From: Donghicola mangrovi
GTDB taxonomy: Bacteria; Pseudomonadota; Alphaproteobacteria; Rhodobacterales; Rhodobacteraceae
Direction: 5' to 3'
Assembly: GCF_013377535.1 (NCBI RefSeq)
Contig: NZ_JABCJE010000011.1
Location: forward strand, 62,001 to 126,000
DNA: 64,000 bases
The notes under the pieces were generated by a model, which had not been told where the DNA came from, ran no database searches, and worked only from the letters and a program-made list of their open reading frames with translations. A program made the translations under genes and the position numbers. This document shows, in pieces, positions 1 to 64,000 of this stretch. Positions within the stretch are counted from its first letter, which is position 1, and each line of letters starts with the position of its first letter.

Positions 1-578
1 GTGTAGAAATCGGTGCCGCGGATCGCCTCCATCGAGGCGATGTATCCCTCGGGGCTGGTGCGGCGCAGGATGTCTGCGATCTGCTGGATGTGGGGCTGGG
101 TCAGGTCCTGACGGGGGAACCAACGCTCTAGCGAAGCCTGCACCATCGCCTCGTGCCCTTGGGTGCGGGCGTCTTCGATCCGCTTCTCCCACAGGCTTTC
201 GTGGCCGATGCGGGCGGCGGTGTTCGAAAGGATCAGCGTACGCACCAGATCAAGCCGTTTGACCGCGATCCCTTGGGCCACCAGCCCGCCGATGGACAAT
301 CCGCAAAAGGCAACGTCCTTGACGTTCAGGTGTTCCAGCAGGCGTTCGGCATCGCGGACCATGGCGCCCATGGCATAGGGGCCGGTGGGCACATCGGACT
401 GGCCGTGGCCGCGCAGGTCATATCGGATCACACGCAGGTTCGCAGGCAGCATCGCGCAGACCTGGTCCCAAATGGTCAGATCCAACCCCAAGGCATGAAC
501 CAGCACCAACGCTGGCGCGTTTTTCGGGCCCTCGTCGCGGTAGTGGAGCCGCAGGTCAGGCAGAAAGGCAAAAGGCAT
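1..578 (-). CDS. pcaD: 3-oxoadipate enol-lactonase-like alpha/beta hydrolase (3' end cut by window edge)
   Basis: The frame opens with ATG at 578 and runs off the left edge without a stop, giving 192 residues of a protein that is usually about 260. The N-terminal half is a classic alpha/beta hydrolase: HALGLDLTIWDQV near residue 28 (oxyanion-hole side), YDLRGHGQSD around 53-62, and the nucleophile elbow GLSIGG with Ser95. The overall pattern matches PcaD of the beta-ketoadipate pathway, which hydrolyses 3-oxoadipate enol-lactone to 3-oxoadipate in the cytoplasm. The catalytic Asp and His lie outside the window. No strong ribosome-binding site precedes the ATG (A-rich leader only). A related alpha/beta hydrolase is the alternative; neighbouring pca genes off the left edge would settle it. 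Confidence 0.75.
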   Translation of the reverse strand, partial: MPFAFLPDLRLHYRDEGPKNAPALVLVHALGLDLTIWDQVCAMLPANLRVIRYDLRGHGQSDVPTGPYAMGAMVRDAERLLEHLNVKDVAFCGLSIGGLVAQGIAVKRLDLVRTLILSNTAARIGHESLWEKRIEDARTQGHEAMVQASLERWFPRQDLTQPHIQQIADILRRTSPEGYIASMEAIRGTDFY

Positions 579-668
579 ATTTTTTCTGTATCGTTTTTTG
601 GCGCGCACCCTAGCCCGCGCAGAAGGGGCTGGCAATAACGTCGGAAAGGCTGGGAAGAAACCCGCCGA

Positions 669-1646
669 TCAGCCCAGTGTTCCCAGCGCCTGCACAAAGA
701 TATCGGGGTCGACATTCCCGCCCGAGACCACAGCAATCACCGCATCCCCTTGGATCTGGTCACCGTGATACAGGGCCGCCGCCAGCGCCACAGCGCCGCC
801 GGGTTCCGATACGATCTTCAGCCGCAAGAACGCCTGCGCCATCGCTTGCAGCGCCTGAGTGTCGCTGACCGCGATGCCCGGTCCGCAAAGGCGCTGCTGG
901 ATCGGAAAGGTCAGATCGCCCGGCTGGGGTGTGACGATGGCGTCGCAGATGCTGCCCGAGGGGCGGTCGTTCGACAGGATTTGGCCAGCGGCCAGCGAAC
1001 GGGTGGTGTCGTCGAACCCTTCGGGCTCCACGGGGCGGGCGCGCAGGGCAGGGGCCTTGGCCTCTAGCGCCAAAGCGATGCCCGATGTCAGGCCACCACC
1101 CCCGCAGCAAACCAGCACATCGCCCGAGGTCACGCCCAACTCGGCGGCTTGCTCGGCGATCTCCAGACCCACGGTGCCTTGGCCCGCGATGACCATCGGT
1201 TCGTCATAGGGGCGGATCAGGGTCAGGCCACGCTCGGTGCTGACGGCCTGACCGATTTCTTCGCGGCTCTCGCCGCCCGCACGGTCATAGGTGATCACCT
1301 CGGCCCCCAAGGCGCGGGTGTTGGCCAGCTTCAGCGCGGGCGCGTCGGCGGGCATGATGATGACCGAGGGCACACCGTGCTGTGCCGCCGCATAGGCCAC
1401 CCCTTGGGCGTGGTTGCCGCTGGAAAAGGCCAGAATGCCCCGCGCCCGAACTTCGGGCGGCAGGGCAGATACTGCAGACCATGCGCCGCGGAACTTGAAC
1501 GACCCTGTGTGCTGGAGGCACTCTGGCTTTACCAGCACGCGGCGACCGGCGATCTCGTTCAGGAACGGAGATTCCAGCAGCGGGGTGCGGCGGGCATGGC
1601 CCTTCAGGCGTTCGGCAGCGGCGGTAATGGCGGCAAAGTCGGTCAT
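669..1646 (-). CDS. PLP-dependent threonine/serine ammonia-lyase family enzyme
   Basis: This 325-residue protein is a fold-type II PLP enzyme of the threonine dehydratase group. The PLP lysine is Lys51 in GSFKFRGA, the substrate loop is SSGNHAQG near 75-82, and the phosphate-binding glycine loop is GGGGL at 182-186. It lacks the C-terminal ACT regulatory domain of biosynthetic IlvA, so it resembles catabolic threonine dehydratase, serine racemase or hydroxyaspartate dehydratase. Such enzymes deaminate Thr, Ser or hydroxyaspartate to 2-oxo acids. Its ATG overlaps the stop of the upstream hydrolase by 4 bp, implying translational coupling in a three-gene operon. The exact substrate cannot be read from sequence. 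Confidence 0.85.
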   Translation of the reverse strand: MTDFAAITAAAERLKGHARRTPLLESPFLNEIAGRRVLVKPECLQHTGSFKFRGAWSAVSALPPEVRARGILAFSSGNHAQGVAYAAAQHGVPSVIIMPADAPALKLANTRALGAEVITYDRAGGESREEIGQAVSTERGLTLIRPYDEPMVIAGQGTVGLEIAEQAAELGVTSGDVLVCCGGGGLTSGIALALEAKAPALRARPVEPEGFDDTTRSLAAGQILSNDRPSGSICDAIVTPQPGDLTFPIQQRLCGPGIAVSDTQALQAMAQAFLRLKIVSEPGGAVALAAALYHGDQIQGDAVIAVVSGGNVDPDIFVQALGTLG

Positions 1647-2476
1647 GCGGGGACCTGGACACTCTCTAATACGGCGTTGATCGCCTGTAGGGCTTCGGGT
1701 TCGTCCAGAAACGGCACATGTCCGCGGTCGGGAACGGTCACGGCGACCAACCCTTTGTGGCGGCGGGCCATTTCGGCGAGCGTTTCGTCGGACAACAGGT
1801 CCGAGTTCGCGCCCCGAATGACTGCCACAGGTTTCCCCTGAAGTGCATCAAAAAACGGCCAAAGATCGGGCATGGCCGCACTTGCACCGTCATCGCTCAG
1901 GGTGTGGGCAAGGCGGGGGTCATAGCGGATGGCGATCTTGCTGTCCGCCTGCCGATAAAGGTTCGCCGCATGGGCCCGCCAGCGCGCCATCGGCACCGCG
2001 GGGAAGTGGGCATCGCGCGCCATGGCTTGGGCCACCGACTCCAGGTCGGGGTGATCGGGGGTGGTGCCCAGATAGCCCTTGATCCGGTCCAGACCCAACG
2101 TGTCGATCACGGGGCCGATGTCGTTCAGGATCACCCCCGCCAGCAGTTCGGGATGCGTCACCGCCAGCCCCATCGCGATCAGGCCCCCCCGAGAGGTTCC
2201 GAGGATCACGACCCGTTCCAGCCCCAGATGCTGGCACAGCTCGACCACGTCCAGTGCTTCGCGCGGGATGGAATAGTTGGTGTAGTCGCCGTCCCACTCG
2301 GACAGGCCGCGCCCGCGGCTGTCCAGCGTGATGGCCCGCACGCCCTTGAGATGGGGCAGGACGAACTGGAAATCATCGCCGTTGCGGGTCAGTCCGGGCA
2401 GGCACAGGACAGGCAGGCCCTGACCCTGATCGGTGAAGTGCAGGCTTAGTCCATCGCTGGTGTCAAAGCGGGGCAT
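1643..2476 (-). CDS. alpha/beta hydrolase
   Basis: A 277-residue single-domain alpha/beta hydrolase. Visible motifs are LPGLTRNGDDF near 26-37, LDSRGRGLSEWDGDY near 51-65, the nucleophile elbow GTSRGG with Ser95, and a C-terminal PDRGHVPFLDEPE segment carrying the catalytic His. The pattern fits small-molecule ester or C-C hydrolases, but the substrate is unknown. It sits between a haloacid dehalogenase (14 bp overlap upstream) and the PLP ammonia-lyase (4 bp overlap downstream), so the three are almost certainly one transcript. The mix of dehalogenase, hydrolase and ammonia-lyase suggests catabolism of small organic acids, which is inference only. Confidence 0.85.
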   Translation of the reverse strand: MPRFDTSDGLSLHFTDQGQGLPVLCLPGLTRNGDDFQFVLPHLKGVRAITLDSRGRGLSEWDGDYTNYSIPREALDVVELCQHLGLERVVILGTSRGGLIAMGLAVTHPELLAGVILNDIGPVIDTLGLDRIKGYLGTTPDHPDLESVAQAMARDAHFPAVPMARWRAHAANLYRQADSKIAIRYDPRLAHTLSDDGASAAMPDLWPFFDALQGKPVAVIRGANSDLLSDETLAEMARRHKGLVAVTVPDRGHVPFLDEPEALQAINAVLESVQVPA

Positions 2477-3164
2477 CTGATTTCTCCAGTAGCTCGGTGA
2501 TGATCGTCAGGTCATTCGAAATAAAGCGGGGCCGCCAAGGCATCCGGTCCACCGGAACCCCCATGCGGTTAACCCATAACGTGTTAAATCCGTAACCGGC
2601 AGCACCTGCCGCATCCCAACCGTTGGACGAAACGAACAGAACGTCCAGCGGGTTGGTGTCGTAATGGGCGCCGACCAGATCATAGACGGCGTAATCAGGT
2701 TTATAGACCCCGGCCTCCTCGACCGAGATCAGGCTGTCCAGCAGATGTGCGATGCCCGCGGAATTCACCGCGTCCTCAAGCATCGGCAGCGATCCGTTCG
2801 ACAGAATAGCACAGCGCACGCCCATATCATTCAGCGTCTGCAGTAGAGCAGGCACCTCTGGGTAAGCGGGCAGAGTGCGGTACAGATCCAGCAATTGGCT
2901 GCGCAGGGCCTCGTCCCCGCTCAGCTTCAGCGCCTCGAGCGACCAGTCCAGACTGTCCTGTGTCACCTGCCAGAAATCGGTATGTGCGCCGGTAATGGCC
3001 CGAAGCCACGTGTATTCCAGTTGTTTCGCCCGCCAACGTTCGGCCAGTTGCGGCCAGCTTTGGGCCAGCGCCTGTCCCCCCGTTGTGGACGCAGCCTGCC
3101 TTGCGGCGCCTGCCACGTCAAAAAGCGTGCCGTAGGCGTCGAAGATACATGTCCTCAGTGTCAT
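2463..3164 (-). CDS. haloacid dehalogenase, type II (HAD superfamily)
   Basis: A 233-residue protein starting at the ATG at 3164, which follows a GGAG-type ribosome-binding site; a longer open frame to 3287 has no better start. HAD motif I is FDAYGTLFD with nucleophile Asp9. Motif II is LSNGS, motif III includes KPDYAVYDL, and motif IV is SSNGWDAAGAAGYG. The YGTLFDV and SSNGWD signatures are those of L-2-haloacid dehalogenase, which hydrolyses (S)-2-haloacids to (R)-2-hydroxyacids. Natural substrates in marine Rhodobacterales are uncertain. It is the first gene of the minus-strand operon with the hydrolase and ammonia-lyase, and is divergent from the FKBP gene. Confidence 0.85.
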   Translation of the reverse strand: MTLRTCIFDAYGTLFDVAGAARQAASTTGGQALAQSWPQLAERWRAKQLEYTWLRAITGAHTDFWQVTQDSLDWSLEALKLSGDEALRSQLLDLYRTLPAYPEVPALLQTLNDMGVRCAILSNGSLPMLEDAVNSAGIAHLLDSLISVEEAGVYKPDYAVYDLVGAHYDTNPLDVLFVSSNGWDAAGAAGYGFNTLWVNRMGVPVDRMPWRPRFISNDLTIITELLEKSDAPL

Positions 3165-3337
3165 CAAGGTCTCCTCCCCTTGTGGCGCATAGACTGCACA
3201 GATTCCCCATAAAATAAAAGCGGTTTGCAATCCGAGGGTTGGATGCCTAAGTTTGTGGCATTCGCACGGAGAACCCGCGAAACGCACCGTGGCCTCCTCT
3301 AATTCACCCCTCCGAAGACATATGAAAGCGAGACACG

Positions 3338-3766
3338 ATGACCCTAGCGAAATCGGGCGATACCGTACGTATTCACTATACCGGCACTCTGGATGACGGC
3401 AGCCAGTTCGACAGCTCGGCTGGTCGCGATCCGCTGCAGTTCACCCTTGGCAGCGGTCAGGTGATCCCCGGTTTTGACAGCGGCGTCACTGGCATGACAG
3501 TCGGCGAGAAGAAGTCGATCACCATCCCCGCCGCCGAAGCCTATGGCGAGCGTCAGGAAGATGCCTGCCAGCCGATCCCCCGCGCGGACATCCCCGCAGA
3601 TATCCCGCTGGAAGTCGGCCTCGAGCTGCAGATGCAGACCCCCTCGGGTCAGGTTGTGCCCGTGGTTGTGGCCGAGATCACCGAAGAGTCGGTTGTTCTG
3701 GACGCCAACCACCCGCTGGCCGGCAAGGACCTGACCTTTGCGCTGGAGCTGGTCGAGATCGTCTGA
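3338..3766 (+). CDS. FKBP-type peptidyl-prolyl cis-trans isomerase (SlyD-like)
   Basis: A 142-residue protein built from one FKBP domain interrupted by a SlyD-type insert-in-flap segment. The N-terminal half shows VRIHYTGTLDDGSQFDSS and IPGFDSGVTGM. The insert spans about residues 65-120, and the end has DANHPLAGKDLTF, which is characteristic of SlyD/FkpB proteins. These are cytoplasmic proline isomerases and folding chaperones. The His/Cys-rich metal-binding tail found in Escherichia coli SlyD is absent, so a nickel role is not supported. The gene is monocistronic: an intrinsic terminator follows within 30 bp, and the HAD operon upstream diverges. Confidence 0.92.
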   Translation: MTLAKSGDTVRIHYTGTLDDGSQFDSSAGRDPLQFTLGSGQVIPGFDSGVTGMTVGEKKSITIPAAEAYGERQEDACQPIPRADIPADIPLEVGLELQMQTPSGQVVPVVVAEITEESVVLDANHPLAGKDLTFALELVEIV

Positions 3767-3789
3767 TCCCCGGTCTGGCAAATGTTCAG

Positions 3790-3818
3790 AGGGCGTCCCA
3801 CGGGGCGCCCTTTTTGTT
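3790..3818 (+). terminator. intrinsic terminator of the FKBP gene
   Basis: The inverted repeat AGGGCG (3790-3795) and CGCCCT (3806-3811) is followed by a T-run at 3811-3815. It lies 24 bp after the FKBP stop codon on the same strand. Confidence 0.8.
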
Positions 3819-3825
3819 TGGCCCA

Positions 3826-3858
3826 ACGAAAAACGCGCACCCGTGGGGATGCGCGTTT
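3826..3858 (-). terminator. intrinsic terminator of the fabA-fabB-fabI operon
   Basis: A perfect 9-bp inverted repeat, AAACGCGCA (3831-3839) with TGCGCGTTT (3850-3858). Read on the minus strand it ends in a T-run (TTTTTCG) just past the fabI stop codon. Together with the plus-strand terminator a few bases away it separates two convergent units. Confidence 0.8.
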
Positions 3859-3880
3859 CACTAATCCGATGTCGGCCTGA

Positions 3881-4669
3881 TCACAGGTTGTCGGGCTGCG
3901 GCATCCCCAGAACGTGGAAGCCGCCGTCAACGGTGATGATCTCGCCGCTGGTGCACGCGCCGTAGTCCGAAGCCAGATAGACAGCAGTGCCGCCCACAGC
4001 TTCGAGCGTGGCGTTGTCCCCGAGGGGGGCGTTCGCGCCGGTATGCTTGAAGGTCTTGCGGGCACCGCCGATAGCTGCGCCTGCCAGCGTCTTCATCGGG
4101 CCGGGAGAGATCGCGTTCACGCGGATGCCCTGCGGGCCCAGATCGTTCGCCAGATAGCGGGTTGCCGATTCCAGCGCCGCCTTGGCCACACCCATCACGT
4201 TGTAATAGGGGGTCACGCGGTTCGAGCCCTGATAGGTCAGGGTCAGCAGAGTGCCGCCGTTGGGCATCATCTCGGACGCGCGGCGCGCCACGTCGATGAA
4301 GCTGAAGCACGAGATATCCAGCGAGTTTTTGAAGTTCGCACGGCTGGTGTTGATGAACCGGCCGGTCAGCTCGTTCTTGTCCGAATAGGCGATAGCGTGG
4401 ACCAGAAAGTCGATGCTGTCCCAACGTTCCTTGAGCGCGGCGAAACCGGCATCAAGGGATTCATCGCTGGTGACATCCATATCGACCAGCAAGTCGGACC
4501 CGACACTGGCGGCAAGGGGTTCGACACGCTTGCCGAACGCTTCGCCCTGATACGAGAACGCCAGTTCCGCGCCCTCTGCGGCCATCGCGCTGGCGATGCC
4601 CCACGCGATCGAACGGTCATTGGCGACGCCCATGACCAGACCGCGTTTGCCCTTCATCAAATCAGCCAT
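3881..4669 (-). CDS. fabI: enoyl-[acyl-carrier-protein] reductase (NADH)
   Basis: A 262-residue short-chain dehydrogenase of the FabI type, which carries out the last reduction of each fatty-acid elongation cycle (trans-2-enoyl-ACP to acyl-ACP with NADH). The nucleotide-binding segment is GVANDRSIAWGIA at 14-26. The catalytic region has Tyr146, Tyr156 and Lys163 in the Y-x6-K arrangement, with the same numbering as the E. coli enzyme. SPGPMKTLAG follows. It is the last gene of fabA-fabB-fabI, 8 bp after fabB, and ends at a strong terminator. This is the FabI family targeted by triclosan in other bacteria. Confidence 0.96.
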   Translation of the reverse strand: MADLMKGKRGLVMGVANDRSIAWGIASAMAAEGAELAFSYQGEAFGKRVEPLAASVGSDLLVDMDVTSDESLDAGFAALKERWDSIDFLVHAIAYSDKNELTGRFINTSRANFKNSLDISCFSFIDVARRASEMMPNGGTLLTLTYQGSNRVTPYYNVMGVAKAALESATRYLANDLGPQGIRVNAISPGPMKTLAGAAIGGARKTFKHTGANAPLGDNATLEAVGGTAVYLASDYGACTSGEIITVDGGFHVLGMPQPDNL

Positions 4670-4677
4670 TCTTCAAA

Positions 4678-5907
4678 TCACCCGAGATATTTGCTCAGCA
4701 GCATGGACCCGTTGGTCCCGCCAAAGCCGAAAGAGTTGGTCATCACGGTATCCAGTCCGGCGTTGTCCACGCGGGTGGTCGCGATTTCGTTGGCGTTCAG
4801 CGCGGGGTCCAGATCGATCACGTTGATCGACGGTGCGATGAAGTCGTTTTCCAGCATCAGAAGGCAGTAGATCGCTTCTTGTGCGCCGGTTGCGCCCTGG
4901 CTGTGGCCGGTCATCGACTTGGTCGACGAGATCAGCGGGGTCGAACCTTCGCCAAAGACACGGCGCACGGCCTGCACTTCGCCCACATCGCCGACGGGGG
5001 TCGAGGTGCCGTGGGCGTTGATGTAGCCAACCTTGCGATCGGGGTTCAGGCCCTGCAGAGCCAGACGCATGGCGCGCTCGCCGCCCTCGCCCGAGGGGGC
5101 AACCATGTCGTGACCGTCCGAGGTGGCCGCATAGCCGGTGACTTCGGCGTAGATTTTCGCGCCGCGGGCCAGAGCGTGCTCCAGCTCCTCGAGGACAACG
5201 ATACCGCCGCCACCCGAGATCACAAAACCATCGCGGTTCGCATCGAATGCGCGGCTGGCCAGTTCGGGGGTGTCGTTGAATTTGGACGACATCGCACCCA
5301 TCGCGTCAAAGAGGCACGACAGGGTCCAGTCCAGTTCCTCGCCGCCGCCAGCGAACATCACGTCCTGCTTGCCCATCATGATCTGCTCGGCTGCGTTGCC
5401 GATGCAGTGCAGAGAGGTCGAGCACGCCGAGGTGATCGAGTAGTTGATGCCCTTGATCTTGAACGCGGTCGACAGGTTCGCCGAGATGGTCGAGCTCATG
5501 CATTTCGGAACCGCGAAGGGCCCGATCCGCTTGGGCGACATGTTCTTCAGAACGGTCTGGTGGGCCAGCAGCATCGAGCTGGTCGAAGGACCGCCCGAAC
5601 CGGCAACCAGACCGGTGCGTTCATTCACGATATCGGCTTCGGTCAGGCCCGCATCGGCGATCGCCTGTTCCATTGCGATATGGGCATAGGCCGCACCGGG
5701 GCCCATGAAGCGCAGGGTGCGCTTGTCCACGTGATCCGCCACGTCCAGCTTGATGTTGCCGGCGATCTGGCTGCGGAAACCGTATTCCTGCATGTCCGCA
5801 TTGGCGGTGATGCCGGAGGTGCCGGCCTTGAGCGAGGCCAGAACCTCGGTGGCGTTGTTACCAATGGACGAGACGATACCAAGTCCGGTTACGACGACGC
5901 GACGCAT
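4678..5907 (-). CDS. fabB: 3-oxoacyl-[acyl-carrier-protein] synthase I
   Basis: A 409-residue thiolase-fold condensing enzyme. The catalytic triad is visible: nucleophile Cys162 in [10 protein letters not shown], a His in [11 protein letters not shown], and the Lys/His pair in [15 protein letters not shown]. The [12 protein letters not shown] signature and the pairing with fabA identify it as FabB rather than FabF. FabB elongates cis-3-decenoyl-ACP and so commits carbon to unsaturated fatty acids, which Rhodobacterales make in large amounts (vaccenate). It lies 32 bp after fabA and 8 bp before fabI in one operon. Confidence 0.95.
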
Positions 5908-5939
5908 AGGGAAACTCCTTGCAGATGGGCCTTGGTGGA

Positions 5940-6449
5940 TCAGCTCTCGGAGAGAGCGACCTTCATGTCCTTGACCTGATAGATGACTTCGCCATCGGCT
6001 TCGACGATACCGTCGGCAACGCCCATGGTCAGGCGGCGGGTTTGCACGGCCTTGGTGAAGTTCACGCGATAGGTCAGCATTTTGCGGTCGGGGCGGACCA
6101 TGCCGGTCAGCTTGACCTCGCCGACACCCAGCGCATAGCCGCGACCCAGCCAGCCACGCCAGCCCAGGTTAAAGCCGGTCAGCTGCCACAGGCCGTCCAG
6201 ACCCAGACAGCCGGGCATGATCGGGTTGCCGGGGAAGTGGCAGTCAAAGAACCACAGATCAGGGGTAATATCGAATTCGGCAATCACGTGGCCTTTGCCA
6301 TGCTCGCCGCCGTCTGCCGAAATCTCGGTGATCCGGTCCATCATCAGCATCGGCGGTGCGGGCAGCTGTGCGTTGCCGGGTCCGAACAGTTCACCTCGTG
6401 CACATTTCAGCAGCTCTTCCTTGTCGAAGCTGGTGGGATAATCGGCCAT
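5940..6449 (-). CDS. fabA: 3-hydroxydecanoyl-[acyl-carrier-protein] dehydratase/isomerase
   Basis: A 169-residue hotdog-fold enzyme with the FabA catalytic signature [20 protein letters not shown]. This gives His71 and Asp85, aligning with E. coli His70 and Asp84. FabA dehydrates 3-hydroxydecanoyl-ACP and isomerises the double bond to cis-3, the branch point of anaerobic-type unsaturated fatty-acid synthesis. It is the first gene of fabA-fabB-fabI. The start at 6449 is preceded by AAGGAGCCGCC on the minus strand, a good ribosome-binding site. It diverges from irr across a 193-bp region, an arrangement I recognise from other Rhodobacterales. Confidence 0.96.
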
Positions 6450-6583
6450 CGAGGCGGCTCCTTGCTTTGATTGACGGTATTCTTACGTTTCGCACCCCTT
6501 AGCACCCGCGCACAAAGGGTGGCAAGTGATTGACGACGATCCGCCGCGTTATACGTCCCTTTGATCATCGGTTTCGGGGGGCG

Positions 6584-6613
6584 TTGAAAATGTGTATGAA
6601 AGCGTCCTATATT
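6584..6613 (+). promoter_or_regulatory. sigma-70-type promoter candidate for irr
   Basis: TTGAAA (6584-6589) and TATATT (6608-6613) are separated by 18 bp, about 30 bp upstream of the irr start codon. No perfect ICE-type Irr box was visible around it. The call rests on sequence match only. Confidence 0.45.
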
Positions 6614-6642
6614 CCCCTTAACCCAAAGGGACCCAAGGTAGC

Positions 6643-7059
6643 ATGACGACCAAAGCAACTGAACGCGGAACCGACTGGCTGGCAACGGCAGGTCTGCGCC
6701 CGACGCGCCAGCGTCTGGCCTTGGCCGAACTGCTTGTGGGCGACGGCGAGGACCGGCACGTCACCGCCGAGAGCCTGTTTTCCGCAGCCAAAGCCAAGGG
6801 TCACAAGGTTTCGCTGGCAACGGTCTATAACACGCTGCGGGCCTTCTGCGATGCGGGCCTGATGCAAGAGGTCACCGTGGACGGGTCGAAAAGCTATTTT
6901 GACACCAACACCTATGATCACCCCCATTTCTATTGGGAGGATGAGGGCCGTCTGACCGACGCTCCGTCCGAGGATCTGGAAATCCTGCGCCTGCCGAACG
7001 CGCCCGCAGGCACCCAGATTGCCAAGGTCGATGTGGTAATCCGCCTGCGCCGCACCTGA
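6643..7059 (+). CDS. irr: iron response regulator Irr, Fur superfamily
   Basis: A 138-residue Fur-family repressor. The N-terminal winged helix contains LRPTRQRLALAELL and KVSLATVYNTLRAFCDAGL (recognition helix). The dimerisation half has SYFDTNTYDHPHFYWEDEG and LEILRLPNAP, typical of the Irr branch of alphaproteobacteria, which senses heme/iron status and controls heme synthesis and iron-use genes. The HxH region is reduced to HPHF, and no N-terminal heme regulatory motif (GCPW-type) is present, unlike Bradyrhizobium Irr. It is divergent from fabA-fabB-fabI and followed by its own terminator, so it is transcribed alone. Confidence 0.9.
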   Translation: MTTKATERGTDWLATAGLRPTRQRLALAELLVGDGEDRHVTAESLFSAAKAKGHKVSLATVYNTLRAFCDAGLMQEVTVDGSKSYFDTNTYDHPHFYWEDEGRLTDAPSEDLEILRLPNAPAGTQIAKVDVVIRLRRT

Positions 7060-7090
7060 TCCGTCAGGGCACATAGGGCAGACAGAAATT

Positions 7091-7116
7091 CGGGGCCTCG
7101 CGGGCCCCGTTTTCGT
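7091..7116 (+). terminator. intrinsic terminator of irr
   Basis: CGGGGCC (7091-7097) pairs with GGCCCCG (7103-7109), followed by TTTTCGTTT. It lies between the convergent irr and hybrid kinase genes. Confidence 0.8.
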
Positions 7117-9720
7117 TTATGCGTCGATCTTGATTTTCAGGTCGTCCAGTGTGGCGATGACCTCTTTGCGGGCGATCTGCCAGCTTTGACCCAGTTGCGC
7201 CATGCTGGCCGAGATGTCGTAATCCGGGTCCGTTTTCAGGCCCGTCTGCGCGGCGGCCAGATCGTGGTGGAAATCGCTGAGACCAAAGCTGCCTGCGGAC
7301 CCTGCGGTCTTGTGAACCATCGAGGTGATCTCGACGCGGTGGTCTTCGTCGTGGGGCATGTCAGCCAGCGCGGCGATCACGCTGTCGGTCTCGGTCAGGA
7401 AGCGGCCCACCAGTCCGGCCAGATCCTCGGCGGGCAGGTCGCGGGCCAGAGAGCGGATCACGTTCTCTTCATAGCCTTCGTCCAGACCATCGTCGTCATC
7501 CTCGTCCATGTCATCCTCACCGATCCATTGGTTCAGAACACGGAAGAGGTCGCCGCGAATGACGGGCTTGTTCAGGACGGCGTTCATGCCCGCGTCGACA
7601 AAGGTGCTGACTTCCTCGGGCAGGGCGTGGGCGGTGACCGCGATGATCGGGGTCATGTTGTTGGGGCCTTCGCCCGCGCGGATGTGGCGGGTGGCGGTGA
7701 TGCCGTCCATGCCGGGCATACTGATGTCCATCAGGATCGCATCGAACCGCTCAAGGCTGGTTTTCTCGACCGCCTGCATGCCGTCATGGGCCTCGGCTAC
7801 GATGTGGCCTTGGGATTCCAGCATCTCGCGCAGGACGCGGCGGTTGATCTCGTTGTCCTCGACCATCAAGAGGTTGGCGCCGCGGGGCAGGGTGGCCAGC
7901 GCGGGGAACATCTCGTTGTCGTCTTTTTGCTGGGTGATCACGACGGGCAGGCGGACCCAGAACAGGCTGCCTTCGTCCAATTCGCTCTCGACCCCGATCT
8001 GACCGCCCATCATACGCACCAGTCGGCGCACGATGCCAAGGCCCAGACCCGACCCTTCGTTGATGCGGTCGTAGTTGTTGTCCACGGTCTCGAAGTCGTC
8101 GAACACGCGGTCCAGATCGGTCTCGGGGATGCCGCAGCCGGTGTCCAGAACGCGCAGCTCCAGCTCGTAGCGGCCGTCCACGGTCAGGGGCTCCAGAATC
8201 TCGGCCTCGACGGTGATCTCGCCGTTGCGGGTGAACTTGATCGCGTTGTTCACAAGGTTCAGCAGGATCTGGCGCAGGCGGGCACGGTCGGACAGAACGC
8301 CCGACACCGGATCGCCGACCCATTCGTAGTTCAGGTAGTTCTCGTTCTTGCGGGCCAGCGCCATCTGCGAGGCCAGAACCTCTTGGACCAGACGGGCGGG
8401 ATCGAAGCTGGAGTTGTTCAGGACATCGACCGCGGTATCCAGCTTGGTCAGGTCCAGAACGTTGTTGATCAGGTCCATCAGGACGCGGCCCGAGAACTCC
8501 ATATTCTCGATGTAGAAGTTCTGTTTGTCGTCGGTCTTGGACTGGCGCATCAGGTCCAGCATCCCCAGAAGGCCGTTCAAGGGGGTGCGCATCTCGTGGC
8601 TCATGATGGCGAGGAAGCGGGACTTGGTCCGCTCGCCGGCCAATGCGCGGTCGCGGGCCTCGACCAAATCACGCTCGGCGCGCTTGCGGTCCGAGATGTC
8701 GCGCACAAAGCTGACGAACAGGATGCCTTCGTTGGTTTCGACCTGCTCGATCGACAGTTCCACGGGGAAGACGGCGCCATTCTTGCGCAGGGCCTCGATC
8801 TCGATCCGGCCACGACCAACTAGACGCTTTTCACCGCGCTCGCGCATCCGCTGCATGCCGATGTCATGGGCGCGCTTGTATTCGTCGGGGATGATCAGAT
8901 CGGCAAGGTTCTGGCCGGTGGCCTCTTGCTGGGTGTAGCCAAAGACCTTTTCGGCGGCGCCGTTGAATTCCTCGATGATGCCGTCCGCGTCCACCACCAG
9001 AACCGCATCCAGCGAGGTGTTCACGATGGTCTTCATGCGGGCGGCCAGCAGGCGTTGTTCCAGCGCGATGCGTTCGTTGATGCTGGACATCCGGAACAGG
9101 ATGAAAATCACCACGATGAGGGCGATCATCATCCCGATGGTCATCGCCCCCAAGAGCTGCATGGTGCTTAGAACGGATTCGCGGGCCTGGTTCGAGACAG
9201 CCACAAAGTTCTGAAGGTTCTCGAGCGAGGCTTTGCGGACATCGGCGGCGATCCGGTCATTGGCTGCGGACAGCTGCGGCAAGCCCGCCTGAAGGCCGAT
9301 GTCGTTGGCGTCGATGTAGATGATCGCGGCGTCCAGTTCCTTGCGGATACCGGCAAAGATCGCGCGGGTGCCTTCGCCGCCCTCGTAGTTGCGAAGACCA
9401 GCCAGATTGCTAACCGTGTCCACGCGGCTGTAAAAGATGTCGAACTTCTGGCGCAGCTCTCGCAGACGGGCAGGGTCGTCGGGCTGCGCCACGGCATCCC
9501 CGATCGCCAACGAGAATTTTAGATATTCGACCTCGAGCTGCGAAAGGGTCCAGATCACGCTGTCAGAGCTGGCGGTTTGCAGCTCTTGTTGTTTCTGGAA
9601 CACTTTCAGGGTCATCGTCGACACGGACAAAAGAGCCATCGCAATAAAAACCACGAGCGCGACCATGCGTAGGCCGCGCCCCTTGGGCTTGATAGAGCTG
9701 GTGGTCTCTGGTCCTGCCAA
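7117..9720 (-). CDS. membrane hybrid sensor histidine kinase (PAS-HisKA-HATPase-REC-HPt)
   Basis: An 867-residue multidomain kinase. A transmembrane helix at about 18-36 and a second at about 187-211 bracket a periplasmic, mostly helical sensor region. A PAS domain follows (about 225-345), then HisKA with phospho-acceptor His375 in SHEMRTPLNG. The ATPase domain has the N box NNAIKF, DTGCGIPE and GSGLGLGIV. A receiver domain at about 615-730 has Asp665, and an acidic linker leads to a C-terminal HPt domain with His803 in VHKTAG. This is a complete internal phosphorelay; the final response regulator is not encoded nearby. It lies 15 bp downstream of the periplasmic gene at 9736-10248, suggesting that protein supplies or modulates the signal. 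Confidence 0.92.
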   Translation of the reverse strand: MAGPETTSSIKPKGRGLRMVALVVFIAMALLSVSTMTLKVFQKQQELQTASSDSVIWTLSQLEVEYLKFSLAIGDAVAQPDDPARLRELRQKFDIFYSRVDTVSNLAGLRNYEGGEGTRAIFAGIRKELDAAIIYIDANDIGLQAGLPQLSAANDRIAADVRKASLENLQNFVAVSNQARESVLSTMQLLGAMTIGMMIALIVVIFILFRMSSINERIALEQRLLAARMKTIVNTSLDAVLVVDADGIIEEFNGAAEKVFGYTQQEATGQNLADLIIPDEYKRAHDIGMQRMRERGEKRLVGRGRIEIEALRKNGAVFPVELSIEQVETNEGILFVSFVRDISDRKRAERDLVEARDRALAGERTKSRFLAIMSHEMRTPLNGLLGMLDLMRQSKTDDKQNFYIENMEFSGRVLMDLINNVLDLTKLDTAVDVLNNSSFDPARLVQEVLASQMALARKNENYLNYEWVGDPVSGVLSDRARLRQILLNLVNNAIKFTRNGEITVEAEILEPLTVDGRYELELRVLDTGCGIPETDLDRVFDDFETVDNNYDRINEGSGLGLGIVRRLVRMMGGQIGVESELDEGSLFWVRLPVVITQQKDDNEMFPALATLPRGANLLMVEDNEINRRVLREMLESQGHIVAEAHDGMQAVEKTSLERFDAILMDISMPGMDGITATRHIRAGEGPNNMTPIIAVTAHALPEEVSTFVDAGMNAVLNKPVIRGDLFRVLNQWIGEDDMDEDDDDGLDEGYEENVIRSLARDLPAEDLAGLVGRFLTETDSVIAALADMPHDEDHRVEITSMVHKTAGSAGSFGLSDFHHDLAAAQTGLKTDPDYDISASMAQLGQSWQIARKEVIATLDDLKIKIDA

Positions 9721-9735
9721 AGCTGTACCCTCGGC

Positions 9736-10248
9736 TTAGTTCGCGACCTCGATGGATCTAAGCTGCCAGATGCTGTTCGAGAAAATCAGTTCGTTCTGGA
9801 ACTTCTGGTCCAGATCGTACGGATATACCAGCCACAGCGGGCCTTTGGTGCGCACGGACATTTCTTCGCCGTTCAGCTTGGTCGCGATGACGGGGCCGGG
9901 GAAGTCGTCGGTGCCCGCATCCATCTGGATGGTATAGTCGTTCAGGGCGGTCGCGCTCATCTTGGTCGAGCCTGCGCCAACGGCCTTGAGCACGGTCAGC
10001 AGGGTCGGGCCGCTAAAGGCGGTTTTGCCTTCGGTCCAGTTGGTGGTGGTTTCAAAGTTCTGGACCCCCAGAGCCTCGAGCATGGCGATGTCAAAGTCCG
10101 CCTGATCACCGTTGTTTTTCTCGGTGATGTTGCCGGTGATGGTCAGAACGACCTCGCCGGTGGGCGCATCCAGCGCACTGGCCAGCGCAGGCGCCAGACA
10201 AAGTGCTGCGATTGCACCGGTTTTTCCAACGATACCCCAGAAGTTCAT
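9736..10248 (-). CDS. periplasmic protein resembling the sulfite-oxidase (molybdopterin-binding) fold, probably non-catalytic
   Basis: About 170 residues starting at ATG 10248; an in-frame start 15 bp upstream is less likely. A signal peptide (residues about 1-25, ending ALASALDAPTG) is followed by VLTITGNI, FSGPTLLTVLKAVGA, YTIQMDAGTDDFPGPVIATKLNGE and KGPLWLVYPYD. That layout is familiar from small periplasmic proteins assigned to the oxidoreductase molybdopterin-binding domain family. No cysteine is present in the mature part that could ligate molybdenum, so a redox role is doubtful. The gene directly precedes and is probably co-transcribed with the hybrid histidine kinase. A sensor-accessory role is inference. 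Confidence 0.65.
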   Translation of the reverse strand: MNFWGIVGKTGAIAALCLAPALASALDAPTGEVVLTITGNITEKNNGDQADFDIAMLEALGVQNFETTTNWTEGKTAFSGPTLLTVLKAVGAGSTKMSATALNDYTIQMDAGTDDFPGPVIATKLNGEEMSVRTKGPLWLVYPYDLDQKFQNELIFSNSIWQLRSIEVAN

Positions 10249-10355
10249 GAGCGGGTCCCCCACATATTTGTTCTCGAAAATTGAATATCACGCGGCCCTA
10301 TGAGCGGGCACCTGATCAATGGGGGGTCTCTTACGTCCTAAAGGTTGTATTGAGG

Positions 10356-11237
10356 TCAGAACCACTGCCCTGGTTCCATCAGGCCCAGGTCCATGAGTTG
10401 CGCCGAATCCCACTCGAATTTTGTCGAGGCGTGCCACATAAAAGTGTTGATATTGAAGGAGCTACCGGGATTTCGCCGCAACGCTTTTGCCGCGCGGAAC
10501 GAGGCCACGGCGGCGGTCAGGTTGTGGTGCCACGGACAGGCATAGGTATTGTACTCTTCGACGGTAAATGTGTGATCGCCCATTAAACGGGCATCGGGGT
10601 TGGCCCGGAAAATAGAGATTCGGTCGATCTTGCGGCGGGGCTTGGGGACGTATTCCTCGAACCGCCAGCGCAGCCCGCCAAAGAAATCGAGCTGCCGTTC
10701 CTTTGGGTGGCGGTTGGCATCGGGGCGCCCCAGCGCGAAATAGCCAGAGCGGTCCAGATAGGCTTCGTTCAGGTCCACGGCGTCGGGGTGGTCGGTCAGG
10801 TCGCGCGCATAAAGGTCCACCGCATAGGTCAGCATTGCATCGCGGCGTTCCTCGGTGTGGAAGGTGACCATCTCGCCGATGGTGCGGGTCTCGCAGAACG
10901 GGAAGAACAGGTATTCGGCGTTGTAGCAGTAATAGATCCACTGGCCGACCATGACGTCCGACACCGCATTCACCGCTTGGGGCAGGGCGTTATCGGGCAG
11001 CAGATCATAGCTGACGAAATGCACACGGGCCGCGCTGGGGCCTTGGGTGATGTCCTGATCGATCTCGATCGTGGGGCCCCCGAAAACGACCACATTGCGG
11101 AAGCCGATTTTCAGGTGGTGCAGGATGGTCGAGTCCACCTCGACCGGATCTTCGGCAAAAATCAGTGCCACGGGGCCCTTGGCAAATACGGGCTGCCCGC
11201 GTTTCAAAAACTCGTTCAAATTCGCGTAGTTCATCAT
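10356..11237 (-). CDS. uncharacterised protein, possibly a glycosyltransferase of the GT-A type
   Basis: About 293 residues. The start is one of two adjacent ATGs (11237 or 11234) behind a GGAAGG ribosome-binding site; the longer frame to 11264 lacks one. Near residues 30-50 there is EDPVEVDSTILHHLKIGFRNVVVFG. This resembles the opening strand-helix-strand of glycosyltransferases that begin with a 'his/her-long-lookup' type segment (family 2/92-like). The C-terminal half is rich in Trp, His and Phe (RWRFEEYVPKPRRK, CPWHHN, FMWHASTKFEWD). No membrane segment or signal peptide is visible. I do not recognise a precise family, and function is unproven. It diverges from miaB. Confidence 0.55.
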   Translation of the reverse strand: MMNYANLNEFLKRGQPVFAKGPVALIFAEDPVEVDSTILHHLKIGFRNVVVFGGPTIEIDQDITQGPSAARVHFVSYDLLPDNALPQAVNAVSDVMVGQWIYYCYNAEYLFFPFCETRTIGEMVTFHTEERRDAMLTYAVDLYARDLTDHPDAVDLNEAYLDRSGYFALGRPDANRHPKERQLDFFGGLRWRFEEYVPKPRRKIDRISIFRANPDARLMGDHTFTVEEYNTYACPWHHNLTAAVASFRAAKALRRNPGSSFNINTFMWHASTKFEWDSAQLMDLGLMEPGQWF

Positions 11238-11353
11238 CCAGCCTTCCGATGTGACCGGCCCCACGTTGGGTCATTCCGCCTGCCATTGCAAGATAGGCCC
11301 CGAGGCGATACAAGCTGCGCTCAAATTTCCCCATCCACAATCGGAAGCGCGCC

Positions 11354-12667
11354 ATGGCCGAGCCTAAGAAGCTGTACATCAAAACCTATGGCTGTCAGAT
11401 GAACGTCTATGACAGCGAGCGGATGGCCGAGGTCATGGACGGCTACGTCAAGACCGAGAACCCCGAAGAAGCGGACATGATCCTGCTGAACACCTGTCAC
11501 ATCCGTGAAAAGGCAGCAGAGAAGGTCTATTCGGAACTGGGCCGCTTCAAGCCGCTGAAGGCCGCGAAACCCGATCTGCGGATTGGTGTCGCGGGCTGTG
11601 TCGCTCAGGCCGAGGGCGAGGAAATCATGCGCCGCCAGCCGATGGTGGATCTGGTGGTCGGCCCCCAAAGCTATCACCGTCTGCCCGAGCTGGAGGCAAA
11701 GTCCCGTGCGGGCGAGAAGCCGATCGACATCGACTTCCCCGATGAGGACAAGTTCGAAAAGCTGAAAGGCCGCCCCAAGGCGTCCCGCGGTCCGACCGCG
11801 TTCCTGTCGGTGCAGGAAGGCTGCGACAAGTTCTGCGCCTTCTGCGTGGTGCCCTATACCCGCGGTGCCGAGGTCTCGCGCCCCGTCGAGCAGGTCCTGC
11901 GCGAGGCGAACGATCTGGTTGAACGCGGCGTGCGCGAGATCACACTCTTGGGTCAGAACGTGAATGCCTATCACGGCGAGGGCGTCGGCGGCACGTGGTC
12001 CTTGGCCAAGCTGATCTGGGAACTGGACAAGATCGACGGGCTGGAGCGCATCCGCTTTACCACCAGCCACCCCAACGACATGACCGACGACCTGATCGAG
12101 GCGCACGGCACCTGTTCCAAGCTGATGCCCTATTTGCACCTGCCTGTGCAGTCGGGCTCGGACCGCATCCTGAAACGGATGAACCGCAGCCACACCGCCG
12201 AGGAATACCTGCGCCTGATCGAGCGTATCCGCGAGGCCCGTCCCGATATTCTGATGTCCGGCGATTTCATTGTCGGTTTCCCCGAAGAAACCGAAGAGGA
12301 TTTCCAGGCAACAATGGATCTGCTGCATGCCGTAAAATACGGCTATGCCTATTCCTTTAAATATTCGACCCGCCCGGGCACGCCGGCGGCCGAACGCCCG
12401 CAGGTGGACGAGGATGTGTCCTCGGACCGCCTTGCACGACTGCAGGCTCTGATCACCCAGCACCAGCGCGAAGTGCAAGATTCGATGGTCGGTCGCAAGG
12501 TAAACGTGCTTTTTGAAAAGGCCGGCCGACTGGAAGGTCAGATGGTAGGTAAATCAGAATACCTCCATGCGGTGCACGTCCAGGCGGACGGCTTGACGAC
12601 CGGTGATCTGCGCGAGGTGGAAATCACTGAAAGTGGGCCCAATTCCCTGCGCGGCCGCCTCGTCTGA
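11354..12667 (+). CDS. miaB: tRNA-2-methylthio-N6-dimethylallyladenosine synthase
   Basis: A 437-residue methylthiotransferase that adds the 2-methylthio group to i6A37 in tRNAs reading UNN codons. The N-terminal UPF0004 domain carries the three auxiliary-cluster cysteines Cys14 (TYGCQMN), Cys48 (NTCHIREKA) and Cys82 (GCVAQ). The radical-SAM cluster is CxxxCxxC at Cys157, Cys161 and Cys164 (GCDKFCAFC). A C-terminal TRAM domain begins near residue 375 ([11 protein letters not shown]). Length and all motifs are standard. A hairpin terminator follows. Confidence 0.96.
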
Positions 12668-12700
12668 TTCGGTCTTTAGACCTCTCGAACAGTTGACTGT

Positions 12701-12742
12701 CCCGTTATTCTCATCATTATGAGGGTAACGGGCTTATTGTTT
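12701..12742 (+). terminator. hairpin terminator after miaB
   Basis: CCCGTTA (12701-12707) pairs with TAACGGG (12726-12732), enclosing a second stem CTCAT/ATGAG. A T-rich stretch follows (CTTATTGTTTTC). The stem is good but the T-run is interrupted. Confidence 0.65.
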
Positions 12743-12873
12743 TCATTTGGTCGAGTGTTCTGTTTCCTTAGCCGGAATTAAACCCTTTTTCCCTAATGGA
12801 TTAGAAGTAAGCCTTCGGGTAAGTTTCATTTAATGTTCCTAATTGCGGAATTGTTCGGACCGGGGAAGGAAAT

Positions 12874-13482
12874 ATGCGAAAAGGTATAACTCGCACTGTG
12901 GGCGCCGCTGCGGCGATCTGCACTGCACTTGTGGCTGGCACTGCGTTCGCGGATCAGGGCTATGTCACCAACGAGACCTACGGGGTCCAGAAGGTGCAGC
13001 AGGGCGCAACCGTCACCGTCAAGGGCGAGCGCTACATCCCGACCATCTGGATCGATCCGGATGGCTGTGAACACTGGGTCATGGACGATGGTGCCGAGGG
13101 TTATATGGACCCCCACCTGCGCCGTGATGGCACCCCCGTGTGCCATGAACGCAACCTGTGCGGCGTGCTGAACACCGACCAGTACTTTGCGACCGATAAG
13201 TGGGCAATCAATGCGGGTGGCCGCCAGCGTCTGGAAGAATTCTTCCGCGATGCCGATGCGCGCGCCTACATCATCACGGGCCACACCGACAGCCGCGCCA
13301 GCGACGAGTACAACATGAAACTCTCGCTTCGCCGTGCGAATGCGGTGGCAAAGGTTGGTAACTCGGTCGGCGCCCCTGTGATCGACATCCGTGGCTATGG
13401 CGAACGTCAGCCCAAGGCCTCGAATGATTCTGCAGAGGGCATGGCGGCGAACCGTCGTGTCGAGATTTTCTGCATCCGGTAA
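12874..13482 (+). CDS. OmpA-family outer-membrane/periplasmic protein
   Basis: A 202-residue secreted protein with a signal peptide (about 1-27, ending GTAFA). Residues about 50-90 form a small Cys-containing domain with IWIDPDGCEHW, DDGAEGYM and GTPVC. The C-terminal half is a peptidoglycan-binding OmpA-like domain: FATDKWAINAGG, TGHTDSRASDEYN, LSLRRANAV and GYGERQPKASN. It probably anchors the envelope to murein. The AAGGAAAT ribosome-binding site supports the start. The same small domain recurs in the lipoprotein encoded 12 bp downstream, so the pair is likely one operon with a common ligand or partner. Confidence 0.88.
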   Translation: MRKGITRTVGAAAAICTALVAGTAFADQGYVTNETYGVQKVQQGATVTVKGERYIPTIWIDPDGCEHWVMDDGAEGYMDPHLRRDGTPVCHERNLCGVLNTDQYFATDKWAINAGGRQRLEEFFRDADARAYIITGHTDSRASDEYNMKLSLRRANAVAKVGNSVGAPVIDIRGYGERQPKASNDSAEGMAANRRVEIFCIR

Positions 13483-13494
13483 CGTGAGGAAGAC

Positions 13495-13830
13495 ATGAAC
13501 GTAATCAAATCCCTGCTTATCGGTTCGTGCGTCCTGTCCCTGGCTGGCTGCGAGGGCGGCACTTGGGAAGGTGGCTTTCTGGGTGGCAACCACGGTGACA
13601 TGACCCGTGACCGTGGCATCGATTCCAAGGACCTGAGCCAGCTTCAGGCCGGCATCTGGGTTGACCCCAACGGCTGTGACCACTGGATCATCGACGATGG
13701 CGTCGAGGGCTATCTGTCCCTGCGTCTGGACAAATACGGCAAGCCCGTCTGTTCCGGTGCCGCCCCGCCGACCTACGCGACCGGCGACTTCAAAGAGGGT
13801 GCGACCAAGATTATCGGCGACCCGATCTAA
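13495..13830 (+). CDS. small lipoprotein sharing a domain with the upstream OmpA-family protein
   Basis: A 111-residue protein with a lipoprotein signal: lipobox LAGC with Cys19. The region around residues 53-86 (IWVDPNGCDHW, DDGVEGYLS, GKPVC) repeats the module found in the preceding OmpA-type protein, including both cysteines and the Asp-Asp-Gly turn. After it comes a short tail. It lies 12 bp after that gene and ahead of a terminator, so the two form a bicistronic unit. No enzymatic motif is seen. A role in outer-membrane/murein attachment is inference from the neighbour. Confidence 0.8.
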   Translation: MNVIKSLLIGSCVLSLAGCEGGTWEGGFLGGNHGDMTRDRGIDSKDLSQLQAGIWVDPNGCDHWIIDDGVEGYLSLRLDKYGKPVCSGAAPPTYATGDFKEGATKIIGDPI

Positions 13831-13858
13831 AAATCGCAACTGCTTCAAAATTCACAGG

Positions 13859-13886
13859 AACCCCGGCCCTTGGTCGGGGTTTTTCA
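13859..13886 (+). terminator. intrinsic terminator of the OmpA/lipoprotein pair
   Basis: An ACCCCGGCC arm and a GGTCGGGGT arm form a stem with a CTT loop, followed by TTTTT. It lies 30 bp after the lipoprotein stop. Confidence 0.85.
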
Positions 13887-14018
13887 TTATGTGTTTGTCA
13901 CAACCTCGTTCCAAGACTTGCGCGACGCGGAACAACTTGGCAGCATCAAGAAAAGACTTAGCGGAGAGCAACTTGGAAATACGTGCCCCGTCCGCCAGCA
14001 TAAGAAGTGAGCTGGTCC

Positions 14019-15017
14019 ATGGCTGAATTGTTTATCGAATTCGAAGACAATCGTTTGCTGTCATCGCTTTGCGGCGAATACGACAGACACCTTACCCAGA
14101 TTGAAAAGGCGCTGACCGTTCAGTTGGTGCGCCGCGGCAATCAAATCACCATCATCGGCGAACAGGAAGGCGTGGATGACGCGCTGGATGTCCTTGAAAC
14201 GCTCTACGAGCGGCTCGAGACAGGGCGCCCCGTGGAAGCCGCCGATGTGGACCGCGAACTGCGCATGGACACCCATCCGCAGGAAAAAGCGCCATCTCAG
14301 CTCGAGATGTTCGGTCGCGGCAACTTCGAGATTAAGACCCGTAAAAAGGTCGTCGAGCCCCGGACAGATGCCCAGAAGGCCTATGTGAAATCGCTGTTCG
14401 AACACGAGCTGGCGTTCGGCATCGGGCCCGCGGGTACGGGTAAAACCTATCTGGCTGTGGCGGTCGGCGTGTCGATGTTCATCGACGGCAAGGTCGACAA
14501 GATCATCCTGTCCCGTCCTGCCGTTGAGGCGGGCGAACGCTTGGGCTTCTTGCCCGGCGCGATGGAGGACAAGGTCGATCCCTACATGCAGCCGCTTTAT
14601 GACGCGCTAAACGATTTTCTGCCCGGAAAACAGCTGGCCAAGCTGAAAGAGGAAAAGAAGATCGAGATCGCGCCGTTGGCCTTCATGCGCGGGCGGACCC
14701 TGTCGAATGCATTCGTTGTGCTGGACGAGGCGCAGAATGCCACGACCATGCAGATGAAGATGTTCCTGACCCGCTTGGGCGAGGGCAGCCGCATGGTGAT
14801 CACCGGCGACCGCTCACAGGTGGACTTGCCGCGCGGCGTGCAGTCCGGTCTGGCCCATGCCGAGCAACTGCTCAGCGGGATCAAGGATATCAGCTTCAGC
14901 TACTTCACCTCGAGCGATGTCGTGCGTCACCCGCTGGTGCGCGCCATCATTGAGGCGTATGACGAGGACTCGCAGAAGGCGTTCGAACGCCAGCAGCAAC
15001 GTCAGCAACAACAGTAG
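14019..15017 (+). CDS. PhoH-family ATPase (YbeZ type)
   Basis: About 332 residues from the ATG at 14019; a GTG four codons upstream is a weaker alternative. An N-terminal KH-like region (about 1-100) precedes the PhoH domain with Walker A GPAGTGKTYLAV and Walker B VLDEAQNAT. TGDRSQVDLP follows further on. The C terminus is a Gln-rich stretch. YbeZ proteins are ATPases linked to RNA metabolism that partner the YbeY endoribonuclease. Here ybeY follows after 8 bp and the order phoH-ybeY-corC-lnt is conserved, supporting one operon for rRNA maturation and envelope maintenance. Confidence 0.93.
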   Translation: MAELFIEFEDNRLLSSLCGEYDRHLTQIEKALTVQLVRRGNQITIIGEQEGVDDALDVLETLYERLETGRPVEAADVDRELRMDTHPQEKAPSQLEMFGRGNFEIKTRKKVVEPRTDAQKAYVKSLFEHELAFGIGPAGTGKTYLAVAVGVSMFIDGKVDKIILSRPAVEAGERLGFLPGAMEDKVDPYMQPLYDALNDFLPGKQLAKLKEEKKIEIAPLAFMRGRTLSNAFVVLDEAQNATTMQMKMFLTRLGEGSRMVITGDRSQVDLPRGVQSGLAHAEQLLSGIKDISFSYFTSSDVVRHPLVRAIIEAYDEDSQKAFERQQQRQQQQ

Positions 15018-15025
15018 GACGAAGC

Positions 15026-15532
15026 ATGATTACCGATTGCGTCATCGAGGACGAGCGCTGGGATGCGGTCGCCCTTGATGATCTGGCCGAACGGGCCGCC
15101 GTGGCGGTTCTGGAGCATCTGGATCTGGGCACAGAGGGCTATGAAATTGCCGTTCTGGCCTGTGATGACGCGCGGATTCAAGAGTTGAACGCCGACTTCC
15201 GTGACAAGGACAAGGCCACGAACGTGCTGTCGTGGCCTTCCGAAGAACGCGCCCCCGACGAACCGGGCGAAGAGCCCTATTACCCCGAGACCCCCGATCC
15301 CGACGGCCCGCCCGAGGAACTGGGGGATATCGCGATTTCCTACGACACCTGCCTGCGCGAGGCGAACGACGCCGAGATCCCGTTCGAGAACCATGTGACG
15401 CACCTGATGATACATGCGGTCCTGCACCTGTTGGGGCACGACCACATTGATGACCGGGATGCCACGCTCATGGAAGGAATCGAGACGGAAATACTTGGCA
15501 AAATGGGTATTCCTGACCCATATACTATTTGA
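15026..15532 (+). CDS. ybeY: endoribonuclease YbeY (16S rRNA maturation factor)
   Basis: A 168-residue zinc protein with the family signature HLMIHAVLHLLGHDH (H-x3-H-x5-H), the metal site of the single-strand endoribonuclease needed for 16S rRNA 3'-end processing and ribosome quality control. DFRDKDKATNVLSWP near residues 53-68 is the conserved N-terminal motif. An acidic insert (about 69-92, many Glu/Asp/Pro) makes it slightly longer than enterobacterial YbeY. It sits directly between phoH and the corC gene. Confidence 0.95.
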   Translation: MITDCVIEDERWDAVALDDLAERAAVAVLEHLDLGTEGYEIAVLACDDARIQELNADFRDKDKATNVLSWPSEERAPDEPGEEPYYPETPDPDGPPEELGDIAISYDTCLREANDAEIPFENHVTHLMIHAVLHLLGHDHIDDRDATLMEGIETEILGKMGIPDPYTI

Positions 15533-15568
15533 AGTGGCAGACTGGCCGCGGCTTTCGGAACAGGATTA

Positions 15569-16462
15569 ATGGGCGATACCAACGACGGACCTTCTATGGC
15601 AGCGCAGAGCGCGCTTCCGGACGATCAGGATGACAGTACGAATAACGGCGGTTTCCTGAGAAAATTCTTTTCGATTATTGGCCCCTCGGGGGACAGTGCC
15701 GACGCGGGCGAAGACACGCCCGAAGGTCCGAATGGCGCTGTCGGTCTGGCGAATTTGCGCCGGATGCGGGTCGAGGATGTGGCCATCCCCAAGGTCGAAA
15801 TCGTCGCCGTTCCGAACGATATTACTCTGGACGGATTGGTGGATGTGTTCCGCGAAAGCGGCATGTCGCGTTTGCCGGTTTACGAAGGCACGCTGGACAC
15901 GCCGGTCGGCATGATTCACCTCAAGGACTTTGCACTCAGGCACGGGTTCGGCGCGACCGAGCCGTTCGACATTGCGGGTATGCTGCGGCCTTTGCTGTTT
16001 GTGCCGCCATCCATGTCGATCGGGGTGCTGCTGCAGAAGATGCAGACAGAGCGTCGGCACATGGCGCTGGTGATCGACGAATACGGCGGTGTGGACGGTT
16101 TGCTGACCATCGAGGACCTGATCGAACAGGTCGTCGGCGAGATCGAAGACGAGCACGACACCGACGATGACCAGTTCTGGACCGCCGAGCCCAACGGTCG
16201 CTACATCGTGCTGGCCAAGACGCCTCTGGACGACTTCGAAGAGGAACTGGGCCTGTCCCTGACCGACAACGAAGACGTGGACGCCGAAGAGATCGACACC
16301 CTTGGGGGGCTGGTCTTTATGCTGGCGGGGCGCGTGCCTGCGCGTGGCGAGGTGATCCAGCACCCAGCGGGCCTCGAGTTCGAGGTGATTGACGCCGATC
16401 CCCGCCGCATCAAACGTCTGCGCGTGCGTCCGACCCCCGAAGGCGGAGTTCCGGCGGAATGA
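15569..16462 (+). CDS. CBS-domain transporter-associated protein (CorC/HlyC family)
   Basis: A 297-residue cytoplasmic protein. Two CBS domains occupy about residues 65-195 ([43 protein letters not shown]). They are followed by a CorC/HlyC C-terminal domain about 205-290 ([17 protein letters not shown]). The membrane DUF21 domain found in long family members is missing, as in E. coli CorC (YbeX). CorC-like proteins are tied to Mg/Co efflux and to ribosome assembly together with YbeY/YbeZ. Its stop overlaps the lnt start by 4 bp, so lnt is translationally coupled. Confidence 0.92.
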
Positions 16463-17949
16463 CCCCACGCGCGCGGCGCTACCTGAGCCAGTGGGTTCCC
16501 CCGCTGGCATCGGGCGCGGTTGCCGCGCTGGGGCAGGCGCCTTTTGGGTTGCTGCCCGCTTTGGCCGTGGGGTTTGCCGCCGGTTTCTGGCTGTGGAGCC
16601 GGTGCACCGATGCCCGTCAGGCCGCATGGTTCGGCTGGCGGTTTGGCACGGGATACTTCGCGGTCACGCTGCTGTGGATCGTCGAACCCTTTCTGATTGA
16701 ACCCGAAGTCTTTGGCTGGATGGCCCCCTTTGCCCTCTTGTTCATGGCGGGCGGGTTGGCGCTGTTCTGGGGCTTGGCCGGTTTCATCGGGCGCAAAGTC
16801 GGGGGCAGCGGAATTGCCTATGCCGCGGCCTTGGCCGGGGCCGAGATGCTGCGGGCCTATGTGTTCACGGGGTTCCCTTGGGCGTTGGCGTCGCAGGGGC
16901 TGGTGGATTGGGCGGCCTATCAGGCGGCGGCGTGGATCGGGTCCCATGGGGTCAATATCGCGTTTCTGGTCTGGTGCGCGGCTATCCCGCTGGTGATGTC
17001 CCGCCGCTGGATCGTGTTCCCCTTGGCCATCACGGCGGCTGCGGGCGTGTTCCTGCCCATCCCCAAAGCTGACACCGAGGGCGCGCCGATCGCCCGCGTG
17101 ATCCAGCCCAACGCCACACAGGAACTCAAATGGACCGAGGAAAACGTCCGCAAGTTCTTTGACCGGCAGGTGGCACTGACCGCGGTGGAAACGGAGCAGA
17201 AACCCGATTTGGTGGTCTGGCCTGAAACCGCTGTGCCTTTCCTGCTGGAATACGCTGATCCGGCGCTTGGATATGCTGCGGCCCGTGCCCATGGGGCCGA
17301 GCTTTTGGTCGGGATACAGCGGTCGGATGGGTACCACTATTACAACTCGGCGGTGGTGGTGACCCCCGAGGGCAAGGTGGACGCGGTCTACGACAAATAC
17401 CATCTGGTGCCCTTTGGCGAATACATGCCCTTTCAGGCGCTGTTTGACCGCTACGGGATCACCGGTTTGGCGGCCATCGGGGTGGGGGGCTATAGCGCCG
17501 GAACCGGCCCGATGCTGGTGACCGCGCCGGGGATCGGCAAGGTGCTGCCCCTGATCTGCTACGAGGCGATCTTTCCCCAGAACATCTTTTCGGCGCCTCG
17601 GCCGGATGTGATTGTCCACCTGACGAATGACGCGTGGTTCGGGAAATTCTCGGGGCCCTATCAGCATCTGGCCATCGTGCGGATGCGCGCGATCGAGAGT
17701 GGTCTTTCCGTGATCCGGTCGGCCAATACCGGCATTTCGGCTGTGATTGACCCCTATGGTAACGTGCTTGGCTCCATTCCCTTGGGGCAGCAGGGGCTGC
17801 TGGATATGCCCGTTCCGCCTGCTCGAAAGGCTACGCTGTATAGCAGAACTGGGGATTGGCTGGGATTGCTCTTGATTTTAATGATAGTTGCAACAGCTTT
17901 CCGGTTTCGCGGTCCGATTTCCGTTGACGCGGATGCGGCAGAGGCTTAG
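16459..17949 (+). CDS. lnt: apolipoprotein N-acyltransferase
   Basis: A 496-residue inner-membrane enzyme that adds the third acyl chain to the N-terminal Cys of lipoproteins. Several hydrophobic segments in the first 200 residues precede a nitrilase-fold domain with the catalytic triad Glu256 (WPETAVPF), Lys313 (YDKYHLVPFGEY) and Cys367 (PLICYEAIF). A final membrane helix lies at about 465-482. Substrates encoded in this window include Pal and the lipoprotein at 13495. It is the last gene of phoH-ybeY-corC-lnt and is followed within 16 bp by the metK riboswitch. Confidence 0.95.
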   Translation: MTPRARRYLSQWVPPLASGAVAALGQAPFGLLPALAVGFAAGFWLWSRCTDARQAAWFGWRFGTGYFAVTLLWIVEPFLIEPEVFGWMAPFALLFMAGGLALFWGLAGFIGRKVGGSGIAYAAALAGAEMLRAYVFTGFPWALASQGLVDWAAYQAAAWIGSHGVNIAFLVWCAAIPLVMSRRWIVFPLAITAAAGVFLPIPKADTEGAPIARVIQPNATQELKWTEENVRKFFDRQVALTAVETEQKPDLVVWPETAVPFLLEYADPALGYAAARAHGAELLVGIQRSDGYHYYNSAVVVTPEGKVDAVYDKYHLVPFGEYMPFQALFDRYGITGLAAIGVGGYSAGTGPMLVTAPGIGKVLPLICYEAIFPQNIFSAPRPDVIVHLTNDAWFGKFSGPYQHLAIVRMRAIESGLSVIRSANTGISAVIDPYGNVLGSIPLGQQGLLDMPVPPARKATLYSRTGDWLGLLLILMIVATAFRFRGPISVDADAAEA

Positions 17950-17964
17950 GCCACCCTTCATATT

Positions 17965-18011
17965 CCTGTCACAACGGCTTCCTGGCGTGACAGGCGACAT
18001 CTAATGGAGCA
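17965..18011 (+). promoter_or_regulatory. SAM/SAH riboswitch upstream of metK
   Basis: A hairpin with arms CCTGTCAC (17965-17972) and GTGACAGG (17987-17994) encloses the loop AACGGCTTCCTGGC. Downstream comes TAATGGAGCA (18002-18011). This is the layout and near-exact core (ACAACGGCTTCCTGGCGTG, then ATGGAGCA) of the SAM/SAH class known from Rhodobacterales. In that class the GGAGC segment, which is also the ribosome-binding site, pairs with the hairpin loop in a pseudoknot when ligand binds. It lies 6 bp before the metK ATG, so control is translational: high SAM (or SAH) hides the ribosome-binding site. Confidence 0.92.
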
Positions 18012-18016
18012 CTTCA

Positions 18017-19186
18017 ATGACCAGGCAGAATTACATCTTCACCTCGGAATCGGTCTCCGAGGGGCATCCCGACAAGGTGTGTGACCGGATTTCCGACGCA
18101 GTGCTGGACGCGCTTCTGGCCGAAGAGGCCAACGCCCGCGTGGCGTGCGAGACCTTTGCCACCAGCGGCATGGTCGTCATCGGCGGCGAAGTGGGGCTGA
18201 CTGATCAGGACGCACTGAAAAACTATATGGGCAAGATCAGCCAGATCGCCCGCGACTGTATCCGTGACATCGGCTACGAGCAGGAGAAGTTCCACTGGAA
18301 CACCTGCCACGTGCAGAACTTCTTGCACGAGCAGTCGGCGCATATCGCGCAGGGTGTGGACCGTGACGGGGCAGGCGATCAGGGGATCATGTTCGGTTTC
18401 GCGACCAACGAAACCCCCGAGTTGATGCCCGCACCGATCCAGTACGCCCATGCGGTTCTGCGCCGCTTGGCCGAGGTCCGCAAGGATGGCACCGAGCCGA
18501 CCCTGCGTCCTGATGCGAAATCGCAAATCTCGTTGCGGTACGAGGGCGGCAAGCCCGTCGAGGTGACCTCGATCGTGCTGTCGCACCAGCACTCGGACAT
18601 CAACCAGACCAGCGACGACATCCGCGCAATCGTAGAGCCCTACATCCGGGAGATCATCCCCGCAGAGCTGCTGACCGAGAACACCGAGTGGTGGGTGAAC
18701 CCCACCGGGACCTTCGTGATCGGCGGCCCTGATGGCGACGCGGGCCTGACCGGCCGCAAGATCATCGTGGACACCTATGGCGGCGCGGCCCCCCATGGCG
18801 GCGGTGCGTTCAGCGGCAAAGACCCGACCAAGGTGGACCGCTCGGCGGCCTATGCGGCGCGTTATCTGGCGAAGAACATCGTGGCGGCTGGTCTGGCGGA
18901 CAAATGCACCCTGCAGGTCAGCTATGCGATCGGTGTGGCCAAGCCCTTGTCGATCTACGTGGACTTCCACGGCACCGGCAAGATCGAGGAGGCCGCCATC
19001 GAGGCTGCGATCCCCCGCGTGATGGACCTGTCGCCCCGCGGCATCCGTACCCATCTGGACCTGAACAAGCCGATCTATTCGCGCACCGCGGCCTACGGTC
19101 ACTTTGGCCGCGCGCCCGAAGAGGACGGCGGTTTCAGCTGGGAGCGCACCGATCTGGTCGACGCTCTGACCCGCGCGATCCGCTGA
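18017..19186 (+). CDS. metK: S-adenosylmethionine synthase
   Basis: A 389-residue enzyme forming SAM from methionine and ATP. Conserved pieces are [18 protein letters not shown] (N-terminal ATP/methionine site), the [16 protein letters not shown] motif, and the glycine-rich phosphate loop [22 protein letters not shown]. Length is normal. Translation is expected to be feedback-controlled by the SAM/SAH riboswitch ending 5 bp before the ATG. A strong terminator follows. A separate promoter between lnt and the riboswitch is hard to fit into the 15 bp available, so transcription probably starts inside lnt or reads through from it. Confidence 0.97.
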
Positions 19187-19211
19187 TTTCCGGCGGGATC
19201 AAGGTATGCGG

Positions 19212-19245
19212 ACGGGGCCCCTTGTGGGCCCTGTTTCGTTTTTGA
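19212..19245 (+). terminator. intrinsic terminator of metK
   Basis: ACGGGGCCC (19212-19220) pairs with GGGCCCTGT (19226-19234; one G-T pair), followed by TTCGTTTTT. Confidence 0.85.
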
Positions 19246-19272
19246 GTATTTAAGGCAAAAAGAAGCTGGGGC
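19244..19272 (+). repeat. dispersed intergenic element, copy 1
   Basis: GAGTATTT, a 3-base gap, then GCAAAAAGAAGCTGGGGC. The same arrangement recurs at 33432-33458, 43155-43181 and 51213-51240. This copy starts on the last bases of the metK terminator T-run and lies ahead of trmB. Confidence 0.6.
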
Positions 19273-19309
19273 TTGTTTTGGGCGAGGCGCGGCTTTATTG
19301 GGCAGGGCC

Positions 19310-20032
19310 ATGAGCGAAGAGACACCGAAAACACACCCCAGTGGCGCCCCTTGGCGCAATTTTTATGGCCGGTTCAAGGGTAAGACCCTGCGACCGAACC
19401 ATAAGGAATTTCTGGAAGAGGATCTGGAGCCTTTGTCGCCCGGTCCCGTGGGTTGGGACGTGAACCCGAACCGCGAAAAGCTGGATGTGGAGGCCATGTT
19501 CGATGGTCGCCCCTTGTGGTTGGAGATCGGGTTCGGGGGCGGCGAGCATCTGGTGCACATGGCCAAGACCTATCCCGATATGGGGATCATCGGGTGCGAG
19601 CCGTTCATCAACGGTGTTGCCATGCTTCTGGGGAAAATCCGCGAGGCTGGGGTGACCAACTTGAAGGTGCACCCCGGGGATGCGCGTGATCTGTTTGACG
19701 TGCTGCCCGATGGCTGCGTTGAGAAGGCGTTTCTGAACTATCCCGATCCGTGGCCCAAGAAGCGCCACCATCGCCGCCGGTTCGTGACCCAAGAGCACTT
19801 GCAGCCCTTAGCGCAGGTGATGGCGCGGGGGGCCGAGTTCCGTGTGGCCACCGATATTCCCGACTATGTCCGCCAGACCATGCAAGAGGTCCCGCAGGCC
19901 GGTTTCGAATGGCTGGCCGAGGGGCCTGCTGATTGGCGCGAGCCTTGGGGCGACTGGATTTCCACGCGCTACGAGCAGAAGGCTCTGCGCGAGGGGCGCA
20001 CGCCCCATTACATGACTTTCCGTCGCCGCTGA
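19310..20032 (+). CDS. trmB: tRNA (guanine-N7-)-methyltransferase
   Basis: About 240 residues from ATG 19310; a TTG 12 bp upstream extends the frame but has no clear ribosome-binding site. A class I SAM-dependent methyltransferase that makes m7G46 in tRNA. Motif I is LEIGFGGGEHLVHMA. The acidic post-motif is IIGCEPFINGV, and the TrmB signature LNYPDPWPKKRHHRRRFV carries the catalytic Asp. The C-terminal GDWISTRYEQKALREGR is also characteristic. It is unlinked in function to metK apart from using SAM. Confidence 0.95.
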   Translation: MSEETPKTHPSGAPWRNFYGRFKGKTLRPNHKEFLEEDLEPLSPGPVGWDVNPNREKLDVEAMFDGRPLWLEIGFGGGEHLVHMAKTYPDMGIIGCEPFINGVAMLLGKIREAGVTNLKVHPGDARDLFDVLPDGCVEKAFLNYPDPWPKKRHHRRRFVTQEHLQPLAQVMARGAEFRVATDIPDYVRQTMQEVPQAGFEWLAEGPADWREPWGDWISTRYEQKALREGRTPHYMTFRRR

Positions 20033-20098
20033 GGGCGATAGACCAGGCCCTTTGTTTGCGATAACAGAAGGGCGGATTGATTGAACGAGGAACGCCCG

Positions 20099-21445
20099 AT
20101 GTCTGCACATGGCACGCCCATCCCGATGACCGCCTATGCCTCTGGTCCCCTGACCGGGGCGGCCCATGTTCCGGGGGACAAGTCGATCAGCCACCGTTCG
20201 CTGATCCTTGGGGCGATGGCCGTGGGCGAGACCCGCATCAGCGGTCTGCTGGAAGGGCAGGACGTTCTGGATACCGCCAAGGCGATGCAGGCTTTTGGCG
20301 CCGAGGTGACCAACCACGGCGGTGGTAACTGGTCGGTCAAGGGTGTGGGCGTTGGCGGATTTGCCGAGCCTGACAATGTGATCGACTGCGGGAACTCTGG
20401 CACTGGCGTGCGTCTGATCATGGGCGCGATGGCGACTTGCCCGATCACCGTGACCTTTACCGGCGATGCCAGCTTGAACAAGCGTCCGATGGCCCGTGTG
20501 ACCGACCCGATCGCGCTGTTTGGCGCGCAGTCGGTGGGTCGTAGCGGCGGCCGTCTGCCCATGACCATCGTTGGCGCGGCTGATCCGGTGCCGGTGCGCT
20601 ATACCGTTCCGATGCCTTCGGCTCAGGTGAAGTCGGCGGTTCTGCTGGCCGGCTTGAACGTGCCGGGCGAGACTGTGGTCATCGAGAAAGAAGCCACACG
20701 CGACCATACCGAGCGGATGCTGGCAGGCTTTGGCGCCGAGATTTCGACCGTGGAAACCGAAGAGGGCCGCGTGATCACCCTGAAGGGCCAGCCCGAGCTG
20801 AAGCCTCAGGACATCACCGTGCCGCGCGATCCGTCGTCAGCGGCGTTCCCCGTGTGTGCGGCGCTGCTGGTGCCCGGCTCGGACGTTGTGATCCCGAATA
20901 TCGGTCTGAACCCGACCCGCGCCGGTCTGTTCACCACGCTGCGCGAGATGGGCGCGGACCTGACCTATGAGAACGAGCGTGTCGAGGGCGGCGAGCCTAT
21001 GGCCGACCTCCGTGCGAAATACTCGCCCAACATGAAGGGCATCACTGTACCGCCCGAGCGCGCGGCCTCGATGATCGACGAATATCCGATCCTGTCGGTG
21101 GTTGCCGCGAACGCAACCGGCGAGACCGTGATGCGCGGCGTCAAGGAACTGCGCGTCAAGGAAAGCGACCGCATTGATGCAATGGCCAAGGGCCTGCGCG
21201 CCAACGGGGTCGAGGTCGAAGAGGGCGAGGATTGGTGGATCGTCAAAGGCGTTGGTGCGGGCAATGTGGCCGGTGGTGCCACCTGCGCGACCCATTTGGA
21301 TCACCGCATCGCGATGTCGTTCCTGATTGCGGGCCTGTGCAGTAAGGCTCCGGTCAGTGTGGATGACGGTGGCGCGATTGCCACCAGCTTCCCGATCTTC
21401 GAGGGGCTGATGAAAGACTTGGGCGCAGATATCAAGCGCACGTAA
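20099..21445 (+). CDS. aroA: 3-phosphoshikimate 1-carboxyvinyltransferase (EPSP synthase)
   Basis: 448 residues from the ATG at 20099, which follows GAGGAACG; a TTG at 20081 is less likely. It catalyses the sixth shikimate step, joining PEP to shikimate-3-phosphate. Motifs are GDKSISHRS (Lys28), GNSGTG at 98-103, [36 protein letters not shown] and [11 protein letters not shown]. The overall pattern is the alphaproteobacterial class II type (like the Agrobacterium CP4 enzyme). However, the loop residue aligned with CP4 Ala100 is Gly101, as in class I enzymes. It heads the aroA-cmk-rpsA-ihfB neighbourhood common in proteobacteria. Confidence 0.96.
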
Positions 21446-21450
21446 ATTTC

Positions 21451-21485
21451 AGGGGGCGGTCCGGTGGGGCCGCCCCTGTTCGTTT
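21451..21485 (+). terminator. terminator candidate after aroA
   Basis: GGGGCGG (21453-21459) pairs with CCGCCCC (21470-21476), followed by TGTTCGTTT. The T-run is broken, so strength is uncertain. Confidence 0.6.
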
Positions 21486-21496
21486 CGGGGGGCGGA

Positions 21497-21892
21497 ATGG
21501 CGACGGGATCGTGTTTGTGCGGCGGCGTGCGGTATCAGGTCGAGGGGCCGATGGGGCCGACCTTTGGCTGCCACTGTTCGCAGTGTCGCAAGACCAGCGG
21601 GAATTTCGTGACCGCTTTTTTCGCGCCGCGTAACGGTGTGACGATCCATGGCGAGGTGCGGTGGTATCAGAGTTCGGCCACGGGGCGGCGGGGATTTTGC
21701 CCGACCTGCGGCGGCCAGATGTTCTGGGATGGGGGCCATCCCGATCTGGAAATCCACGCCGGATCGCTGGATGGGGACGCGCCCAAGCTGGCCTATCACA
21801 TCTATTGTGCGGACAAGGCGGGGTTCTACCGGATCACCGACGGGTTGCCGCAATTCGCCGCCGAGGCAGAAGACGGGGACGCGCAGGCTTGA
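21497..21892 (+). CDS. GFA/CENP-V family zinc protein
   Basis: 131 residues from ATG 21497 behind a GGGGGGCGGA ribosome-binding site. Cysteine clusters CLCGG (near residue 6), CHCSQC (near 25) and CPTCGG (near 65) are the two zinc sites of the glutathione-dependent formaldehyde-activating (GFA) / CENP-V fold. In Paracoccus the founding member was linked to S-hydroxymethylglutathione formation. Most family members, including this one, have no proven reaction. It is placed between aroA and cmk on the same strand, interrupting the usual aroA-cmk pair. Confidence 0.85.
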   Translation: MATGSCLCGGVRYQVEGPMGPTFGCHCSQCRKTSGNFVTAFFAPRNGVTIHGEVRWYQSSATGRRGFCPTCGGQMFWDGGHPDLEIHAGSLDGDAPKLAYHIYCADKAGFYRITDGLPQFAAEAEDGDAQA

Positions 21893-21943
21893 GGCCACGC
21901 GCAAGCTGCGCTAGGACATGGGTCCGCATTTCAGGAGGCACAG

Positions 21944-22564
21944 ATGTTCACAGTGGCGATTGACGGACCGGCAGCTTCGGGCAAAGGCACCATTTCCCGC
22001 GCGATTGCGGCCCATTTCGGGTTCGCCCATCTGGACACCGGCCTGTTGTACCGCGCCACGGGGCGCAAGACCCTGAACGGCACCCCCGCGCTGGAAGCGG
22101 CGCAAACCTTGGTGGCCGAGGATCTGCAAGGGGACGAGCTGCGCTCGCCCGAGGTGGCTCAGGCTGCCAGCAAGGTCGCGGCGATGCCCGAGGTGCGCAA
22201 GGCTTTGGTCGATTTCCAGCGTGCGTTTGCCCAGCGGGCAGGGGGCGCGGTTCTGGACGGGCGCGACATTGGCACCGTGATTTGTCCCGATGCCGAGGTG
22301 AAGCTGTTCGTCACCGCCAGCGATCAGGTCCGAGCCGAGCGCCGTTGGAAGGAACTGACCTTCAAAGGGCATAAGGTGACCGTGGATGAGGTGATGGCGG
22401 ACCTGCAGGAACGGGACCGCCGTGACAGCACCCGCGCGGACGCCCCGATGAAGGCCGCCGATGACGCGCTGCAACTGGACACCACCACCCTGTCGATCGA
22501 AGAGGCCGTCGCCGAAGCCGTCAAGCGCATCGAGGCCCGTCAGGCCGAGTTGGCCAAGCTCTGA
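21944..22564 (+). CDS. cmk: cytidylate kinase
   Basis: A 206-residue NMP kinase phosphorylating CMP and dCMP with ATP. The P-loop is [17 protein letters not shown] at the N terminus, then the CMP-binding [32 protein letters not shown], and [18 protein letters not shown] near the C terminus. A GGAGGCACAG ribosome-binding site precedes the ATG. It belongs to the conserved aroA-cmk-rpsA run. The last 25 bp overlap the 3' end of an oppositely oriented acetyltransferase gene. Confidence 0.96.
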
Positions 22565-22974
22565 TCCAGCCGGATTTGCATGTCGCGGCAGGGCTCTGTT
22601 TCTTTGAAATAGGGATCGCCAAAGGCCTCTAGACCAAAGCGCGCGTAAAACCCGCTGGCACTGGCGCGGGCGCTCAGCCACAGACGGCGCGCGCCGGATG
22701 CGCGGGCGCGGTCCAGTGCTGCGGTGAACAGGGCGCTGCCGATCCCCTGATTTTGCCGGTCCGGACGGGTGGCGAATTTGCGCAGGCGGATGTCGGTCCC
22801 TTCGGCAAACAGGGACAGAACGCAGACCAGTTCGTCCCCCTCATAGGCGCCCAAATGCAGGGCCGACTCGTCTCCTGGCACGCGGCTGAAGTCCGCTGGA
22901 TGGTCTGGCCACAACACGCGGTGGCGCAGGGGCAGGGCGGTCTCGGCGTCGATTTCTACGATTTGCAGGGACAT
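22540..22974 (-). CDS. GNAT-family N-acetyltransferase
   Basis: 144 residues from ATG 22974; another ATG 15 bp upstream (22989) is possible, and neither has a clear ribosome-binding site. The acetyl-CoA site motif A is [21 protein letters not shown] around residue 71. Then come [18 protein letters not shown] (motif B) and a C-terminal [12 protein letters not shown]. The substrate is unknown. It is the only minus-strand gene between cmk and rpsA, and its 3' end overlaps cmk by 25 bp in convergent orientation. Confidence 0.85.
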
Positions 22975-23011
22975 TTCGGTTCGTTTCATCCAATTGTGCT
23001 TGGGGGGGCGC

Positions 23012-23040
23012 TTGCCTCAGAGGGCGAAATCGCTTATCTC
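23012..23040 (+). promoter_or_regulatory. sigma-70-type promoter candidate for rpsA
   Basis: TTGCCT (23012-23017) and TATCTC (23035-23040) are 17 bp apart, leaving a leader of about 150 nt before rpsA. No ribosomal-protein operator could be recognised in that leader. Confidence 0.35.
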
Positions 23041-23195
23041 GCGCCTCGTCTATACGGCAAAGACCAGACTCTGACAGGGGCAGGTTTCAAAAACCGGCCT
23101 CTTCTCGTTTGTAAAACGGCCAACACGACCAACCCAAAGACCGGCGGAGACAACCGCTCGGCCAGCATAACGTTAGTAAAAGGAAAACGGACGCC

Positions 23196-24872
23196 ATGGC
23201 GAACGCAATGATGGAGGAATTCGAAGCCCTCCTGCAAGAAAGCTTCGAAATCGACACCCCCGAAGAAGGTTCGGTTGTCAAAGGCAAGGTTATCGCGATC
23301 GAAGCGGGCCAGGCCATCATCGACGTAGGCTACAAAATGGAAGGCCGCGTTGATCTGAAAGAATTCGCAAACCCCGGCGAAGCTCCTGAAATCGCAGTCG
23401 GCGACGAAGTAGAAGTGTTCCTGCGCTCTGCTGAAAACGCCCGCGGCGAAGCTGTTATCTCGCGCGAGATGGCACGCCGTGAAGAAGCATGGGACCGCCT
23501 GGAAAAAGCATACGCAGACGACGCGCGCGTCGACGGCGCGATCTTTGGCCGCGTCAAAGGTGGCTTCACTGTGGACCTGGGTGGCGCAGTTGCGTTCCTG
23601 CCCGGCTCGCAAGTTGACGTACGCCCCGTACGTGACGCAGGCCCGCTGATGGGTCTGAAGCAGCCCTTCCAGATCCTGAAAATGGACCGTCGTCGTGGCA
23701 ACATCGTTGTGTCGCGTCGCGCCATCCTGGAAGAGTCGCGCGCCGAGCAGCGTGCAGAAGTTATCGGCAACCTCACCGAAGGTCAGGCTGTCGAGGGTGT
23801 TGTCAAGAACATCACCGAGTACGGTGCATTCGTTGACCTGGGCGGCGTAGACGGCCTGCTGCACGTCACCGACATGGCATGGCGCCGTGTGAACCACCCG
23901 AGCGAGATCCTGGCGATCGGCGAAACCGTCAAGGTTCAGGTCATCAAGATCAACAAAGACACCCACCGCATCAGCCTGGGCATGAAGCAGCTGCAAGCCG
24001 ATCCGTGGGATTCGGTTGCTTCGAAGTACCCGCTGGAGTCGGTACACACCGGCCGCGTCACCAACATCACCGATTACGGTGCGTTCGTGGAGCTGGAGCC
24101 CGGCGTCGAAGGTCTGGTACACGTTTCGGAAATGTCGTGGACCAAGAAAAACGTACACCCCGGCAAGATCGTTTCGACCTCGCAGGAAGTCGAAGTCATG
24201 GTTCTGGAAATCGACGAGTCCAAGCGTCGCGTTTCGCTGGGCCTCAAGCAGTGCATGCGCAACCCCTGGGAAGTCTTTGCTGAGACCCACCCCGAGGGCA
24301 CCGTTGTCGAAGGCGAAGTCAAGAACATCACCGAATTCGGTCTGTTCATCGGCCTCGAAGGCGACATCGACGGCATGGTTCACCTGTCGGACCTCACCTG
24401 GGAAGGCCGTGGCGAAGACGTTATCGGCGAATACAACAAGGGCGACATCGTCAAAGCTGTTGTTTCGGAAGTCGACGTCGAGAAAGAGCGCATTTCGCTG
24501 TCCGTCAAAGCAGTTGATGGCGACCCGTTTGCAGAAGCAATCGGCGGCGTGAAGCGTGGCTCGGTGATCACCGTTGAAGTCACCGCGATCGAAGAAGGCG
24601 GCATCGAGGTCGAGTACGAAGGCATGAAGTCGTTCATCCGTCGTTCGGACCTGTCGCGTGACCGCGCAGACCAGCGTCCCGAGCGCTTCTCGGTTGGCGA
24701 CAAGGTCGACGTTCGCGTCACCAACGTCGACAACAAGTCGCGTCGTCTGGGCCTGTCGATCAAAGCTCGCGAGATCGCAGAAGAGAAAGAAGCCGTCGAA
24801 CAGTTCGGCAGCTCGGACTCGGGTGCATCGCTGGGTGATATCCTTGGCGCAGCGCTGAAGGGCAACGAGTAA
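23196..24872 (+). CDS. rpsA: 30S ribosomal protein S1
   Basis: 558 residues with six S1 (OB-fold) domains starting near residues 20, 110, 200, 285, 372 and 459. The middle ones carry the repeated KNITEYGAFVDLGG / TNITDYGAFVELEPG / KNITEFGLFIGLEG signature. S1 binds mRNA leaders and delivers them to the 30S subunit. Domains 3-5 are the most regular, domain 6 the most diverged. Codon use is noticeably shifted to GAA, GTT and CGT compared with neighbours, as expected for very high expression. An AAGGAAAA ribosome-binding site precedes ATG 23196 and a perfect terminator follows. Confidence 0.97.
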   Translation: MANAMMEEFEALLQESFEIDTPEEGSVVKGKVIAIEAGQAIIDVGYKMEGRVDLKEFANPGEAPEIAVGDEVEVFLRSAENARGEAVISREMARREEAWDRLEKAYADDARVDGAIFGRVKGGFTVDLGGAVAFLPGSQVDVRPVRDAGPLMGLKQPFQILKMDRRRGNIVVSRRAILEESRAEQRAEVIGNLTEGQAVEGVVKNITEYGAFVDLGGVDGLLHVTDMAWRRVNHPSEILAIGETVKVQVIKINKDTHRISLGMKQLQADPWDSVASKYPLESVHTGRVTNITDYGAFVELEPGVEGLVHVSEMSWTKKNVHPGKIVSTSQEVEVMVLEIDESKRRVSLGLKQCMRNPWEVFAETHPEGTVVEGEVKNITEFGLFIGLEGDIDGMVHLSDLTWEGRGEDVIGEYNKGDIVKAVVSEVDVEKERISLSVKAVDGDPFAEAIGGVKRGSVITVEVTAIEEGGIEVEYEGMKSFIRRSDLSRDRADQRPERFSVGDKVDVRVTNVDNKSRRLGLSIKAREIAEEKEAVEQFGSSDSGASLGDILGAALKGNE

Positions 24873-24901
24873 TCCTCGCTTCCTTTTCCAAAGCTTACCG
24901 G

Positions 24902-24930
24902 GCCCCGCAGGTTTTCCTGCGGGGCTTTTT
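24902..24930 (+). terminator. intrinsic terminator of rpsA
   Basis: A perfect 10-bp stem, GCCCCGCAGG (24902-24911) with CCTGCGGGGC (24916-24925), a TTTT loop, and T5 at 24926-24930. One of the clearest terminators in the window. Confidence 0.95.
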
Positions 24931-25117
24931 CGTTGTTGATTCGCCCGCTTAACAACCGAATGTGTAGTTTCTGTGCTGCGGCATCCCGCGAAAATCGGCT
25001 TTACGCAGGGGAAACAGACTAATTTTCGGGCTACTTCTGCGATTTTGTTTCGTTTTCAGGTATTTGACCCTATTATCAGATATACGAGATATATGGCTGG
25101 CGAGGGGGAGACATCTG

Positions 25118-25417
25118 ATGATCCGTTCGGAACTCATTCAGATCATTGCCGACGAAAATCCGCATCTGTACCAGCGCGATGTCGAGCGCATCGTGAATAC
25201 AGTGTTCGAAGAAATCACCGAGGCCATGGCCCGCGGAGACCGGGTCGAACTGCGAGGCTTTGGTGCATTTTCAGTGAAAAAGCGCGATGCGCGCACAGGT
25301 CGCAATCCTCGGACCGGTGAAACGGTTGATGTCGAGGAGAAGTTCGTGCCATTTTTCAAGACCGGCAAGCTGCTGCGTGACCGGCTCAATGGCCTTGAAA
25401 ATACTGAAGAAGAATAA
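25118..25417 (+). CDS. ihfB: integration host factor subunit beta
   Basis: 99 residues from ATG 25118, which follows GAGGGGGAG; the longer open frame from 25064 has no comparable start signal. The bacterial histone-like fold is evident: [45 protein letters not shown], and the DNA-intercalating arm [27 protein letters not shown] with its Pro residue. IHF is the HupA-type heterodimer that bends DNA about 160 degrees. Its position after rpsA is conserved across proteobacteria. The stop shares one base with the start of the next gene (TAATG), so translation is coupled. Confidence 0.96.
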
Positions 25418-25770
25418 TGATCCGTTATATCCGTTATGCATTTCTGGCCGCGATCGCGGTCTGTCTGGTGGCCGTTGCGGCCGCCAACCGCGACACCGTC
25501 ACCCTGAACCTGCTGCCACAGGATCTGGCTGACGTTGCGGCTTGGAACTTCTCGATCCAGTTGCCCCTGTTCCTGGTGATCTTTGCCAGCGTCATCGCGG
25601 GCCTGCTGATCGGGTTCTTCTGGGAGTGGATGCGCGAGCACAAGCACCGCGCCGAAGCGACCCGTCACAAGAAAGTGGCGCAGAACCTGAACCGCGAAGT
25701 CGAAAAGCTGCGCGGTGAAAAGCATGCGGGCAAGGACGAGGTTCTGGCTCTGCTGGAGGCCAAGGGCTGA
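25417..25770 (+). CDS. LapA-domain inner-membrane protein
   Basis: A 117-residue protein of the LapA/DUF1049 family (LapA as in lipopolysaccharide assembly, YciS-like). Two membrane helices lie at about residues 4-23 and 49-71 ([19 protein letters not shown]), joined by a short loop with [14 protein letters not shown] charged, probably coiled-coil cytoplasmic tail of about 45 residues follows. In E. coli the relative works with LapB to control LpxC turnover; no lapB is adjacent here. It begins on the last base of the ihfB stop and is 4 bp ahead of trpF, so ihfB-lapA-trpF is one unit. Confidence 0.88.
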
Positions 25771-25774
25771 GACC

Positions 25775-26419
25775 ATGCCCTCGGGAATCAGAGTTAAGAT
25801 CTGCGGTCTGAGCACCGTAGAAGACGTGCGCGCCGTGGCCGATGCTGGGGCGCGCTACGTTGGTTTTGTGTTCTTTGCCAAAAGCCCGCGCAACGTGACC
25901 ATCGAACAAGCCCGTGAATTGGCGCTCGAGGTGCCTTTGGGCGTGGCCAAGGTGGCGCTGACCGTGAACGCGGACAACGCCCTGCTGGACGCCATCACAG
26001 AGGCTGTGCCGCTGGATATGATCCAGTTGCACGGGTCCGAAAGCCCCGAGCGGGTGGCCGAGGTCAAGGCGCGCTATGGCTTGCCGGTGATGAAGGCGCT
26101 TGGCGTTGCCGATGCCGAAGACCTGCCCAAAATCGCCGATTACGAGACGGTTGCGGACCAGCTCTTGATCGACGCAAAGCCGCCCAAGGGCGCGGATTTG
26201 CCAGGTGGCAACGGGCTGGCCTTTGACTGGCGTTTGCTGGAGGGCCGCGAATGGGCGGTGCCGTGGATGCTGGCAGGGGGCCTGCACCCCGAGAACGTGG
26301 CCGAGGCGATTGCCCGCACCGGCGCCCGTCAGGTGGACGTGTCGTCCGGCGTCGAAAGCGCGCCGGGGGTCAAGGATGCCGCCAAAATCACCGCTTTCGT
26401 ACAGGCCGCACTGGCCTGA
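25775..26419 (+). CDS. trpF: phosphoribosylanthranilate isomerase
   Basis: 214 residues from ATG 25775. A (beta/alpha)8 barrel enzyme of tryptophan synthesis that converts phosphoribosylanthranilate to the CdRP ketose. The general base Cys is in [12 protein letters not shown] at the N terminus. [12 protein letters not shown] and IQLHGSES are typical. The acid Asp is in [10 protein letters not shown], and the phosphate site comprises [10 protein letters not shown] and [15 protein letters not shown]. It is followed after 115 bp by trpB; no trpA is seen downstream in this window. Confidence 0.95.
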
Positions 26420-26534
26420 TCCGGCGCATTGTGGGGCCCCGTTCGCAGGGGCCGCACATTTCGCCGCTTTTCGCTGGAAATGCCGCCCTTTGTTGCATAT
26501 CCACGTGCAAAATCTCAGTTGAAAGGCGCCCGAG

Positions 26535-27779
26535 ATGAATGATCTTTTCAACAGCTTCATGACCGGACCCGATGAAAAAGGCCGTTTCGGCCAGTTCGGT
26601 GGACGCTTCGTGTCGGAAACGTTGATGCCGCTGATCCTCGAACTGGAGGCCCAGTACGAGCGTGCCAAAACCGATCCCGAATTCTGGGCCGAGATGGACT
26701 ATCTGTGGAAACACTATGTGGGCCGTCCGTCGCCCCTGTATTTCGCAGAGCGCCTGACCGAAGAGCTTGGCGGGGCCAAGGTGTACTTCAAGCGCGACGA
26801 GCTGAACCACACCGGCGCCCACAAGATCAACAACGTGCTGGGTCAGATCATTCTGGCGCGCCGCATGGGCAAGACCCGCATCATCGCGGAAACCGGTGCC
26901 GGCCAGCACGGCGTTGCGACCGCGACCGTTTGTGCGAAATTTGGTCTGAAATGCGTTGTTTATATGGGCGCGCACGACGTTGAGCGTCAGAAGCCCAACG
27001 TGTTCCGCATGCGCCTTCTGGGGGCTGACGTGATCCCCGTGACCAGCGGCCGTGGCACCCTGAAGGACGCCATGAACGATGCGCTGCGCGACTGGGTGAC
27101 CAACGTCAACGAGACCTTCTACTGCATCGGCACCGTGGCCGGTCCGCACCCCTATCCGGCGATGGTTCGCGACTTCCAGTCGATCATCGGCAAGGAAACC
27201 CGTGAACAGATCATGGAAGCCGAAGGCCGTCTGCCCGACACTCTGGTCGCGGCGATCGGTGGCGGTTCCAACGCGATGGGCCTGTTTTATCCGTTCCTCG
27301 ACGATGCCAGCGTGAACATCATCGGCGTCGAAGCGGGCGGCAAAGGCGTGGACGAGAAGATGGAGCACTGCGCGTCGCTGACCGGCGGTCGCCCCGGCGT
27401 GCTGCACGGCAACCGCACCTATCTGCTGCAGGACGAGGATGGCCAAATCCTTGAAGGGCATAGCATTTCGGCGGGTCTGGACTATCCGGGCATCGGGCCG
27501 GAGCACAGCTGGCTGCACGAAACCGGCCGCGCCAAATACGTGTCGATCACCGACAAAGAGGCGCTGGGCGCGTTCGAGCTGTCCTGCCGGACCGAGGGCA
27601 TTATCCCCGCGCTGGAGCCCTGCCACGCGCTGGCACATGTGGCCAAGATCGCACCGACCCTGCCCAAGGATCACCTGCTGGTCATGAACATGTGTGGCCG
27701 CGGCGACAAAGACATCTTTACCGTCGCACGCCATCTGGGTGTGAACATCGCCGGCTCCGAGGGCCGCGATCTGGGTTAA
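26535..27779 (+). CDS. trpB: tryptophan synthase beta chain
   Basis: A 414-residue PLP enzyme making tryptophan from indole and serine. The N terminus has [16 protein letters not shown]. The PLP lysine is Lys97 in [10 protein letters not shown], followed by the [12 protein letters not shown] loop and the phosphate loop GGGSNAMG. The C-terminal CGRGDKD motif is present. All features are those of the TrpB1 type that normally pairs with TrpA. A perfect terminator follows, so trpA must be transcribed elsewhere. Confidence 0.97.
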
Positions 27780-27803
27780 CAAACCCTGACACCATCGAAT
27801 CGG

Positions 27804-27831
27804 ATCCCGCAGGGCAACCTGCGGGATTTTG
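27804..27831 (+). terminator. intrinsic terminator of trpB
   Basis: ATCCCGCAGG (27804-27813) and CCTGCGGGAT (27818-27827) form a perfect stem around a GCAA tetraloop, followed by TTTT. Confidence 0.92.
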
Positions 27832-28058
27832 CGTTTCTGGCCTTGTAAAACAGGGGAATCCGGCTGCCATCTTCCGTATGGAGTACGTCTGGCTTCCGTC
27901 ATGACGTTCAAGGTGGACGCTATACCGCTGGTTTACGGGCGGTTACTGCCCGTTTGGTGGGCCGGTTTATACCCTGCGGCGCATTTTCGAGCGGGCCGGG
28001 GACGGGCAAGGGTCGATCCAACGCCGGAATTCCTCTGGCTGCATCGGGAGAGACCCAC

Positions 28059-28739
28059 ATGATCAAGACCTTTACCGTTCGCGCTGCATTGTTCGCAGCG
28101 ACCGCGACCTTGGGCGCACAGGCGCAGGCCCTGACCGTATCCGAGGCCATCACCGCAACCACCGACGCGGGCTATAGCGCCGTGGCGGTCCGCACCTCGC
28201 GCGATGGGACCGTGACGTCGGTTCTGGCGACCGACGGCACCAGCTACTACGAGATCGACTATGACACCGACACCGGCGAGGCGACCTCGACCACCGAGGT
28301 GACCCCGCGCAACAGCACCTTCGAAACCCTGTCCAGCGATGACGCCGCCGCCGCGATTGCCGCCGCCGAGGACGCAGGTCTGACCGTTGTGGGCATCCGC
28401 GAGACCGACAGCGGCGCAGAAGTGATCGCGACCGACGGCACCACCACCTATGAGGTCAGCTATGACAGCTCGACCGGCGAGACGACCACCACCGAAGCCA
28501 CCCGTGGCCACGGCAAGGGCGGCCGTCATGGTCACGACGATGATGACGACAGTACCACGTCGGATGACAGCAGCACGACCACGTCGGACGACAGCAGCGA
28601 CGATAGCTCGACCGATGACAGCAGCGACGATAGCTCTGACGATAGCTCGGACGACGACAGTGACAGCGACTCGGGTCACGACCATGGCGGCCGCGATGGC
28701 GGTGACCGCGAAGGTGGCCACGGCGGCGGTCGTCACTAA
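28059..28739 (+). CDS. secreted protein with two PepSY-like repeats and a Ser/Asp-rich, His/Gly-rich tail
   Basis: 226 residues from ATG 28059 behind GGGAGAG. A signal peptide (about 1-24, ending AQAQA) is followed by two similar modules at about 26-79 and 93-146. Both carry an Ala-Gly pair (TDAGYSAV / EDAGLTVV) and the shared strand ATDGT..YE(I/V).YD, which is PepSY-like. From residue 147 the chain is low-complexity: HGKGGRHGHD, many SDD/DDSS units, and a GHDHGGRDGG..HGGGRH end. Asp clusters and His-Gly runs suggest cation binding, which is inference. It is the first of three acidic secreted proteins ending at a membrane LuxR-type regulator. Confidence 0.75.
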   Translation: MIKTFTVRAALFAATATLGAQAQALTVSEAITATTDAGYSAVAVRTSRDGTVTSVLATDGTSYYEIDYDTDTGEATSTTEVTPRNSTFETLSSDDAAAAIAAAEDAGLTVVGIRETDSGAEVIATDGTTTYEVSYDSSTGETTTTEATRGHGKGGRHGHDDDDDSTTSDDSSTTTSDDSSDDSSTDDSSDDSSDDSSDDDSDSDSGHDHGGRDGGDREGGHGGGRH

Positions 28740-29009
28740 GGTCTGCGGACGGGCAGGGGGCGGATGGCTTGGTCATCGGGTCCCCCTGCAAACGGCCCAA
28801 GAAACGTTGGGGGTTCGGCGGGGTCATATACCTGAGGGCAGATAGGAATGTGGCACGGCTGCCTTAATTTCCGCTGTAAACCTGCGGTCTAATAGCGGCT
28901 AAGTGGCTGTTCTGGATGGGGTTTATGGGGGAAAGGCGGTTTACGGATCAGAGGCCAGCGGTCATCACCTGCAATGCTGAATATGTAATTTCAGCTAAAT
29001 TGGAGAGTA

Positions 29010-29441
29010 ATGATGACCAAGGTTTCGACCATCCGCGCCGCTCTGTTCGCTGCGGTTTCTGTATGTGCTGTTTCCGCTCAGGCGATGCCGATGAGCGTAG
29101 TTGTTGTGGCCTCTTCGGGCAGCTTTGGCGCGGCGCGTAGCATCGCGGACAAAGACGGCGCGGGGAAAACCGAAAGCACCAAACAGGGATGCTCGGGCTC
29201 GGGTGAGGCGAGTGCGACCACTGGAACGGACGCTTCGGACGACACCGCGACTGACGACAGCGCATCGGACGACACTGCTGCTTCGGATGAGACTGCGACC
29301 GACGACACCGCAACCGAAGAGACCACCGACGACACCAGCACCGAGGACACCACTTCGGACGACACCACCACCGAGGACACCTCTACCACCGACACGTCGG
29401 GCACGGGTATTTCCGTTGGTGGCGCGTTGACCGCGTCCTAA
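29010..29441 (+). CDS. small secreted Thr/Asp/Glu-rich low-complexity protein
   Basis: 143 residues starting at ATG 29010 or 29013 after TTGGAGAGT. A signal peptide (about 1-25, ending VSAQA) leads into a short hydrophobic stretch (MSVVVVASSGSF). A long disordered region of DDTAT, DETAT and EDTTS units from about residue 70 to 130 follows, then GTGISVGGALTAS at the end. There is no PepSY module. The signal peptide resembles that of the preceding protein (TIRAALFA versus TVRAALFA), which hints at duplication of the secretion leader. No function is recognised. It lies 270 bp after its upstream neighbour, in its own transcription context. Confidence 0.6.
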   Translation: MMTKVSTIRAALFAAVSVCAVSAQAMPMSVVVVASSGSFGAARSIADKDGAGKTESTKQGCSGSGEASATTGTDASDDTATDDSASDDTAASDETATDDTATEETTDDTSTEDTTSDDTTTEDTSTTDTSGTGISVGGALTAS

Positions 29442-29554
29442 GGTGGTGCGGGACCTGGGGGCTGGTCTTGTTATTTCACCGCTGCCATAGGCAGCAGCGT
29501 CCCCCGCGTGTATGATGCGGGGGGCACTTTGATCACCTGACCGGAATGGCTTTT

Positions 29555-30055
29555 ATGCGAACGCTTCTGAAAACTGTCTGTGTCTGCCTGTGCGCGGCGC
29601 TGCCGATGGCGGCCCATGCGCAATCGGTGAAGGACGAGATCATCGCCGATCTGGTCAAGGACGGGTACACCGAGATCACGGTCTCGCGGACTTTGCTGGG
29701 GCGGCTGCGGTTTATTGGCGTGGGGCAGAACGGCACCCGAGAGGTTGTCGTGCAGCCCAGCAACGGGGCCATTCTGCGCGACCACGTGGATGACGATGAT
29801 GACGAGCGGACCGCGCGGACCTCGGGCAATGATGATCGCGGCGGGTCGGGCAGCACGGCGGGTTCGGACGACAGTTCGGGATCGGGCGATAGTGGCTCGG
29901 CGTCCGATGACAGTGGCGGCGACGATGGCGGCAAGGATGACGGCCGTGATGAGGGCCACGGCGGCAAGGACGATGACAAAAGTGATGACAAAGACAATGA
30001 TCGCGGGAATGATCGGGATGACGGTCACGATAACGATCGTGGGAGGGACCGATGA
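29555..30055 (+). CDS. secreted PepSY-like protein with Asp/Lys/Arg-rich tail
   Basis: 166 residues from ATG 29555; an ATG at 29546 is the alternative. A signal peptide (about 1-23, ending AAHAQ) is followed by a single module at about 24-78: VKDEIIADLVKDGYTEITVSRTL, LRFIGVGQNGTREVVVQP and NGAILRDH. This has the helix-strand-strand pattern of PepSY-type domains. The rest is a charged disordered tail (DDDDDER, SDDSGGDDGGKDDGRDEGHGG, DKDNDRGNDRDD). Its last 4 bp overlap the start of the LuxR-type gene, so the two are translationally coupled, which points to a functional link. Confidence 0.7.
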   Translation: MRTLLKTVCVCLCAALPMAAHAQSVKDEIIADLVKDGYTEITVSRTLLGRLRFIGVGQNGTREVVVQPSNGAILRDHVDDDDDERTARTSGNDDRGGSGSTAGSDDSSGSGDSGSASDDSGGDDGGKDDGRDEGHGGKDDDKSDDKDNDRGNDRDDGHDNDRGRDR

Positions 30056-30591
30056 CCGAACGTAAAAAGGCGTTGCAGGTCGAGCGCGTGATCATGGTTT
30101 CAGTGATCGCGCTTCAGGCGTTTTGTGCCCTCATTTTCATTTGGGAAATTTTCGTTTCGGTTCTGGGACTGCCGTTCAATCTGGTCCCGTGGGGTCTGTT
30201 CGAGCTGGTGGAAATTGGGGCCGCCGTCGGATTGGGTCTGGGGATCGTGCTGGGCGGGATGGTGCTGCGCAACACCGCGCGCCGGGCCCAGCGGGCCGAG
30301 GAACGGCTGCGGGCGGCGTCCCGCGAATTTCTGGAACTGCTGGAAGAGCGGTTTGTGGATTGGGGGCTGACCCCCGCAGAGCGCGACGTGGCGCTGTTTG
30401 CCTTCAAGGGGCTGACGACCGCCGAGATTGCGGGGCTGCGCAACACCTCTGAAGGCACAGTCAAGGCGCAGACCGCCGCGATTTACCGCAAGGCGGGCGT
30501 GTCGGGCCGAGCGCAGCTAATGAGCGTGGTCATCGAGGACCTGCTGATGGACGAAACCCAGCCCAGCCCGTTCCGTCAGGCGGCGGAATAA
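30052..30591 (+). CDS. membrane-anchored LuxR-type (HTH) transcriptional regulator
   Basis: 179 residues. Two membrane helices lie at about 12-36 and 50-72, a charged probable coiled coil at 74-100, and then a LuxR/GerE helix-turn-helix at about 106-165. The HTH has LTPAERDVALFAFKG, LTTAEIAGLRNTSEGTVKAQ (recognition helix) and IYRKAGVSGRAQL. There is no receiver or autoinducer domain, so the signal must come through the membrane segment or a partner. The start overlaps the preceding PepSY-like gene (ATGA), making that secreted protein the obvious candidate input. The C-terminal 16 bp overlap the DUF2237 gene on the other strand. Confidence 0.82.
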   Translation: MTERKKALQVERVIMVSVIALQAFCALIFIWEIFVSVLGLPFNLVPWGLFELVEIGAAVGLGLGIVLGGMVLRNTARRAQRAEERLRAASREFLELLEERFVDWGLTPAERDVALFAFKGLTTAEIAGLRNTSEGTVKAQTAAIYRKAGVSGRAQLMSVVIEDLLMDETQPSPFRQAAE

Positions 30592-30950
30592 AGCTCTAGT
30601 ACTTCGATCGGGACGATTTCGAGGGCGCGCTGGTGGGTGGCCTCGAGGTCGACCAAGGGGGCGCAACCTTCGTCATGGGCCTGCAGGAAGCGGCTGGCGC
30701 AGAGGCACCATTTGTCCCCGTCCTTGAGCCCCGTGAACCCGAATTCGGGGCGGGGTGTGCTCAGGTCATTTCCCACATATTTCGAGAACGCCAGGAATTC
30801 GGCGGTCATCACGGCGCAGACCGTGTGGCTGCCCCTGTCCTGATCGCAGGTGTTGCAGGACCCGTCGCGGAAAAAGCCCGTCAGGGGCTTGGTCGAGCAG
30901 GGCCGTAGGGGGCCGCCGTTCACGTTCACAGAGGGGTCTTTGCGGATCAC
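30576..30950 (-). CDS. DUF2237 family protein
   Basis: 124 residues of the DUF2237 family, recognised by NVNGGPLRPCSTKPLTGFFRDG, CNTCDQDRGSHTVCAVMTAEFL, KYVGNDLSTPRPEFGF and GDKWCLCASRF. The conserved cysteines and the GDKWCLCA motif suggest metal binding or redox chemistry, but no function is established for the family. Single small cytoplasmic domain, no signal peptide. It is convergent with the LuxR-type gene and shares 16 bp with it. It is preceded on its strand by 62 bp after the pth stop. Confidence 0.88.
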   Translation of the reverse strand: MIRKDPSVNVNGGPLRPCSTKPLTGFFRDGSCNTCDQDRGSHTVCAVMTAEFLAFSKYVGNDLSTPRPEFGFTGLKDGDKWCLCASRFLQAHDEGCAPLVDLEATHQRALEIVPIEVLELYSAA

Positions 30951-31012
30951 AGCGCGCGCCTTTCATGGATGCCACAATAGCTTAGCGCATCCTTGGCTGC
31001 TGGCTAGCCCCC

Positions 31013-31726
31013 TTAGCGGAACTTGTCCGCGAGCTTTTGTAGGGGCGAGCGGTTGTCCTCGGGCTCGGCCTGCGGGGCGGGGGCCTCGGGGCGCGGGGTA
31101 GGGGCCTGTTTGGGGCCTTTGCCCTGCGGGGCCTGACCGGTGCCGGTGCCGCTGCGGGGCGGGTTCACGCGCAAGGCCACAGCGTTCTGGAACTTGGCGT
31201 TGTCGCCGCGGGCCAGCGCGGGCGCGCCGTCCGAGATGCCGCGCATCATATCGTCGAGCCAGTCCTGTTCGGCCTTGGCAAAGTCGTTCAGTACATAGGA
31301 GGCGACTTTGTCCTTGTGACCGGGGTGGCCGATGCCCAGACGGACGCGGCCATAGTTTTCACCGATGTGCTGGTGGATCGAGCGCAGCCCGTTATGGCCC
31401 GCATGACCGCCGCCCTGTTTGACGCGCAGCTTGCCGGGGGCCAGATCCAGTTCGTCGTGGAACACGATCACGTCCTGCGGTTCCAGTTTGTAATAGCGCA
31501 TCGCCTCGCCCACGGACTGGCCGGAGAGGTTCATGAAGGTCTCGGGTTTCAGCAGGACGGCGCGGTCGCTGCCAAAGCGCCCTTCGGAGAGCTGGCCGCT
31601 GAAGCGCGATTTCCAGCCGGGAAAGCCGTGATCTTCGGCGATGCGATCCAGCGCCATGAAGCCGATGTTGTGACGGTTTCCGGCATATTTCGGACCGGGG
31701 TTTCCAAGACCGACAAAGAGAAGCAT
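31013..31726 (-). CDS. pth: peptidyl-tRNA hydrolase with C-terminal extension
   Basis: 237 residues from ATG 31726 behind AAAGG. Recycles peptidyl-tRNAs released from stalled ribosomes. The family core is clear: FVGLGNPGPKYAGNRHNIGF with catalytic His19, KPETFMNLSG, VFHDELDLAPGKLRVKQGGGHAGHNGLRS, and RLGIGHPG. Beyond about residue 190 there is an added Pro/Ala/Gln-rich tail ending SPLQKLADKFR, about 45 residues longer than enterobacterial Pth. It follows rplY after a terminator, a common pairing (rplY-pth). Confidence 0.95.
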   Translation of the reverse strand: MLLFVGLGNPGPKYAGNRHNIGFMALDRIAEDHGFPGWKSRFSGQLSEGRFGSDRAVLLKPETFMNLSGQSVGEAMRYYKLEPQDVIVFHDELDLAPGKLRVKQGGGHAGHNGLRSIHQHIGENYGRVRLGIGHPGHKDKVASYVLNDFAKAEQDWLDDMMRGISDGAPALARGDNAKFQNAVALRVNPPRSGTGTGQAPQGKGPKQAPTPRPEAPAPQAEPEDNRSPLQKLADKFR

Positions 31727-31801
31727 CGCGCGGGCCTTTCTGATCACTGCTGTTTCGGGGGCGTTATGCCCTTAGTGGCGTCCAAGCGCCACCCTGCAAC
31801 G

Positions 31802-31828
31802 AAAAACGGAGCCGCGAGGGCTCCGTTT
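31802..31828 (-). terminator. intrinsic terminator of rplY
   Basis: AAACGGAGCC (31804-31813) and GGCTCCGTTT (31819-31828) form a 10-bp stem. On the minus strand a run of five T follows. It lies between rplY and pth. Confidence 0.85.
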
Positions 31829-31857
31829 CCGTATCCGTAGGGATCGAAGGGGGAAGA

Positions 31858-32463
31858 TTATTCTTCGCCTTCGTCGTCGCTCGCTACCAGACCTGCGGGC
31901 GCCGAGATGTTCGCGATTACGAAATCGCGGCCGGTGATGACCGGCGAGGTGCCTTCGGGCAGCTCGATGTCCGAGATGTGGATGACGTCGCCGATCTGAC
32001 GGCCGGTCAGGTCAACGGTCAGCTTCTCGGGGATGTCGCCAGCCAGAACGTTCAGTTCTACGTCAGCGCGGACAACGGTCAGAACGCCGCCCTTTTTGAT
32101 GCCGGGTGCTGCATCTTCGTTGATGAAGTCAACGTGGATGAACAGGTTCACGCGGCTGGTGCGACGCAGGCGCAGGAAGTCAACGTGGGTGGGAAGGTCT
32201 TTGACGACGTCACGCTGAACAGCGCGGCATACGACGCGAACGTCTTCCTGACCTTCGACCTTCAGGTTCCACAGCTGCGACAGGAAGCGGCCGTTTTTCA
32301 GCGCTTTGATCAGCTTGTTGAAGGGGATGTTGATCGGCAGGGGATCCTGACCGCCACCGTAGACGATACCCGGAACCAGGTTCTCGCGACGAGCTTGACG
32401 AGCGGCCCCCTTGCCTGTCCCCGTACGTGCTTGTGCTTCAAAATCAAGGACTTCAGTAGCCAT
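31858..32463 (-). CDS. rplY: 50S ribosomal protein L25 (CTC/TL5 type)
   Basis: 201 residues from ATG 32463 with a TTTGGAG ribosome-binding site; the open frame extends upstream but without a start signal. The N-terminal L25 domain (about 1-95: [32 protein letters not shown]) binds 5S rRNA. The C-terminal TL5-type beta domain (about 96-190) has [20 protein letters not shown]-like [18 protein letters not shown], and [10 protein letters not shown]. An acidic end (SDDEGEE) follows. Length matches the CTC form general in alphaproteobacteria, twice that of E. coli L25. Confidence 0.96.
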
Positions 32464-32691
32464 GATTAATCTCCAAAAATTGTGGGCATCCTCCAAGGGT
32501 GTATGCCCGGTCAATGGCCGGTTCGCGCCGGCCCCAAAACGCAAAGCCCCGCGCGTTTCGGCGGCGGGACTGTCCGTTCGCGGGCGTATAGGGGAAAACG
32601 GGTCCAAAGGAAAGGCCGGATCACAGGGGAATCCGGCCTGAATGGCGAAAAACCGGTGGTTTTTGCGGGGTGGGGGCCTGTTTGGCGGCGG

Positions 32692-33327
32692 TTATGATTC
32701 GTCGCCAGGCAGTTCGGTGTGCAGATAGCCCCCCGATTTGATCAGCGCATCATAGAGCGCGTATTCCTCCGCCCGTTCCTGCCGGAAGCGCTGGGCCAGT
32801 TCGTCGGACAGCGGGGTCGGGGCCTTGGGCGAGACGTTTTTGCGCGGGATTTTGGGCATCTCGCCGAAGATATTGGCGAGGAACTCGTTCAGAAGCTCGG
32901 CGTGTTCGATCGCAAAGAGGTGCTGCACGGCGTTGGTGCCGTCCTTGCCCATGACGAAGTGGAGTTGGTTGCCCACGGAGGCGGCGGGGGTGGGCTTGGG
33001 GTCCAGAGATTGCAGAAGGAACTCCTCGAACGTCATGTTGGCGGTCGAGTTCTTGTCGTTCACACGCAGGCGCGAGCGGTATTTGTACCAGCTGCGCATC
33101 TGGTCGAGGGGTTCACGCAGAACGGCCATCCGCTCGGGGCGGAGGTTGAAGGTTTTGTCCAGAAAGGGGGCAAAGGCGCGCTCATACTTGCGCACGTTCA
33201 TATGCTTGGCCGCAGGCGCGCCGCGCATGATGATGTCGGCTTTGCCCTTGAGGGCGGCCTGATAGGAGGTGGTGCCGGTCTTGGGGACGGCAAAGAAAAC
33301 CAAGTTGTGCTTTAGAAAAACCAGCAT
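32692..33327 (-). CDS. sulfotransferase family protein
   Basis: 211 residues from ATG 33327. A P-loop-like sulfotransferase: the PAPS 5'-phosphosulfate loop is AVPKTGTTSYQAAL at about 13-26, and the 3'-phosphate site is VLREPLDQMRSWYKYRSR around residue 69. The C terminus is charged and Pro-containing (KIPRKNVSPKAPTPLSDEL). Such proteins move sulfate from PAPS to sugars or lipids, and similar genes are frequent in marine Rhodobacterales. The acceptor is unknown. It is a single gene with no linked glycan cluster. Confidence 0.82.
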   Translation of the reverse strand: MLVFLKHNLVFFAVPKTGTTSYQAALKGKADIIMRGAPAAKHMNVRKYERAFAPFLDKTFNLRPERMAVLREPLDQMRSWYKYRSRLRVNDKNSTANMTFEEFLLQSLDPKPTPAASVGNQLHFVMGKDGTNAVQHLFAIEHAELLNEFLANIFGEMPKIPRKNVSPKAPTPLSDELAQRFRQERAEEYALYDALIKSGGYLHTELPGDES

Positions 33328-33431
33328 GAAATTCCCCGTGTTTCCGCATGGTTGTCCGCTGGCGGGGGCGGTTGTCAAGGATTGCGAACCGTAAGCCCTG
33401 TGGCCGGGGTGCGGGACGGCCTGCGGCCGAT

Positions 33432-33458
33432 GGGTATTTATGCCAAGATGAAGGGGGC
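33432..33458 (+). repeat. dispersed intergenic element, copy 2
   Basis: GGGTATTT, two bases, then GCCAAGATGAAGGGGGC, parallel to copy 1. It sits in the divergent region between the sulfotransferase and the gene at 33526. Confidence 0.5.
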
Positions 33459-33525
33459 TCAGTTTTCTGGAAATTCGGGCGGGGGCGCGGTATGCACAAG
33501 CGTAAGTGTGCGTTTGGAGGATGTC

Positions 33526-34155
33526 ATGGCGCCCGAAGAGGTCGAAGCCCTGTTTACCCGCAGTAGCGGCCAGTATCTGTTTGCCCGTTGGGGGCGGCCC
33601 ATTGCGCCGGTGGTTTTCGGGGTCGAGGAGGCGACGCTTCAGGTGGTGAAGGGCGCGCTGGAGGCGGTCGCCGCGCTGGCGGGGCATCAACTGGCCGAGA
33701 CGGATCCAGAGCTGGGCTCCAACCTGATGGTGTTTTTCTTTCGCGAGTGGAAAGAGCTGACCGAAGTGCCCCATATGGAGCAGCTGGTGCCCGATCTGGA
33801 GCCCTTGGTTCAGCGGCTGGAGGCGGCCGAGGCGAACCAGTACCGGTTCTTCCGGTTCGACAAGCAGGGGGCGATCCGTGCGGCCTTTGTTTTCCTGCGG
33901 ATGGACGAGGAACTGTCGAAGGTGCCGGCCGAAACCTTGGCCCTGTCGCAGGTGGTGCAGACCATTCTGCTGTGGTCCGATGAGGCGTTCCGCGAACAGT
34001 CGCCCTTGGCCGTGGCGGGGGGACATACCATCCTGCGGCCCGATTTCGCGGGGCTGATCAAGGCGGCCTATGATCCGGTAATGCCTGCGGTGGCTCAGGA
34101 TGCCAGCCATGCCCTGCGCCTGTCCGCGCGGGTGGGGATGTATGCGCCTTTGTAA
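33526..34155 (+). CDS. conserved-looking hypothetical protein
   Basis: 209 residues from ATG 33526, chosen because GGAGGATGTC lies just in front; the frame is open to 33352 but that part covers a repeat element and shows biased composition. No known domain was recognised. Visible are an N-terminal acidic helix (APEEVEALFTRSS), EATLQVVKGALEAVAALAGHQLAETD, LMVFFFREWKEL, and VQTILLWSDEAFREQSP. It reads as a soluble alpha/beta protein without signal peptide or membrane helix. The codon pattern matches neighbours, supporting a real gene. Function unknown. Confidence 0.7.
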   Translation: MAPEEVEALFTRSSGQYLFARWGRPIAPVVFGVEEATLQVVKGALEAVAALAGHQLAETDPELGSNLMVFFFREWKELTEVPHMEQLVPDLEPLVQRLEAAEANQYRFFRFDKQGAIRAAFVFLRMDEELSKVPAETLALSQVVQTILLWSDEAFREQSPLAVAGGHTILRPDFAGLIKAAYDPVMPAVAQDASHALRLSARVGMYAPL

Positions 34156-34224
34156 GGCATGATGAGGGTTGTGGAGCAGGGGCGGCGCGCATAGGGTCGG
34201 GCCTGTCGAGCAAGAGGCACTTTC

Positions 34225-34614
34225 ATGACGCATCGCTTTTCCCTGCGGGTTTATTACGAAGACACCGATCTGGCGGGAATCGTCTACTACGCGAACTATC
34301 TGCGGTTTATCGAACGGGCCCGGACCGAGTGGGTGCGGGGACTGGGAATCGATCAGAAAGCCCTGCGCGAGGCCGAGGGAATCGTTTTTGCAGTGCGGCG
34401 TGTGGAGGCCGATTACCTGCATCCGGCCAAGTTCGACGACGAGTTGGTGGTGGAAACCAGCCCCACGGTTGTTACAGGCGCCCGCATTATTCTGCACCAA
34501 GAAGTCAAGCGCGGCGAAGAAGTGTTATTCAGCGCACAGGTCACAGTTGTTGCCCTATCTGAAACGGGGCATCCGGCGCGGCTTCCGGCGAACATTCGCC
34601 TGCTATTGCACTAA
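34225..34614 (+). CDS. ybgC: acyl-CoA thioesterase of the Tol-Pal locus (YbgC)
   Basis: A 129-residue single hotdog domain. YYEDTDLAGIVYYANYLRFIERARTEW is the YbgC/4-hydroxybenzoyl-CoA thioesterase signature with catalytic Asp in the EDTD segment and the HotDog helix behind it. VVETSPTVVTGARIILHQEV is the central strand pair. The family hydrolyses acyl-CoA or acyl-ACP and associates with lipid-synthesis enzymes at the inner membrane. It opens the ybgC-tolQRAB-pal-cpoB cluster, as in most proteobacteria. Confidence 0.93.
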   Translation: MTHRFSLRVYYEDTDLAGIVYYANYLRFIERARTEWVRGLGIDQKALREAEGIVFAVRRVEADYLHPAKFDDELVVETSPTVVTGARIILHQEVKRGEEVLFSAQVTVVALSETGHPARLPANIRLLLH

Positions 34615-34649
34615 AAAAGTCACTGTTACGGCCTGTTGACGCGCTTGTG

Positions 34650-34679
34650 TTGGCTTGCCTCTCCAAAGTTCTGTATTTT
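34650..34679 (+). promoter_or_regulatory. promoter candidate for tolQ
   Basis: TTGGCT (34650-34655) and TATTTT (34674-34679) are 18 bp apart in the 119-bp gap before tolQ. This would allow tol transcription independent of ybgC. Match only. Confidence 0.3.
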
Positions 34680-34733
34680 GCTGCGAAAATATCCGCGCAT
34701 TGAAGAATGCGGAATTAAGGCAAGAGCAGGCAT

Positions 34734-35429
34734 ATGGACGCAACGACCCTCGCAGTGGCGCAGGAGATTGATTTCTCCTTCTGGGCCCTTTTTGCACGCG
34801 CAACGTTTATTGTTAAAATCGTCATGATCATGTTGATCGCGGCGTCGTTCTGGGCGTGGTCGATCATCATCCAGAAATACATCGTCTATCGTAAGGCGAA
34901 AAAGGACGCGGAGGCCTTTGATCAGGCGTTCTGGTCCGGTGAGCCCTTGGACGAATTGTTCGATAACCTCGGGTCTGATCCCGAGGGCAGTCAGGCCAGG
35001 ATCTTTGCCGCGGCCATGACCGAGTGGCGGCGCAGCCATGACGCCGAGGGGCAGCTGATCCCCAACGCCCAATCCCGCATCGAGCGCAGCATGAACGTGG
35101 CCATCGCCCGCGAGGCTGACGATATGCAGTCCGGTCTGGGGTATCTGGCAACCATCGGGTCGGTGACGCCGTTTATCGGTCTGTTCGGGACCGTCATGGG
35201 CATCATGAACGCCTTTATCGAGATCGCAGAGCAGCAGAATACTTCGCTGGCCGTGGTTGCCCCCGGTATCGCCGAGGCGCTTCTGGCGACGGCGCTGGGT
35301 CTGCTGGCGGCTATTCCGGCGGTCGTGTTCTATAACCAGCTCAGCACCATCGCTGACAAGGTTCTGGGCGGCTACGAGGCCTTTGCCGACGAGTTCGCCA
35401 CCATTCTGTCCCGCCAGCTGGATAGCTGA
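34734..35429 (+). CDS. tolQ: Tol-Pal system proton-channel subunit TolQ
   Basis: A 231-residue inner-membrane protein of the MotA/TolQ/ExbB family. A first membrane helix lies near residues 22-45 (FIVKIVMIMLIAASFWAWSIII). A long cytoplasmic loop follows. Two further helices have TIGSVTPFIGLFGTVMGIMNAF and AEALLATALGLLAAIPAVVFYNQL, the conserved channel motifs. With TolR it harvests proton-motive force to energise TolA and outer-membrane constriction at division. Followed 3 bp later by tolR. Confidence 0.95.
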   Translation: MDATTLAVAQEIDFSFWALFARATFIVKIVMIMLIAASFWAWSIIIQKYIVYRKAKKDAEAFDQAFWSGEPLDELFDNLGSDPEGSQARIFAAAMTEWRRSHDAEGQLIPNAQSRIERSMNVAIAREADDMQSGLGYLATIGSVTPFIGLFGTVMGIMNAFIEIAEQQNTSLAVVAPGIAEALLATALGLLAAIPAVVFYNQLSTIADKVLGGYEAFADEFATILSRQLDS

Positions 35430-35432
35430 CGC

Positions 35433-35900
35433 ATGGGGGCGGGTGTCATCAAAAAGGCCAGTGGAGGCAGCCGGCGGCGTCGCAGCCGCGCGCAGCCAGT
35501 GGCCGAAATCAACGTCACGCCCTTTGTGGACGTGATGCTTGTGCTTCTGATTATCTTCATGGTGTCGGCGCCGCTGATGACCGTGGGTGTGCCCGTCGAG
35601 CTGCCGAAATCGGCCGCTGGCGCGCTGTCCGCGGACAAGGAAGAGCCGCTGACGGTTACGATGACCGGTGATGGCCGCGTCATGATCATGAAAACCGACG
35701 TAACCCGAGAGGAACTTGTGACCCGCCTGACCGCCATCGCGGCCGAGCGCGAGAGCCGCAAGGTGTTCCTGCGGGCCGACGGTGCAGTGCCTTATTCGGA
35801 CGTAATGACGGTGATGGGCGCCCTCAGTGCGGGTGGTTTCCCCGATATCGGTCTGGTGACCGATACGGGCGGCTCCCGACTGACGGGAAGCGGGAACTAG
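35433..35900 (+). CDS. tolR: Tol-Pal system protein TolR
   Basis: 155 residues, ExbD/TolR family. A basic N terminus precedes EINVTPFVDVMLVLLIIFMVSAPLM, the single membrane helix whose Asp is the proton-pathway residue. The periplasmic domain has VELPKSAAG, VFLRADGAVPYSDVMTVMGALSAGGFPDIGLVTD, the fold that binds peptidoglycan in the active state. It forms the TolQ5R2 motor with the preceding gene. No good ribosome-binding site is visible, consistent with coupling to tolQ 3 bp upstream. Confidence 0.95.
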   Translation: MGAGVIKKASGGSRRRRSRAQPVAEINVTPFVDVMLVLLIIFMVSAPLMTVGVPVELPKSAAGALSADKEEPLTVTMTGDGRVMIMKTDVTREELVTRLTAIAAERESRKVFLRADGAVPYSDVMTVMGALSAGGFPDIGLVTDTGGSRLTGSGN

Positions 35901-35909
35901 GGGCGAACG

Positions 35910-37031
35910 GTGAAGACCGGCACCTATATCTCTGGCGCAGGGCATACCCTGGTTTTGTTGTGGGCGATCTTTGGTGGCGTCTTCAAGAGCGAGCCTTTGC
36001 CCATCGTCAACGCAACCGACGTGTCGCTGATTTCCGCCGAGGAATTCGCCAACCTGATGTCGCCGGAGACCGATCCGAACGCGACAGAGGTGGTGCCCCA
36101 AGAGGCGCCCAAGGCAGAGCCTCAGGAGATCAAGCAGGCCTTGCGTCCGCCTGAACGGCCCGAACCGCAGCCCGAACCCGAGCCAGAGCCAGAACCGGCT
36201 CCTGCGCCCGAACCCGAGCCTGTGATCCCCGAAGTCCCGGTCGAGGCACCCGATGCCCCGCCCAGTGAAACCCCGACCCCCGAGCAGGCGCCGCGCGTGT
36301 CTGACACCGCCGTGCCCAAGCCGCCCGAGGATGCCGAAGTGGCCCCCGAAAAGGTCGAGGCCGCCGATGCCGACGTGCCCGCCGAAACGCCGGTCGAGGA
36401 AGAAAAGAAACCCGCAGCCCCCGAGGCCGCAACGACCGAAATCGTGACCGAGGCCGAGAAGCCTTCGTCGTCGATGGACAAGTCGCTGCGCCCGATGCTG
36501 CGTCCCAACCGGCCCACGCCTCCGCCCGTGGAGACAGCCGAAGCCAAACCCGACGCGAAACCCGCCAAAAAGGCCGAGGAAAAGCCGAAGGAAGAGCCCA
36601 AGAAAGAGGCCGCGCCCGCGAACGATCCGCTGGCCGGAGCGCTTGAGGGGGCCTTGGCCGAAGCTCTGGGTGGCGCGACCGGTGATCCGGCCCCCAGCCG
36701 CAGTGCTGCCCCGCCCCTGAGCGCGGGCGAGCGCGAAGGTCTGCGGGTGTCGGTCCAACAGTGCTGGGTTGTGGACGTGGGATCGCAAGCGGCGAACGTG
36801 ACCGTGGTTGTGTCGATGAACATGAACCCCGACGGCACCGTGGATCAGGGCAGCATCCAGCTGGTCTCGTCCTCGGGGGGCGAGGGGCCTGCCATCGAAA
36901 CCGCCTATCAGGCCGCCCGCCGCGCGATCGTGCGCTGCCAACGCCAAGGCTATCCGCTGCCGTCGGAAAAGTACGACCAGTGGAAACAAATCGAAATGAC
37001 TTTTGATCCTTCGCAGATGCGACTGCGCTAG
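35910..37031 (+). CDS. tolA: Tol-Pal system protein TolA
   Basis: 373 residues starting with GTG at 35910, 9 bp after tolR. An N-terminal membrane helix (about 5-24) precedes a long linker of Pro-Glu and Ala-Lys-Glu repeats (PEPEPEPEP, KKAEEKPKEEPKKEAAP), the extended arm that crosses the periplasm. A C-terminal domain of about 100 residues (QCWVVDVGSQAANVTVVV, AYQAARRAIVRCQRQGYPLP) contacts TolB and Pal. The Pro/Glu linker differs from the Ala/Lys helix of E. coli TolA. The opposite strand shows a very long open frame here that is a composition artefact. Confidence 0.92.
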   Translation: MKTGTYISGAGHTLVLLWAIFGGVFKSEPLPIVNATDVSLISAEEFANLMSPETDPNATEVVPQEAPKAEPQEIKQALRPPERPEPQPEPEPEPEPAPAPEPEPVIPEVPVEAPDAPPSETPTPEQAPRVSDTAVPKPPEDAEVAPEKVEAADADVPAETPVEEEKKPAAPEAATTEIVTEAEKPSSSMDKSLRPMLRPNRPTPPPVETAEAKPDAKPAKKAEEKPKEEPKKEAAPANDPLAGALEGALAEALGGATGDPAPSRSAAPPLSAGEREGLRVSVQQCWVVDVGSQAANVTVVVSMNMNPDGTVDQGSIQLVSSSGGEGPAIETAYQAARRAIVRCQRQGYPLPSEKYDQWKQIEMTFDPSQMRLR

Positions 37032-37073
37032 GATCGGACCTGAACAAAACTCTACGAACGTGGGGACGGAGTA

Positions 37074-38408
37074 ATGATGAAACCCTTTGCACATGCCGCC
37101 GCTCTGGCATTGGCGCTGATGGCGGGAACCGCAGCGCCTGTGCTGGCGCAGTCCGGTCCTTTGCGGATCGACATCACCCAAGGTGTGATCGAGCCGATGC
37201 CGATCGCGATCCCGCAATTCGTTGCCGAAAGCGCGGGCGCGCAGGACGTGGCAGCCCAGCTGACCAGCGTGATTGCCGCCGATCTGGTGGGAACCGGCCT
37301 CTTCCGCGAAATCCCCCGCGAGGCGTTCATCAGCCAGATCAGCAACTTCAACGCCCCCGTTCAGTACGCTGACTGGAAGGCCGTGAACGCGCAGGCTCTG
37401 GTGACTGGTGCGGTGTCGACCGATGCCAGCGGTCGCCTAATCATCAAGTTCCGCCTGCATGACGTGTTCAGCGGCGGCGAAATGGGCGAGGGTCTGCAAT
37501 TTGCCGGCACCGTCGATGGCTGGCGCCGTATGGCCCACAAGGTGGCCGATCAGGTCTACAGCCGCATCACCGGCGAAGGCCCGTACTTTGACAGCCGCGT
37601 GGTGTTCGTGTCCGAGCAAGGCTCCAAGGCGCAGCGTCAGAAGCGTCTGGCGATCATGGATTACGACGGTGCGAACGTGAACTACCTGACCGATGCCAGC
37701 AGCATCGTTCTGGCGCCGCGCTTCTCGCCTGATGGCAGCCGTGTGCTGTACACCAGCTACGAAAGCGGCTTCCCCCGCATCTATGTAATGGATGTGGGCT
37801 CGGCTTCGCGCCGTGCGCTGGCGGACCAGCCCGGCACCATGAGCTTTGCCCCCCGTTTCGGCCCCGATGGCAACACCGTGGTCTATTCGGTCACCGAAGG
37901 CGGCAACACCGATCTTTATGCGCTGAACATGGCAACCGGCGGGCGTTCGCGTCTGACCAGCGCCCCCTCGATCGAGACCGCGCCGAGCTTTAGCCCCGAT
38001 GGCAGCAAGATCGTGTTCGAGAGCGACCGTTCGGGCAGCCAGCAGCTGTATATCATGTCGTCCGGCGGCGGTGAGCCGACCCGCATCAGCTTTGGTGACG
38101 GCCGTTACGGCACCCCCGTATGGTCGCCCCGCGGTGATATGATCGCGTTCACCAAGCAGAACAAAGGCCGCTTCCACATTGGCGTGATGCGCGTCGATGG
38201 CAGCGAAGAGCGCCTGCTCACAGCGTCTTTCCTTGACGAAGGCCCGACTTGGTCCCCCAATGGCCGCGTGATCATGTTTACCCGTGAAAGCCAGGGCGAA
38301 AGTGGCGCCGCGGCAATGTATTCGGTCGATATCTCGGGACGTAACCTGAAGCGCGTGCCCCTTCCCGCCGGTGGTTCCGACCCCGCGTGGTCGCCGCTGC
38401 AGCGCTAA
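37074..38408 (+). CDS. tolB: Tol-Pal system beta-propeller protein TolB
   Basis: A 444-residue periplasmic protein with signal peptide (about 1-25, ending APVLAQ). The N-terminal alpha/beta domain (about 26-160) is followed by a six-blade propeller. Its blades show the repeated [61 protein letters not shown] and [14 protein letters not shown] signatures. TolB binds Pal or TolA alternately during cell constriction. It lies 42 bp after tolA. Confidence 0.96.
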
Positions 38409-38469
38409 CCGTATCTTGGGCGGAAGCCCTGTGTTATAACGCTCAAAAATCGAAAGAGCAGGAACCAAC

Positions 38470-38988
38470 ATGAAATCTCTTGGCACAATCGTACTTCTCG
38501 TTGCCGCACTGGGCCTGTCGGCCTGTTCGAAGACCGGCGCGGACCGTTTCGGCAACGGCGCGGGCATGGACGGCGCGAACGCCTATGGCGCAGGCGCGAA
38601 CGGCGCGTATGGCGATCCCAGCAGCATCGGTTATTTCCAGAACGCCGTCGGCGACCGCGTGTTGTTCGAGGTTGACCAGTCGACCCTGACCGCGACCGCG
38701 CAGGACACCCTGATGAAGCAGGCCCAGTGGCTGCTGACCAACGGCGACTACAAAGCCATCATCGAAGGCCACGCCGACGAGCAGGGCACCCGTGAATACA
38801 ACATCGCGCTGGGCGCACGCCGCGCCACCGCAGCGCGTGATTTCCTGGTCTCGCAGGGTGTGCCCGCGAGCCGTCTGGAAATTGTGTCCTATGGCAAAGA
38901 GCGCCCCATCGCGGTTTGCTCGACCGAGAGCTGCTATTCGCAGAACCGTCGTGCTGTGACCGTAATTTCGGGCGGTTTCTCGAGCTAA
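38470..38988 (+). CDS. pal: peptidoglycan-associated lipoprotein Pal
   Basis: 172 residues with lipobox LSAC (lipidated Cys19). After a Gly/Ala/Asn-rich linker (NGAGMDGANAYGAGANGAYG) comes an OmpA-like domain with VGDRVLFEVDQSTLT, IIEGHADEQGTREYNIALGARRA and SYGKERPIAVCSTESC. These residues bind meso-diaminopimelate of murein. An extra disulphide pair near the C terminus (ICSTESCY region) is typical of alphaproteobacterial Pal. It anchors the outer membrane and is the TolB partner. Confidence 0.96.
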   Translation: MKSLGTIVLLVAALGLSACSKTGADRFGNGAGMDGANAYGAGANGAYGDPSSIGYFQNAVGDRVLFEVDQSTLTATAQDTLMKQAQWLLTNGDYKAIIEGHADEQGTREYNIALGARRATAARDFLVSQGVPASRLEIVSYGKERPIAVCSTESCYSQNRRAVTVISGGFSS

Positions 38989-39012
38989 TCTGACACAGAA
39001 AGGAAGAACGCG

Positions 39013-39861
39013 ATGCTTCGGCAAACCTTTGGCGCGCTGATGATCGGGACTGTGCTGGCCACTTCGGTGCCAGCCGTGGCCCAACAGGCCGATGCGGCAA
39101 CGCTGGCCGATCTGCGCCAGCAGCTGTCGGTTCTGCATGTGGACATCCAGCGTCTCAAGCGCGAGCTGTCCACCACTGGCGCCCCCGGTGGCGGCACTCA
39201 GGGCGGGACCCTGTTGAGCCGTGTGGATTCGATCGAGGCCGAAATGACCCGCCTGACCAACCGTGTCGAGGAACTGGGCCATCGCGTGGAGACGGTCGTT
39301 GAATCGGGCACCAACCGCGTCAACGACCTGAACTTCCGTCTGTGCGAACTGGAGCCCGGCTGCGACGTGTCCACTTTGCAGGACATGCCGCGTCTGGGCG
39401 GGGCCGATGCGAGCGCGAATATGCCCGTGTCGCCCATCGCGCCCGCGGGGGGTGCTGCGGCGCCCACCACGGAGCTGGCCATGAGCGAGCAGGCCGATTT
39501 CGACAGTGCGCAGGCCGCATATGCCGAGGGCCGCTTTGCGGACGCGGCGGCTGGCTTTGCCACCTTTGTCGAGACCTATCCCGGCAGCCCGCTGACCGCT
39601 GACGCGCATCTGGGCCGCGCCCGTGCGCTGAAGCAGGTGCAGGACACCCGTGAAAGCGCGCGCGCCTATTTGCAGGCGTTCTCGACCGATCCCGAGGGGC
39701 CCGGCGCTGCCGAAGCCCTGACCGGACTGGGCACCGCATTGGGCGCTTTGGGCCAGAACAACGAGGCCTGCGTGACCCTGTCCGAGGTCAGCGTGCGCTT
39801 CCCCGGCGATCCGGCGGTGGCAGATGCCACTGACGCGATGGGCCGACTGGGCTGCTCGTGA
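39013..39861 (+). CDS. cpoB: cell division coordinator CpoB (YbgF)
   Basis: A 282-residue periplasmic protein: signal peptide (about 1-23, ending PAVAQQ) and an N-terminal trimerising coiled coil (about 26-95: LRQQLSVLHVDIQRLKREL, DSIEAEMTRLTNRVEELGHRVE). A low-complexity linker follows, then a TPR domain (about 160-282: FDSAQAAYAEGRFADAAAGFATFVETYPGSPL). CpoB links Tol-Pal constriction to peptidoglycan synthesis by PBP1B in E. coli. The final 4 bp overlap tilS. Confidence 0.93.
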   Translation: MLRQTFGALMIGTVLATSVPAVAQQADAATLADLRQQLSVLHVDIQRLKRELSTTGAPGGGTQGGTLLSRVDSIEAEMTRLTNRVEELGHRVETVVESGTNRVNDLNFRLCELEPGCDVSTLQDMPRLGGADASANMPVSPIAPAGGAAAPTTELAMSEQADFDSAQAAYAEGRFADAAAGFATFVETYPGSPLTADAHLGRARALKQVQDTRESARAYLQAFSTDPEGPGAAEALTGLGTALGALGQNNEACVTLSEVSVRFPGDPAVADATDAMGRLGCS

Positions 39862-41087
39862 GCGAGGCGCTTCGCGACGTTATTGCGCGGCTTCGGGCCG
39901 CGCCACAGCCCCTCGGCATTGCGGTGTCGGGGGGCTCTGATTCTGTGGGTCTGATGCGGATGGCGGCAGTCGCGGGCATCAAGCCGCGCATTGTGACCGT
40001 CGATCACCGACTGCGCCCCGAAGCGCGGGACGAGGCCGAAGGGGTCGCCGCCCATGCCGCCGCGCTGGGCTTCAAGCACGACATTCTGGAATGGACCGAC
40101 TGGGACGGGCAGGGGAACCTGATGGACGCCGCCCGCCGGGCGCGCCAGCGTCTGATCGGCGCGTGGGCCGCCGAGCATGAATTGCAGGTCGTGGCGCTGG
40201 GACACACGCTGGATGATCAGGCCGAGACGGTTCTGATGCGTCTGGCGCGGGCCTCGGGGGTGGATGGTCTGTCCGCCATGTCCGAATGGCGCGAGGCCGC
40301 GTGGGGCTTCTGGTGGCGTCCGATGCTGGACTGCCCCCGTCAGGACATCCGAGACTGGCTGGCCGGGGACGGGGTGCCTTGGGTCGATGATCCCTCGAAC
40401 GAGAACGAGCGGTTTACCCGCGTGCAGATGCGCAAGGCCTTGCCCTTGCTGGCGGAACTGGGGATCGGGCCCGATGTGCTGGCGCAGGTCGCCTTGCACC
40501 AGCAGGCCGCCCGTGACGCGCTGGACGAAGTGACCGCAGAACTGGCGGGCCGGATCGCCACCGTGGACGGGGGAATGCTGGTTTTGCAGGCAGAGCCCCT
40601 GTGGGCCGCCCCCGCTGAAATCGCCCGCCGCCTGATCACCGCCGCCCTGCGCTGGATTGCGCCCGCGCCCTATGCCCCGCGGTCCGATGCGGTCGAGGGG
40701 GCGATCGCCGCCCTGCGCGCCGATCAGGGCACCACGCTGGCCGGCTGCGCCCTGCGCCCGCGCCAAGGCACCGTGACGATTTTCCGCGAATATAATGCCG
40801 TCCGCGATCTGGTTGCCGCGCCGCCCGCCCTGTGGGACGGGGTCTGGCACACCGCCGCCCCCGAAGGCGCCGAGCCGGTCCAAATCCGCGCCCTTGGCCC
40901 CGAAGGGATGCGCCAACTGCCCGAAGGCCGCCCCGACACACGCCCCTATGCGGCCCTGATCGCCGAGCCCGCCTTGTGGCAAAATGACCGCCTGATTGCC
41001 GCGCCAATGGCCGATTGGCCGAATGGTTGGCGGATTTACCGCGAAAACGGCACAGATGATTTCATTCAATGCATCTTATCGCATTGA
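39858..41087 (+). CDS. tilS: tRNA(Ile)-lysidine synthase
   Basis: 409 residues starting with GTG at 39858, overlapping cpoB by 4 bp. The PP-loop ATP pyrophosphatase motif AVSGGSDSVGLMRM is at the N terminus. LGHTLDDQAETVLMRLARASGVDGL and WRPMLDCPRQDIRDWL form the TilS catalytic core. TilS converts C34 of tRNA-Ile(CAU) to lysidine so that AUA is read. The C-terminal half is divergent, as usual. Its link to cpoB and ftsH matches the general order tilS-ftsH. Confidence 0.94.
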   Translation: MSEALRDVIARLRAAPQPLGIAVSGGSDSVGLMRMAAVAGIKPRIVTVDHRLRPEARDEAEGVAAHAAALGFKHDILEWTDWDGQGNLMDAARRARQRLIGAWAAEHELQVVALGHTLDDQAETVLMRLARASGVDGLSAMSEWREAAWGFWWRPMLDCPRQDIRDWLAGDGVPWVDDPSNENERFTRVQMRKALPLLAELGIGPDVLAQVALHQQAARDALDEVTAELAGRIATVDGGMLVLQAEPLWAAPAEIARRLITAALRWIAPAPYAPRSDAVEGAIAALRADQGTTLAGCALRPRQGTVTIFREYNAVRDLVAAPPALWDGVWHTAAPEGAEPVQIRALGPEGMRQLPEGRPDTRPYAALIAEPALWQNDRLIAAPMADWPNGWRIYRENGTDDFIQCILSH

Positions 41088-41111
41088 ACCTCGCTTCTTA
41101 GTCTCTATTTT
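41084..41111 (+). promoter_or_regulatory. promoter candidate for ftsH
   Basis: TTGAAC (41084-41089) and TATTTT (41106-41111) are 16 bp apart, overlapping the tilS stop region and about 54 bp ahead of ftsH. The TTGAA start is compatible with either housekeeping or heat-shock (RpoH) recognition. Confidence 0.35.
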
Positions 41112-41164
41112 GATGTGAAAAGGTCGGGGCGCGTCTTCGGCTTTGGACTTCAAGGAGATGACTT

Positions 41165-43081
<1,917 letters not shown>

Positions 43082-43090
43082 TTCCCGATC

Positions 43091-43118
43091 ACGCCCCGCC
43101 CAACCGCGGGGCGTTTTC
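43091..43118 (+). terminator. intrinsic terminator of ftsH
   Basis: ACGCCCCGC (43091-43099) and GCGGGGCGT (43106-43114) form a perfect stem followed by TTTTC. Confidence 0.9.
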
Positions 43119-43154
43119 TTTTGCCAGACAGGGGTTTGCCGCTCATCGGGAAAA

Positions 43155-43181
43155 CCCTGCTTCTTTTTGCTCCAAATACTC
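43155..43181 (-). repeat. dispersed intergenic element, copy 3
   Basis: On the minus strand it reads GAGTATTTGGAGCAAAAAGA then AGCAGGG. It lies between the ftsH terminator and the MOSC gene, and matches copies 1 and 4 best. Confidence 0.6.
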
Positions 43182-43227
43182 ACTATCCCGAAGCGGACCA
43201 CAGGCCCGACGCGCGAAAGGACTCACT

Positions 43228-43824
43228 ATGCCCGCCCTCAAGCCCACCGATTTCACCGCCACCATCACTTGGCTGGGGCACGTGTCCGACCGCGAAGCCT
43301 CGCTGGCCTCGCAGCCGCTCGATGAGATGGAGCTGACCTTTGCGGGCGTCGCGACCGAAATCCACGGCGGCCTCACCCGTCCGTCCTGTAGCCGCGTTGT
43401 GTCCCAGCACCCCAAGGGCACCGAGATCGCCAACGTCCGCCAGCTGACCATTCTGTCCGCCGAAGAACTGGCCCAAGTGGCCGAGAAGATCGGCGTGGAT
43501 GCCTTCAACCCCGCTTGGGCGGGAATCAGCATCGTCATCGAGGGGATTCCCGATTTCAGCCATGTGCCGCCCTCGTCGCGCCTTCAGGCCGAAAGCGGGG
43601 CCACCATCGTGATCGACATGGAAAACCGTCCCTGCCATCTGCCCGCCAAGGTTATTGATCAGGACGCCCCCGGCGCGGGCGGCAAGTTCAAAACCGCCGC
43701 TTCGGGCCGCCGCGGTGTGACTGCTTGGGTCGAGCGCCCCGGTACGCTCAAGGTCGGTGATACCCTGCGCCTGCACATCCCCGATCAGCCCGTTTGGCAG
43801 CATTTGGACGCAGCCCGCAGCTAA
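43228..43824 (+). CDS. MOSC-domain protein
   Basis: 198 residues from ATG 43228; the frame is open far upstream through ftsH but no start there is plausible. The MOSC fold is suggested by GGLTRPSCSR (with the conserved Cys region), SRLQAESGATIVIDMENRPC and GRRGVTAWVERPGTLKVGDTLRLH. MOSC domains are related to the molybdenum-cofactor sulfurase C terminus and carry persulfide sulfur or bind Moco; stand-alone bacterial members are mostly uncharacterised (YiiM-like). It stands alone between terminators, 100 bp ahead of chorismate mutase. Confidence 0.8.
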   Translation: MPALKPTDFTATITWLGHVSDREASLASQPLDEMELTFAGVATEIHGGLTRPSCSRVVSQHPKGTEIANVRQLTILSAEELAQVAEKIGVDAFNPAWAGISIVIEGIPDFSHVPPSSRLQAESGATIVIDMENRPCHLPAKVIDQDAPGAGGKFKTAASGRRGVTAWVERPGTLKVGDTLRLHIPDQPVWQHLDAARS

Positions 43825-43918
43825 TATGCCGCTCTGAGGCCGATCGGGCACTTGTCCCGCGCCTCAGAACCGACTACCTGCGGGCGCAACACCGACAGCC
43901 CGCAGGAGATGTGACAGC

Positions 43919-44233
43919 ATGGACAGGACGCGCCGCGCCCCTACCGAGTGCCCCGACATGCCTACCTTGCGTGCCCAGATCGACGATCTGGACACCCAGC
44001 TCGTGACCCTTTTGGCGGAACGCGCGACCTATATCGACCGCGCCATCCAGCTGAAGCCGAGTGCAGGTCTCCCCGCCCGTATTCGTGATCGGGTCGAGGA
44101 AGTTGTCGCGAACGTACGAAATAAGGCGGATTTGCAGGGGCTCGACCCCGAATTGATTGAGAGCCTCTGGCGCAAGATCATCGACTGGTCGATCGATCGC
44201 GAGGAACGGGTTCTCGGGACCCACAAGGAGTAA
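43919..44233 (+). CDS. chorismate mutase, AroQ class
   Basis: A 104-residue all-helical monofunctional chorismate mutase. [30 protein letters not shown] is helix 1 with the active-site Arg and Lys. [44 protein letters not shown] completes the fold (second Arg, Gln/Glu). It converts chorismate to prephenate for Phe and Tyr; a role as isochorismate-pyruvate lyase is less likely because no siderophore genes are near. An internal ATG at codon 14 is an alternative start. folD begins 4 bp after its stop and takes its ribosome-binding site from the last codons. Confidence 0.88.
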
Positions 44234-44237
44234 CCAG

Positions 44238-45140
44238 ATGACCGCGAAGATCATCGACGGCAAGGCCTTTGCGGCCACGGTACGCGAAAAGGTGGCAGGC
44301 CATGTCAGCCGCCTGAAAGAAGAGCACGGCATCACCCCCGGTCTGGCGGTGGTTCTGGTGGGTGAGGACCCCGCGTCGCAAGTCTATGTCCGCTCGAAGG
44401 GCAAGCAGACAGTCGAAGCTGGCATGAACAGCTATGAGCACAAGCTGGATGCCACCACGTCCGAGGCGGATCTGCTGGCGCTGATCGACCAGCTGAACAA
44501 CGATCCGGCGGTTCACGGTATTCTGGTGCAGTTGCCGCTGCCCGACCATCTGGACAGCGATCTGGTGATCAACTCGATTGATCCGGCCAAGGATGTGGAC
44601 GGCTTCCACATCTCGAACGTGGGTCTCTTGGGCACGGGTCAGAAGGCCATGGTGCCTTGCACCCCGCTGGGCTGCTTGATGATGCTGCGCGATTACCATG
44701 GCTCGCTCTCGGGCATGAACGCTGTGGTCATTGGACGCTCGAACATCGTGGGCAAGCCGATGGCGCAACTGCTGCTGGGGGATAGCTGCACTGTGACCAT
44801 CGCCCACAGCCGTACCAAGGATCTGGCCGATGTGGTTCGCCGCGCGGATATCGTGGTTGCCGCCGTTGGCCGCCCCGAGATGGTCCCCGGCGACTGGATC
44901 AAAGAAGGCGCGACCGTGATCGACGTGGGCATCAACCGCATCGACGCCCCCGAAAAGGGCGAGGGCAAGACCCGTCTGGTCGGCGACGTTCATTTCGACA
45001 GCGCTGTCGAAGTTGCTGGCGCGATCACCCCCGTTCCGGGCGGTGTTGGCCCGATGACCATCGCGTGCCTTCTGGCGAACACCGTCACCGCGTGCTGCCG
45101 CGCGAACGGTTTGGCCGAGCCTCAGGGCCTGACCGCGTAA
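44238..45140 (+). CDS. folD: bifunctional methylenetetrahydrofolate dehydrogenase/cyclohydrolase
   Basis: 300 residues from ATG 44238 behind AAGGAG. The N-terminal catalytic domain has [16 protein letters not shown] with the active-site Tyr and Lys. [13 protein letters not shown] and PAKDVDGFH are conserved. The NADP-binding domain has [28 protein letters not shown] and [12 protein letters not shown]. It interconverts 5,10-methylene- and 10-formyl-tetrahydrofolate, feeding purines and, through MetF at 47.6 kb, methionine. Terminated by a strong hairpin. Confidence 0.97.
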
Positions 45141-45164
45141 ACTGCGATTTGACGGAATTGAATG

Positions 45165-45195
45165 ACGCGCGGTCCCCCAAGGGCCGCGCGTTTTT
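45165..45195 (+). terminator. intrinsic terminator of folD
   Basis: ACGCGCGG (45165-45172) pairs with CCGCGCGT (45184-45191), extended by CCC/GGG inside, then TTTTT. It lies between convergent folD and the Lrp-type gene. Confidence 0.9.
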
Positions 45196-45203
45196 CTATG
45201 GGA

Positions 45204-45638
45204 TCAGGTGCGGCGTTCGAGCTTGGTGGCGAGGTGGATCAGGCTCTCGACCTCTTTGACGCCGCGGGCGCTGCCAATCCATTCGAGGGTCCGGTCCAGC
45301 GTGGCGGTGTCGTCCGTGGCGACCTCGATGATCAGGTCATAGCGGCCAGAGGCGCTGTGGACGGCCTTGACCTCGGGTAGGGATTTGATGCGGCTGATGA
45401 TGGCGGCGTTTTCGGCCGGTTCCGTGCAAACCAGCAGGGTGCCGCTGATGGCGGGGCGGGCACCGGCGCCCAAACGGATCGAATAGCCCGCGATCACCCC
45501 CGACTTTTCCAGCCGTTCCAGACGGGCCTGAACCGTGGTGCGGGCCAGCCCGATGCGGCGGGCGATGGTCGACACGCTCATGCGGGCGTTTTCCGAGAGG
45601 GCGGCGATCAGAGCGAGGTCGGTTCCGTCAAGTTGCAT
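45204..45638 (-). CDS. Lrp/AsnC-family transcriptional regulator
   Basis: 144 residues. The N-terminal winged HTH has LDGTDLALIAALSENARMSVSTIARRIGLARTTVQARLERLEKSGVIAGY. A RAM/AsnC ligand-binding domain (VCTEPAENAAIISRIKSLPEVKAVHSASGRYDLIIEV) ends with SLIHLATKLERRT. These proteins bind amino acids and form octamers. No target gene is adjacent on its strand. The divergent neighbour across 344 bp is the DUF2235 gene, so control of that gene or of distant loci is possible. Confidence 0.9.
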   Translation of the reverse strand: MQLDGTDLALIAALSENARMSVSTIARRIGLARTTVQARLERLEKSGVIAGYSIRLGAGARPAISGTLLVCTEPAENAAIISRIKSLPEVKAVHSASGRYDLIIEVATDDTATLDRTLEWIGSARGVKEVESLIHLATKLERRT

Positions 45639-45982
45639 CGGTTTCTCTGGGCTTTGGGCGATTTGCTTTGCTGAATCTTACGATGTGACTTTGCATTTCG
45701 GCAAGGTGCTGAATCGGTGACAGTGTTGTGACCGATTTGAATGCCCGCTGGACTTGAGGCGGAACAGGTCTACTCTGAATATAAAGGGACGGGAAAAACG
45801 TCCTTTTGAATAGGACACATAAGAGGCGGCCCCGGTTGGGCCGTTTAACTAGGTACGAGACCGATGCAGGCTGGCACGGTTGGTGCAGGCCTGAGCTTTA
45901 GGGAAGCGGCACACGCTGCCGTCCGGAGTAGGGGTATCACACGGGTCCATCGCCGTTCACGCCCCTGAATGCTAGGGAGTTG
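45639..45982. other. 344-bp intergenic region between the Lrp-type gene and the DUF2235 gene
   Basis: No open frame with a start signal was found. The only visible structure is an imperfect hairpin around 45783-45806 (AAAGGGACG with CGTCCTTTT). It could terminate or attenuate a plus-strand leader. The rest shows no repeat or recognisable operator. Confidence 0.5.
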
Positions 45983-47101
45983 ATGAACCAAATGCGGTTG
46001 CGGCTGAGTGATAAGATCCTTGGTTGGCTGCGTGCCAGCCCCAAGGAGATCCATGCGCCGACAGGTTATAGCCGGCAGCCGATCACTCATGTCATCATCA
46101 TCGACGGAACGCTGTCCAGCCTGACGCTGGGCATGGAGACGAACGCGGGCCTGACCTATCGCCTGCTGCGCGAGGTCGGGATGCCCGTTTCGGTCTATTA
46201 CGAGGCCGGTATCCAGTTGAACGACTGGCGCGGCTGGAACGACGTGATGCAGGGCAAAGGGCTGAACCGGCAAATCCGGCGGGCCTATGGATACCTTGCG
46301 TCGCGCTATCATCCCGGGGATCGGGTGTTCCTGTTCGGCTATTCGCGCGGGGCCTATGCGGTGCGGTCCTTGGCTGGCGTGATCGACTCGGTCGGGCTGC
46401 TGAAGGGGCCCGAGGCCACGGTGCGCAATGTCCGCCAGATTTACCGCATCTATCAGCGCGGGGTGCACGAAGGGGATCACGGGTTCATCCGGCGGGCCTG
46501 TCACGCCGAAGTTCCGATCGAGATGATCGGCGTATGGGACACGGTCAAGGCGCTGGGGAATCGCTTGCCCTATTTCGCGGCGCGGTCGGATCTGGAGCAC
46601 GGGTTCCACGATCACCGGCTGGGGCCCTCGATCCGGCATGGGTATCAGGCGCTGGCGCTCGACGAGACCCGCGAAGGGTTCGCCCCGATTCTGTGGGAAA
46701 CCGACCCCGAGCGCGAGGTCCATGTGGAACAGGTTTGGTTCCGCGGCTCCCACGGGGATGTGGGCGGGCAACTCGGGGAGTTTCTGGAGGCGCGGCCCCT
46801 GTCGAACATCCCGCTGGTCTGGATGCTGACCAAGGCCGAGGCCTGCGGGCTGCCGTTGCCCCACGGGTGGCGGATGCGTTTCCCGACCGATGTGCGGGCG
46901 CCGTCTTTGGGGACGTGGCGCAGTTGGGGCAAGCTGTTTCTGGCGCGCAAACCGCGGGTGGTGGGGCTGGACCCCTCGGAAAGCCTGCACGATTCGGTTG
47001 CGCGGCGGCACGATGATTTCACTTGGGCCAGCGAGGCCGCGTTGACCCCGCCAAGCCCGCATCTGGCGCCGGATGTCCCGCGCGAGATGGCGGTTAGCTG
47101 A
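45983..47101 (+). CDS. DUF2235 alpha/beta hydrolase-like protein
   Basis: 372 residues from ATG 45983 behind AGGGAG. The DUF2235 fold is indicated by HVIIIDGTLSSL near residue 38 and YYEAGIQLNDWRGW. The nucleophile-elbow segment FLFGYSRGAYAVRSLAGVID has a GYSRG Ser near residue 117. Later come EMIGVWDTVKALG, QALALDETREGFAPILWE and WFRGSHGDVGGQL, with candidate Asp and His. The family includes type VI secretion phospholipases and fungal/bacterial proteins of unknown role. No T6SS genes are near and no signal peptide is present. Its last 8 bp overlap the thioesterase gene on the other strand. Confidence 0.82.
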   Translation: MNQMRLRLSDKILGWLRASPKEIHAPTGYSRQPITHVIIIDGTLSSLTLGMETNAGLTYRLLREVGMPVSVYYEAGIQLNDWRGWNDVMQGKGLNRQIRRAYGYLASRYHPGDRVFLFGYSRGAYAVRSLAGVIDSVGLLKGPEATVRNVRQIYRIYQRGVHEGDHGFIRRACHAEVPIEMIGVWDTVKALGNRLPYFAARSDLEHGFHDHRLGPSIRHGYQALALDETREGFAPILWETDPEREVHVEQVWFRGSHGDVGGQLGEFLEARPLSNIPLVWMLTKAEACGLPLPHGWRMRFPTDVRAPSLGTWRSWGKLFLARKPRVVGLDPSESLHDSVARRHDDFTWASEAALTPPSPHLAPDVPREMAVS

Positions 47102-47555
47102 TGGTCAGCATCGTGGTCGAGGCGGTGGCGTAAAGCTTGCCATCCTCGACCCCGCGCAGTTCGGCATGGGCCACACCGGTGCGGCGGCCGGCGTGATCGA
47201 CGTGACCGATGGCCTCGACCTGCATCCCGACGGGGATCGAGCGCAGGATGTTCACCTTCAGCTCCAGGGTCAGGGAATGCACGCCGGGTTTGCTGGTGCT
47301 GTTCACCGCGCCGCCAAGGGCGCTGTCCAGAATCGTTGCGTACCAGCCGCCGTGGGTCGAGCCGACCAGATTGGTGTGATCCGATTTCGGGGCGCCGCGA
47401 AGGGTGACGGTGCCGATGGCGGCGTGGGTCATCCGGTAGCCCATCGCGGCCCAGATCGGCGGCTCGGGCGAGTCGCCGTTGATGATCCGCAAAAGGTTTT
47501 CGAGCCCCGATAGCTCTGGGCTAAGGGGCGCGTCGGATGAAACAGTGTTGGTCAT
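47094..47555 (-). CDS. PaaI-family hotdog thioesterase
   Basis: A 153-residue single hotdog domain. GYRMTHAAIGTVTLRGAPKSDHTNLVGSTHGGWYATILDSALGGAVNS contains the HGG-x-x-x-x-x-x-D signature of the PaaI/YdiI thioesterases. LTLELKVNILRSIPVGMQVEAIGHVDHAGRRTGVAHAEL is the central sheet. It probably hydrolyses an acyl-CoA; the substrate is unknown. It follows metF's operon boundary on the same strand (terminator between) and converges on the DUF2235 gene with an 8-bp overlap. Confidence 0.88.
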   Translation of the reverse strand: MTNTVSSDAPLSPELSGLENLLRIINGDSPEPPIWAAMGYRMTHAAIGTVTLRGAPKSDHTNLVGSTHGGWYATILDSALGGAVNSTSKPGVHSLTLELKVNILRSIPVGMQVEAIGHVDHAGRRTGVAHAELRGVEDGKLYATASTTMLTIS

Positions 47556-47570
47556 AAGTCCTGCCGGAAA

Positions 47571-47604
47571 AGAAAAGGGGCATGTTGCAGATGCAGCATG
47601 CCCC
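47571..47604 (-). terminator. intrinsic terminator of metF
   Basis: GGGGCATG (47577-47584) pairs with CATGCCCC (47597-47604), with an inner TGCA/TGCA stem. Read on the minus strand, TTTTCTTTT follows. Confidence 0.85.
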
Positions 47605-47615
47605 GTTCTGTTCGA

Positions 47616-48482
47616 TCAGGCAACGTTCTGAAGCTTGACCTGAGGGGTGACGCCGATGGCGTGGCACACGTCGCGGGTCAGTTCGGGACGGTTCAGGGTG
47701 TAGAAGTGCAGGTCTTCGACGCCTTCGCGCAGCAGATCATCGCACAGCTCGGTGCAAAGCGCGGTGGCCAGCAGGTCCTGACGGCCATCACGGAGCGCCT
47801 TGTCAAAGGCATCGTCCAGCCATGCGGGGATCGAGGTGCCGCACGCCGCCGAGAACTTCTTAACGCCCTTCCAGTTTTCGATCGGCAGGATGCCGGGGAT
47901 GATCGGCGCGGTGATGCCCGCATCGGCGCACGCATCACGGAACCGCAAGAAGGTCTCTGCCTCGAAGAAGAACTGGGTCAGCGCCTCGGACGCACCGGCG
48001 TCCAGTTTGCGCTTCAGCCACTCAACGTCCGCTTTGTGGTCAGTCGCTTCGGGGTGCTTCTCGGGGTAGGCGCCCACACGCAGGGTGAACTTGCCGGTAT
48101 CGGCCAGCGCGCTGATCAGCTCGCAGCTGTCGGCAAAGCCTTCGGGGTGCGCTTTGAAGCCGCCCGAGCCCTTGGGCGGATCGCCGCGCAGGGCCACGAT
48201 CTGGTTGATGCCGGCCTCTGCATAAGCGTTGGCGATGTTCAGCGTCTCTTCCTTGGTGGCGTTGACGCAGGTAAGGTGAGCTGCAACAGGCAGACCGGTG
48301 GTCTTGTGCAGAGTGGTTACGGCCTCGTGGGTCAGGTCACGGGTGGTGCCACCTGCGCCGTAAGTCACTGAAATGAAACGGGGTCCCATGGGCGCCAGCA
48401 CCTGCACGGTATCCCAGAGACGGAACGAAGCTTCCAGCGACTGGGGCGGGAAGAATTCGAAGGAAATGCGCGGTGCGGTCAT
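47616..48482 (-). CDS. metF: 5,10-methylenetetrahydrofolate reductase
   Basis: A 288-residue FAD TIM-barrel enzyme reducing methylene-THF to 5-methyl-THF, the methyl donor for methionine. ISFEFFPPQSLEA holds the catalytic Glu. FISVTYGAGGTTRDLT, VAAHLTCV, QIVALRGDPPKG and FFEAETFLRFRDACADAGI are standard. An AAAGGAG ribosome-binding site precedes the ATG on the minus strand. It diverges from metR, and a perfect palindrome lies 27 bp upstream of its start codon. Confidence 0.96.
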   Translation of the reverse strand: MTAPRISFEFFPPQSLEASFRLWDTVQVLAPMGPRFISVTYGAGGTTRDLTHEAVTTLHKTTGLPVAAHLTCVNATKEETLNIANAYAEAGINQIVALRGDPPKGSGGFKAHPEGFADSCELISALADTGKFTLRVGAYPEKHPEATDHKADVEWLKRKLDAGASEALTQFFFEAETFLRFRDACADAGITAPIIPGILPIENWKGVKKFSAACGTSIPAWLDDAFDKALRDGRQDLLATALCTELCDDLLREGVEDLHFYTLNRPELTRDVCHAIGVTPQVKLQNVA

Positions 48483-48508
48483 GGATAAACTCCTTTGCTA
48501 TGTCGCTC

Positions 48509-48536
48509 TTGTCTCACAAACGTCGTTGTGAGACAA
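48509..48536. promoter_or_regulatory. palindromic operator candidate between metF and metR
   Basis: A perfect 11-bp inverted repeat, TTGTCTCACAA (48509-48519) and TTGTGAGACAA (48526-48536), has a 6-bp spacer ACGTCG. It is centred in the 93-bp divergent region, 27 bp from the metF start and 40 bp from the metR start. The T-N-A dyad fits a LysR-type site; MetR is the obvious binder. Confidence 0.75.
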
Positions 48537-48575
48537 ACTCATTATCTTCAAGATCAACATGAGCCACACATCAAG

Positions 48576-49481
48576 ATGCACATCGAATTCCGCCATTTGC
48601 GCAGCATCAAGGCTATTCACGAGGCGGGCGGTCTGGCCCGCGCCGCAGACATCCTGAACATCACCCAGTCCGCTTTGTCCCACCAGATCAAGGGCTTGGA
48701 AGAGCAGTGCGGGGTCGAACTGTTCGTGCGCAAGTCCAAGCCGATGAAATTGTCGGCCGCGGGGATGCGTCTCTTGCGTGCTGCGAACCGGATTCTTCCC
48801 GAGGTCGAAGCGATTCAGGAAGAATTTTCCGGCTTGCGCGCGGGCAAATCGGGGCGCCTGCATATCGCCATCGAATGCCATGCCTGTTTTGAATGGCTGT
48901 TCCCCGTGCTGGAAAAGTTCCGCAAGCTGTGGCCTGACGTGGATGTGGACATCCGCCCCGGTCTGGCCTTCGACGCGCTGCCCGCCTTGCAAAAAGAGGA
49001 CGTGGATGTGGTCGTCTCCTCGGACCCCGAGGATCTGAACGACGTCGTCTTCGAGCCCCTGTTCGACTATCACCCGATCTTCGTGGCCTCCAAGGACAAC
49101 CCGCTGTCCCAGAAAGCCTACATCGAGGCGACCGATTTCCGCACCGAAACGCTGATCACCTATCCGGTCGACCGCGCGCGTCTGGACATCTTTAACCAGC
49201 TTCTGGGACCGGCCAAGGTCGAGCCCGCTGCCGTGCGTCAGGCCGAACTGACCGCGGTGATCCTGCTGCTGGTGGCGTCGAACCGCGGTGTGGCTGTGCT
49301 GCCCGACTGGGTCGTCCGCGAGGTGAAATACAACAGCGATTACATCACGCGCCCGCTGACCCGTGGCGGCATCACCCGCCGTCTTTATGCCGCCTTGCGC
49401 GAAGAAGATCGCCAGAAACCCTATATGGTTGATCTGCTGCGCCTTGCGGGCGAAGAAGCCCACAAATTACAGGCCGTCTGA
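48576..49481 (+). CDS. metR: LysR-type regulator, MetR-like
   Basis: 301 residues from ATG 48576. The N-terminal LysR HTH is HIEFRHLRSIKAIHEAGGLARAADILNITQSALSHQIKGLEEQCGVELF. The effector domain contains LHIAIECHACFEWLFPVLEKFRKLWPDVDVDIRPG and VDVVVSSDPEDLNDVVFEPLFDYHPIFV. The ECHACFEW segment and position divergent from metF identify it as MetR, which activates methionine genes with homocysteine as co-effector in other proteobacteria. It probably binds the palindrome in the shared promoter. Confidence 0.9.
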   Translation: MHIEFRHLRSIKAIHEAGGLARAADILNITQSALSHQIKGLEEQCGVELFVRKSKPMKLSAAGMRLLRAANRILPEVEAIQEEFSGLRAGKSGRLHIAIECHACFEWLFPVLEKFRKLWPDVDVDIRPGLAFDALPALQKEDVDVVVSSDPEDLNDVVFEPLFDYHPIFVASKDNPLSQKAYIEATDFRTETLITYPVDRARLDIFNQLLGPAKVEPAAVRQAELTAVILLLVASNRGVAVLPDWVVREVKYNSDYITRPLTRGGITRRLYAALREEDRQKPYMVDLLRLAGEEAHKLQAV

Positions 49482-49552
49482 GCGGGAATCAGCCCTTGGC
49501 AACAGGGCGATCAACGCGTAAATGGGCGGCTTGAGACAAAGGAGCCGGATGG

Positions 49553-50344
49553 ATGCAGGGCAGCGCAAATCTGAACATCATGATCAAGGCGGCACGCAAG
49601 GCGGGCCGTTCGCTGGTCAAGGACTTCCGCGAAGTCGAAAACCTTCAGGTCTCGCGCAAGGGCGCGGGCGACTTCGTGAGCCGCGCGGACATGGCGGCAG
49701 AGCAGATCCTGCGCGAGGAACTGCTGGGTGCCCGCCCGACCTATGGCTATCTGGGCGAAGAAACCGGCGAAGTGAAGGGCGAAGACCCCACCCGTCGCTG
49801 GATCGTGGACCCGCTGGACGGCACCACCAACTTCCTGCACGGTATGCCCCACTGGGCCGTGTCGATCGCGCTGGAGCACAAGGGCCAGATCGTATCGGCC
49901 GTGGTCTTTGACCCCGCCAAGGACGAGATGTTCTTTGCCGAAAAGGGCGCGGGCTGCTGGCTGAACGACCAGAAGCGTCTGCGTGTGTCGGGCCGTCACC
50001 AGATCGTCGACTCGGTGTTTGCGACCGGCGTTCCGTGGGGCACCAAGCGCACTCTGCCTGCAACCATCCGCGACCTGTCGCGCCTGATGCCCGAATGCGC
50101 TGGTGTCCGCCGCTGGGGCGCAGCCTCGCTGGACCTGGCTTACGTGGCAGCTGGCCGTTACGAAGGCTACTGGGAACGCGAAATGTTCGCATGGGATTTC
50201 GCAGCGGGCATGCTGCTGGTTTCCGAAGCGGGCGGCATGGTCGGCCCGATCCGCGAAGGCCGTAACCCCATCGAGGACGGCGAAATTCTGGTCGCGAACC
50301 CCGACGTGTACGACCGCTTCGCCAAGATCATCCGCGAAGTCTGA
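49553..50344 (+). CDS. inositol monophosphatase family protein (SuhB-like)
   Basis: 263 residues of the Mg-dependent phosphatase superfamily. GEETGEVKGEDPTRRWIVDPLDGTTNFLHGMPHWAVSIAL gives the metal-binding Glu and the DPLDGT motif. The C-terminal WDFAAGMLLVSEAGGMVG is the second metal motif. E. coli SuhB is both an inositol-1-phosphatase and an Nus factor for rRNA transcription; which role holds here cannot be decided. It follows metR after 71 bp, with its own strong terminator. Confidence 0.92.
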   Translation: MQGSANLNIMIKAARKAGRSLVKDFREVENLQVSRKGAGDFVSRADMAAEQILREELLGARPTYGYLGEETGEVKGEDPTRRWIVDPLDGTTNFLHGMPHWAVSIALEHKGQIVSAVVFDPAKDEMFFAEKGAGCWLNDQKRLRVSGRHQIVDSVFATGVPWGTKRTLPATIRDLSRLMPECAGVRRWGAASLDLAYVAAGRYEGYWEREMFAWDFAAGMLLVSEAGGMVGPIREGRNPIEDGEILVANPDVYDRFAKIIREV

Positions 50345-50367
50345 TCACCCAGATCACCAGACATTCC

Positions 50368-50397
50368 AAAGGCCGCTCCATTCCGGGCGGCCTTTTT
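50368..50397 (+). terminator. intrinsic terminator after the SuhB-like gene
   Basis: AAAGGCCGC (50368-50376) pairs with GCGGCCTTT (50387-50395), followed by TT and CGTTG, giving a T5 run. It separates this gene from the convergent rhomboid gene. Confidence 0.88.
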
Positions 50398-50405
50398 CGT
50401 TGGGC

Positions 50406-51149
50406 TTAGTACCGCCGACGAACAGTGGGGATCCGCGTGCGCTGCCAGCTATGGCGCGGCGCAATCCCTTGGGTACGATCTTGGGCCTGCCAGAACCGGA
50501 CGCCGCCTTTGCGCCGCCACAGCCCCCAAGTCATCGCCATACCGGCCACAAAACCGCCGATATGCGCCCAATAGGCCACGCCGCCCTCATCCGTGGGCGT
50601 CCCGAGCCCGCCAAGCAGTTGCACCGCAAACCACAGACCCAGCATCAGCCAGGCGGGCACGGTGATCACCTTCCAGATGATGATCAAGATCAGCAGAATA
50701 TCGACCCGCGCCTTGGGAAACAGCAGCAGATAGCCCCCCATCACCCCCGCAATCGCCCCCGACGCCCCCACCATCGGCACCGAGCTATAGGGATCGGCCA
50801 AGACCTGCAGCAGCGCCGCCGCCACCCCCGAAGCCAGATAGAACAGCAGATACCGGACCCTCCCGAACTGCTCTTCCATGTTGTCGCCGAAGATATAGAG
50901 AAACAGCATATTCCCCGCGATATGCAGAAAACTGCCGTGCATGAACATGGACGTGACCAGCGAATACAGATGCTCCCCGTGGGTGATCATCAGCGGGAAC
51001 ATCGCGTAATCCAAGTAAACCTGACTGGCCGCAGCCTCGCCCACCAAAAGGGACCAATGGCTTAGAAACGCGACCACATTCGCGGCAATCAGCGCGTAGG
51101 TGACATAGGGCACGCGCCCCGTTGGGTTCTGGTCTCGGATCGGGAACAT
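50406..51149 (-). CDS. rhomboid-family intramembrane serine protease
   Basis: A 247-residue polytopic membrane protein. MFPIRDQNPTGRVPYVTYALI is the typical short N terminus. The LTSMFMHGSFLHIAGNMLFLYIFGDNME-type segment carries the conserved HxxxN (HIAGN with Asn80). The catalytic dyad is Ser130 in GASGAIAG and His196 in AHIGGF. Six membrane helices can be drawn. Cleavage happens inside the inner membrane; natural substrates are unknown. The C-terminal cytosolic tail is basic. Confidence 0.92.
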   Translation of the reverse strand: MFPIRDQNPTGRVPYVTYALIAANVVAFLSHWSLLVGEAAASQVYLDYAMFPLMITHGEHLYSLVTSMFMHGSFLHIAGNMLFLYIFGDNMEEQFGRVRYLLFYLASGVAAALLQVLADPYSSVPMVGASGAIAGVMGGYLLLFPKARVDILLILIIIWKVITVPAWLMLGLWFAVQLLGGLGTPTDEGGVAYWAHIGGFVAGMAMTWGLWRRKGGVRFWQAQDRTQGIAPRHSWQRTRIPTVRRRY

Positions 51150-51212
51150 ACCCTATGACATCGGCCCCACAGGCCCTCCGGTCAAGTCCCACCTCGAATT
51201 AACCTTACCCGG

Positions 51213-51264
51213 CCCTGCTTTCTCCTTGCCCAAATACTCCGGGGGTGCGGGGGCTGGCCCCCGC
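51213..51264 (-). repeat. dispersed intergenic element, copy 4, with adjoining hairpin
   Basis: On the minus strand GAGTATTTGGGCAAGGAGAA then AGCAGGG (51213-51240). It is directly preceded by a palindrome with arms GCGGGGGC and GCCCCCGC (51247-51264). The compound element fills the space between rhomboid and putA. Confidence 0.65.
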
Positions 51265-51291
51265 TGCACGCCCTCGGCAATAACCACACAT

Positions 51292-51327
51292 AAAAAAGGG
51301 CGGCGGTCCCACAGGAACCACCGCCCC
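51292..51327 (-). terminator. intrinsic terminator of putA
   Basis: On the minus strand GGGCGG...CCGCCC arms with an extended inner stem (GGTTCC/GGGACC) are followed by six T (51292-51297). Confidence 0.9.
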
Positions 51328-51349
51328 AGTCAGGGGGGACTGGCTGCGG

Positions 51350-54300
51350 TTACGACGACGCAGCCAGAAGCGCGGCGTTTCCACCCGCCGCAGTGGTGTC
51401 CACACAAACATGGCGCTCGTGACGGGCATGGCCTGTGTCAGGCAGGCCGGTGATCAGGGGCAGGATCGGGCCGATGCGATAGCTCAGCGCCACGCCATAG
51501 GCGCGGGCCTGCGCCGCATCGCCCCAATAGACCACGCCGGAAATGCCGCGCAGTTTGGTCAGCGCCTCGGGGCTGACCGCGCCGGTTGCGGCCACGGCCA
51601 CACCGCCAAGGGACCGGATCGCCGCTGCTTGTTCAGCAGCGAGCGCCGCCGTTGGCCCAAGGCACAACACCGGCGGGCGGGCCATGGCGGTCAGGCGGTT
51701 CGACTCGCCGGTTGGGCCGGGCAGAGTGATGGTGGTCGGGGCGGGGCCTTCGCCCGCTTGGTCCACCAGTTTCTGCAGGTCTGCGTCGGTCATCGGAACC
51801 GGCCACTCGGCGGCCTGCGCGGGGGCGGGGCGCTGGGTGAAACGGGTCAGATAGTTCGGACCGCCCGCTTTCGGACCGGTGCCCGACAGGCCTTCGCCGC
51901 CAAAGGGTTGGCTGCCCACGATCGCGCCGATCTGGTTGCGGTTTACATAGATGTTGCCCGCGTGGACGGCCTCGGTCACGTGCTGCACGCGGTCGTCGAT
52001 CCGCGTTTGCAGGCCAAAGGTCAGGCCATAGCCCGTGCCGTTAATGTCCGCGATGACTTGGTCCAACTCACCGGCCTTGAAGGTCGCCAGATGTAGCACG
52101 GGGCCAAAGATTTCGCGCTCCATCTCCTTGATCGAGCCGACGCGCAGCAACGTGGGGCGGGCAAAGGTGCCTTCGCTCGGGGTGTCCAGTTGGTGCAACA
52201 CGCGGCCTTGGGCGCGGGCGGTTTCGATATAGGTCTGGATGCCGGACTGCGCCTCTTCGTCGATCACGGGGCCGACGTCGGTGCTGATGTCCCACGGGTT
52301 GCCGACGGTCAGGGTGTTCATCGCGCCGATCAGCATTTTCTGCAGGTTCGGAGCGATATCTTCCTGCACATAGAGGCACCGCAGGGCCGAGCAGCGCTGG
52401 CCCGCAGATTGGAAGGCGCTTTCGATCACGGCTTGGACGGCCTGTTCGGGCAGAGCGGTGCTGTCCACGATCATCGCGTTCAGGCCGCCAGTTTCCGCGA
52501 TCAGCGGGGCGCCGGGGGCCATGTGTTTCGCCATGGCACTACGGATTTTCAGCGCGGTTTCGGTCGAGCCGGTAAAGGCCACGCCGCCCACGCGGGCGTC
52601 CGAGGTCAGCGCCGCGCCCACGTCTCCCGCACCGGGTAGAAGCTGCAGGGCAGTCGCGGGAACGCCAGCCTCGTGCATCAGCTCTACGGCGCGGAAGGCG
52701 ATCAGGGGCGTCTGCTCGGCGGGTTTGGCCAGAACGGCGTTGCCGGTGGCCAGTGCGGCGGACACCTGACCGGTGAAGATCGCCAAGGGGAAGTTCCACG
52801 GCGAAATGCAGGTGAAGGTGCCCACCGGCGCGGCCTCGGGCGCGTTGGCGGCGTAGTAGCGCAGGAAATCGACGGCCTCGCGCAGTTCGGCGATGGCATC
52901 GGGCAGGGACTTGCCAGCCTCGCGGCTGATCAGAGCGAAAAGCTCGCCGTAGTTTGCTTCGAACAGGTCGGCGGCGCGGTTCAGCACGGCGGCGCGGGTG
53001 GCACGGTCTGCAGTCCAAGGGGTGGCGGCGGACAGGGCGGTCTCCACGTCGGCGCTAGAGGCAAAGCGCACTTGGCCGGGGGTGTCGGCGGGCACGGCCG
53101 GGTTGTCCACGGTCAGCGCAGGTTGGGGTGCTGCGGTGCCAGCGAGCAAGGGCGCGGCGTGCCACTGGTGGGCGCGCCAGACGTTTCGGTCGTGTTCCAC
53201 GGTGGTCAGGGTTTGGGCGTGCTCGATGTCCCAACCCATCGAGTTGGCGCGGGCGCCGAACAGTTCGGGTCCCGTCAGCAGGTGCGCGGGGCGGCCCGCA
53301 ACCGCGTCGAACGGGTCAGAGGCGACGACCGAGGGCGGCACCGCTTCGTTCACGATCTGGTTCACGAACGAGCTGTTCGCGCCGTTTTCCAAGAGGCGGC
53401 GGACCAGATAGGCCAGCAGATCTCGGTGGGCCCCAACCGGTGCGTAGATGCGGCAGCGGGTCTGTTCATTCGTATGCACGATGTCGTGCAGGCTCTCGCC
53501 CATGCCATGCAGGCGCTGGAACTCGAAGCTGTCACGGTCGTTGCCCGCATAGTGCAGCACGGCCTGAACGGTGTGCGCGTTGTGGGTGGCGAACTGGGGG
53601 TAGATGCGGTCGGTCATCGACAGCAGCTTCTTGGCGTTCGCGATGTAGCTGATGTCGGTGGCGTGCTTGTCGGTAAAGACGGGGAAATCGCTGACACCCA
53701 TGACTTGGGCGTGCTTGATTTCGGTGTCCCAATAGGCGCCCTTGACCAGACGGACCATGATCTTGCGATCAAGGCGCTGGGCGGTCTCATAGAGCCAGTC
53801 GATCGCATCACCGGCGCGTTTGCCATAGGCTTGGACGACGATGCCAAAGCCCTCCCATCCGGCGAGACGGGGATCGGCCATGGTGGCCTCGATCACCTCG
53901 AGCGATAGGGCCAGACGGTTGGCCTCTTCTGCGTCGATGTTCAGGCCCATGCCGGCTTCGGCGGCTTGGACGCACAGCTTGGTCAGACGTTCCACCAGCA
54001 GGGGCATCATCGCGTCCCGCTGCGCCACGGTATAGCGCGGATGCAGGGCCGAGAGTTTGACCGAAATGCCGGGGTTCTTGCGGATGTCCTGATGGGTGCA
54101 GGCGCTGGCGATGGCAGTGATCGCACGGGAATAGGCGGTGAAGTAGCGCTCTGCATCCTCGTAGGTGCGGGCGGCCTCGCCGAGCATGTCGTAGGAGTAG
54201 GTGTAGCCGCGCTCTTCCATCTTGGCGGCGCGTTTCATGGCGGCTTCGATGTTCTCACCCAGCACGAACTGGCGGCCCATTTCCTTCATCGCGCGGCCGA

Positions 54301-54781
54301 CGGCGGTGCGGATGACAGGCTCGCCCAAACGGCGGATGGCGCTGCGCAGATGGCCAACGGGGCCGGGCTTTTTCTCTTCCAGCACTTTGCCAGTCAGGAG
54401 CAGGGCCCAGGTCGAGGCGTTCACTAGGGATGAGGTCGAGTGGCCCAGATGGCGGCCCCAGTCGCTGGGGGCGATCTTGTCCTCGATCAGGGCGTCGATG
54501 GTGTCGGCGTCGGGCACGCGCAGCAGGGCCTCGGCCAGACACATCAGGGCGATGCCTTCGTCGGTGGACAGGCCGTATTCGGCCAGAAAGACCTCCATCA
54601 GGCCCGGATTGGTACGGCCGCGGATGTCGCTGACCAGTTTTGCGGCATTCGCGGCGATTTTCGCGCGGTCGGCAGCGGACAGGTTCGCCGCCTCTACCAG
54701 AGCGGCCAGTTTGTCTGCTTCGTTGGCGTAGGTCGCTGCGTCGATCCGCAAGGGCAGCGCCATGTTTTGATCCAGCATCAT
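51350..54781 (-). CDS. putA: bifunctional proline dehydrogenase / L-glutamate gamma-semialdehyde dehydrogenase
   Basis: 1143 residues from a double ATG at 54781/54778 behind AAAGGAA. The FAD-dependent proline dehydrogenase barrel covers about 100-480 (VKLSALHPRY, MVRLVKGAYWDTEIKHAQ, FATHNAHTVQAV, FQRLHGMGESL). The NAD-dependent aldehyde dehydrogenase covers about 560-1010: FTCISPWNFPLAIFTGQ, AETGGLNAMIVDST with the active-site Glu, FQSAGQRCSALRCLY with the nucleophile Cys. A C-terminal domain of about 130 residues follows. There is no N-terminal ribbon-helix-helix DNA-binding domain, so it cannot repress itself. Regulation falls to the divergent Lrp-type gene. It turns proline into glutamate at the inner membrane. 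Confidence 0.97.
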   Translation of the reverse strand: MMLDQNMALPLRIDAATYANEADKLAALVEAANLSAADRAKIAANAAKLVSDIRGRTNPGLMEVFLAEYGLSTDEGIALMCLAEALLRVPDADTIDALIEDKIAPSDWGRHLGHSTSSLVNASTWALLLTGKVLEEKKPGPVGHLRSAIRRLGEPVIRTAVGRAMKEMGRQFVLGENIEAAMKRAAKMEERGYTYSYDMLGEAARTYEDAERYFTAYSRAITAIASACTHQDIRKNPGISVKLSALHPRYTVAQRDAMMPLLVERLTKLCVQAAEAGMGLNIDAEEANRLALSLEVIEATMADPRLAGWEGFGIVVQAYGKRAGDAIDWLYETAQRLDRKIMVRLVKGAYWDTEIKHAQVMGVSDFPVFTDKHATDISYIANAKKLLSMTDRIYPQFATHNAHTVQAVLHYAGNDRDSFEFQRLHGMGESLHDIVHTNEQTRCRIYAPVGAHRDLLAYLVRRLLENGANSSFVNQIVNEAVPPSVVASDPFDAVAGRPAHLLTGPELFGARANSMGWDIEHAQTLTTVEHDRNVWRAHQWHAAPLLAGTAAPQPALTVDNPAVPADTPGQVRFASSADVETALSAATPWTADRATRAAVLNRAADLFEANYGELFALISREAGKSLPDAIAELREAVDFLRYYAANAPEAAPVGTFTCISPWNFPLAIFTGQVSAALATGNAVLAKPAEQTPLIAFRAVELMHEAGVPATALQLLPGAGDVGAALTSDARVGGVAFTGSTETALKIRSAMAKHMAPGAPLIAETGGLNAMIVDSTALPEQAVQAVIESAFQSAGQRCSALRCLYVQEDIAPNLQKMLIGAMNTLTVGNPWDISTDVGPVIDEEAQSGIQTYIETARAQGRVLHQLDTPSEGTFARPTLLRVGSIKEMEREIFGPVLHLATFKAGELDQVIADINGTGYGLTFGLQTRIDDRVQHVTEAVHAGNIYVNRNQIGAIVGSQPFGGEGLSGTGPKAGGPNYLTRFTQRPAPAQAAEWPVPMTDADLQKLVDQAGEGPAPTTITLPGPTGESNRLTAMARPPVLCLGPTAALAAEQAAAIRSLGGVAVAATGAVSPEALTKLRGISGVVYWGDAAQARAYGVALSYRIGPILPLITGLPDTGHARHERHVCVDTTAAGGNAALLAASS

Positions 54782-54887
54782 GGTATTCCTTTCCCGATCG
54801 GACCATGATACTGCATTGCGGCAAGTCGATATTCCCGAAATGACGGGTCTGTGCCATCCACTTCGACTTTATTAACGAGGTTTTGCC

Positions 54888-55364
54888 ATGCAAGATGATC
54901 AGGTCAGTCTGGACCGTTTCGACTATGCGATTCTGAGCGAGCTGGGCCGCGAGGCGCGCCTAAGCGTTACCGAACTGGCCAAACGCATCGGCCTGTCCAA
55001 GTCGCCGACTCAGGCGCGGCTTCGGCGTTTGGAGATGGCGGGGATCATCATCGGCTACCGCGCGCTCTTGGATCCGGTGAAGCTGGGGCTGGACCACGTA
55101 GCCTTTGTCGAGGTCAAGTTGCAGGACACCCGCGAAGCCGCGCTGACCGCGTTCAACCGCGCCGTGGCCAAGATCGCAGAGGTCGAGCAATGCCATATGA
55201 TTGCAGGGAATTTCGACTATTTGCTGAAGATCCGCACGCGCGATATGGCGTCCTATCGCCAAGTGTTGGGGGAAAAGATTTCGGCGCTGCCCTGTGTGTC
55301 GCACACCTCGACCTTTGTGGTCATGGAAGCGGTCAAGGAAACGGTCTCGGGTGATTTGACTTGA
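54888..55364 (+). CDS. putR: Lrp/AsnC-family activator of putA (PutR-like)
   Basis: 158 residues. The HTH is LDRFDYAILSELGREARLSVTELAKRIGLSKSPTQARLRRLEMAGIIIGYRALLD. The RAM domain is VAFVEVKLQDTREAALTAFNRAVAKIAEVEQCHMIAGNFDYLLKIRT, ending with TSTFVVMEAVKET. The divergent pairing with putA across 106 bp matches PutR of Rhodobacter and Agrobacterium, which activates putA in response to proline. An ACGAGG ribosome-binding site precedes the ATG. Assignment to PutR rests on family plus position. Confidence 0.9.
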   Translation: MQDDQVSLDRFDYAILSELGREARLSVTELAKRIGLSKSPTQARLRRLEMAGIIIGYRALLDPVKLGLDHVAFVEVKLQDTREAALTAFNRAVAKIAEVEQCHMIAGNFDYLLKIRTRDMASYRQVLGEKISALPCVSHTSTFVVMEAVKETVSGDLT

Positions 55365-55385
55365 CGGATCGGGCAGGGCGGGCGG

Positions 55386-55937
55386 ATGCTGAACGGCATG
55401 AAACGCTTGGCCCTTGCTCTGATGATGTGGCCTGCCGCTGTGCTGGCCGACTGCCCGCCTGACCCGTACCAAGGGCCGGAACTGGACGCTGTTGTCGCCC
55501 GATTCCCCGATGCCCCCGATGCCGGTGTCGCGCTGGATTTGCACAACGAGATGTGGCGCGTGCTGACGGACGCGCCGGATCAAACGGCTCAGGACTATCT
55601 GGATGCGGGAATCGAGCGATTGCGGATGGGCGATTTTCCCGCCGCGCGCAGTGCGTTCGATGCATTGGTCGATTACTGCCCCGTCTACGCCGAAGGGTAC
55701 AACCAGCGCGCCATCATCAGCTTTCTCGAGGGGAAGTATCAGGATGCGCTGCCCGACATCGACAGCGCCTTGGGGCTGCTTCCGCACCATCTGGGGGCCC
55801 TGACCGGCAAAGCGATGACCCTGATCGCCCTTGGCCGCACCCCCGAGGCACAGGACATCCTGAAACAGGCGCTGGCCCTGAACCCGTGGCTGCCCGAACG
55901 CAGTTTGCTGAATTCACCCCAAGGCGAGGAATTATAA
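55386..55937 (+). CDS. periplasmic TPR-repeat protein
   Basis: 183 residues, with a signal peptide (about 1-26: KRLALALMMWPAAVLADC). A second start four codons later is possible. Two to three tetratricopeptide repeats follow: AQDYLDAGIERLRMGDFPAARSAFDALVDYCPVYAEGYNQRAIISFLEGKYQDALPDIDSALGLLPHHLGALTGKAMTLIALGRTPEAQDILKQALALNPW. Three cysteines in the mature part could form a disulphide. It lies 21 bp after putR but has no evident connection to proline metabolism. TPR folds bind protein partners; the partner is unknown. Confidence 0.82.
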   Translation: MLNGMKRLALALMMWPAAVLADCPPDPYQGPELDAVVARFPDAPDAGVALDLHNEMWRVLTDAPDQTAQDYLDAGIERLRMGDFPAARSAFDALVDYCPVYAEGYNQRAIISFLEGKYQDALPDIDSALGLLPHHLGALTGKAMTLIALGRTPEAQDILKQALALNPWLPERSLLNSPQGEEL

Positions 55938-55998
55938 CGCCTATTCCAAGTTGCATTCCCCGCGCAGCACGCTAATGTCCGCCCACCCGTTCAGGGTT

Positions 55999-56082
55999 GC
56001 CCGCGTGATGGAATGGTAGACATAGGGGACTTAAAATCCCTAGGCTTCGGCCGTGCCGGTTCGAGTCCGGCCGCGGGTACCA
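55999..56082 (+). tRNA. tRNA-Leu (anticodon UAA)
   Basis: An 84-nt class II tRNA. The acceptor arms GCCCGCG and CGCGGGT pair with a terminal G-U. The D arm is TGGAATGGTAGACA. The anticodon loop CTTAAAA carries TAA at 34-36. A long variable arm has stem GGC/GCC with TTCG in the loop. The T arm is GCCGGTTCGAGTCCGGC, discriminator A, and the CCA end is encoded. It decodes UUA (and UUG by wobble). Confidence 0.95.
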
Positions 56083-56086
56083 CTTC

Positions 56087-56112
56087 CGGCTTTTGCAAAA
56101 GCCGCACTTTTC
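56087..56112 (+). terminator. palindromic terminator-like hairpin after tRNA-Leu
   Basis: CGGCTTTTGCAAAAGCCG (56087-56104) is a perfect palindrome, followed by CACTTTTCC. It begins 4 bp after the tRNA CCA end. Confidence 0.65.
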
Positions 56113-56156
56113 CAGCCAGACGAAGTTGCGAAACGGTAGGGCCCTTGGGGGCCGGT

Positions 56157-56852
56157 TTACCGTTCGGGTAGGTCCGGCAAAATCACCTCGATCCGTAGAA
56201 CGCCCTCCTCGGGGAGCGACGCGTGGGCGTTGCCGTGCAGGGCGGCGGCGGTGGCTTTGATCTGGAAAATCACCGGATGGTTGACCTTGGGACGATCGGG
56301 CTGGTCGAACTTCATCGGGGTGAACAGGCGGTCCACATTGGTGGGACGGATGAGGGTCGTGGGTGCGGTGCCGACGATCCGCAGATAGCGGCGGTCCTTG
56401 GCCATCTGGCTGATGATGCGGTTCTGGGACTGGTCATTGCTTAGGAGCACCAGCGCCTGATCCAGCGCCTGATAGATCTCCTCGACCTTGACGGGGTCGG
56501 TGTAGACGCAACGCTCCAGCTCGAAAAGGGCGCAGGTCTTCAGGTCCAGTTGCTGCACCAACAGGTCCAGCCGCTCCAGCACTTCGGGGGTGTTGGGGGC
56601 AAAGGCGCGGCGCATACATTGGGTCAGGGCAACAAGCTGCGCCTGACCATGCTGAGAGGCCGTGGTAATCTGGTCGGCCCAGCGATCCACCACTTCGGGG
56701 CTGTCTTGCCACTGTTCCTTGAGCAGGCTGGCAAAGCCGTGGGTGTGCCGCAAAGAGGCTGAAACGTCGTGATGGAGCGTGCTGAGAAACAGATTGAAGC
56801 TCTCGAAAATCGCGTCGTAGGCCAGTTTATCGTTCTTGATGTCTTTGACCAT
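56157..56852 (-). CDS. degenerate histidine-kinase-like protein
   Basis: 231 residues. The N-terminal region FESFNLFLSTLHHDVSASLRHTHGFASLL lines up with the dimerisation helix of the kinase two genes upstream (SHDLQEPFRIVGAF): His28-Asp29 matches its phospho-His-Asp pair. The second half resembles an ATPase domain in outline (DRLFTPMKF, then LRIEVILPDLPER at the end), but the N box and the glycine-rich G boxes are gone, so ATP binding is unlikely. It could be a phosphotransfer or dimerisation partner for the receiver encoded 13 bp upstream. This is inference. Last gene of the three-gene unit. Confidence 0.65.
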   Translation of the reverse strand: MVKDIKNDKLAYDAIFESFNLFLSTLHHDVSASLRHTHGFASLLKEQWQDSPEVVDRWADQITTASQHGQAQLVALTQCMRRAFAPNTPEVLERLDLLVQQLDLKTCALFELERCVYTDPVKVEEIYQALDQALVLLSNDQSQNRIISQMAKDRRYLRIVGTAPTTLIRPTNVDRLFTPMKFDQPDRPKVNHPVIFQIKATAAALHGNAHASLPEEGVLRIEVILPDLPER

Positions 56853-56865
56853 GCTTTCTCTTCTT

Positions 56866-57312
56866 TCACTCGGCCGCGGCCTTGGGGGGCAGCGAAACGA
56901 TGCTCAGCCAGAAGTTCTCGATGGTTTTGACCACTTCGATGAACGACGATGCCTTGAGCGGCTTGGACACGAAACAGTTGGCGTGCAGCTGATAGGTCTT
57001 GATGCGGTCGGCATCGGACTCAGAGCTGGTCAGGACCACTACGGGAATGCGTAACAGATCCTCATCTTGTTTCATGATTTCCAGCACCTCGTACCCGTCG
57101 GTAACGGGTAGGTTCAGGTCCAAAAGGATAAGGTCGGGGGTCGCGGCCCCCTCGTAGCCGTTGCGTTTATACAGGATATCGAGCGCCTCGTCCCCGTCAC
57201 GTGCCAGAAGCAGGTTGTTGGCCAGCTTGGCCTCGCGCATGGCTTCTTGGGTCAGGACAATGTCACCTTCGTTGTCCTCAATCAGCAGGATGGAAATGGT
57301 TTGCTGTGTCAT
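56866..57312 (-). CDS. single-domain response regulator (Rcp1-like)
   Basis: A 148-residue receiver domain without output domain. The acidic pocket is IEDNEGD (residues 11-17), the phospho-acceptor is Asp65 in ILLDLNLPVTDGYEVL, then VVLTSSESDADR (Thr/Ser switch) and FVSKPL (Lys). The EDNEGDIVLTQEA start and LNLPVTDG resemble Rcp1, the partner of cyanobacterial phytochromes. The start overlaps the stop of the sensor kinase gene by 4 bp, so it is the cognate receiver. Phosphate probably passes on to another protein rather than to DNA. Confidence 0.93.
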   Translation of the reverse strand: MTQQTISILLIEDNEGDIVLTQEAMREAKLANNLLLARDGDEALDILYKRNGYEGAATPDLILLDLNLPVTDGYEVLEIMKQDEDLLRIPVVVLTSSESDADRIKTYQLHANCFVSKPLKASSFIEVVKTIENFWLSIVSLPPKAAAE

Positions 57313-59936
57313 GCCTCGATCTCCCCGTCTTTGGGCAGTGTAAATTTAAAGCTGGACCCTTCGCCAAGTATGGAATCGGCCCAGATTGTGCCTTTGTGGC
57401 GCTCGATGATCTTGCGACAGATCGCGAGGCCGATGCCTGTGCCGGGGATCTGGTCCCGCCGGTGCAGGCGTTTGAAAATCTCGAAAATCTTGCCGAGGTT
57501 CTTGTCGGCAATCCCCAGTCCGTTGTCCTGAACGGTGAACTCCCATTTATCGCCGTGATCCTCGCAGGTGACGTGGACGGTGATGGGGCCTTCGGGTTTC
57601 GAGTATTTGATGGCGTTGCCGATCAGGTTCTGGAACAGCTGCAGGGCTTGGGGCTTGATGAACGGAATCTGGGGCAGGTCATCGCGGGTGGTTTCCAGCG
57701 TGCGGCTGGTGCTGCTGGCGAATTGCGTGAACAGCTCATCGACCAGCGCATTGGTGTCCACCAAAGACAGGCGGCCGGTCCCCTGATCGACGCGGCTATA
57801 GTCCAGAATATCACGGATCAGATTGATCCCGCGGGACGAGGCATCGGTCAGGAAATGCAGGTAGCGCACGGTGGTGTCGTCTTGTTCACCGATTTCTTTG
57901 AGGTGGGTCTCTAGCCGCTCCGAGAAGGCGCCGACTATGCGGAAGGGTTCTTGCAGGTCGTGCGAGCAGATAAAGGCGAACTGCATCAGCTCTTCGTTGG
58001 ATTGCTCCAGACGTTCCAGCAGGGCGGCGCGGGTTTCCTCCAGGTGGCGGCGTTCCGAGATGTCGTAGAACACGATCACGTAGCCGCCCATCACATCGGG
58101 TTTGCTTTCGATCCGGTTGGCCGAAATCGAGACATTCACGGGCTCTTCGTTGCAGATGCGGATCTGGACATCCTCGTTCCGCTTGTTCTGGATCAGCTCT
58201 TCGAGGCGGGGATTGACGTGTGTGCCTGTGATGAAAAACGGCAGCGAGTCAAATCGCTGGCCCACCAGGAGGTTGCGTTCGTGCCCCAGCAGCTTTGCGG
58301 CGGATTCGTTGACCAGCCGGATGTTGCGGTGCCGGTCCAGATAGATTAGCCCCTCGTTGGTGTTCGAGATCACCATCTCGCGCTCGCGGGCCATGTATTC
58401 CAGACGGGATTCGCGGTTCTGTAGGTCATAGGTGGTGATCCGCAGCAGGTCGTTCTGGCGGCTGACCTTGATGCTGCGGTTCAGGGCGACCGACAGCAGC
58501 AGCGTCACCAGCATCCCCAAGGGCAGCGCGGCATTGGTCAGGGGTTGAACCGCGTCGCGGACGAACTGTTTGTCGGGGATCATGGTCAGGACCCAGAACT
58601 GGTCCAGAACGCTGATGGCCTGCTCGACCGCAAAATTCGGCGCCAGAAAGGTAGGGGCCATCCGGTGGCTGATGACCAGATCCTGACTGCTGAGAATCAG
58701 CTCAAAATCCCTGAAGTCTTCGCGCAGCCACCCGGCCAGTTGTTGATCCAGATCGACAGAGGCCGCGATCAACCCGCGGAACTGGTCTTGGTGAAAGATC
58801 GGCGAAAAAATCACGAGGCTCTGCTTGCCGGTCGTCAGGGTAAAGGGTTTCGAAATGACCGTCTTTTTGGTCTCGTAGGCGGCCATCATGGCGGCGGTGC
58901 GGTCGGGGTTGAACTCTTTGCCGACGCCGATCGCGTGTTTCAGTGGCTCATAGGGGGCAACCCCGACGATCCGGAAGCTGTCGTCGATCAAGGCAATGCC
59001 GGGCAGTTGCTGGAAATCCGCCGCATAGCGTTCCGCATCCGCTTGCCACAGTTCGGGCAGCATGACGGGGACATTGGCCTGCCGGTCTGCCATGCGGTCC
59101 AGAGCCTCGGTCAGGTTCTCGAACTCGTTTTCGAGCAGGCTCTGCAGGAAGTTCATCTCGTTGTCGACGCGGCTGGCGACCACGTCGCGGTCCGTGTCCA
59201 GTAGGTGCTTCCAGATCGAGCAGGTGATCAGAATGCAGCCCAGCACCACGCCGGCCGTGATCAGAAGCTCTGGCTTGTCCGAAGGGAGCGCCGCGTTGAT
59301 CCCGTTGCTGGCCAGCGCCAGCGCCAGCCCCAGAAAAACAAAGCAAATGGCGGTGTGCAGGGCCATCCCCGTGATCGCCACCCACTGATACATCGCCAAA
59401 GCGTTCGCCCCATAGGTCGCTAGCCCCGTCAGACCGATGCCCATAACCGACAGGCCCAGCGTGGCCAGCGCGGTCGCAGGCCAGCCCGAAACGCTGGGAA
59501 TGCAAGCGAAGACGCCACACAGGCTGACCAGTAGAAAGCCGAACGCGGTGTTGTTCGCCATGTCCCCGCCGAATTCCGAGGTGTCGAACAACAGGTGCCG
59601 CACCTCGAGCTGGATGATCCCGCTATGCTCTAGCAATGTCAGGATCGGCAGGACCGCGATCACCAGCGACAGCAGCATGATCAGGTTGTCCGGGGCCTTG
59701 CGGATCGCAAACACCAGCGCCACCGACAGGACAAAGTCCAGCGATGTATTAAAGGACATAATGGAAAAGCCGGGGATCACATCCAGCAGGCGCGGGATGC
59801 CAAAGAACCAACCGTAAAGAGCCGAGCCGGAAATAATCAGTACAATCCCCGGCAGGGTATAGAATGCAGCCTCTCGAAGAGGCGAAGTGCCGGTCACTCG
59901 TTCAAAACCTCTCGGCGCAAGAGAGGTATGAGACAT
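57309..59936 (-). CDS. membrane sensor histidine kinase (7TM-type N terminus, CHASE-like, PAS, Cph1-type kinase)
   Basis: 875 residues. The first 245 carry about seven hydrophobic helices (MASE-like integral-membrane sensor). An extracytoplasmic segment at about 246-465 (CHASE-like, LPGIALIDDSFRIVGVAPYEP) ends at a helix at about 468-486. A PAS domain follows (about 505-630), then HisKA with His659 in CSHDLQEPFRIVGAF, the Cph1-type variant. The ATPase domain has IGNAIKYSKPEG, VQDNGLGIADK and GTGIGLAICRKI. No photosensory GAF/PHY domain is present, so the signal is probably a ligand or membrane state. It starts an operon with the receiver (4-bp overlap) and the degenerate kinase-like gene. Confidence 0.9.
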   Translation of the reverse strand: MSHTSLAPRGFERVTGTSPLREAAFYTLPGIVLIISGSALYGWFFGIPRLLDVIPGFSIMSFNTSLDFVLSVALVFAIRKAPDNLIMLLSLVIAVLPILTLLEHSGIIQLEVRHLLFDTSEFGGDMANNTAFGFLLVSLCGVFACIPSVSGWPATALATLGLSVMGIGLTGLATYGANALAMYQWVAITGMALHTAICFVFLGLALALASNGINAALPSDKPELLITAGVVLGCILITCSIWKHLLDTDRDVVASRVDNEMNFLQSLLENEFENLTEALDRMADRQANVPVMLPELWQADAERYAADFQQLPGIALIDDSFRIVGVAPYEPLKHAIGVGKEFNPDRTAAMMAAYETKKTVISKPFTLTTGKQSLVIFSPIFHQDQFRGLIAASVDLDQQLAGWLREDFRDFELILSSQDLVISHRMAPTFLAPNFAVEQAISVLDQFWVLTMIPDKQFVRDAVQPLTNAALPLGMLVTLLLSVALNRSIKVSRQNDLLRITTYDLQNRESRLEYMAREREMVISNTNEGLIYLDRHRNIRLVNESAAKLLGHERNLLVGQRFDSLPFFITGTHVNPRLEELIQNKRNEDVQIRICNEEPVNVSISANRIESKPDVMGGYVIVFYDISERRHLEETRAALLERLEQSNEELMQFAFICSHDLQEPFRIVGAFSERLETHLKEIGEQDDTTVRYLHFLTDASSRGINLIRDILDYSRVDQGTGRLSLVDTNALVDELFTQFASSTSRTLETTRDDLPQIPFIKPQALQLFQNLIGNAIKYSKPEGPITVHVTCEDHGDKWEFTVQDNGLGIADKNLGKIFEIFKRLHRRDQIPGTGIGLAICRKIIERHKGTIWADSILGEGSSFKFTLPKDGEIEA

Positions 59937-60079
59937 TGTTTTTCTTTCAATCTGACAGGGGAAGGGCCCTGAACACAGATGTCGTGTACCGACCTAGGAT
60001 ACACGTCTTTTTCTTATTGTTTAATACTTAATTGTAGATTGCCGGCGCGCAACTAGTCGAATTGTCCCGACGTTTTTGC

Positions 60080-61597
60080 CTATCGGCAAACGCCTTGGGG
60101 CGTTGGTGCAGCTGACGCATCGTCGATGGCGCGGGTCTTCTCGATCCGCAGGTCGCGGCCTTCTTGCATGTGGCGGCGCAGGGTGCGGGACAGGGTGTCG
60201 ATCAGCAGGGTCAGCAGGACCGTCACGGCCAGCAGAATCAGCGCGCGGTCCATGCGCAGTTGCTGCAGGTTCGTCTGCACGTAGAACCCCAGCGTGCCGA
60301 TCCCCAGAAGGCCCATGATCGCGCTTTCCCGCAGGATGATCTCCCACCGATACAGGCAGAGGGCCCAGAAGTTCGCGGTCAGGCGGGGGAACAGCTCCCA
60401 CCCCCAGAAGGTCAGGCCACGGGGGGCGTCGGGGCGGATGGTCAGGTCTTGGGCGTGGCGGCCCAGAAGGTGCGCGATGATCGCGCCGTTGTGCAGGGCC
60501 AGCGCCAGAATCGCGGGCAGCATCGACGGCCCGAGGATTTGCAGCAGCACAAAGGCCAGCATGTATTCAGGGGTCGAGCGAAAGATCACCAGAACGCCGT
60601 GCCCGATGGCAGCCCCGATGCGTGTGGCCACCCGCGGCACGATCATGGGAAAGGCGATGGCCGCGATCAGCGTCGCCCCCGCCAGCGCCAGTTGTGACAG
60701 GGTCAGGGTGTCGATCGCGCCGGGCAGGGCTTGGTCGATCAGAACTTTGTCCAGCCATTTGCCCCAGTCCGCGCCGGTCCGCAGAGGCGAGGGGATCAGG
60801 TCGTTCAGGAATTGCAGCGCGGCGCCTTGGCCCATGGGCGGATAGGGGACGCGGGACAGAAGCCAGATCGATACGGCGATGAACACCGGCACCAGCCGCC
60901 AACGCACCCAGCGCCGCAAGGGCAGGATCAGCGCCATGAAGATGAACAAGGCAGCTGCGGCTTGGGAATAGTGGGCCTGCTTGAAGAAACTCTCGAGGTG
61001 AAAACCCAATGTGGGCAGGCCGATGAACCCCAGCACCGCGCTAGAGCGCAGGCCACATTCCAAGCGATAGAGGGTGTAGGTCCCGATCTGCGGCAGGCAC
61101 GCGGGCAGGCGTACCCACAGCAAACGGATCAGCGTCGAATGGGCGTGGGGCAGGGCGGCTTCGGCTTGGGCTTCGGCCTCGTCCAGATATTCGGAAAAGA
61201 CTTTGGCGAAGATACCGGTATAGGGCAGCCCGATCGCCAGCACGCCGGTCAGGGGCGACAGGCCGGAGACGTTCAGCAGCAAAAGCGCCCAGAAAATCTC
61301 GTGCAACGCGCGGATGGTGATGCAGGGCAAGCGCACGCGCCTCAGCCGGTAGAACGGCGCGAGCAGCAGGCCAAAGGTGGCCCCGAACGCCACGCCGCAG
61401 AACGCAAAGGCCACGGTCAAGAGCGCCGCGTTGGCCAGCAGGGTGTAATCGCTGAAATCGGGGGTGATCAGGCCCGCGCCGATCCGGCCAAGGGTGATCC
61501 ACGGGTCCGGCCCCCCTGCGGTCAGGTTCGCAAACCCCAGCGCAATCAGGGCAGAGGCCACCAGCGCCAGCAGGATGTGGCGGCCAGTCAGGCTCAT
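60080..61597 (-). CDS. ABC transporter permease, fused double PhnE-type
   Basis: A 505-residue inner-membrane protein made of two PhnE-like permease units in tandem. Unit 1 (about 1-240) contains the coupling segment EAQAEAALPHAHSTLIRLLW. Unit 2 (about 280-480) has a matching ILALALHNGAIIAHLLGRHAQ and RESAIMGLLGIGTLGFYV. Each has the RSSAVLGFIG / RESAIMGLLG signature of the superfamily. A short charged tail follows. One polypeptide therefore replaces the usual homodimer. The start overlaps the ATPase gene by 4 bp. Substrate: see the binding protein. Confidence 0.88.
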   Translation of the reverse strand: MSLTGRHILLALVASALIALGFANLTAGGPDPWITLGRIGAGLITPDFSDYTLLANAALLTVAFAFCGVAFGATFGLLLAPFYRLRRVRLPCITIRALHEIFWALLLLNVSGLSPLTGVLAIGLPYTGIFAKVFSEYLDEAEAQAEAALPHAHSTLIRLLWVRLPACLPQIGTYTLYRLECGLRSSAVLGFIGLPTLGFHLESFFKQAHYSQAAAALFIFMALILPLRRWVRWRLVPVFIAVSIWLLSRVPYPPMGQGAALQFLNDLIPSPLRTGADWGKWLDKVLIDQALPGAIDTLTLSQLALAGATLIAAIAFPMIVPRVATRIGAAIGHGVLVIFRSTPEYMLAFVLLQILGPSMLPAILALALHNGAIIAHLLGRHAQDLTIRPDAPRGLTFWGWELFPRLTANFWALCLYRWEIILRESAIMGLLGIGTLGFYVQTNLQQLRMDRALILLAVTVLLTLLIDTLSRTLRRHMQEGRDLRIEKTRAIDDASAAPTPQGVCR

Positions 61598-62250
61598 GCG
61601 TACAGGCCCATCAAGTCGGGGATGGTCAGGTCGGCGCTGGGGGCGTCCAGCACGATGCCGCCGCGGCCAAGGCCGATGATGCGGGTGGCATGGTCCAGCG
61701 CCAGTTGCACATCGTGCAGGGCCAGAATGCTGGTGGCAAAGCTTGCCTCGATCAGGGTCAGCAGCTCGCGCGATTGGGCGGGGTCCACGGCGGAGACAGG
61801 TTCGTCCGCGATCACCACATCGCCCCCGCGCAGCAGCGCACGGCTCAGGGCAACGCGCTGCTTTTGCCCGCCCGACAGGGTGGATACGCGGCGGCGGCCA
61901 AGACCATTCAGCCCCGTGCGGGCCAGGACAGCGTCCACTTCGGCGCGTTCATGGCCAACGGGCCACAGCAGGGTGCGCATGTTCCGCGCGGTGCCGAAAT
62001 CATCCAGCCGTCCCATCCAGACGTTGTGGAACACGCTCAGTTGCGCGACCAGCCCGTTTTCCTGCGGGACCAGAGCCACGCGCCGGTCGGTCATCCGCAG
62101 GCGCATGGCGTTCAGAAGGGTGCTTTTGCCCACGCCGCTGGGGCCAAGCAGGGCGATGCGTTCGCCCTGATCGACCGTCAGGGAAACGCCGGACAGGACG
62201 GGCGTTGCCCCCCAACCCAGCGTTTCGTTTTCCAGCGCAAGCAGTTGCAT
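61594..62250 (-). CDS. ABC transporter ATP-binding protein, PhnC-like
   Basis: A 218-residue ATPase. Walker A is LGPSGVGKSTLLNAMR near residue 34. The Q-loop region is VPQENGLVAQLSVFHNVW, the signature is LSGGQKQRVALSRALL, Walker B is VVIADEPVSAVDP, and the switch His is in ILALHDVQLAL. NVWMGRLDDFG resembles the PhnC NVLSGRL motif. It drives the double permease encoded just downstream (4-bp overlap), and its ATG shares one base with the stop of the binding-protein gene (TGATG). Confidence 0.93.
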   Translation of the reverse strand: MQLLALENETLGWGATPVLSGVSLTVDQGERIALLGPSGVGKSTLLNAMRLRMTDRRVALVPQENGLVAQLSVFHNVWMGRLDDFGTARNMRTLLWPVGHERAEVDAVLARTGLNGLGRRRVSTLSGGQKQRVALSRALLRGGDVVIADEPVSAVDPAQSRELLTLIEASFATSILALHDVQLALDHATRIIGLGRGGIVLDAPSADLTIPDLMGLYA

Positions 62251-63095
62251 CAGTCGATGATGTCCAGCTCGCGCGCGGTGTCTTCGATCGGCTGGTACAT
62301 CTCGTTGGTGGCGGGGATGAAGGCCGAGCGGGGGAAGCTGGCCAGCAGAGCCTCGTCGGTCATGCCGACCAGAGCATCCTGAACGCGCTGGGTGAAGCCT
62401 TCGCCAAAGCGGGCATCAACGTCGCCGCGGATGGTCCAGTTGTAATCGGGATAGGACGGGGTCTTCCAGATCAGGGTGGTGGCGTCCGCTTCGGCGGTCT
62501 TTTCGGCCACGGCGCTGTCATAGACGGTGTAGTTCAGGGCGCCGATCTCGTATGCGCCGGACGCGACCAGACGCAGGGTCTGACCGTGATCGCCGCTGAA
62601 GCCAACCGAGGTGAACAGCTCTTCGGGGGCTTTGCCGGTGTGCTCGCGGATGTAGAATTCAGGCATCAAACGGCCCGAGGTCGAGGTCTGCGCGCCAAAG
62701 GTAAAGCTGTGGCCGGCCATGTCGGGGAATTCTTCGGACGCGGTCAGGCCAGTCGATTTGTTCGCGATGAAGTAGGTGACAAAGGTCTCGTCCTCGGCAC
62801 CCTGAGCGATGGCCTTGGAGCCTTCGACGGCCAGACGGGCCTGAACGCCGGACAGACCGCCGAACCAGCCCAGCTGGATCTGGTCGTTGCGGAACGCCAT
62901 CACGGCCGCGCCATAGTCTTTGACCGGCACATATTCGACATCAACGCCAAGCTGCGCCTCAAGGTAATCGGCAACGGCACCGAAACGCTCGACCAGTTTG
63001 GTCTCGTCGTCATCGGGGATCGCCGAGAAGTAGAGGGTTTCTGCCATCACGGGCGACGCGGTAGCACAAAGAAGGGCAAGAACGAGCTTTTTCAT
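62250..63095 (-). CDS. periplasmic substrate-binding protein, PhnD superfamily (putative selenate/oxyanion type)
   Basis: 281 residues from ATG 63095 behind GAGG; the longer frame from 63140 lacks a start signal. A signal peptide (about 1-18, ending SPVMA) precedes YFSAIPDDDETKLVERFGAVADYLE. Then come VEYVPVKDYGAAVMAFRNDQIQLGWFGGLSGVQAR, FGAQTSTSGRLMPEF, VGFSGDHGQTLRLVASGAYEIGALNYTVYD and YPDYNWTIRGD. The GLSGVQARL and STSGRLMPE pattern matches the PhnD relatives that annotation pipelines call putative selenate ABC transporter binding proteins. No selenium genes lie in the window, so phosphonate, phosphite or another oxyanion remains possible. First gene of the transporter operon. Confidence 0.82.
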   Translation of the reverse strand: MKKLVLALLCATASPVMAETLYFSAIPDDDETKLVERFGAVADYLEAQLGVDVEYVPVKDYGAAVMAFRNDQIQLGWFGGLSGVQARLAVEGSKAIAQGAEDETFVTYFIANKSTGLTASEEFPDMAGHSFTFGAQTSTSGRLMPEFYIREHTGKAPEELFTSVGFSGDHGQTLRLVASGAYEIGALNYTVYDSAVAEKTAEADATTLIWKTPSYPDYNWTIRGDVDARFGEGFTQRVQDALVGMTDEALLASFPRSAFIPATNEMYQPIEDTARELDIID

Positions 63096-63161
63096 AGGGG
63101 CCTCGAAAATTGGGTTCGGGGTGTCTTTAGTGCCGAACAAATCAGGGTTCCAGAGAAAGAA

Positions 63162-63197
63162 CCGCCCCGAGCTGGGATCCAGTCGGGGCGGCGTTTT
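63162..63197. terminator. bidirectional hairpin between the transporter operon and the right-edge gene
   Basis: CCGCCCCGA (63162-63170) pairs with TCGGGGCGG (63183-63191), extended by CTGG/CCAG inside. CGTTTTATT follows on the plus strand. On the minus strand, where the upstream gene is transcribed, only TTCTTTCT follows. Confidence 0.7.
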
Positions 63198-63214
63198 ATT
63201 CAGATTTTGCTATA

Positions 63215-64000
63215 TCAGGGGCGTTTGGGGCGGGGTGCGCCCGGTTTGCCGCCAGCAGGTTTGCGGAACGGGGTCGCGTCGCCGCCTTTGGGGGCCGGAC
63301 GGCCACCGGGTTTGCCGCCAAAGCCGCGTTTCTCGCCGGGTTTGCCCCCCTTGAAGCCGCCGCCGTCACGACCGAAGCCGGGTTTGCCTTCCTTGCCAAA
63401 TGCGGGCTTGCCACCATCGCGGCCAAAGCCGGGCTTGCCGTCCTTGTTAAAGGGGCGCTTGCCTGCGGGCTTGCCGTCGGATTTGCGTTCCCAGTCGCCT
63501 TCGTGCTTGCGGGGCGCGGGTTTGCCGCTGTGGCTTTTCGCGCCGAACGATTTTGCGGGACGCTCGCCTGCGCCGGCGGGTTTGTCCGCGCGGGGCTTGC
63601 GGGGGCGGTCTTCCCAGTTGTCGCTCTTGGCTTTGTCACCCCAGACGGGTTTCGCCTTGCGGACTACGGCGCCATGGGGCTCGGACAGGTCGGGGCGTTC
63701 CATACGCTCGACGCGCTCGGGGCGGGCTGCGCCTTCGGCACGGGCGGGACGGGGGGCGTCAGGGCGTGCGGGACGCTCGGCGCGCTCTTTCCACTCGGGG
63801 CGGGCAGGGCGTTCGCCGCGCTCGGGGCGGTCGCCACGGTCAGCACGCTGGGGACGGTCGCCGCGATCACCACGGTCGCCGAAACGGCCACCCTTGTCGC
63901 CAAAGCGTCCGCCTTTGTCACCAAAGCGGCCACCCTTGTCGCCGAAGCGGCCGCCGGGTTTGCCCATGGGACGGGGTGCGGTTTTCGGCAGATCGGGCGC
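63215..64000 (-). CDS. basic, glycine-rich low-complexity C-terminal tail of a larger protein (5' end cut by window edge)
   Basis: 261 residues are visible, and the frame is still open at base 64000 (residues APDLPKTAPRPM precede the first internal ATG at 63967), so the true start lies beyond the window. The visible part is disordered: RFGDKGG repeated four times, then RGDRP/ERPARP units, later KPGFGRDGG and GGKPGG motifs, ending PGAPRPKRP. Such Arg/Gly/Lys-rich tails occur on DEAD-box RNA helicases and on RluB-type rRNA pseudouridine synthases of Rhodobacterales. Neither catalytic domain is inside the window. RNA binding is likely by composition. Confidence 0.65.
   Translation of the reverse strand, partial: APDLPKTAPRPMGKPGGRFGDKGGRFGDKGGRFGDKGGRFGDRGDRGDRPQRADRGDRPERGERPARPEWKERAERPARPDAPRPARAEGAARPERVERMERPDLSEPHGAVVRKAKPVWGDKAKSDNWEDRPRKPRADKPAGAGERPAKSFGAKSHSGKPAPRKHEGDWERKSDGKPAGKRPFNKDGKPGFGRDGGKPAFGKEGKPGFGRDGGGFKGGKPGEKRGFGGKPGGRPAPKGGDATPFRKPAGGKPGAPRPKRP
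63869..63955 (-). repeat. tandem 21-bp coding repeat (RFGDKGG x4)
   Basis: Four near-identical 21-bp units encode RFGDKGG (the last RFGDRGD). They differ only at third codon positions, so the protein repeat is under selection while the DNA drifts. Confidence 0.8.

Follow-up and report, generated by a model that had tools for sequence, protein, structure and literature searches.

A widespread operon of PepSY-like exported proteins and a membrane-anchored LuxR-type regulator, represented in Donghicola mangrovi

Introduction

PepSY proteins are common, yet for most of them there is still no explanation of what they do. An experimental precedent for their part in signalling is DbfQRS of Vibrio cholerae, where the PepSY protein DbfQ controls the histidine kinase DbfS (PMC12714742). 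In the portions of that account available to us, DbfQRS and PA2659-PA2658-BqsRS of Pseudomonas aeruginosa both have a small periplasmic PepSY gene directly upstream of a membrane-linked signalling gene, the PepSY protein controls its signalling partner, and the second of the two P. aeruginosa PepSY genes lies beside the sensor (PMC12714742). These systems, as described there, use a histidine kinase as the receiver, together with a response regulator. A membrane-anchored DNA-binding domain with a separate periplasmic partner is found in ToxR/ToxS and TcpP/TcpH, in which the DNA-binding domain is an OmpR-type winged helix and the periplasmic domain is larger than in the protein considered here.

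Some PepSY proteins bind metals, and UipA reportedly binds U and Fe. LanPepSY, a periplasmic protein with two PepSY domains, is a binder of lanthanides (PMC12482762); the available text describes no membrane LuxR regulator for LanPepSY or UipA. A third related arrangement is the SHP-DHC-cytochrome b operon, which, as far as its description was accessible, combines a cytochrome b, a diheme cytochrome c and a periplasmic accessory protein (Orf1) with a sensor kinase and a response regulator (PMC2909971).

Here we describe a four-gene locus in the window, by which we mean the whole 64,000-nucleotide stretch of Donghicola mangrovi DNA that was analysed. Like DbfQRS and BqsRS, it has the gene of a small PepSY-like periplasmic protein directly upstream of a membrane-linked signalling gene, and it resembles P. 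aeruginosa in having a pair of such genes, the second of them beside the putative sensor. It differs in that a single protein with two transmembrane helices bears the DNA-binding domain, and control by the PepSY protein is here our inference. The sequence-only reading from which this work started knew of no described system with this composition. Our literature searches, in the sources as far as they were accessible, found none either, and the words 'acidic' and 'LuxR' are absent from the main text of PMC12714742; DbfQRS, however, works in a closely similar way through a histidine kinase.

Results

The locus begins with three consecutive genes for exported proteins, all on the plus strand and all with export signals in their sequences. 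P0001 (28059..28739, 226 aa), which we call the A-slot protein, has a signal peptide, two PepSY-like modules and an acidic D/S/G/H tail of 80 residues with 26 D+E. P0002, which begins at 29010 or 29013 and ends at 29441 (143 or 142 aa), is D/T/S-rich with a tail of 82 residues, 23 of them D+E; judged by eye, the Shine-Dalgarno spacing is better for the start at 29013. No domain was recognisable in P0002 with Pfam, and a similar protein was seen by eye at one related locus (L004). P0003 (29555..30055, 166 aa), the B protein, has a signal peptide, one PepSY-fold module at about 29621-29800 and an acidic tail of 90 residues with 32 D+E. Its gene overlaps by 4 bp (ATGA) with that of the regulator P0004 (30052..30591, plus strand, 179 aa). 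The row of three acidic-tailed exported proteins and the coupling of the third to the regulator, both part of the sequence-only reading, are thus confirmed, and the coordinates are correct. A Pfam search of the four genes at 28059-30591 found neither a kinase nor a receiver. A scan of the window for promoters and terminators returned three promoter-like and four terminator-like matches, on which we do not build.

The link of P0001 and P0003 to the PepSY family is clear only through their relatives. P0001 itself falls below the Pfam cut-offs (PepSY_2, PF13670, 19.7 against 24.3; PepSY, PF03413, 18.3 against 24), and P0003 has no Pfam match. Among the aligned relatives, 27 of 50 B members (best E 6.9e-7) and 15 of 29 A members match PepSY_2 at E<=0.1, and the A and B profiles align with each other (hhalign 95.4%, E 1.7e-8). 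AlphaFold models gave two alpha-beta4 modules for P0001 (pLDDT 91; about 28128-28301 and 28332-28499) and one, a helix followed by four strands, for P0003 (pLDDT 94). In structural comparisons, which covered PDB chains of chosen families, the P0001 model aligned with the siderophore reductase FoxB (7abw; Z 9.3, 119 residues, 3.4 Å) and with 4exr (Z 8.2, 123 residues, 3.5 Å). The B model scored 6.3 with 4exr, 5.7 with YpmB and 5.5 with YpeB, with an unrelated chain on top at 7.4, and neither model matched a PDB entry in Foldseek at E<=1e-3. Taken together, the relatives' matches, the profile alignment and the models bear out the claim that two of the three exported proteins are PepSY-like and add that P0001 has two modules.

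The regulator is short and simply built. Its hydrophobic 19-residue windows lie at about residues 10-46 and 48-73, which we interpret as a pair of helices joined by a short loop at about residues 37-47, a position judged by eye. The resulting layout is two transmembrane helices, a short periplasmic loop, a helical linker and a GerE/LuxR helix-turn-helix (31.2 bits against a Pfam cut-off of 23.5), with almost no periplasmic part. No receiver was among its Pfam matches, and none of the five matches at E<=1 is an autoinducer-binding or ligand domain, so that a quorum-sensing LuxR identity was ruled out and the protein is as first described from the sequence. There is also similarity to the LIC13292 family of transcriptional regulators (NCBIfam NF047608), which P0004 matches over residues 84-168 only, with 59.4 bits against a cut-off of 200; all 46 regulators of our alignment A2 match this model at E<=1e-10 (best 5.1e-18).

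The B gene and the regulator gene travel together through the Rhodobacteraceae. B was matched in at least 110 of 248 genomes. Among the matches listed, with B taken down to 1e-11 and all listed regulator matches used, 106 of the 110 B matches at E<=1e-16 have a same-strand regulator within 1.5 kb downstream, and 100 of the 105 regulators at E<=2.1e-60 have B upstream. Inspection of the four remaining B loci found a regulator match beside B in three. A further 35 regulators, with weaker matches, have no B; the loci of 30 of these were also inspected, together with the locus in the own genome. At 65 related loci, B adjoins the regulator in 61; the exceptions are a regulator without any partner (L031, the same record as L129), a locus of the cytochrome b561 type (L064) and two loci cut by contig ends (L065 and L066). 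The neighbourhood recurs as well. The flanking genes in the window, which we take to be trpB (26535..27779, plus strand), a DUF2237-like gene (30576-30950, minus strand) and pth (31013-31747, minus strand), were found by tblastn in 49, 40 and 25 of the 65 loci, respectively, with trpB on the opposite side in L017 and present as a fragment in L043. Conservation of gene order, on which the sequence-only reading had staked its proposal beforehand, was therefore found in both the B-regulator pairing and the position of trpB. The locus represents an operon that is widespread in bacteria and almost certainly a conserved functional unit.

The regulator family is not confined to this arrangement. It also occurs in PepSY-cytochrome b561-regulator operons (type I), elsewhere in the own genome and in other alphaproteobacterial families, although A2 contains the type I regulator of the own genome (L001) and its finding of this type is to that extent built in. 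These operons combine a PepSY protein without a long tail with a heme protein. In two further loci the regulator stands with DHC and DUF1924 c-type cytochromes (L086, by Pfam; L087, by eye), and three genera have an EF-hand protein in the operon where others have a PepSY protein.

Upstream of the operon in relatives we found a palindrome, GCATAAAC-N4-GTTTATGC, as a candidate operator. Motif discovery gave a log-likelihood score (LL) of 245.3, against 27.5 and 25.5 for shuffled sequences, and 14 of 23 held-out loci scored at least 17 bits; canonical sites stand, for example, in Frigidibacter oleivorans (L009, 28.9 bits) and Thetidibacter halocola (L034, 29.6 bits); the locus sets overlap in that L142, L155 and L156 share DNA with L042, L008 and L048. 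A search of the 248 genomes for the exact 18-bp core returned 16 sites. All but one of these stand at this operon, 646-1668 bp ahead of the regulator, and the reversed control returned none. The sites come from 15 genomes, few in comparison with the 110 or more that match B. It should be noted that the presence of the palindrome at operons is partly by construction, as it was discovered in the same operon family, while its rarity elsewhere is not. Thirty genomes were chosen because their regulator or site was strong. Nine of them had no copy within one mismatch, and the six off-operon sites with one mismatch in these 30 genomes are at the level of chance, given five control matches. One of the off-operon sites, at L166, lies 66 bp before a gene whose product is rich in Ser and Asp and has a Tat-like signal, the sole related-looking case. 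A wide regulon using the canonical site was ruled out because exact and one-mismatch searches mostly return the operon site, although degenerate sites escape such searches. A motif found upstream of B consisted of GAC repeats only, which we took as the coding tail of A and discarded.

The site follows the regulator family into several partner variants, with 23.6 bits at an EF-hand operon (L130), 23.8 bits at an operon with an unknown secreted protein (L131) and 18.0 bits at one with a single tailed PepSY protein (L124). A separate discovery run on 25 PepSY-cytochrome b561-regulator operons yielded a similar core (LL 107.1 against 26.6 and 26.7 for the shuffles), with no site in L082 and L084; the model behind these type I scores had those same 25 sequences as its training set. 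With the type II weight matrix, only two of the 25 type I operons and one of the eight type III operons scored 17 bits or more, and the eight type III sequences alone gave a motif that hardly exceeds the shuffles (LL 35.0 against 21.4 and 23.1), to which we give no weight.

In the window, the palindrome is degenerate. One copy, CTATACCGCTGGTTTAC (27920..27936), lies upstream of P0001 with a spacer one base over the canonical length and scores a weak 5.7 bits; another, GTAAACCTGCGGTCTAA (28876..28892), lies upstream of P0002 and is also weak, at 4.8 bits. The palindrome of L003 is also degenerate (5-6 bits), and the right half of the copy at 27920..27936 is conserved there. A search of the own genome with a pattern written after viewing the window sequence found nine sites, compared with eight in the control. 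The earlier proposal that the regulator controls the exported proteins is therefore well supported by sequence in relatives, where the candidate site precedes the operon and is nearly absent from the rest of the genome, and meets degenerate copies in the window. Judged from these sites, autoregulation through the palindrome is very probable in relatives and fairly probable in Donghicola mangrovi.

Discussion

By a modest margin we favour the reading of the locus as an autoregulated, PepSY-gated, one-component envelope-signalling operon, with a logic like that of DbfQRS in which a membrane LuxR protein replaces the kinase. The PepSY module of B would touch the membrane part of the regulator in the periplasm and set its activity, as DbfQ does for DbfS; direct gating by B is slightly better than an even bet. 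The helix-turn-helix would bind the palindrome and tune the output of the exported proteins, closing the loop. The A-slot proteins, whether PepSY, EF-hand or domain-less acidic chains, and the acidic tails may bind an envelope ligand and act as a buffer or an input, the ligand being most likely a metal cation, with Ca2+ first. Such an operon would extend the PepSY control of histidine kinases, as reported in the accessible part of PMC12714742, to one-component regulators. The locus offers a candidate operator of 18-20 bp, and its regulator family stays the same while the partners are exchanged in nature (tandem PepSY, single PepSY, EF-hand, cytochrome b561 and none), so that the question of what a PepSY domain reports becomes directly testable in harmless marine bacteria.

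Cation sensing by the operon is plausible as a hypothesis. A sensor-buffer for Ca2+ or another divalent cation, or for a lanthanide, in which A-slot proteins and tails bind the cation while B and the regulator read the loading and adjust production, is a possible reading that we hold tentatively. A query taken from the operon of G062 gave 16 EF-hand matches in the 248 genomes, three of them in this operon, directly upstream of the regulator in G062 and in the A slot in G199 and G152, all with D-rich tails, which speaks for a cation. A loop-pattern search of the 65 related loci placed two EF-like loops in the A tail of L016; this tail excepted, it found no EF-hand protein in the operon and 13 matching ORFs elsewhere. 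The sole off-operon exact palindrome precedes an RTX protein gene (HemolysinCabind 205 bits), a single site that could be chance. At least one acidic-tailed ORF is present in 37 of 58 operons, compared with 3 of 1636 background frames, but a strongly acidic tail is missing in the other 21 at the threshold used. The B tails have 10-20% D+E in 15 of 54 cases and under 10% in four, and tail composition varies between D-rich at one extreme and Gly/Ser- or Gly/Pro-rich at the other, which weakens the simple equation of an acid tail with a cation sensor. The window itself has D-rich tails only, with no EF-hand or RTX repeats in P0001-P0003 (Pfam, E<=1). Metal binding by UipA, mentioned above, fits this reading, as does that of LanPepSY, whose two PepSY domains in the periplasm recall P0001 (PMC12482762, as far as accessible); for the window proteins metal binding is putative. 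We regard as doubtful the stronger proposal of a metal-sensing one-component class, in which the two-helix LuxR protein, itself lacking a sensor domain, would read through B the metal loading of interchangeable exported binders (tandem PepSY, EF-hand or plain polyaspartate chains) and control essentially one promoter, the binders' own, giving a homeostatic loop for periplasmic Ca2+ (or lanthanide) that perhaps arose from the redox version with PepSY and cytochrome b561. To our knowledge, few dedicated regulators are known for extracytoplasmic calcium sensing, a subject on which the operon bears.

Another envelope stress as the input is a slightly less probable reading than a cation, and also one below an even chance. 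B would then be a DbfQ-like repressor or activator freed by outer-membrane damage or cationic peptides, with the acidic chains as decoys or fillers to which such peptides would bind. DbfQRS, the closest studied PepSY-gated system, reacts to LPS defects, polymyxin B and thymol in the part of the account seen (PMC12714742), and polyanionic, interchangeable low-complexity chains suit charge neutralisation without specific folding. However, the recurrent neighbours tested (trpB, trpF, DUF2237-like, pth and rplY) are housekeeping genes, and no stress regulon is visible because the canonical site lies almost exclusively at this operon.

It is improbable for this locus that the input is redox, heme or iron, a legacy of the PepSY-cytochrome b561 operons to which the acidic proteins would have been added later. 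The shared regulator family, the DHC and DUF1924 cytochromes at L086 and L087 and the resemblance of P0001 to FoxB speak for it, and the composition of the type I operons suggests a redox or heme input in those at least. The SHP-DHC-cytochrome b operons (PMC2909971, in the portions accessible) are comparable in that the regulator family also stands beside cytochrome b561 or DHC, but the window operon is without a cytochrome. Pfam found no heme protein among the four window genes, and CxxCH is absent from 59 B proteins, 31 A proteins and P0001-P0003.

The small proteins and simple-sequence tails could suggest chance ORFs, low-complexity artefacts or secreted proteins that happen to neighbour an unrelated regulator, a reading with next to no probability that is already refuted, as the pairing, the position and the DNA site are conserved across many genera.

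Gene Organization and PepSY-like Fold

The four genes of the operon (28059–30591) are real and were correctly placed by the sequence-only reading. They lie consecutively on the + strand, where P0001 (28059–28739), P0002 (29013–29441), and P0003 (29555–30055), each with a signal peptide recognizable by eye, are followed by P0004 (30052–30591), the membrane regulator. P0003 and P0004 are indeed coupled through an ATGA common to the stop of the former and the start of the latter. The acidic tails were also confirmed, with 26 acidic residues out of 80 in P0001, 23 out of 82 in P0002, and 32 out of 90 in P0003. In P0004, the two membrane helices correspond to hydrophobic windows at approximately residues 10–46 and 48–73, flanked on both sides by basic residues, and the LuxR/GerE HTH scores 31.2 bits against a cut-off of 23.5; a receiver or ligand domain is absent among its Pfam matches, in line with the same reading. 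Between P0002 and P0003, a GC-rich inverted repeat (CCCCCGC...GCGGGGG, 29501–29524) was noticed by eye.

The earlier claim of PepSY-like modules in two of the exported proteins was upheld with the help of relatives. Pfam scores in the window are below threshold, and the assignment is firm only through relatives: relatives of P0001 (the first-slot protein, A) and of P0003 (the protein directly upstream of the regulator, B) match PepSY_2 at E ≤ 0.1 (15/29 A and 27/50 B alignment members), and the profile of A aligns with that of B (95.4%). AlphaFold2 predicted one α-β4 module from the B alignment (pLDDT 94) and two from the P0001 alignment (pLDDT 91). In structure comparison, the P0001 model matched the siderophore reductase FoxB (Z 9.3), 4exr (8.2), and, weakly, UipA (3.9), and the B model matched 4exr (6.3), YpmB (5.7), and YpeB (5.5), with an unrelated chain scoring higher at 7.4. 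The fold of P0001 and B is here termed PepSY-like.

Conservation of the B-Regulator Pair

A P0004 search over 84,980 species genomes yielded 65 loci, the titles of which name Rhodobacteraceae, Rhodobacterales, or only broader groups. The gene order is kept in these relatives: B adjoins the regulator in 61 loci, and the other four are a partnerless regulator (L031, the same record as L129), a PepSY-cytochrome b561 operon (L064), and two loci cut by a contig end (L065, L066). A single-PepSY A gene was recognized in 31 of the 65; in L050, L060, and L062 the A gene lies downstream of the matched regulator, opening a second operon copy. Tandem double operons (B2-regulator2-A-B-regulator) were seen in L015, L019, L036, and L048, and downstream in L050, L060, and L062, with B2 tails that look mostly neutral. 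The neighboring genes are those which we take to be trpB (49 loci), a DUF2237-like gene (40), trpF (36), pth (25), and rplY (19).

Across 248 Rhodobacteraceae genomes, one for each genus, the B profile matches 110 (E ≤ 1e-5) and the regulator profile 146 (E ≤ 1e-20, type I regulators, those of PepSY-cytochrome b561 operons, included). In the class sample, B was found in 6/289 genomes (E ≤ 0.001), of which three lie outside the family, and the regulator in 16/289 (E ≤ 1e-15), of which twelve do; in the phylum sample, the regulator was found in 6/150, one outside. Among the matches listed, a regulator lies downstream of 106/110 B matches at E ≤ 1e-16, and B lies upstream of 100/105 regulators at E ≤ 2.1e-60. 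Retrieval of the unpaired cases revealed a regulator match for three of the four B matches and a B match for one of the five regulators (L127).

Acidic tails are common but not obligatory. The 54 B tails (window included) have a median length of 70 residues and a mean D+E share of 32% (at least 20% in 35, 10–20% in 15, and below 10% in 4), and the 31 A tails average 44%. Of the 58 loci for which sufficient upstream sequence was available, 37 have one or more strongly acidic tails, versus 3/1636 background frames; the other 21 include L031 and L064. Tails of other kinds are rich in Gly/Ser or in Gly/Pro (L041, L063) or have a mixed composition. A Tat-like start (RR-x-[FLVM]) was noticed in 21/52 B proteins (L006, L009, L039, L045, and others), others having a plain Sec-like signal, and the export route of B proteins seems to vary, as judged from these N-termini.

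Apparent Exchange of the Exported Partners

The same genome encodes a second operon, of type I (G000:C4:38883–40233; L001, L092), consisting of an 82-aa PepSY_2 protein (51.1 bits, cut-off 24.3), a cytochrome b561 (PF01292), and a membrane LuxR regulator 34% identical to P0004. A repeat protein adjoining it (L001 2056–3189, minus strand) looks RTX-like by eye. None of the 25 PepSY proteins read of this type has a long tail. In a third set (L105, L115, L118–L121, L124, L125), a short PepSY protein, D-rich at its end in most, directly precedes the regulator.

In other loci, the PepSY protein itself is replaced. DHC and DUF1924 c-type cytochromes take its place in L086 (by Pfam) and L087 (by eye), and small secreted partners of no recognized kind are found in L131 and L097. 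In L130 (G062), beside trpB, the protein encoded directly ahead of the regulator is secreted, has two EF-hand loops, and ends in a D-rich tail, scoring 17.2 bits for EF-hand_6, below the cut-off of 25; its N-terminal part as query gave 16 matches in the 248 genomes. The A slot holds an EF-hand-type protein with a D-rich tail in G199 (L172/L180), which gave no match in a Pfam search, and in G152 (L177/L181), which exceeds the cut-off at 28.6. By loop pattern, the operons of the 65 loci contain no EF-hand protein; two EF-like loops in the A tail of L016 are the sole operon case, and 13 ORFs elsewhere in these loci also match.

In a FastTree tree of 118 regulators, duplicates among them, the regulators with these other partners, and that of the partnerless L031, fall within the main PepSY-A/B clade (66 tips, low support of 0.56). 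Because these variants nest there, the regulator seems to have been retained while its partners were swapped. Ten tips of type II, the PepSY-A/B operon of the window, sit outside this clade, including the window, L003, and L004.

A Candidate Operator Upstream of the Operon

Palindrome-constrained motif discovery in 34 regions upstream of A gave gCaTAAAC....GTTTATGc (LL 245.3 versus 27.5 and 25.5 for shuffled sequences). The best site reaches at least 17 bits in 23 of the 34 training regions, 118–252 bp upstream of where the A match begins (15/23 within 118–150), and in 14/23 loci left out of training. Over the 65 loci, 47 sites of at least 17 bits fall in 150,534 upstream bases versus 6 in 522,088 other bases; of these six, three precede an upstream tandem copy (L019, L036, L048) and two a downstream copy (L050, L062). 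In 248 whole genomes, the exact 18-bp core has 16 sites, spread over 15 genomes; 15 of the 16 sites have a regulator 646–1668 bp downstream, and the reversed control has no occurrence. Since so few genomes have the exact core, most operons must carry variants, and in 9 of 30 picked genomes it was not found even at one mismatch. The only exact core off the operon in the 248 genomes (G040:C5:44723; L147 1501–1518) is situated ahead of a gene whose product is a calcium-binding RTX repeat protein.

Variant partners can be preceded by the site as well: it scores 23.6, 15.2, and 15.4 bits before the EF-hand variants L130, L180, and L181 and 23.8 bits before L131, and was not found before L097 or L086/L087. 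Discovery in 25 type I operons alone gave a similar core, TAAAC....GGTT, at a comparable distance (LL 107.1 versus 26.6 and 26.7), present in the own-genome copy and not found in L082 and L084; the type II matrix reaches 17 bits in only 2/25 of them. A copy with one mismatch was also seen 66 bp ahead of a gene encoding a Ser/Asp-rich protein that bears a Tat-like signal (L166 1473–1490; G061:C137), and a second element, approximately CCTAAACC...GGCCAATG, recurs about 20–70 bp downstream of the palindrome in L044, L049, L057, L067, and others.

From this motif evidence, the predicted autoregulation of the operon is well supported in relatives. It is weaker for the window species because the window shows only degenerate copies, at 27920–27936 (5.7 bits) and 28876–28892 (4.8 bits), the spacers of which are longer by one base; the own genome contains 9 sites of this longer form versus 8 in the control.

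Proposed Mechanism and Signal

The regulator has little outside the membrane for sensing, and the exported partner is encoded immediately before it. B may set the state of the two-helix membrane part, and the HTH would act at the operon's own palindrome; the A-slot proteins, together with the acidic tails, could serve as buffer or input. A PepSY protein, DbfQ, has been demonstrated to control a membrane sensor: it binds the DbfS sensory domain and pushes DbfS to phosphatase activity, and damage to the outer membrane switches the pathway on (PMC12714742). In P. aeruginosa, two PepSY genes precede BqsS, the second encoding a predicted kinase binder (PMC12714742); BqsS is reported to be an Fe2+ sensor (PMC12666569). 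PepSY-gated signalling as such is of a known kind; what we judge to be new is its proposed combination with a one-component receiver, a LuxR protein held in the membrane, along with a likely common operator and exported partners that can be exchanged. Searches of the open-licence PMC literature brought up no paper on PepSY with LuxR, with cytochrome b561, or in Rhodobacteraceae; broader ones led to a paper on iron limitation in P. fluorescens and, for membrane LuxR-type one-component regulators, to a cyanobacterial redox review.

Two signals appear about equally likely for this regulator with its proposed PepSY gate: metals, calcium first, and general envelope stress. Redox or heme is less likely as the signal in the window-type operon and more likely for the cytochrome b561-containing type I.
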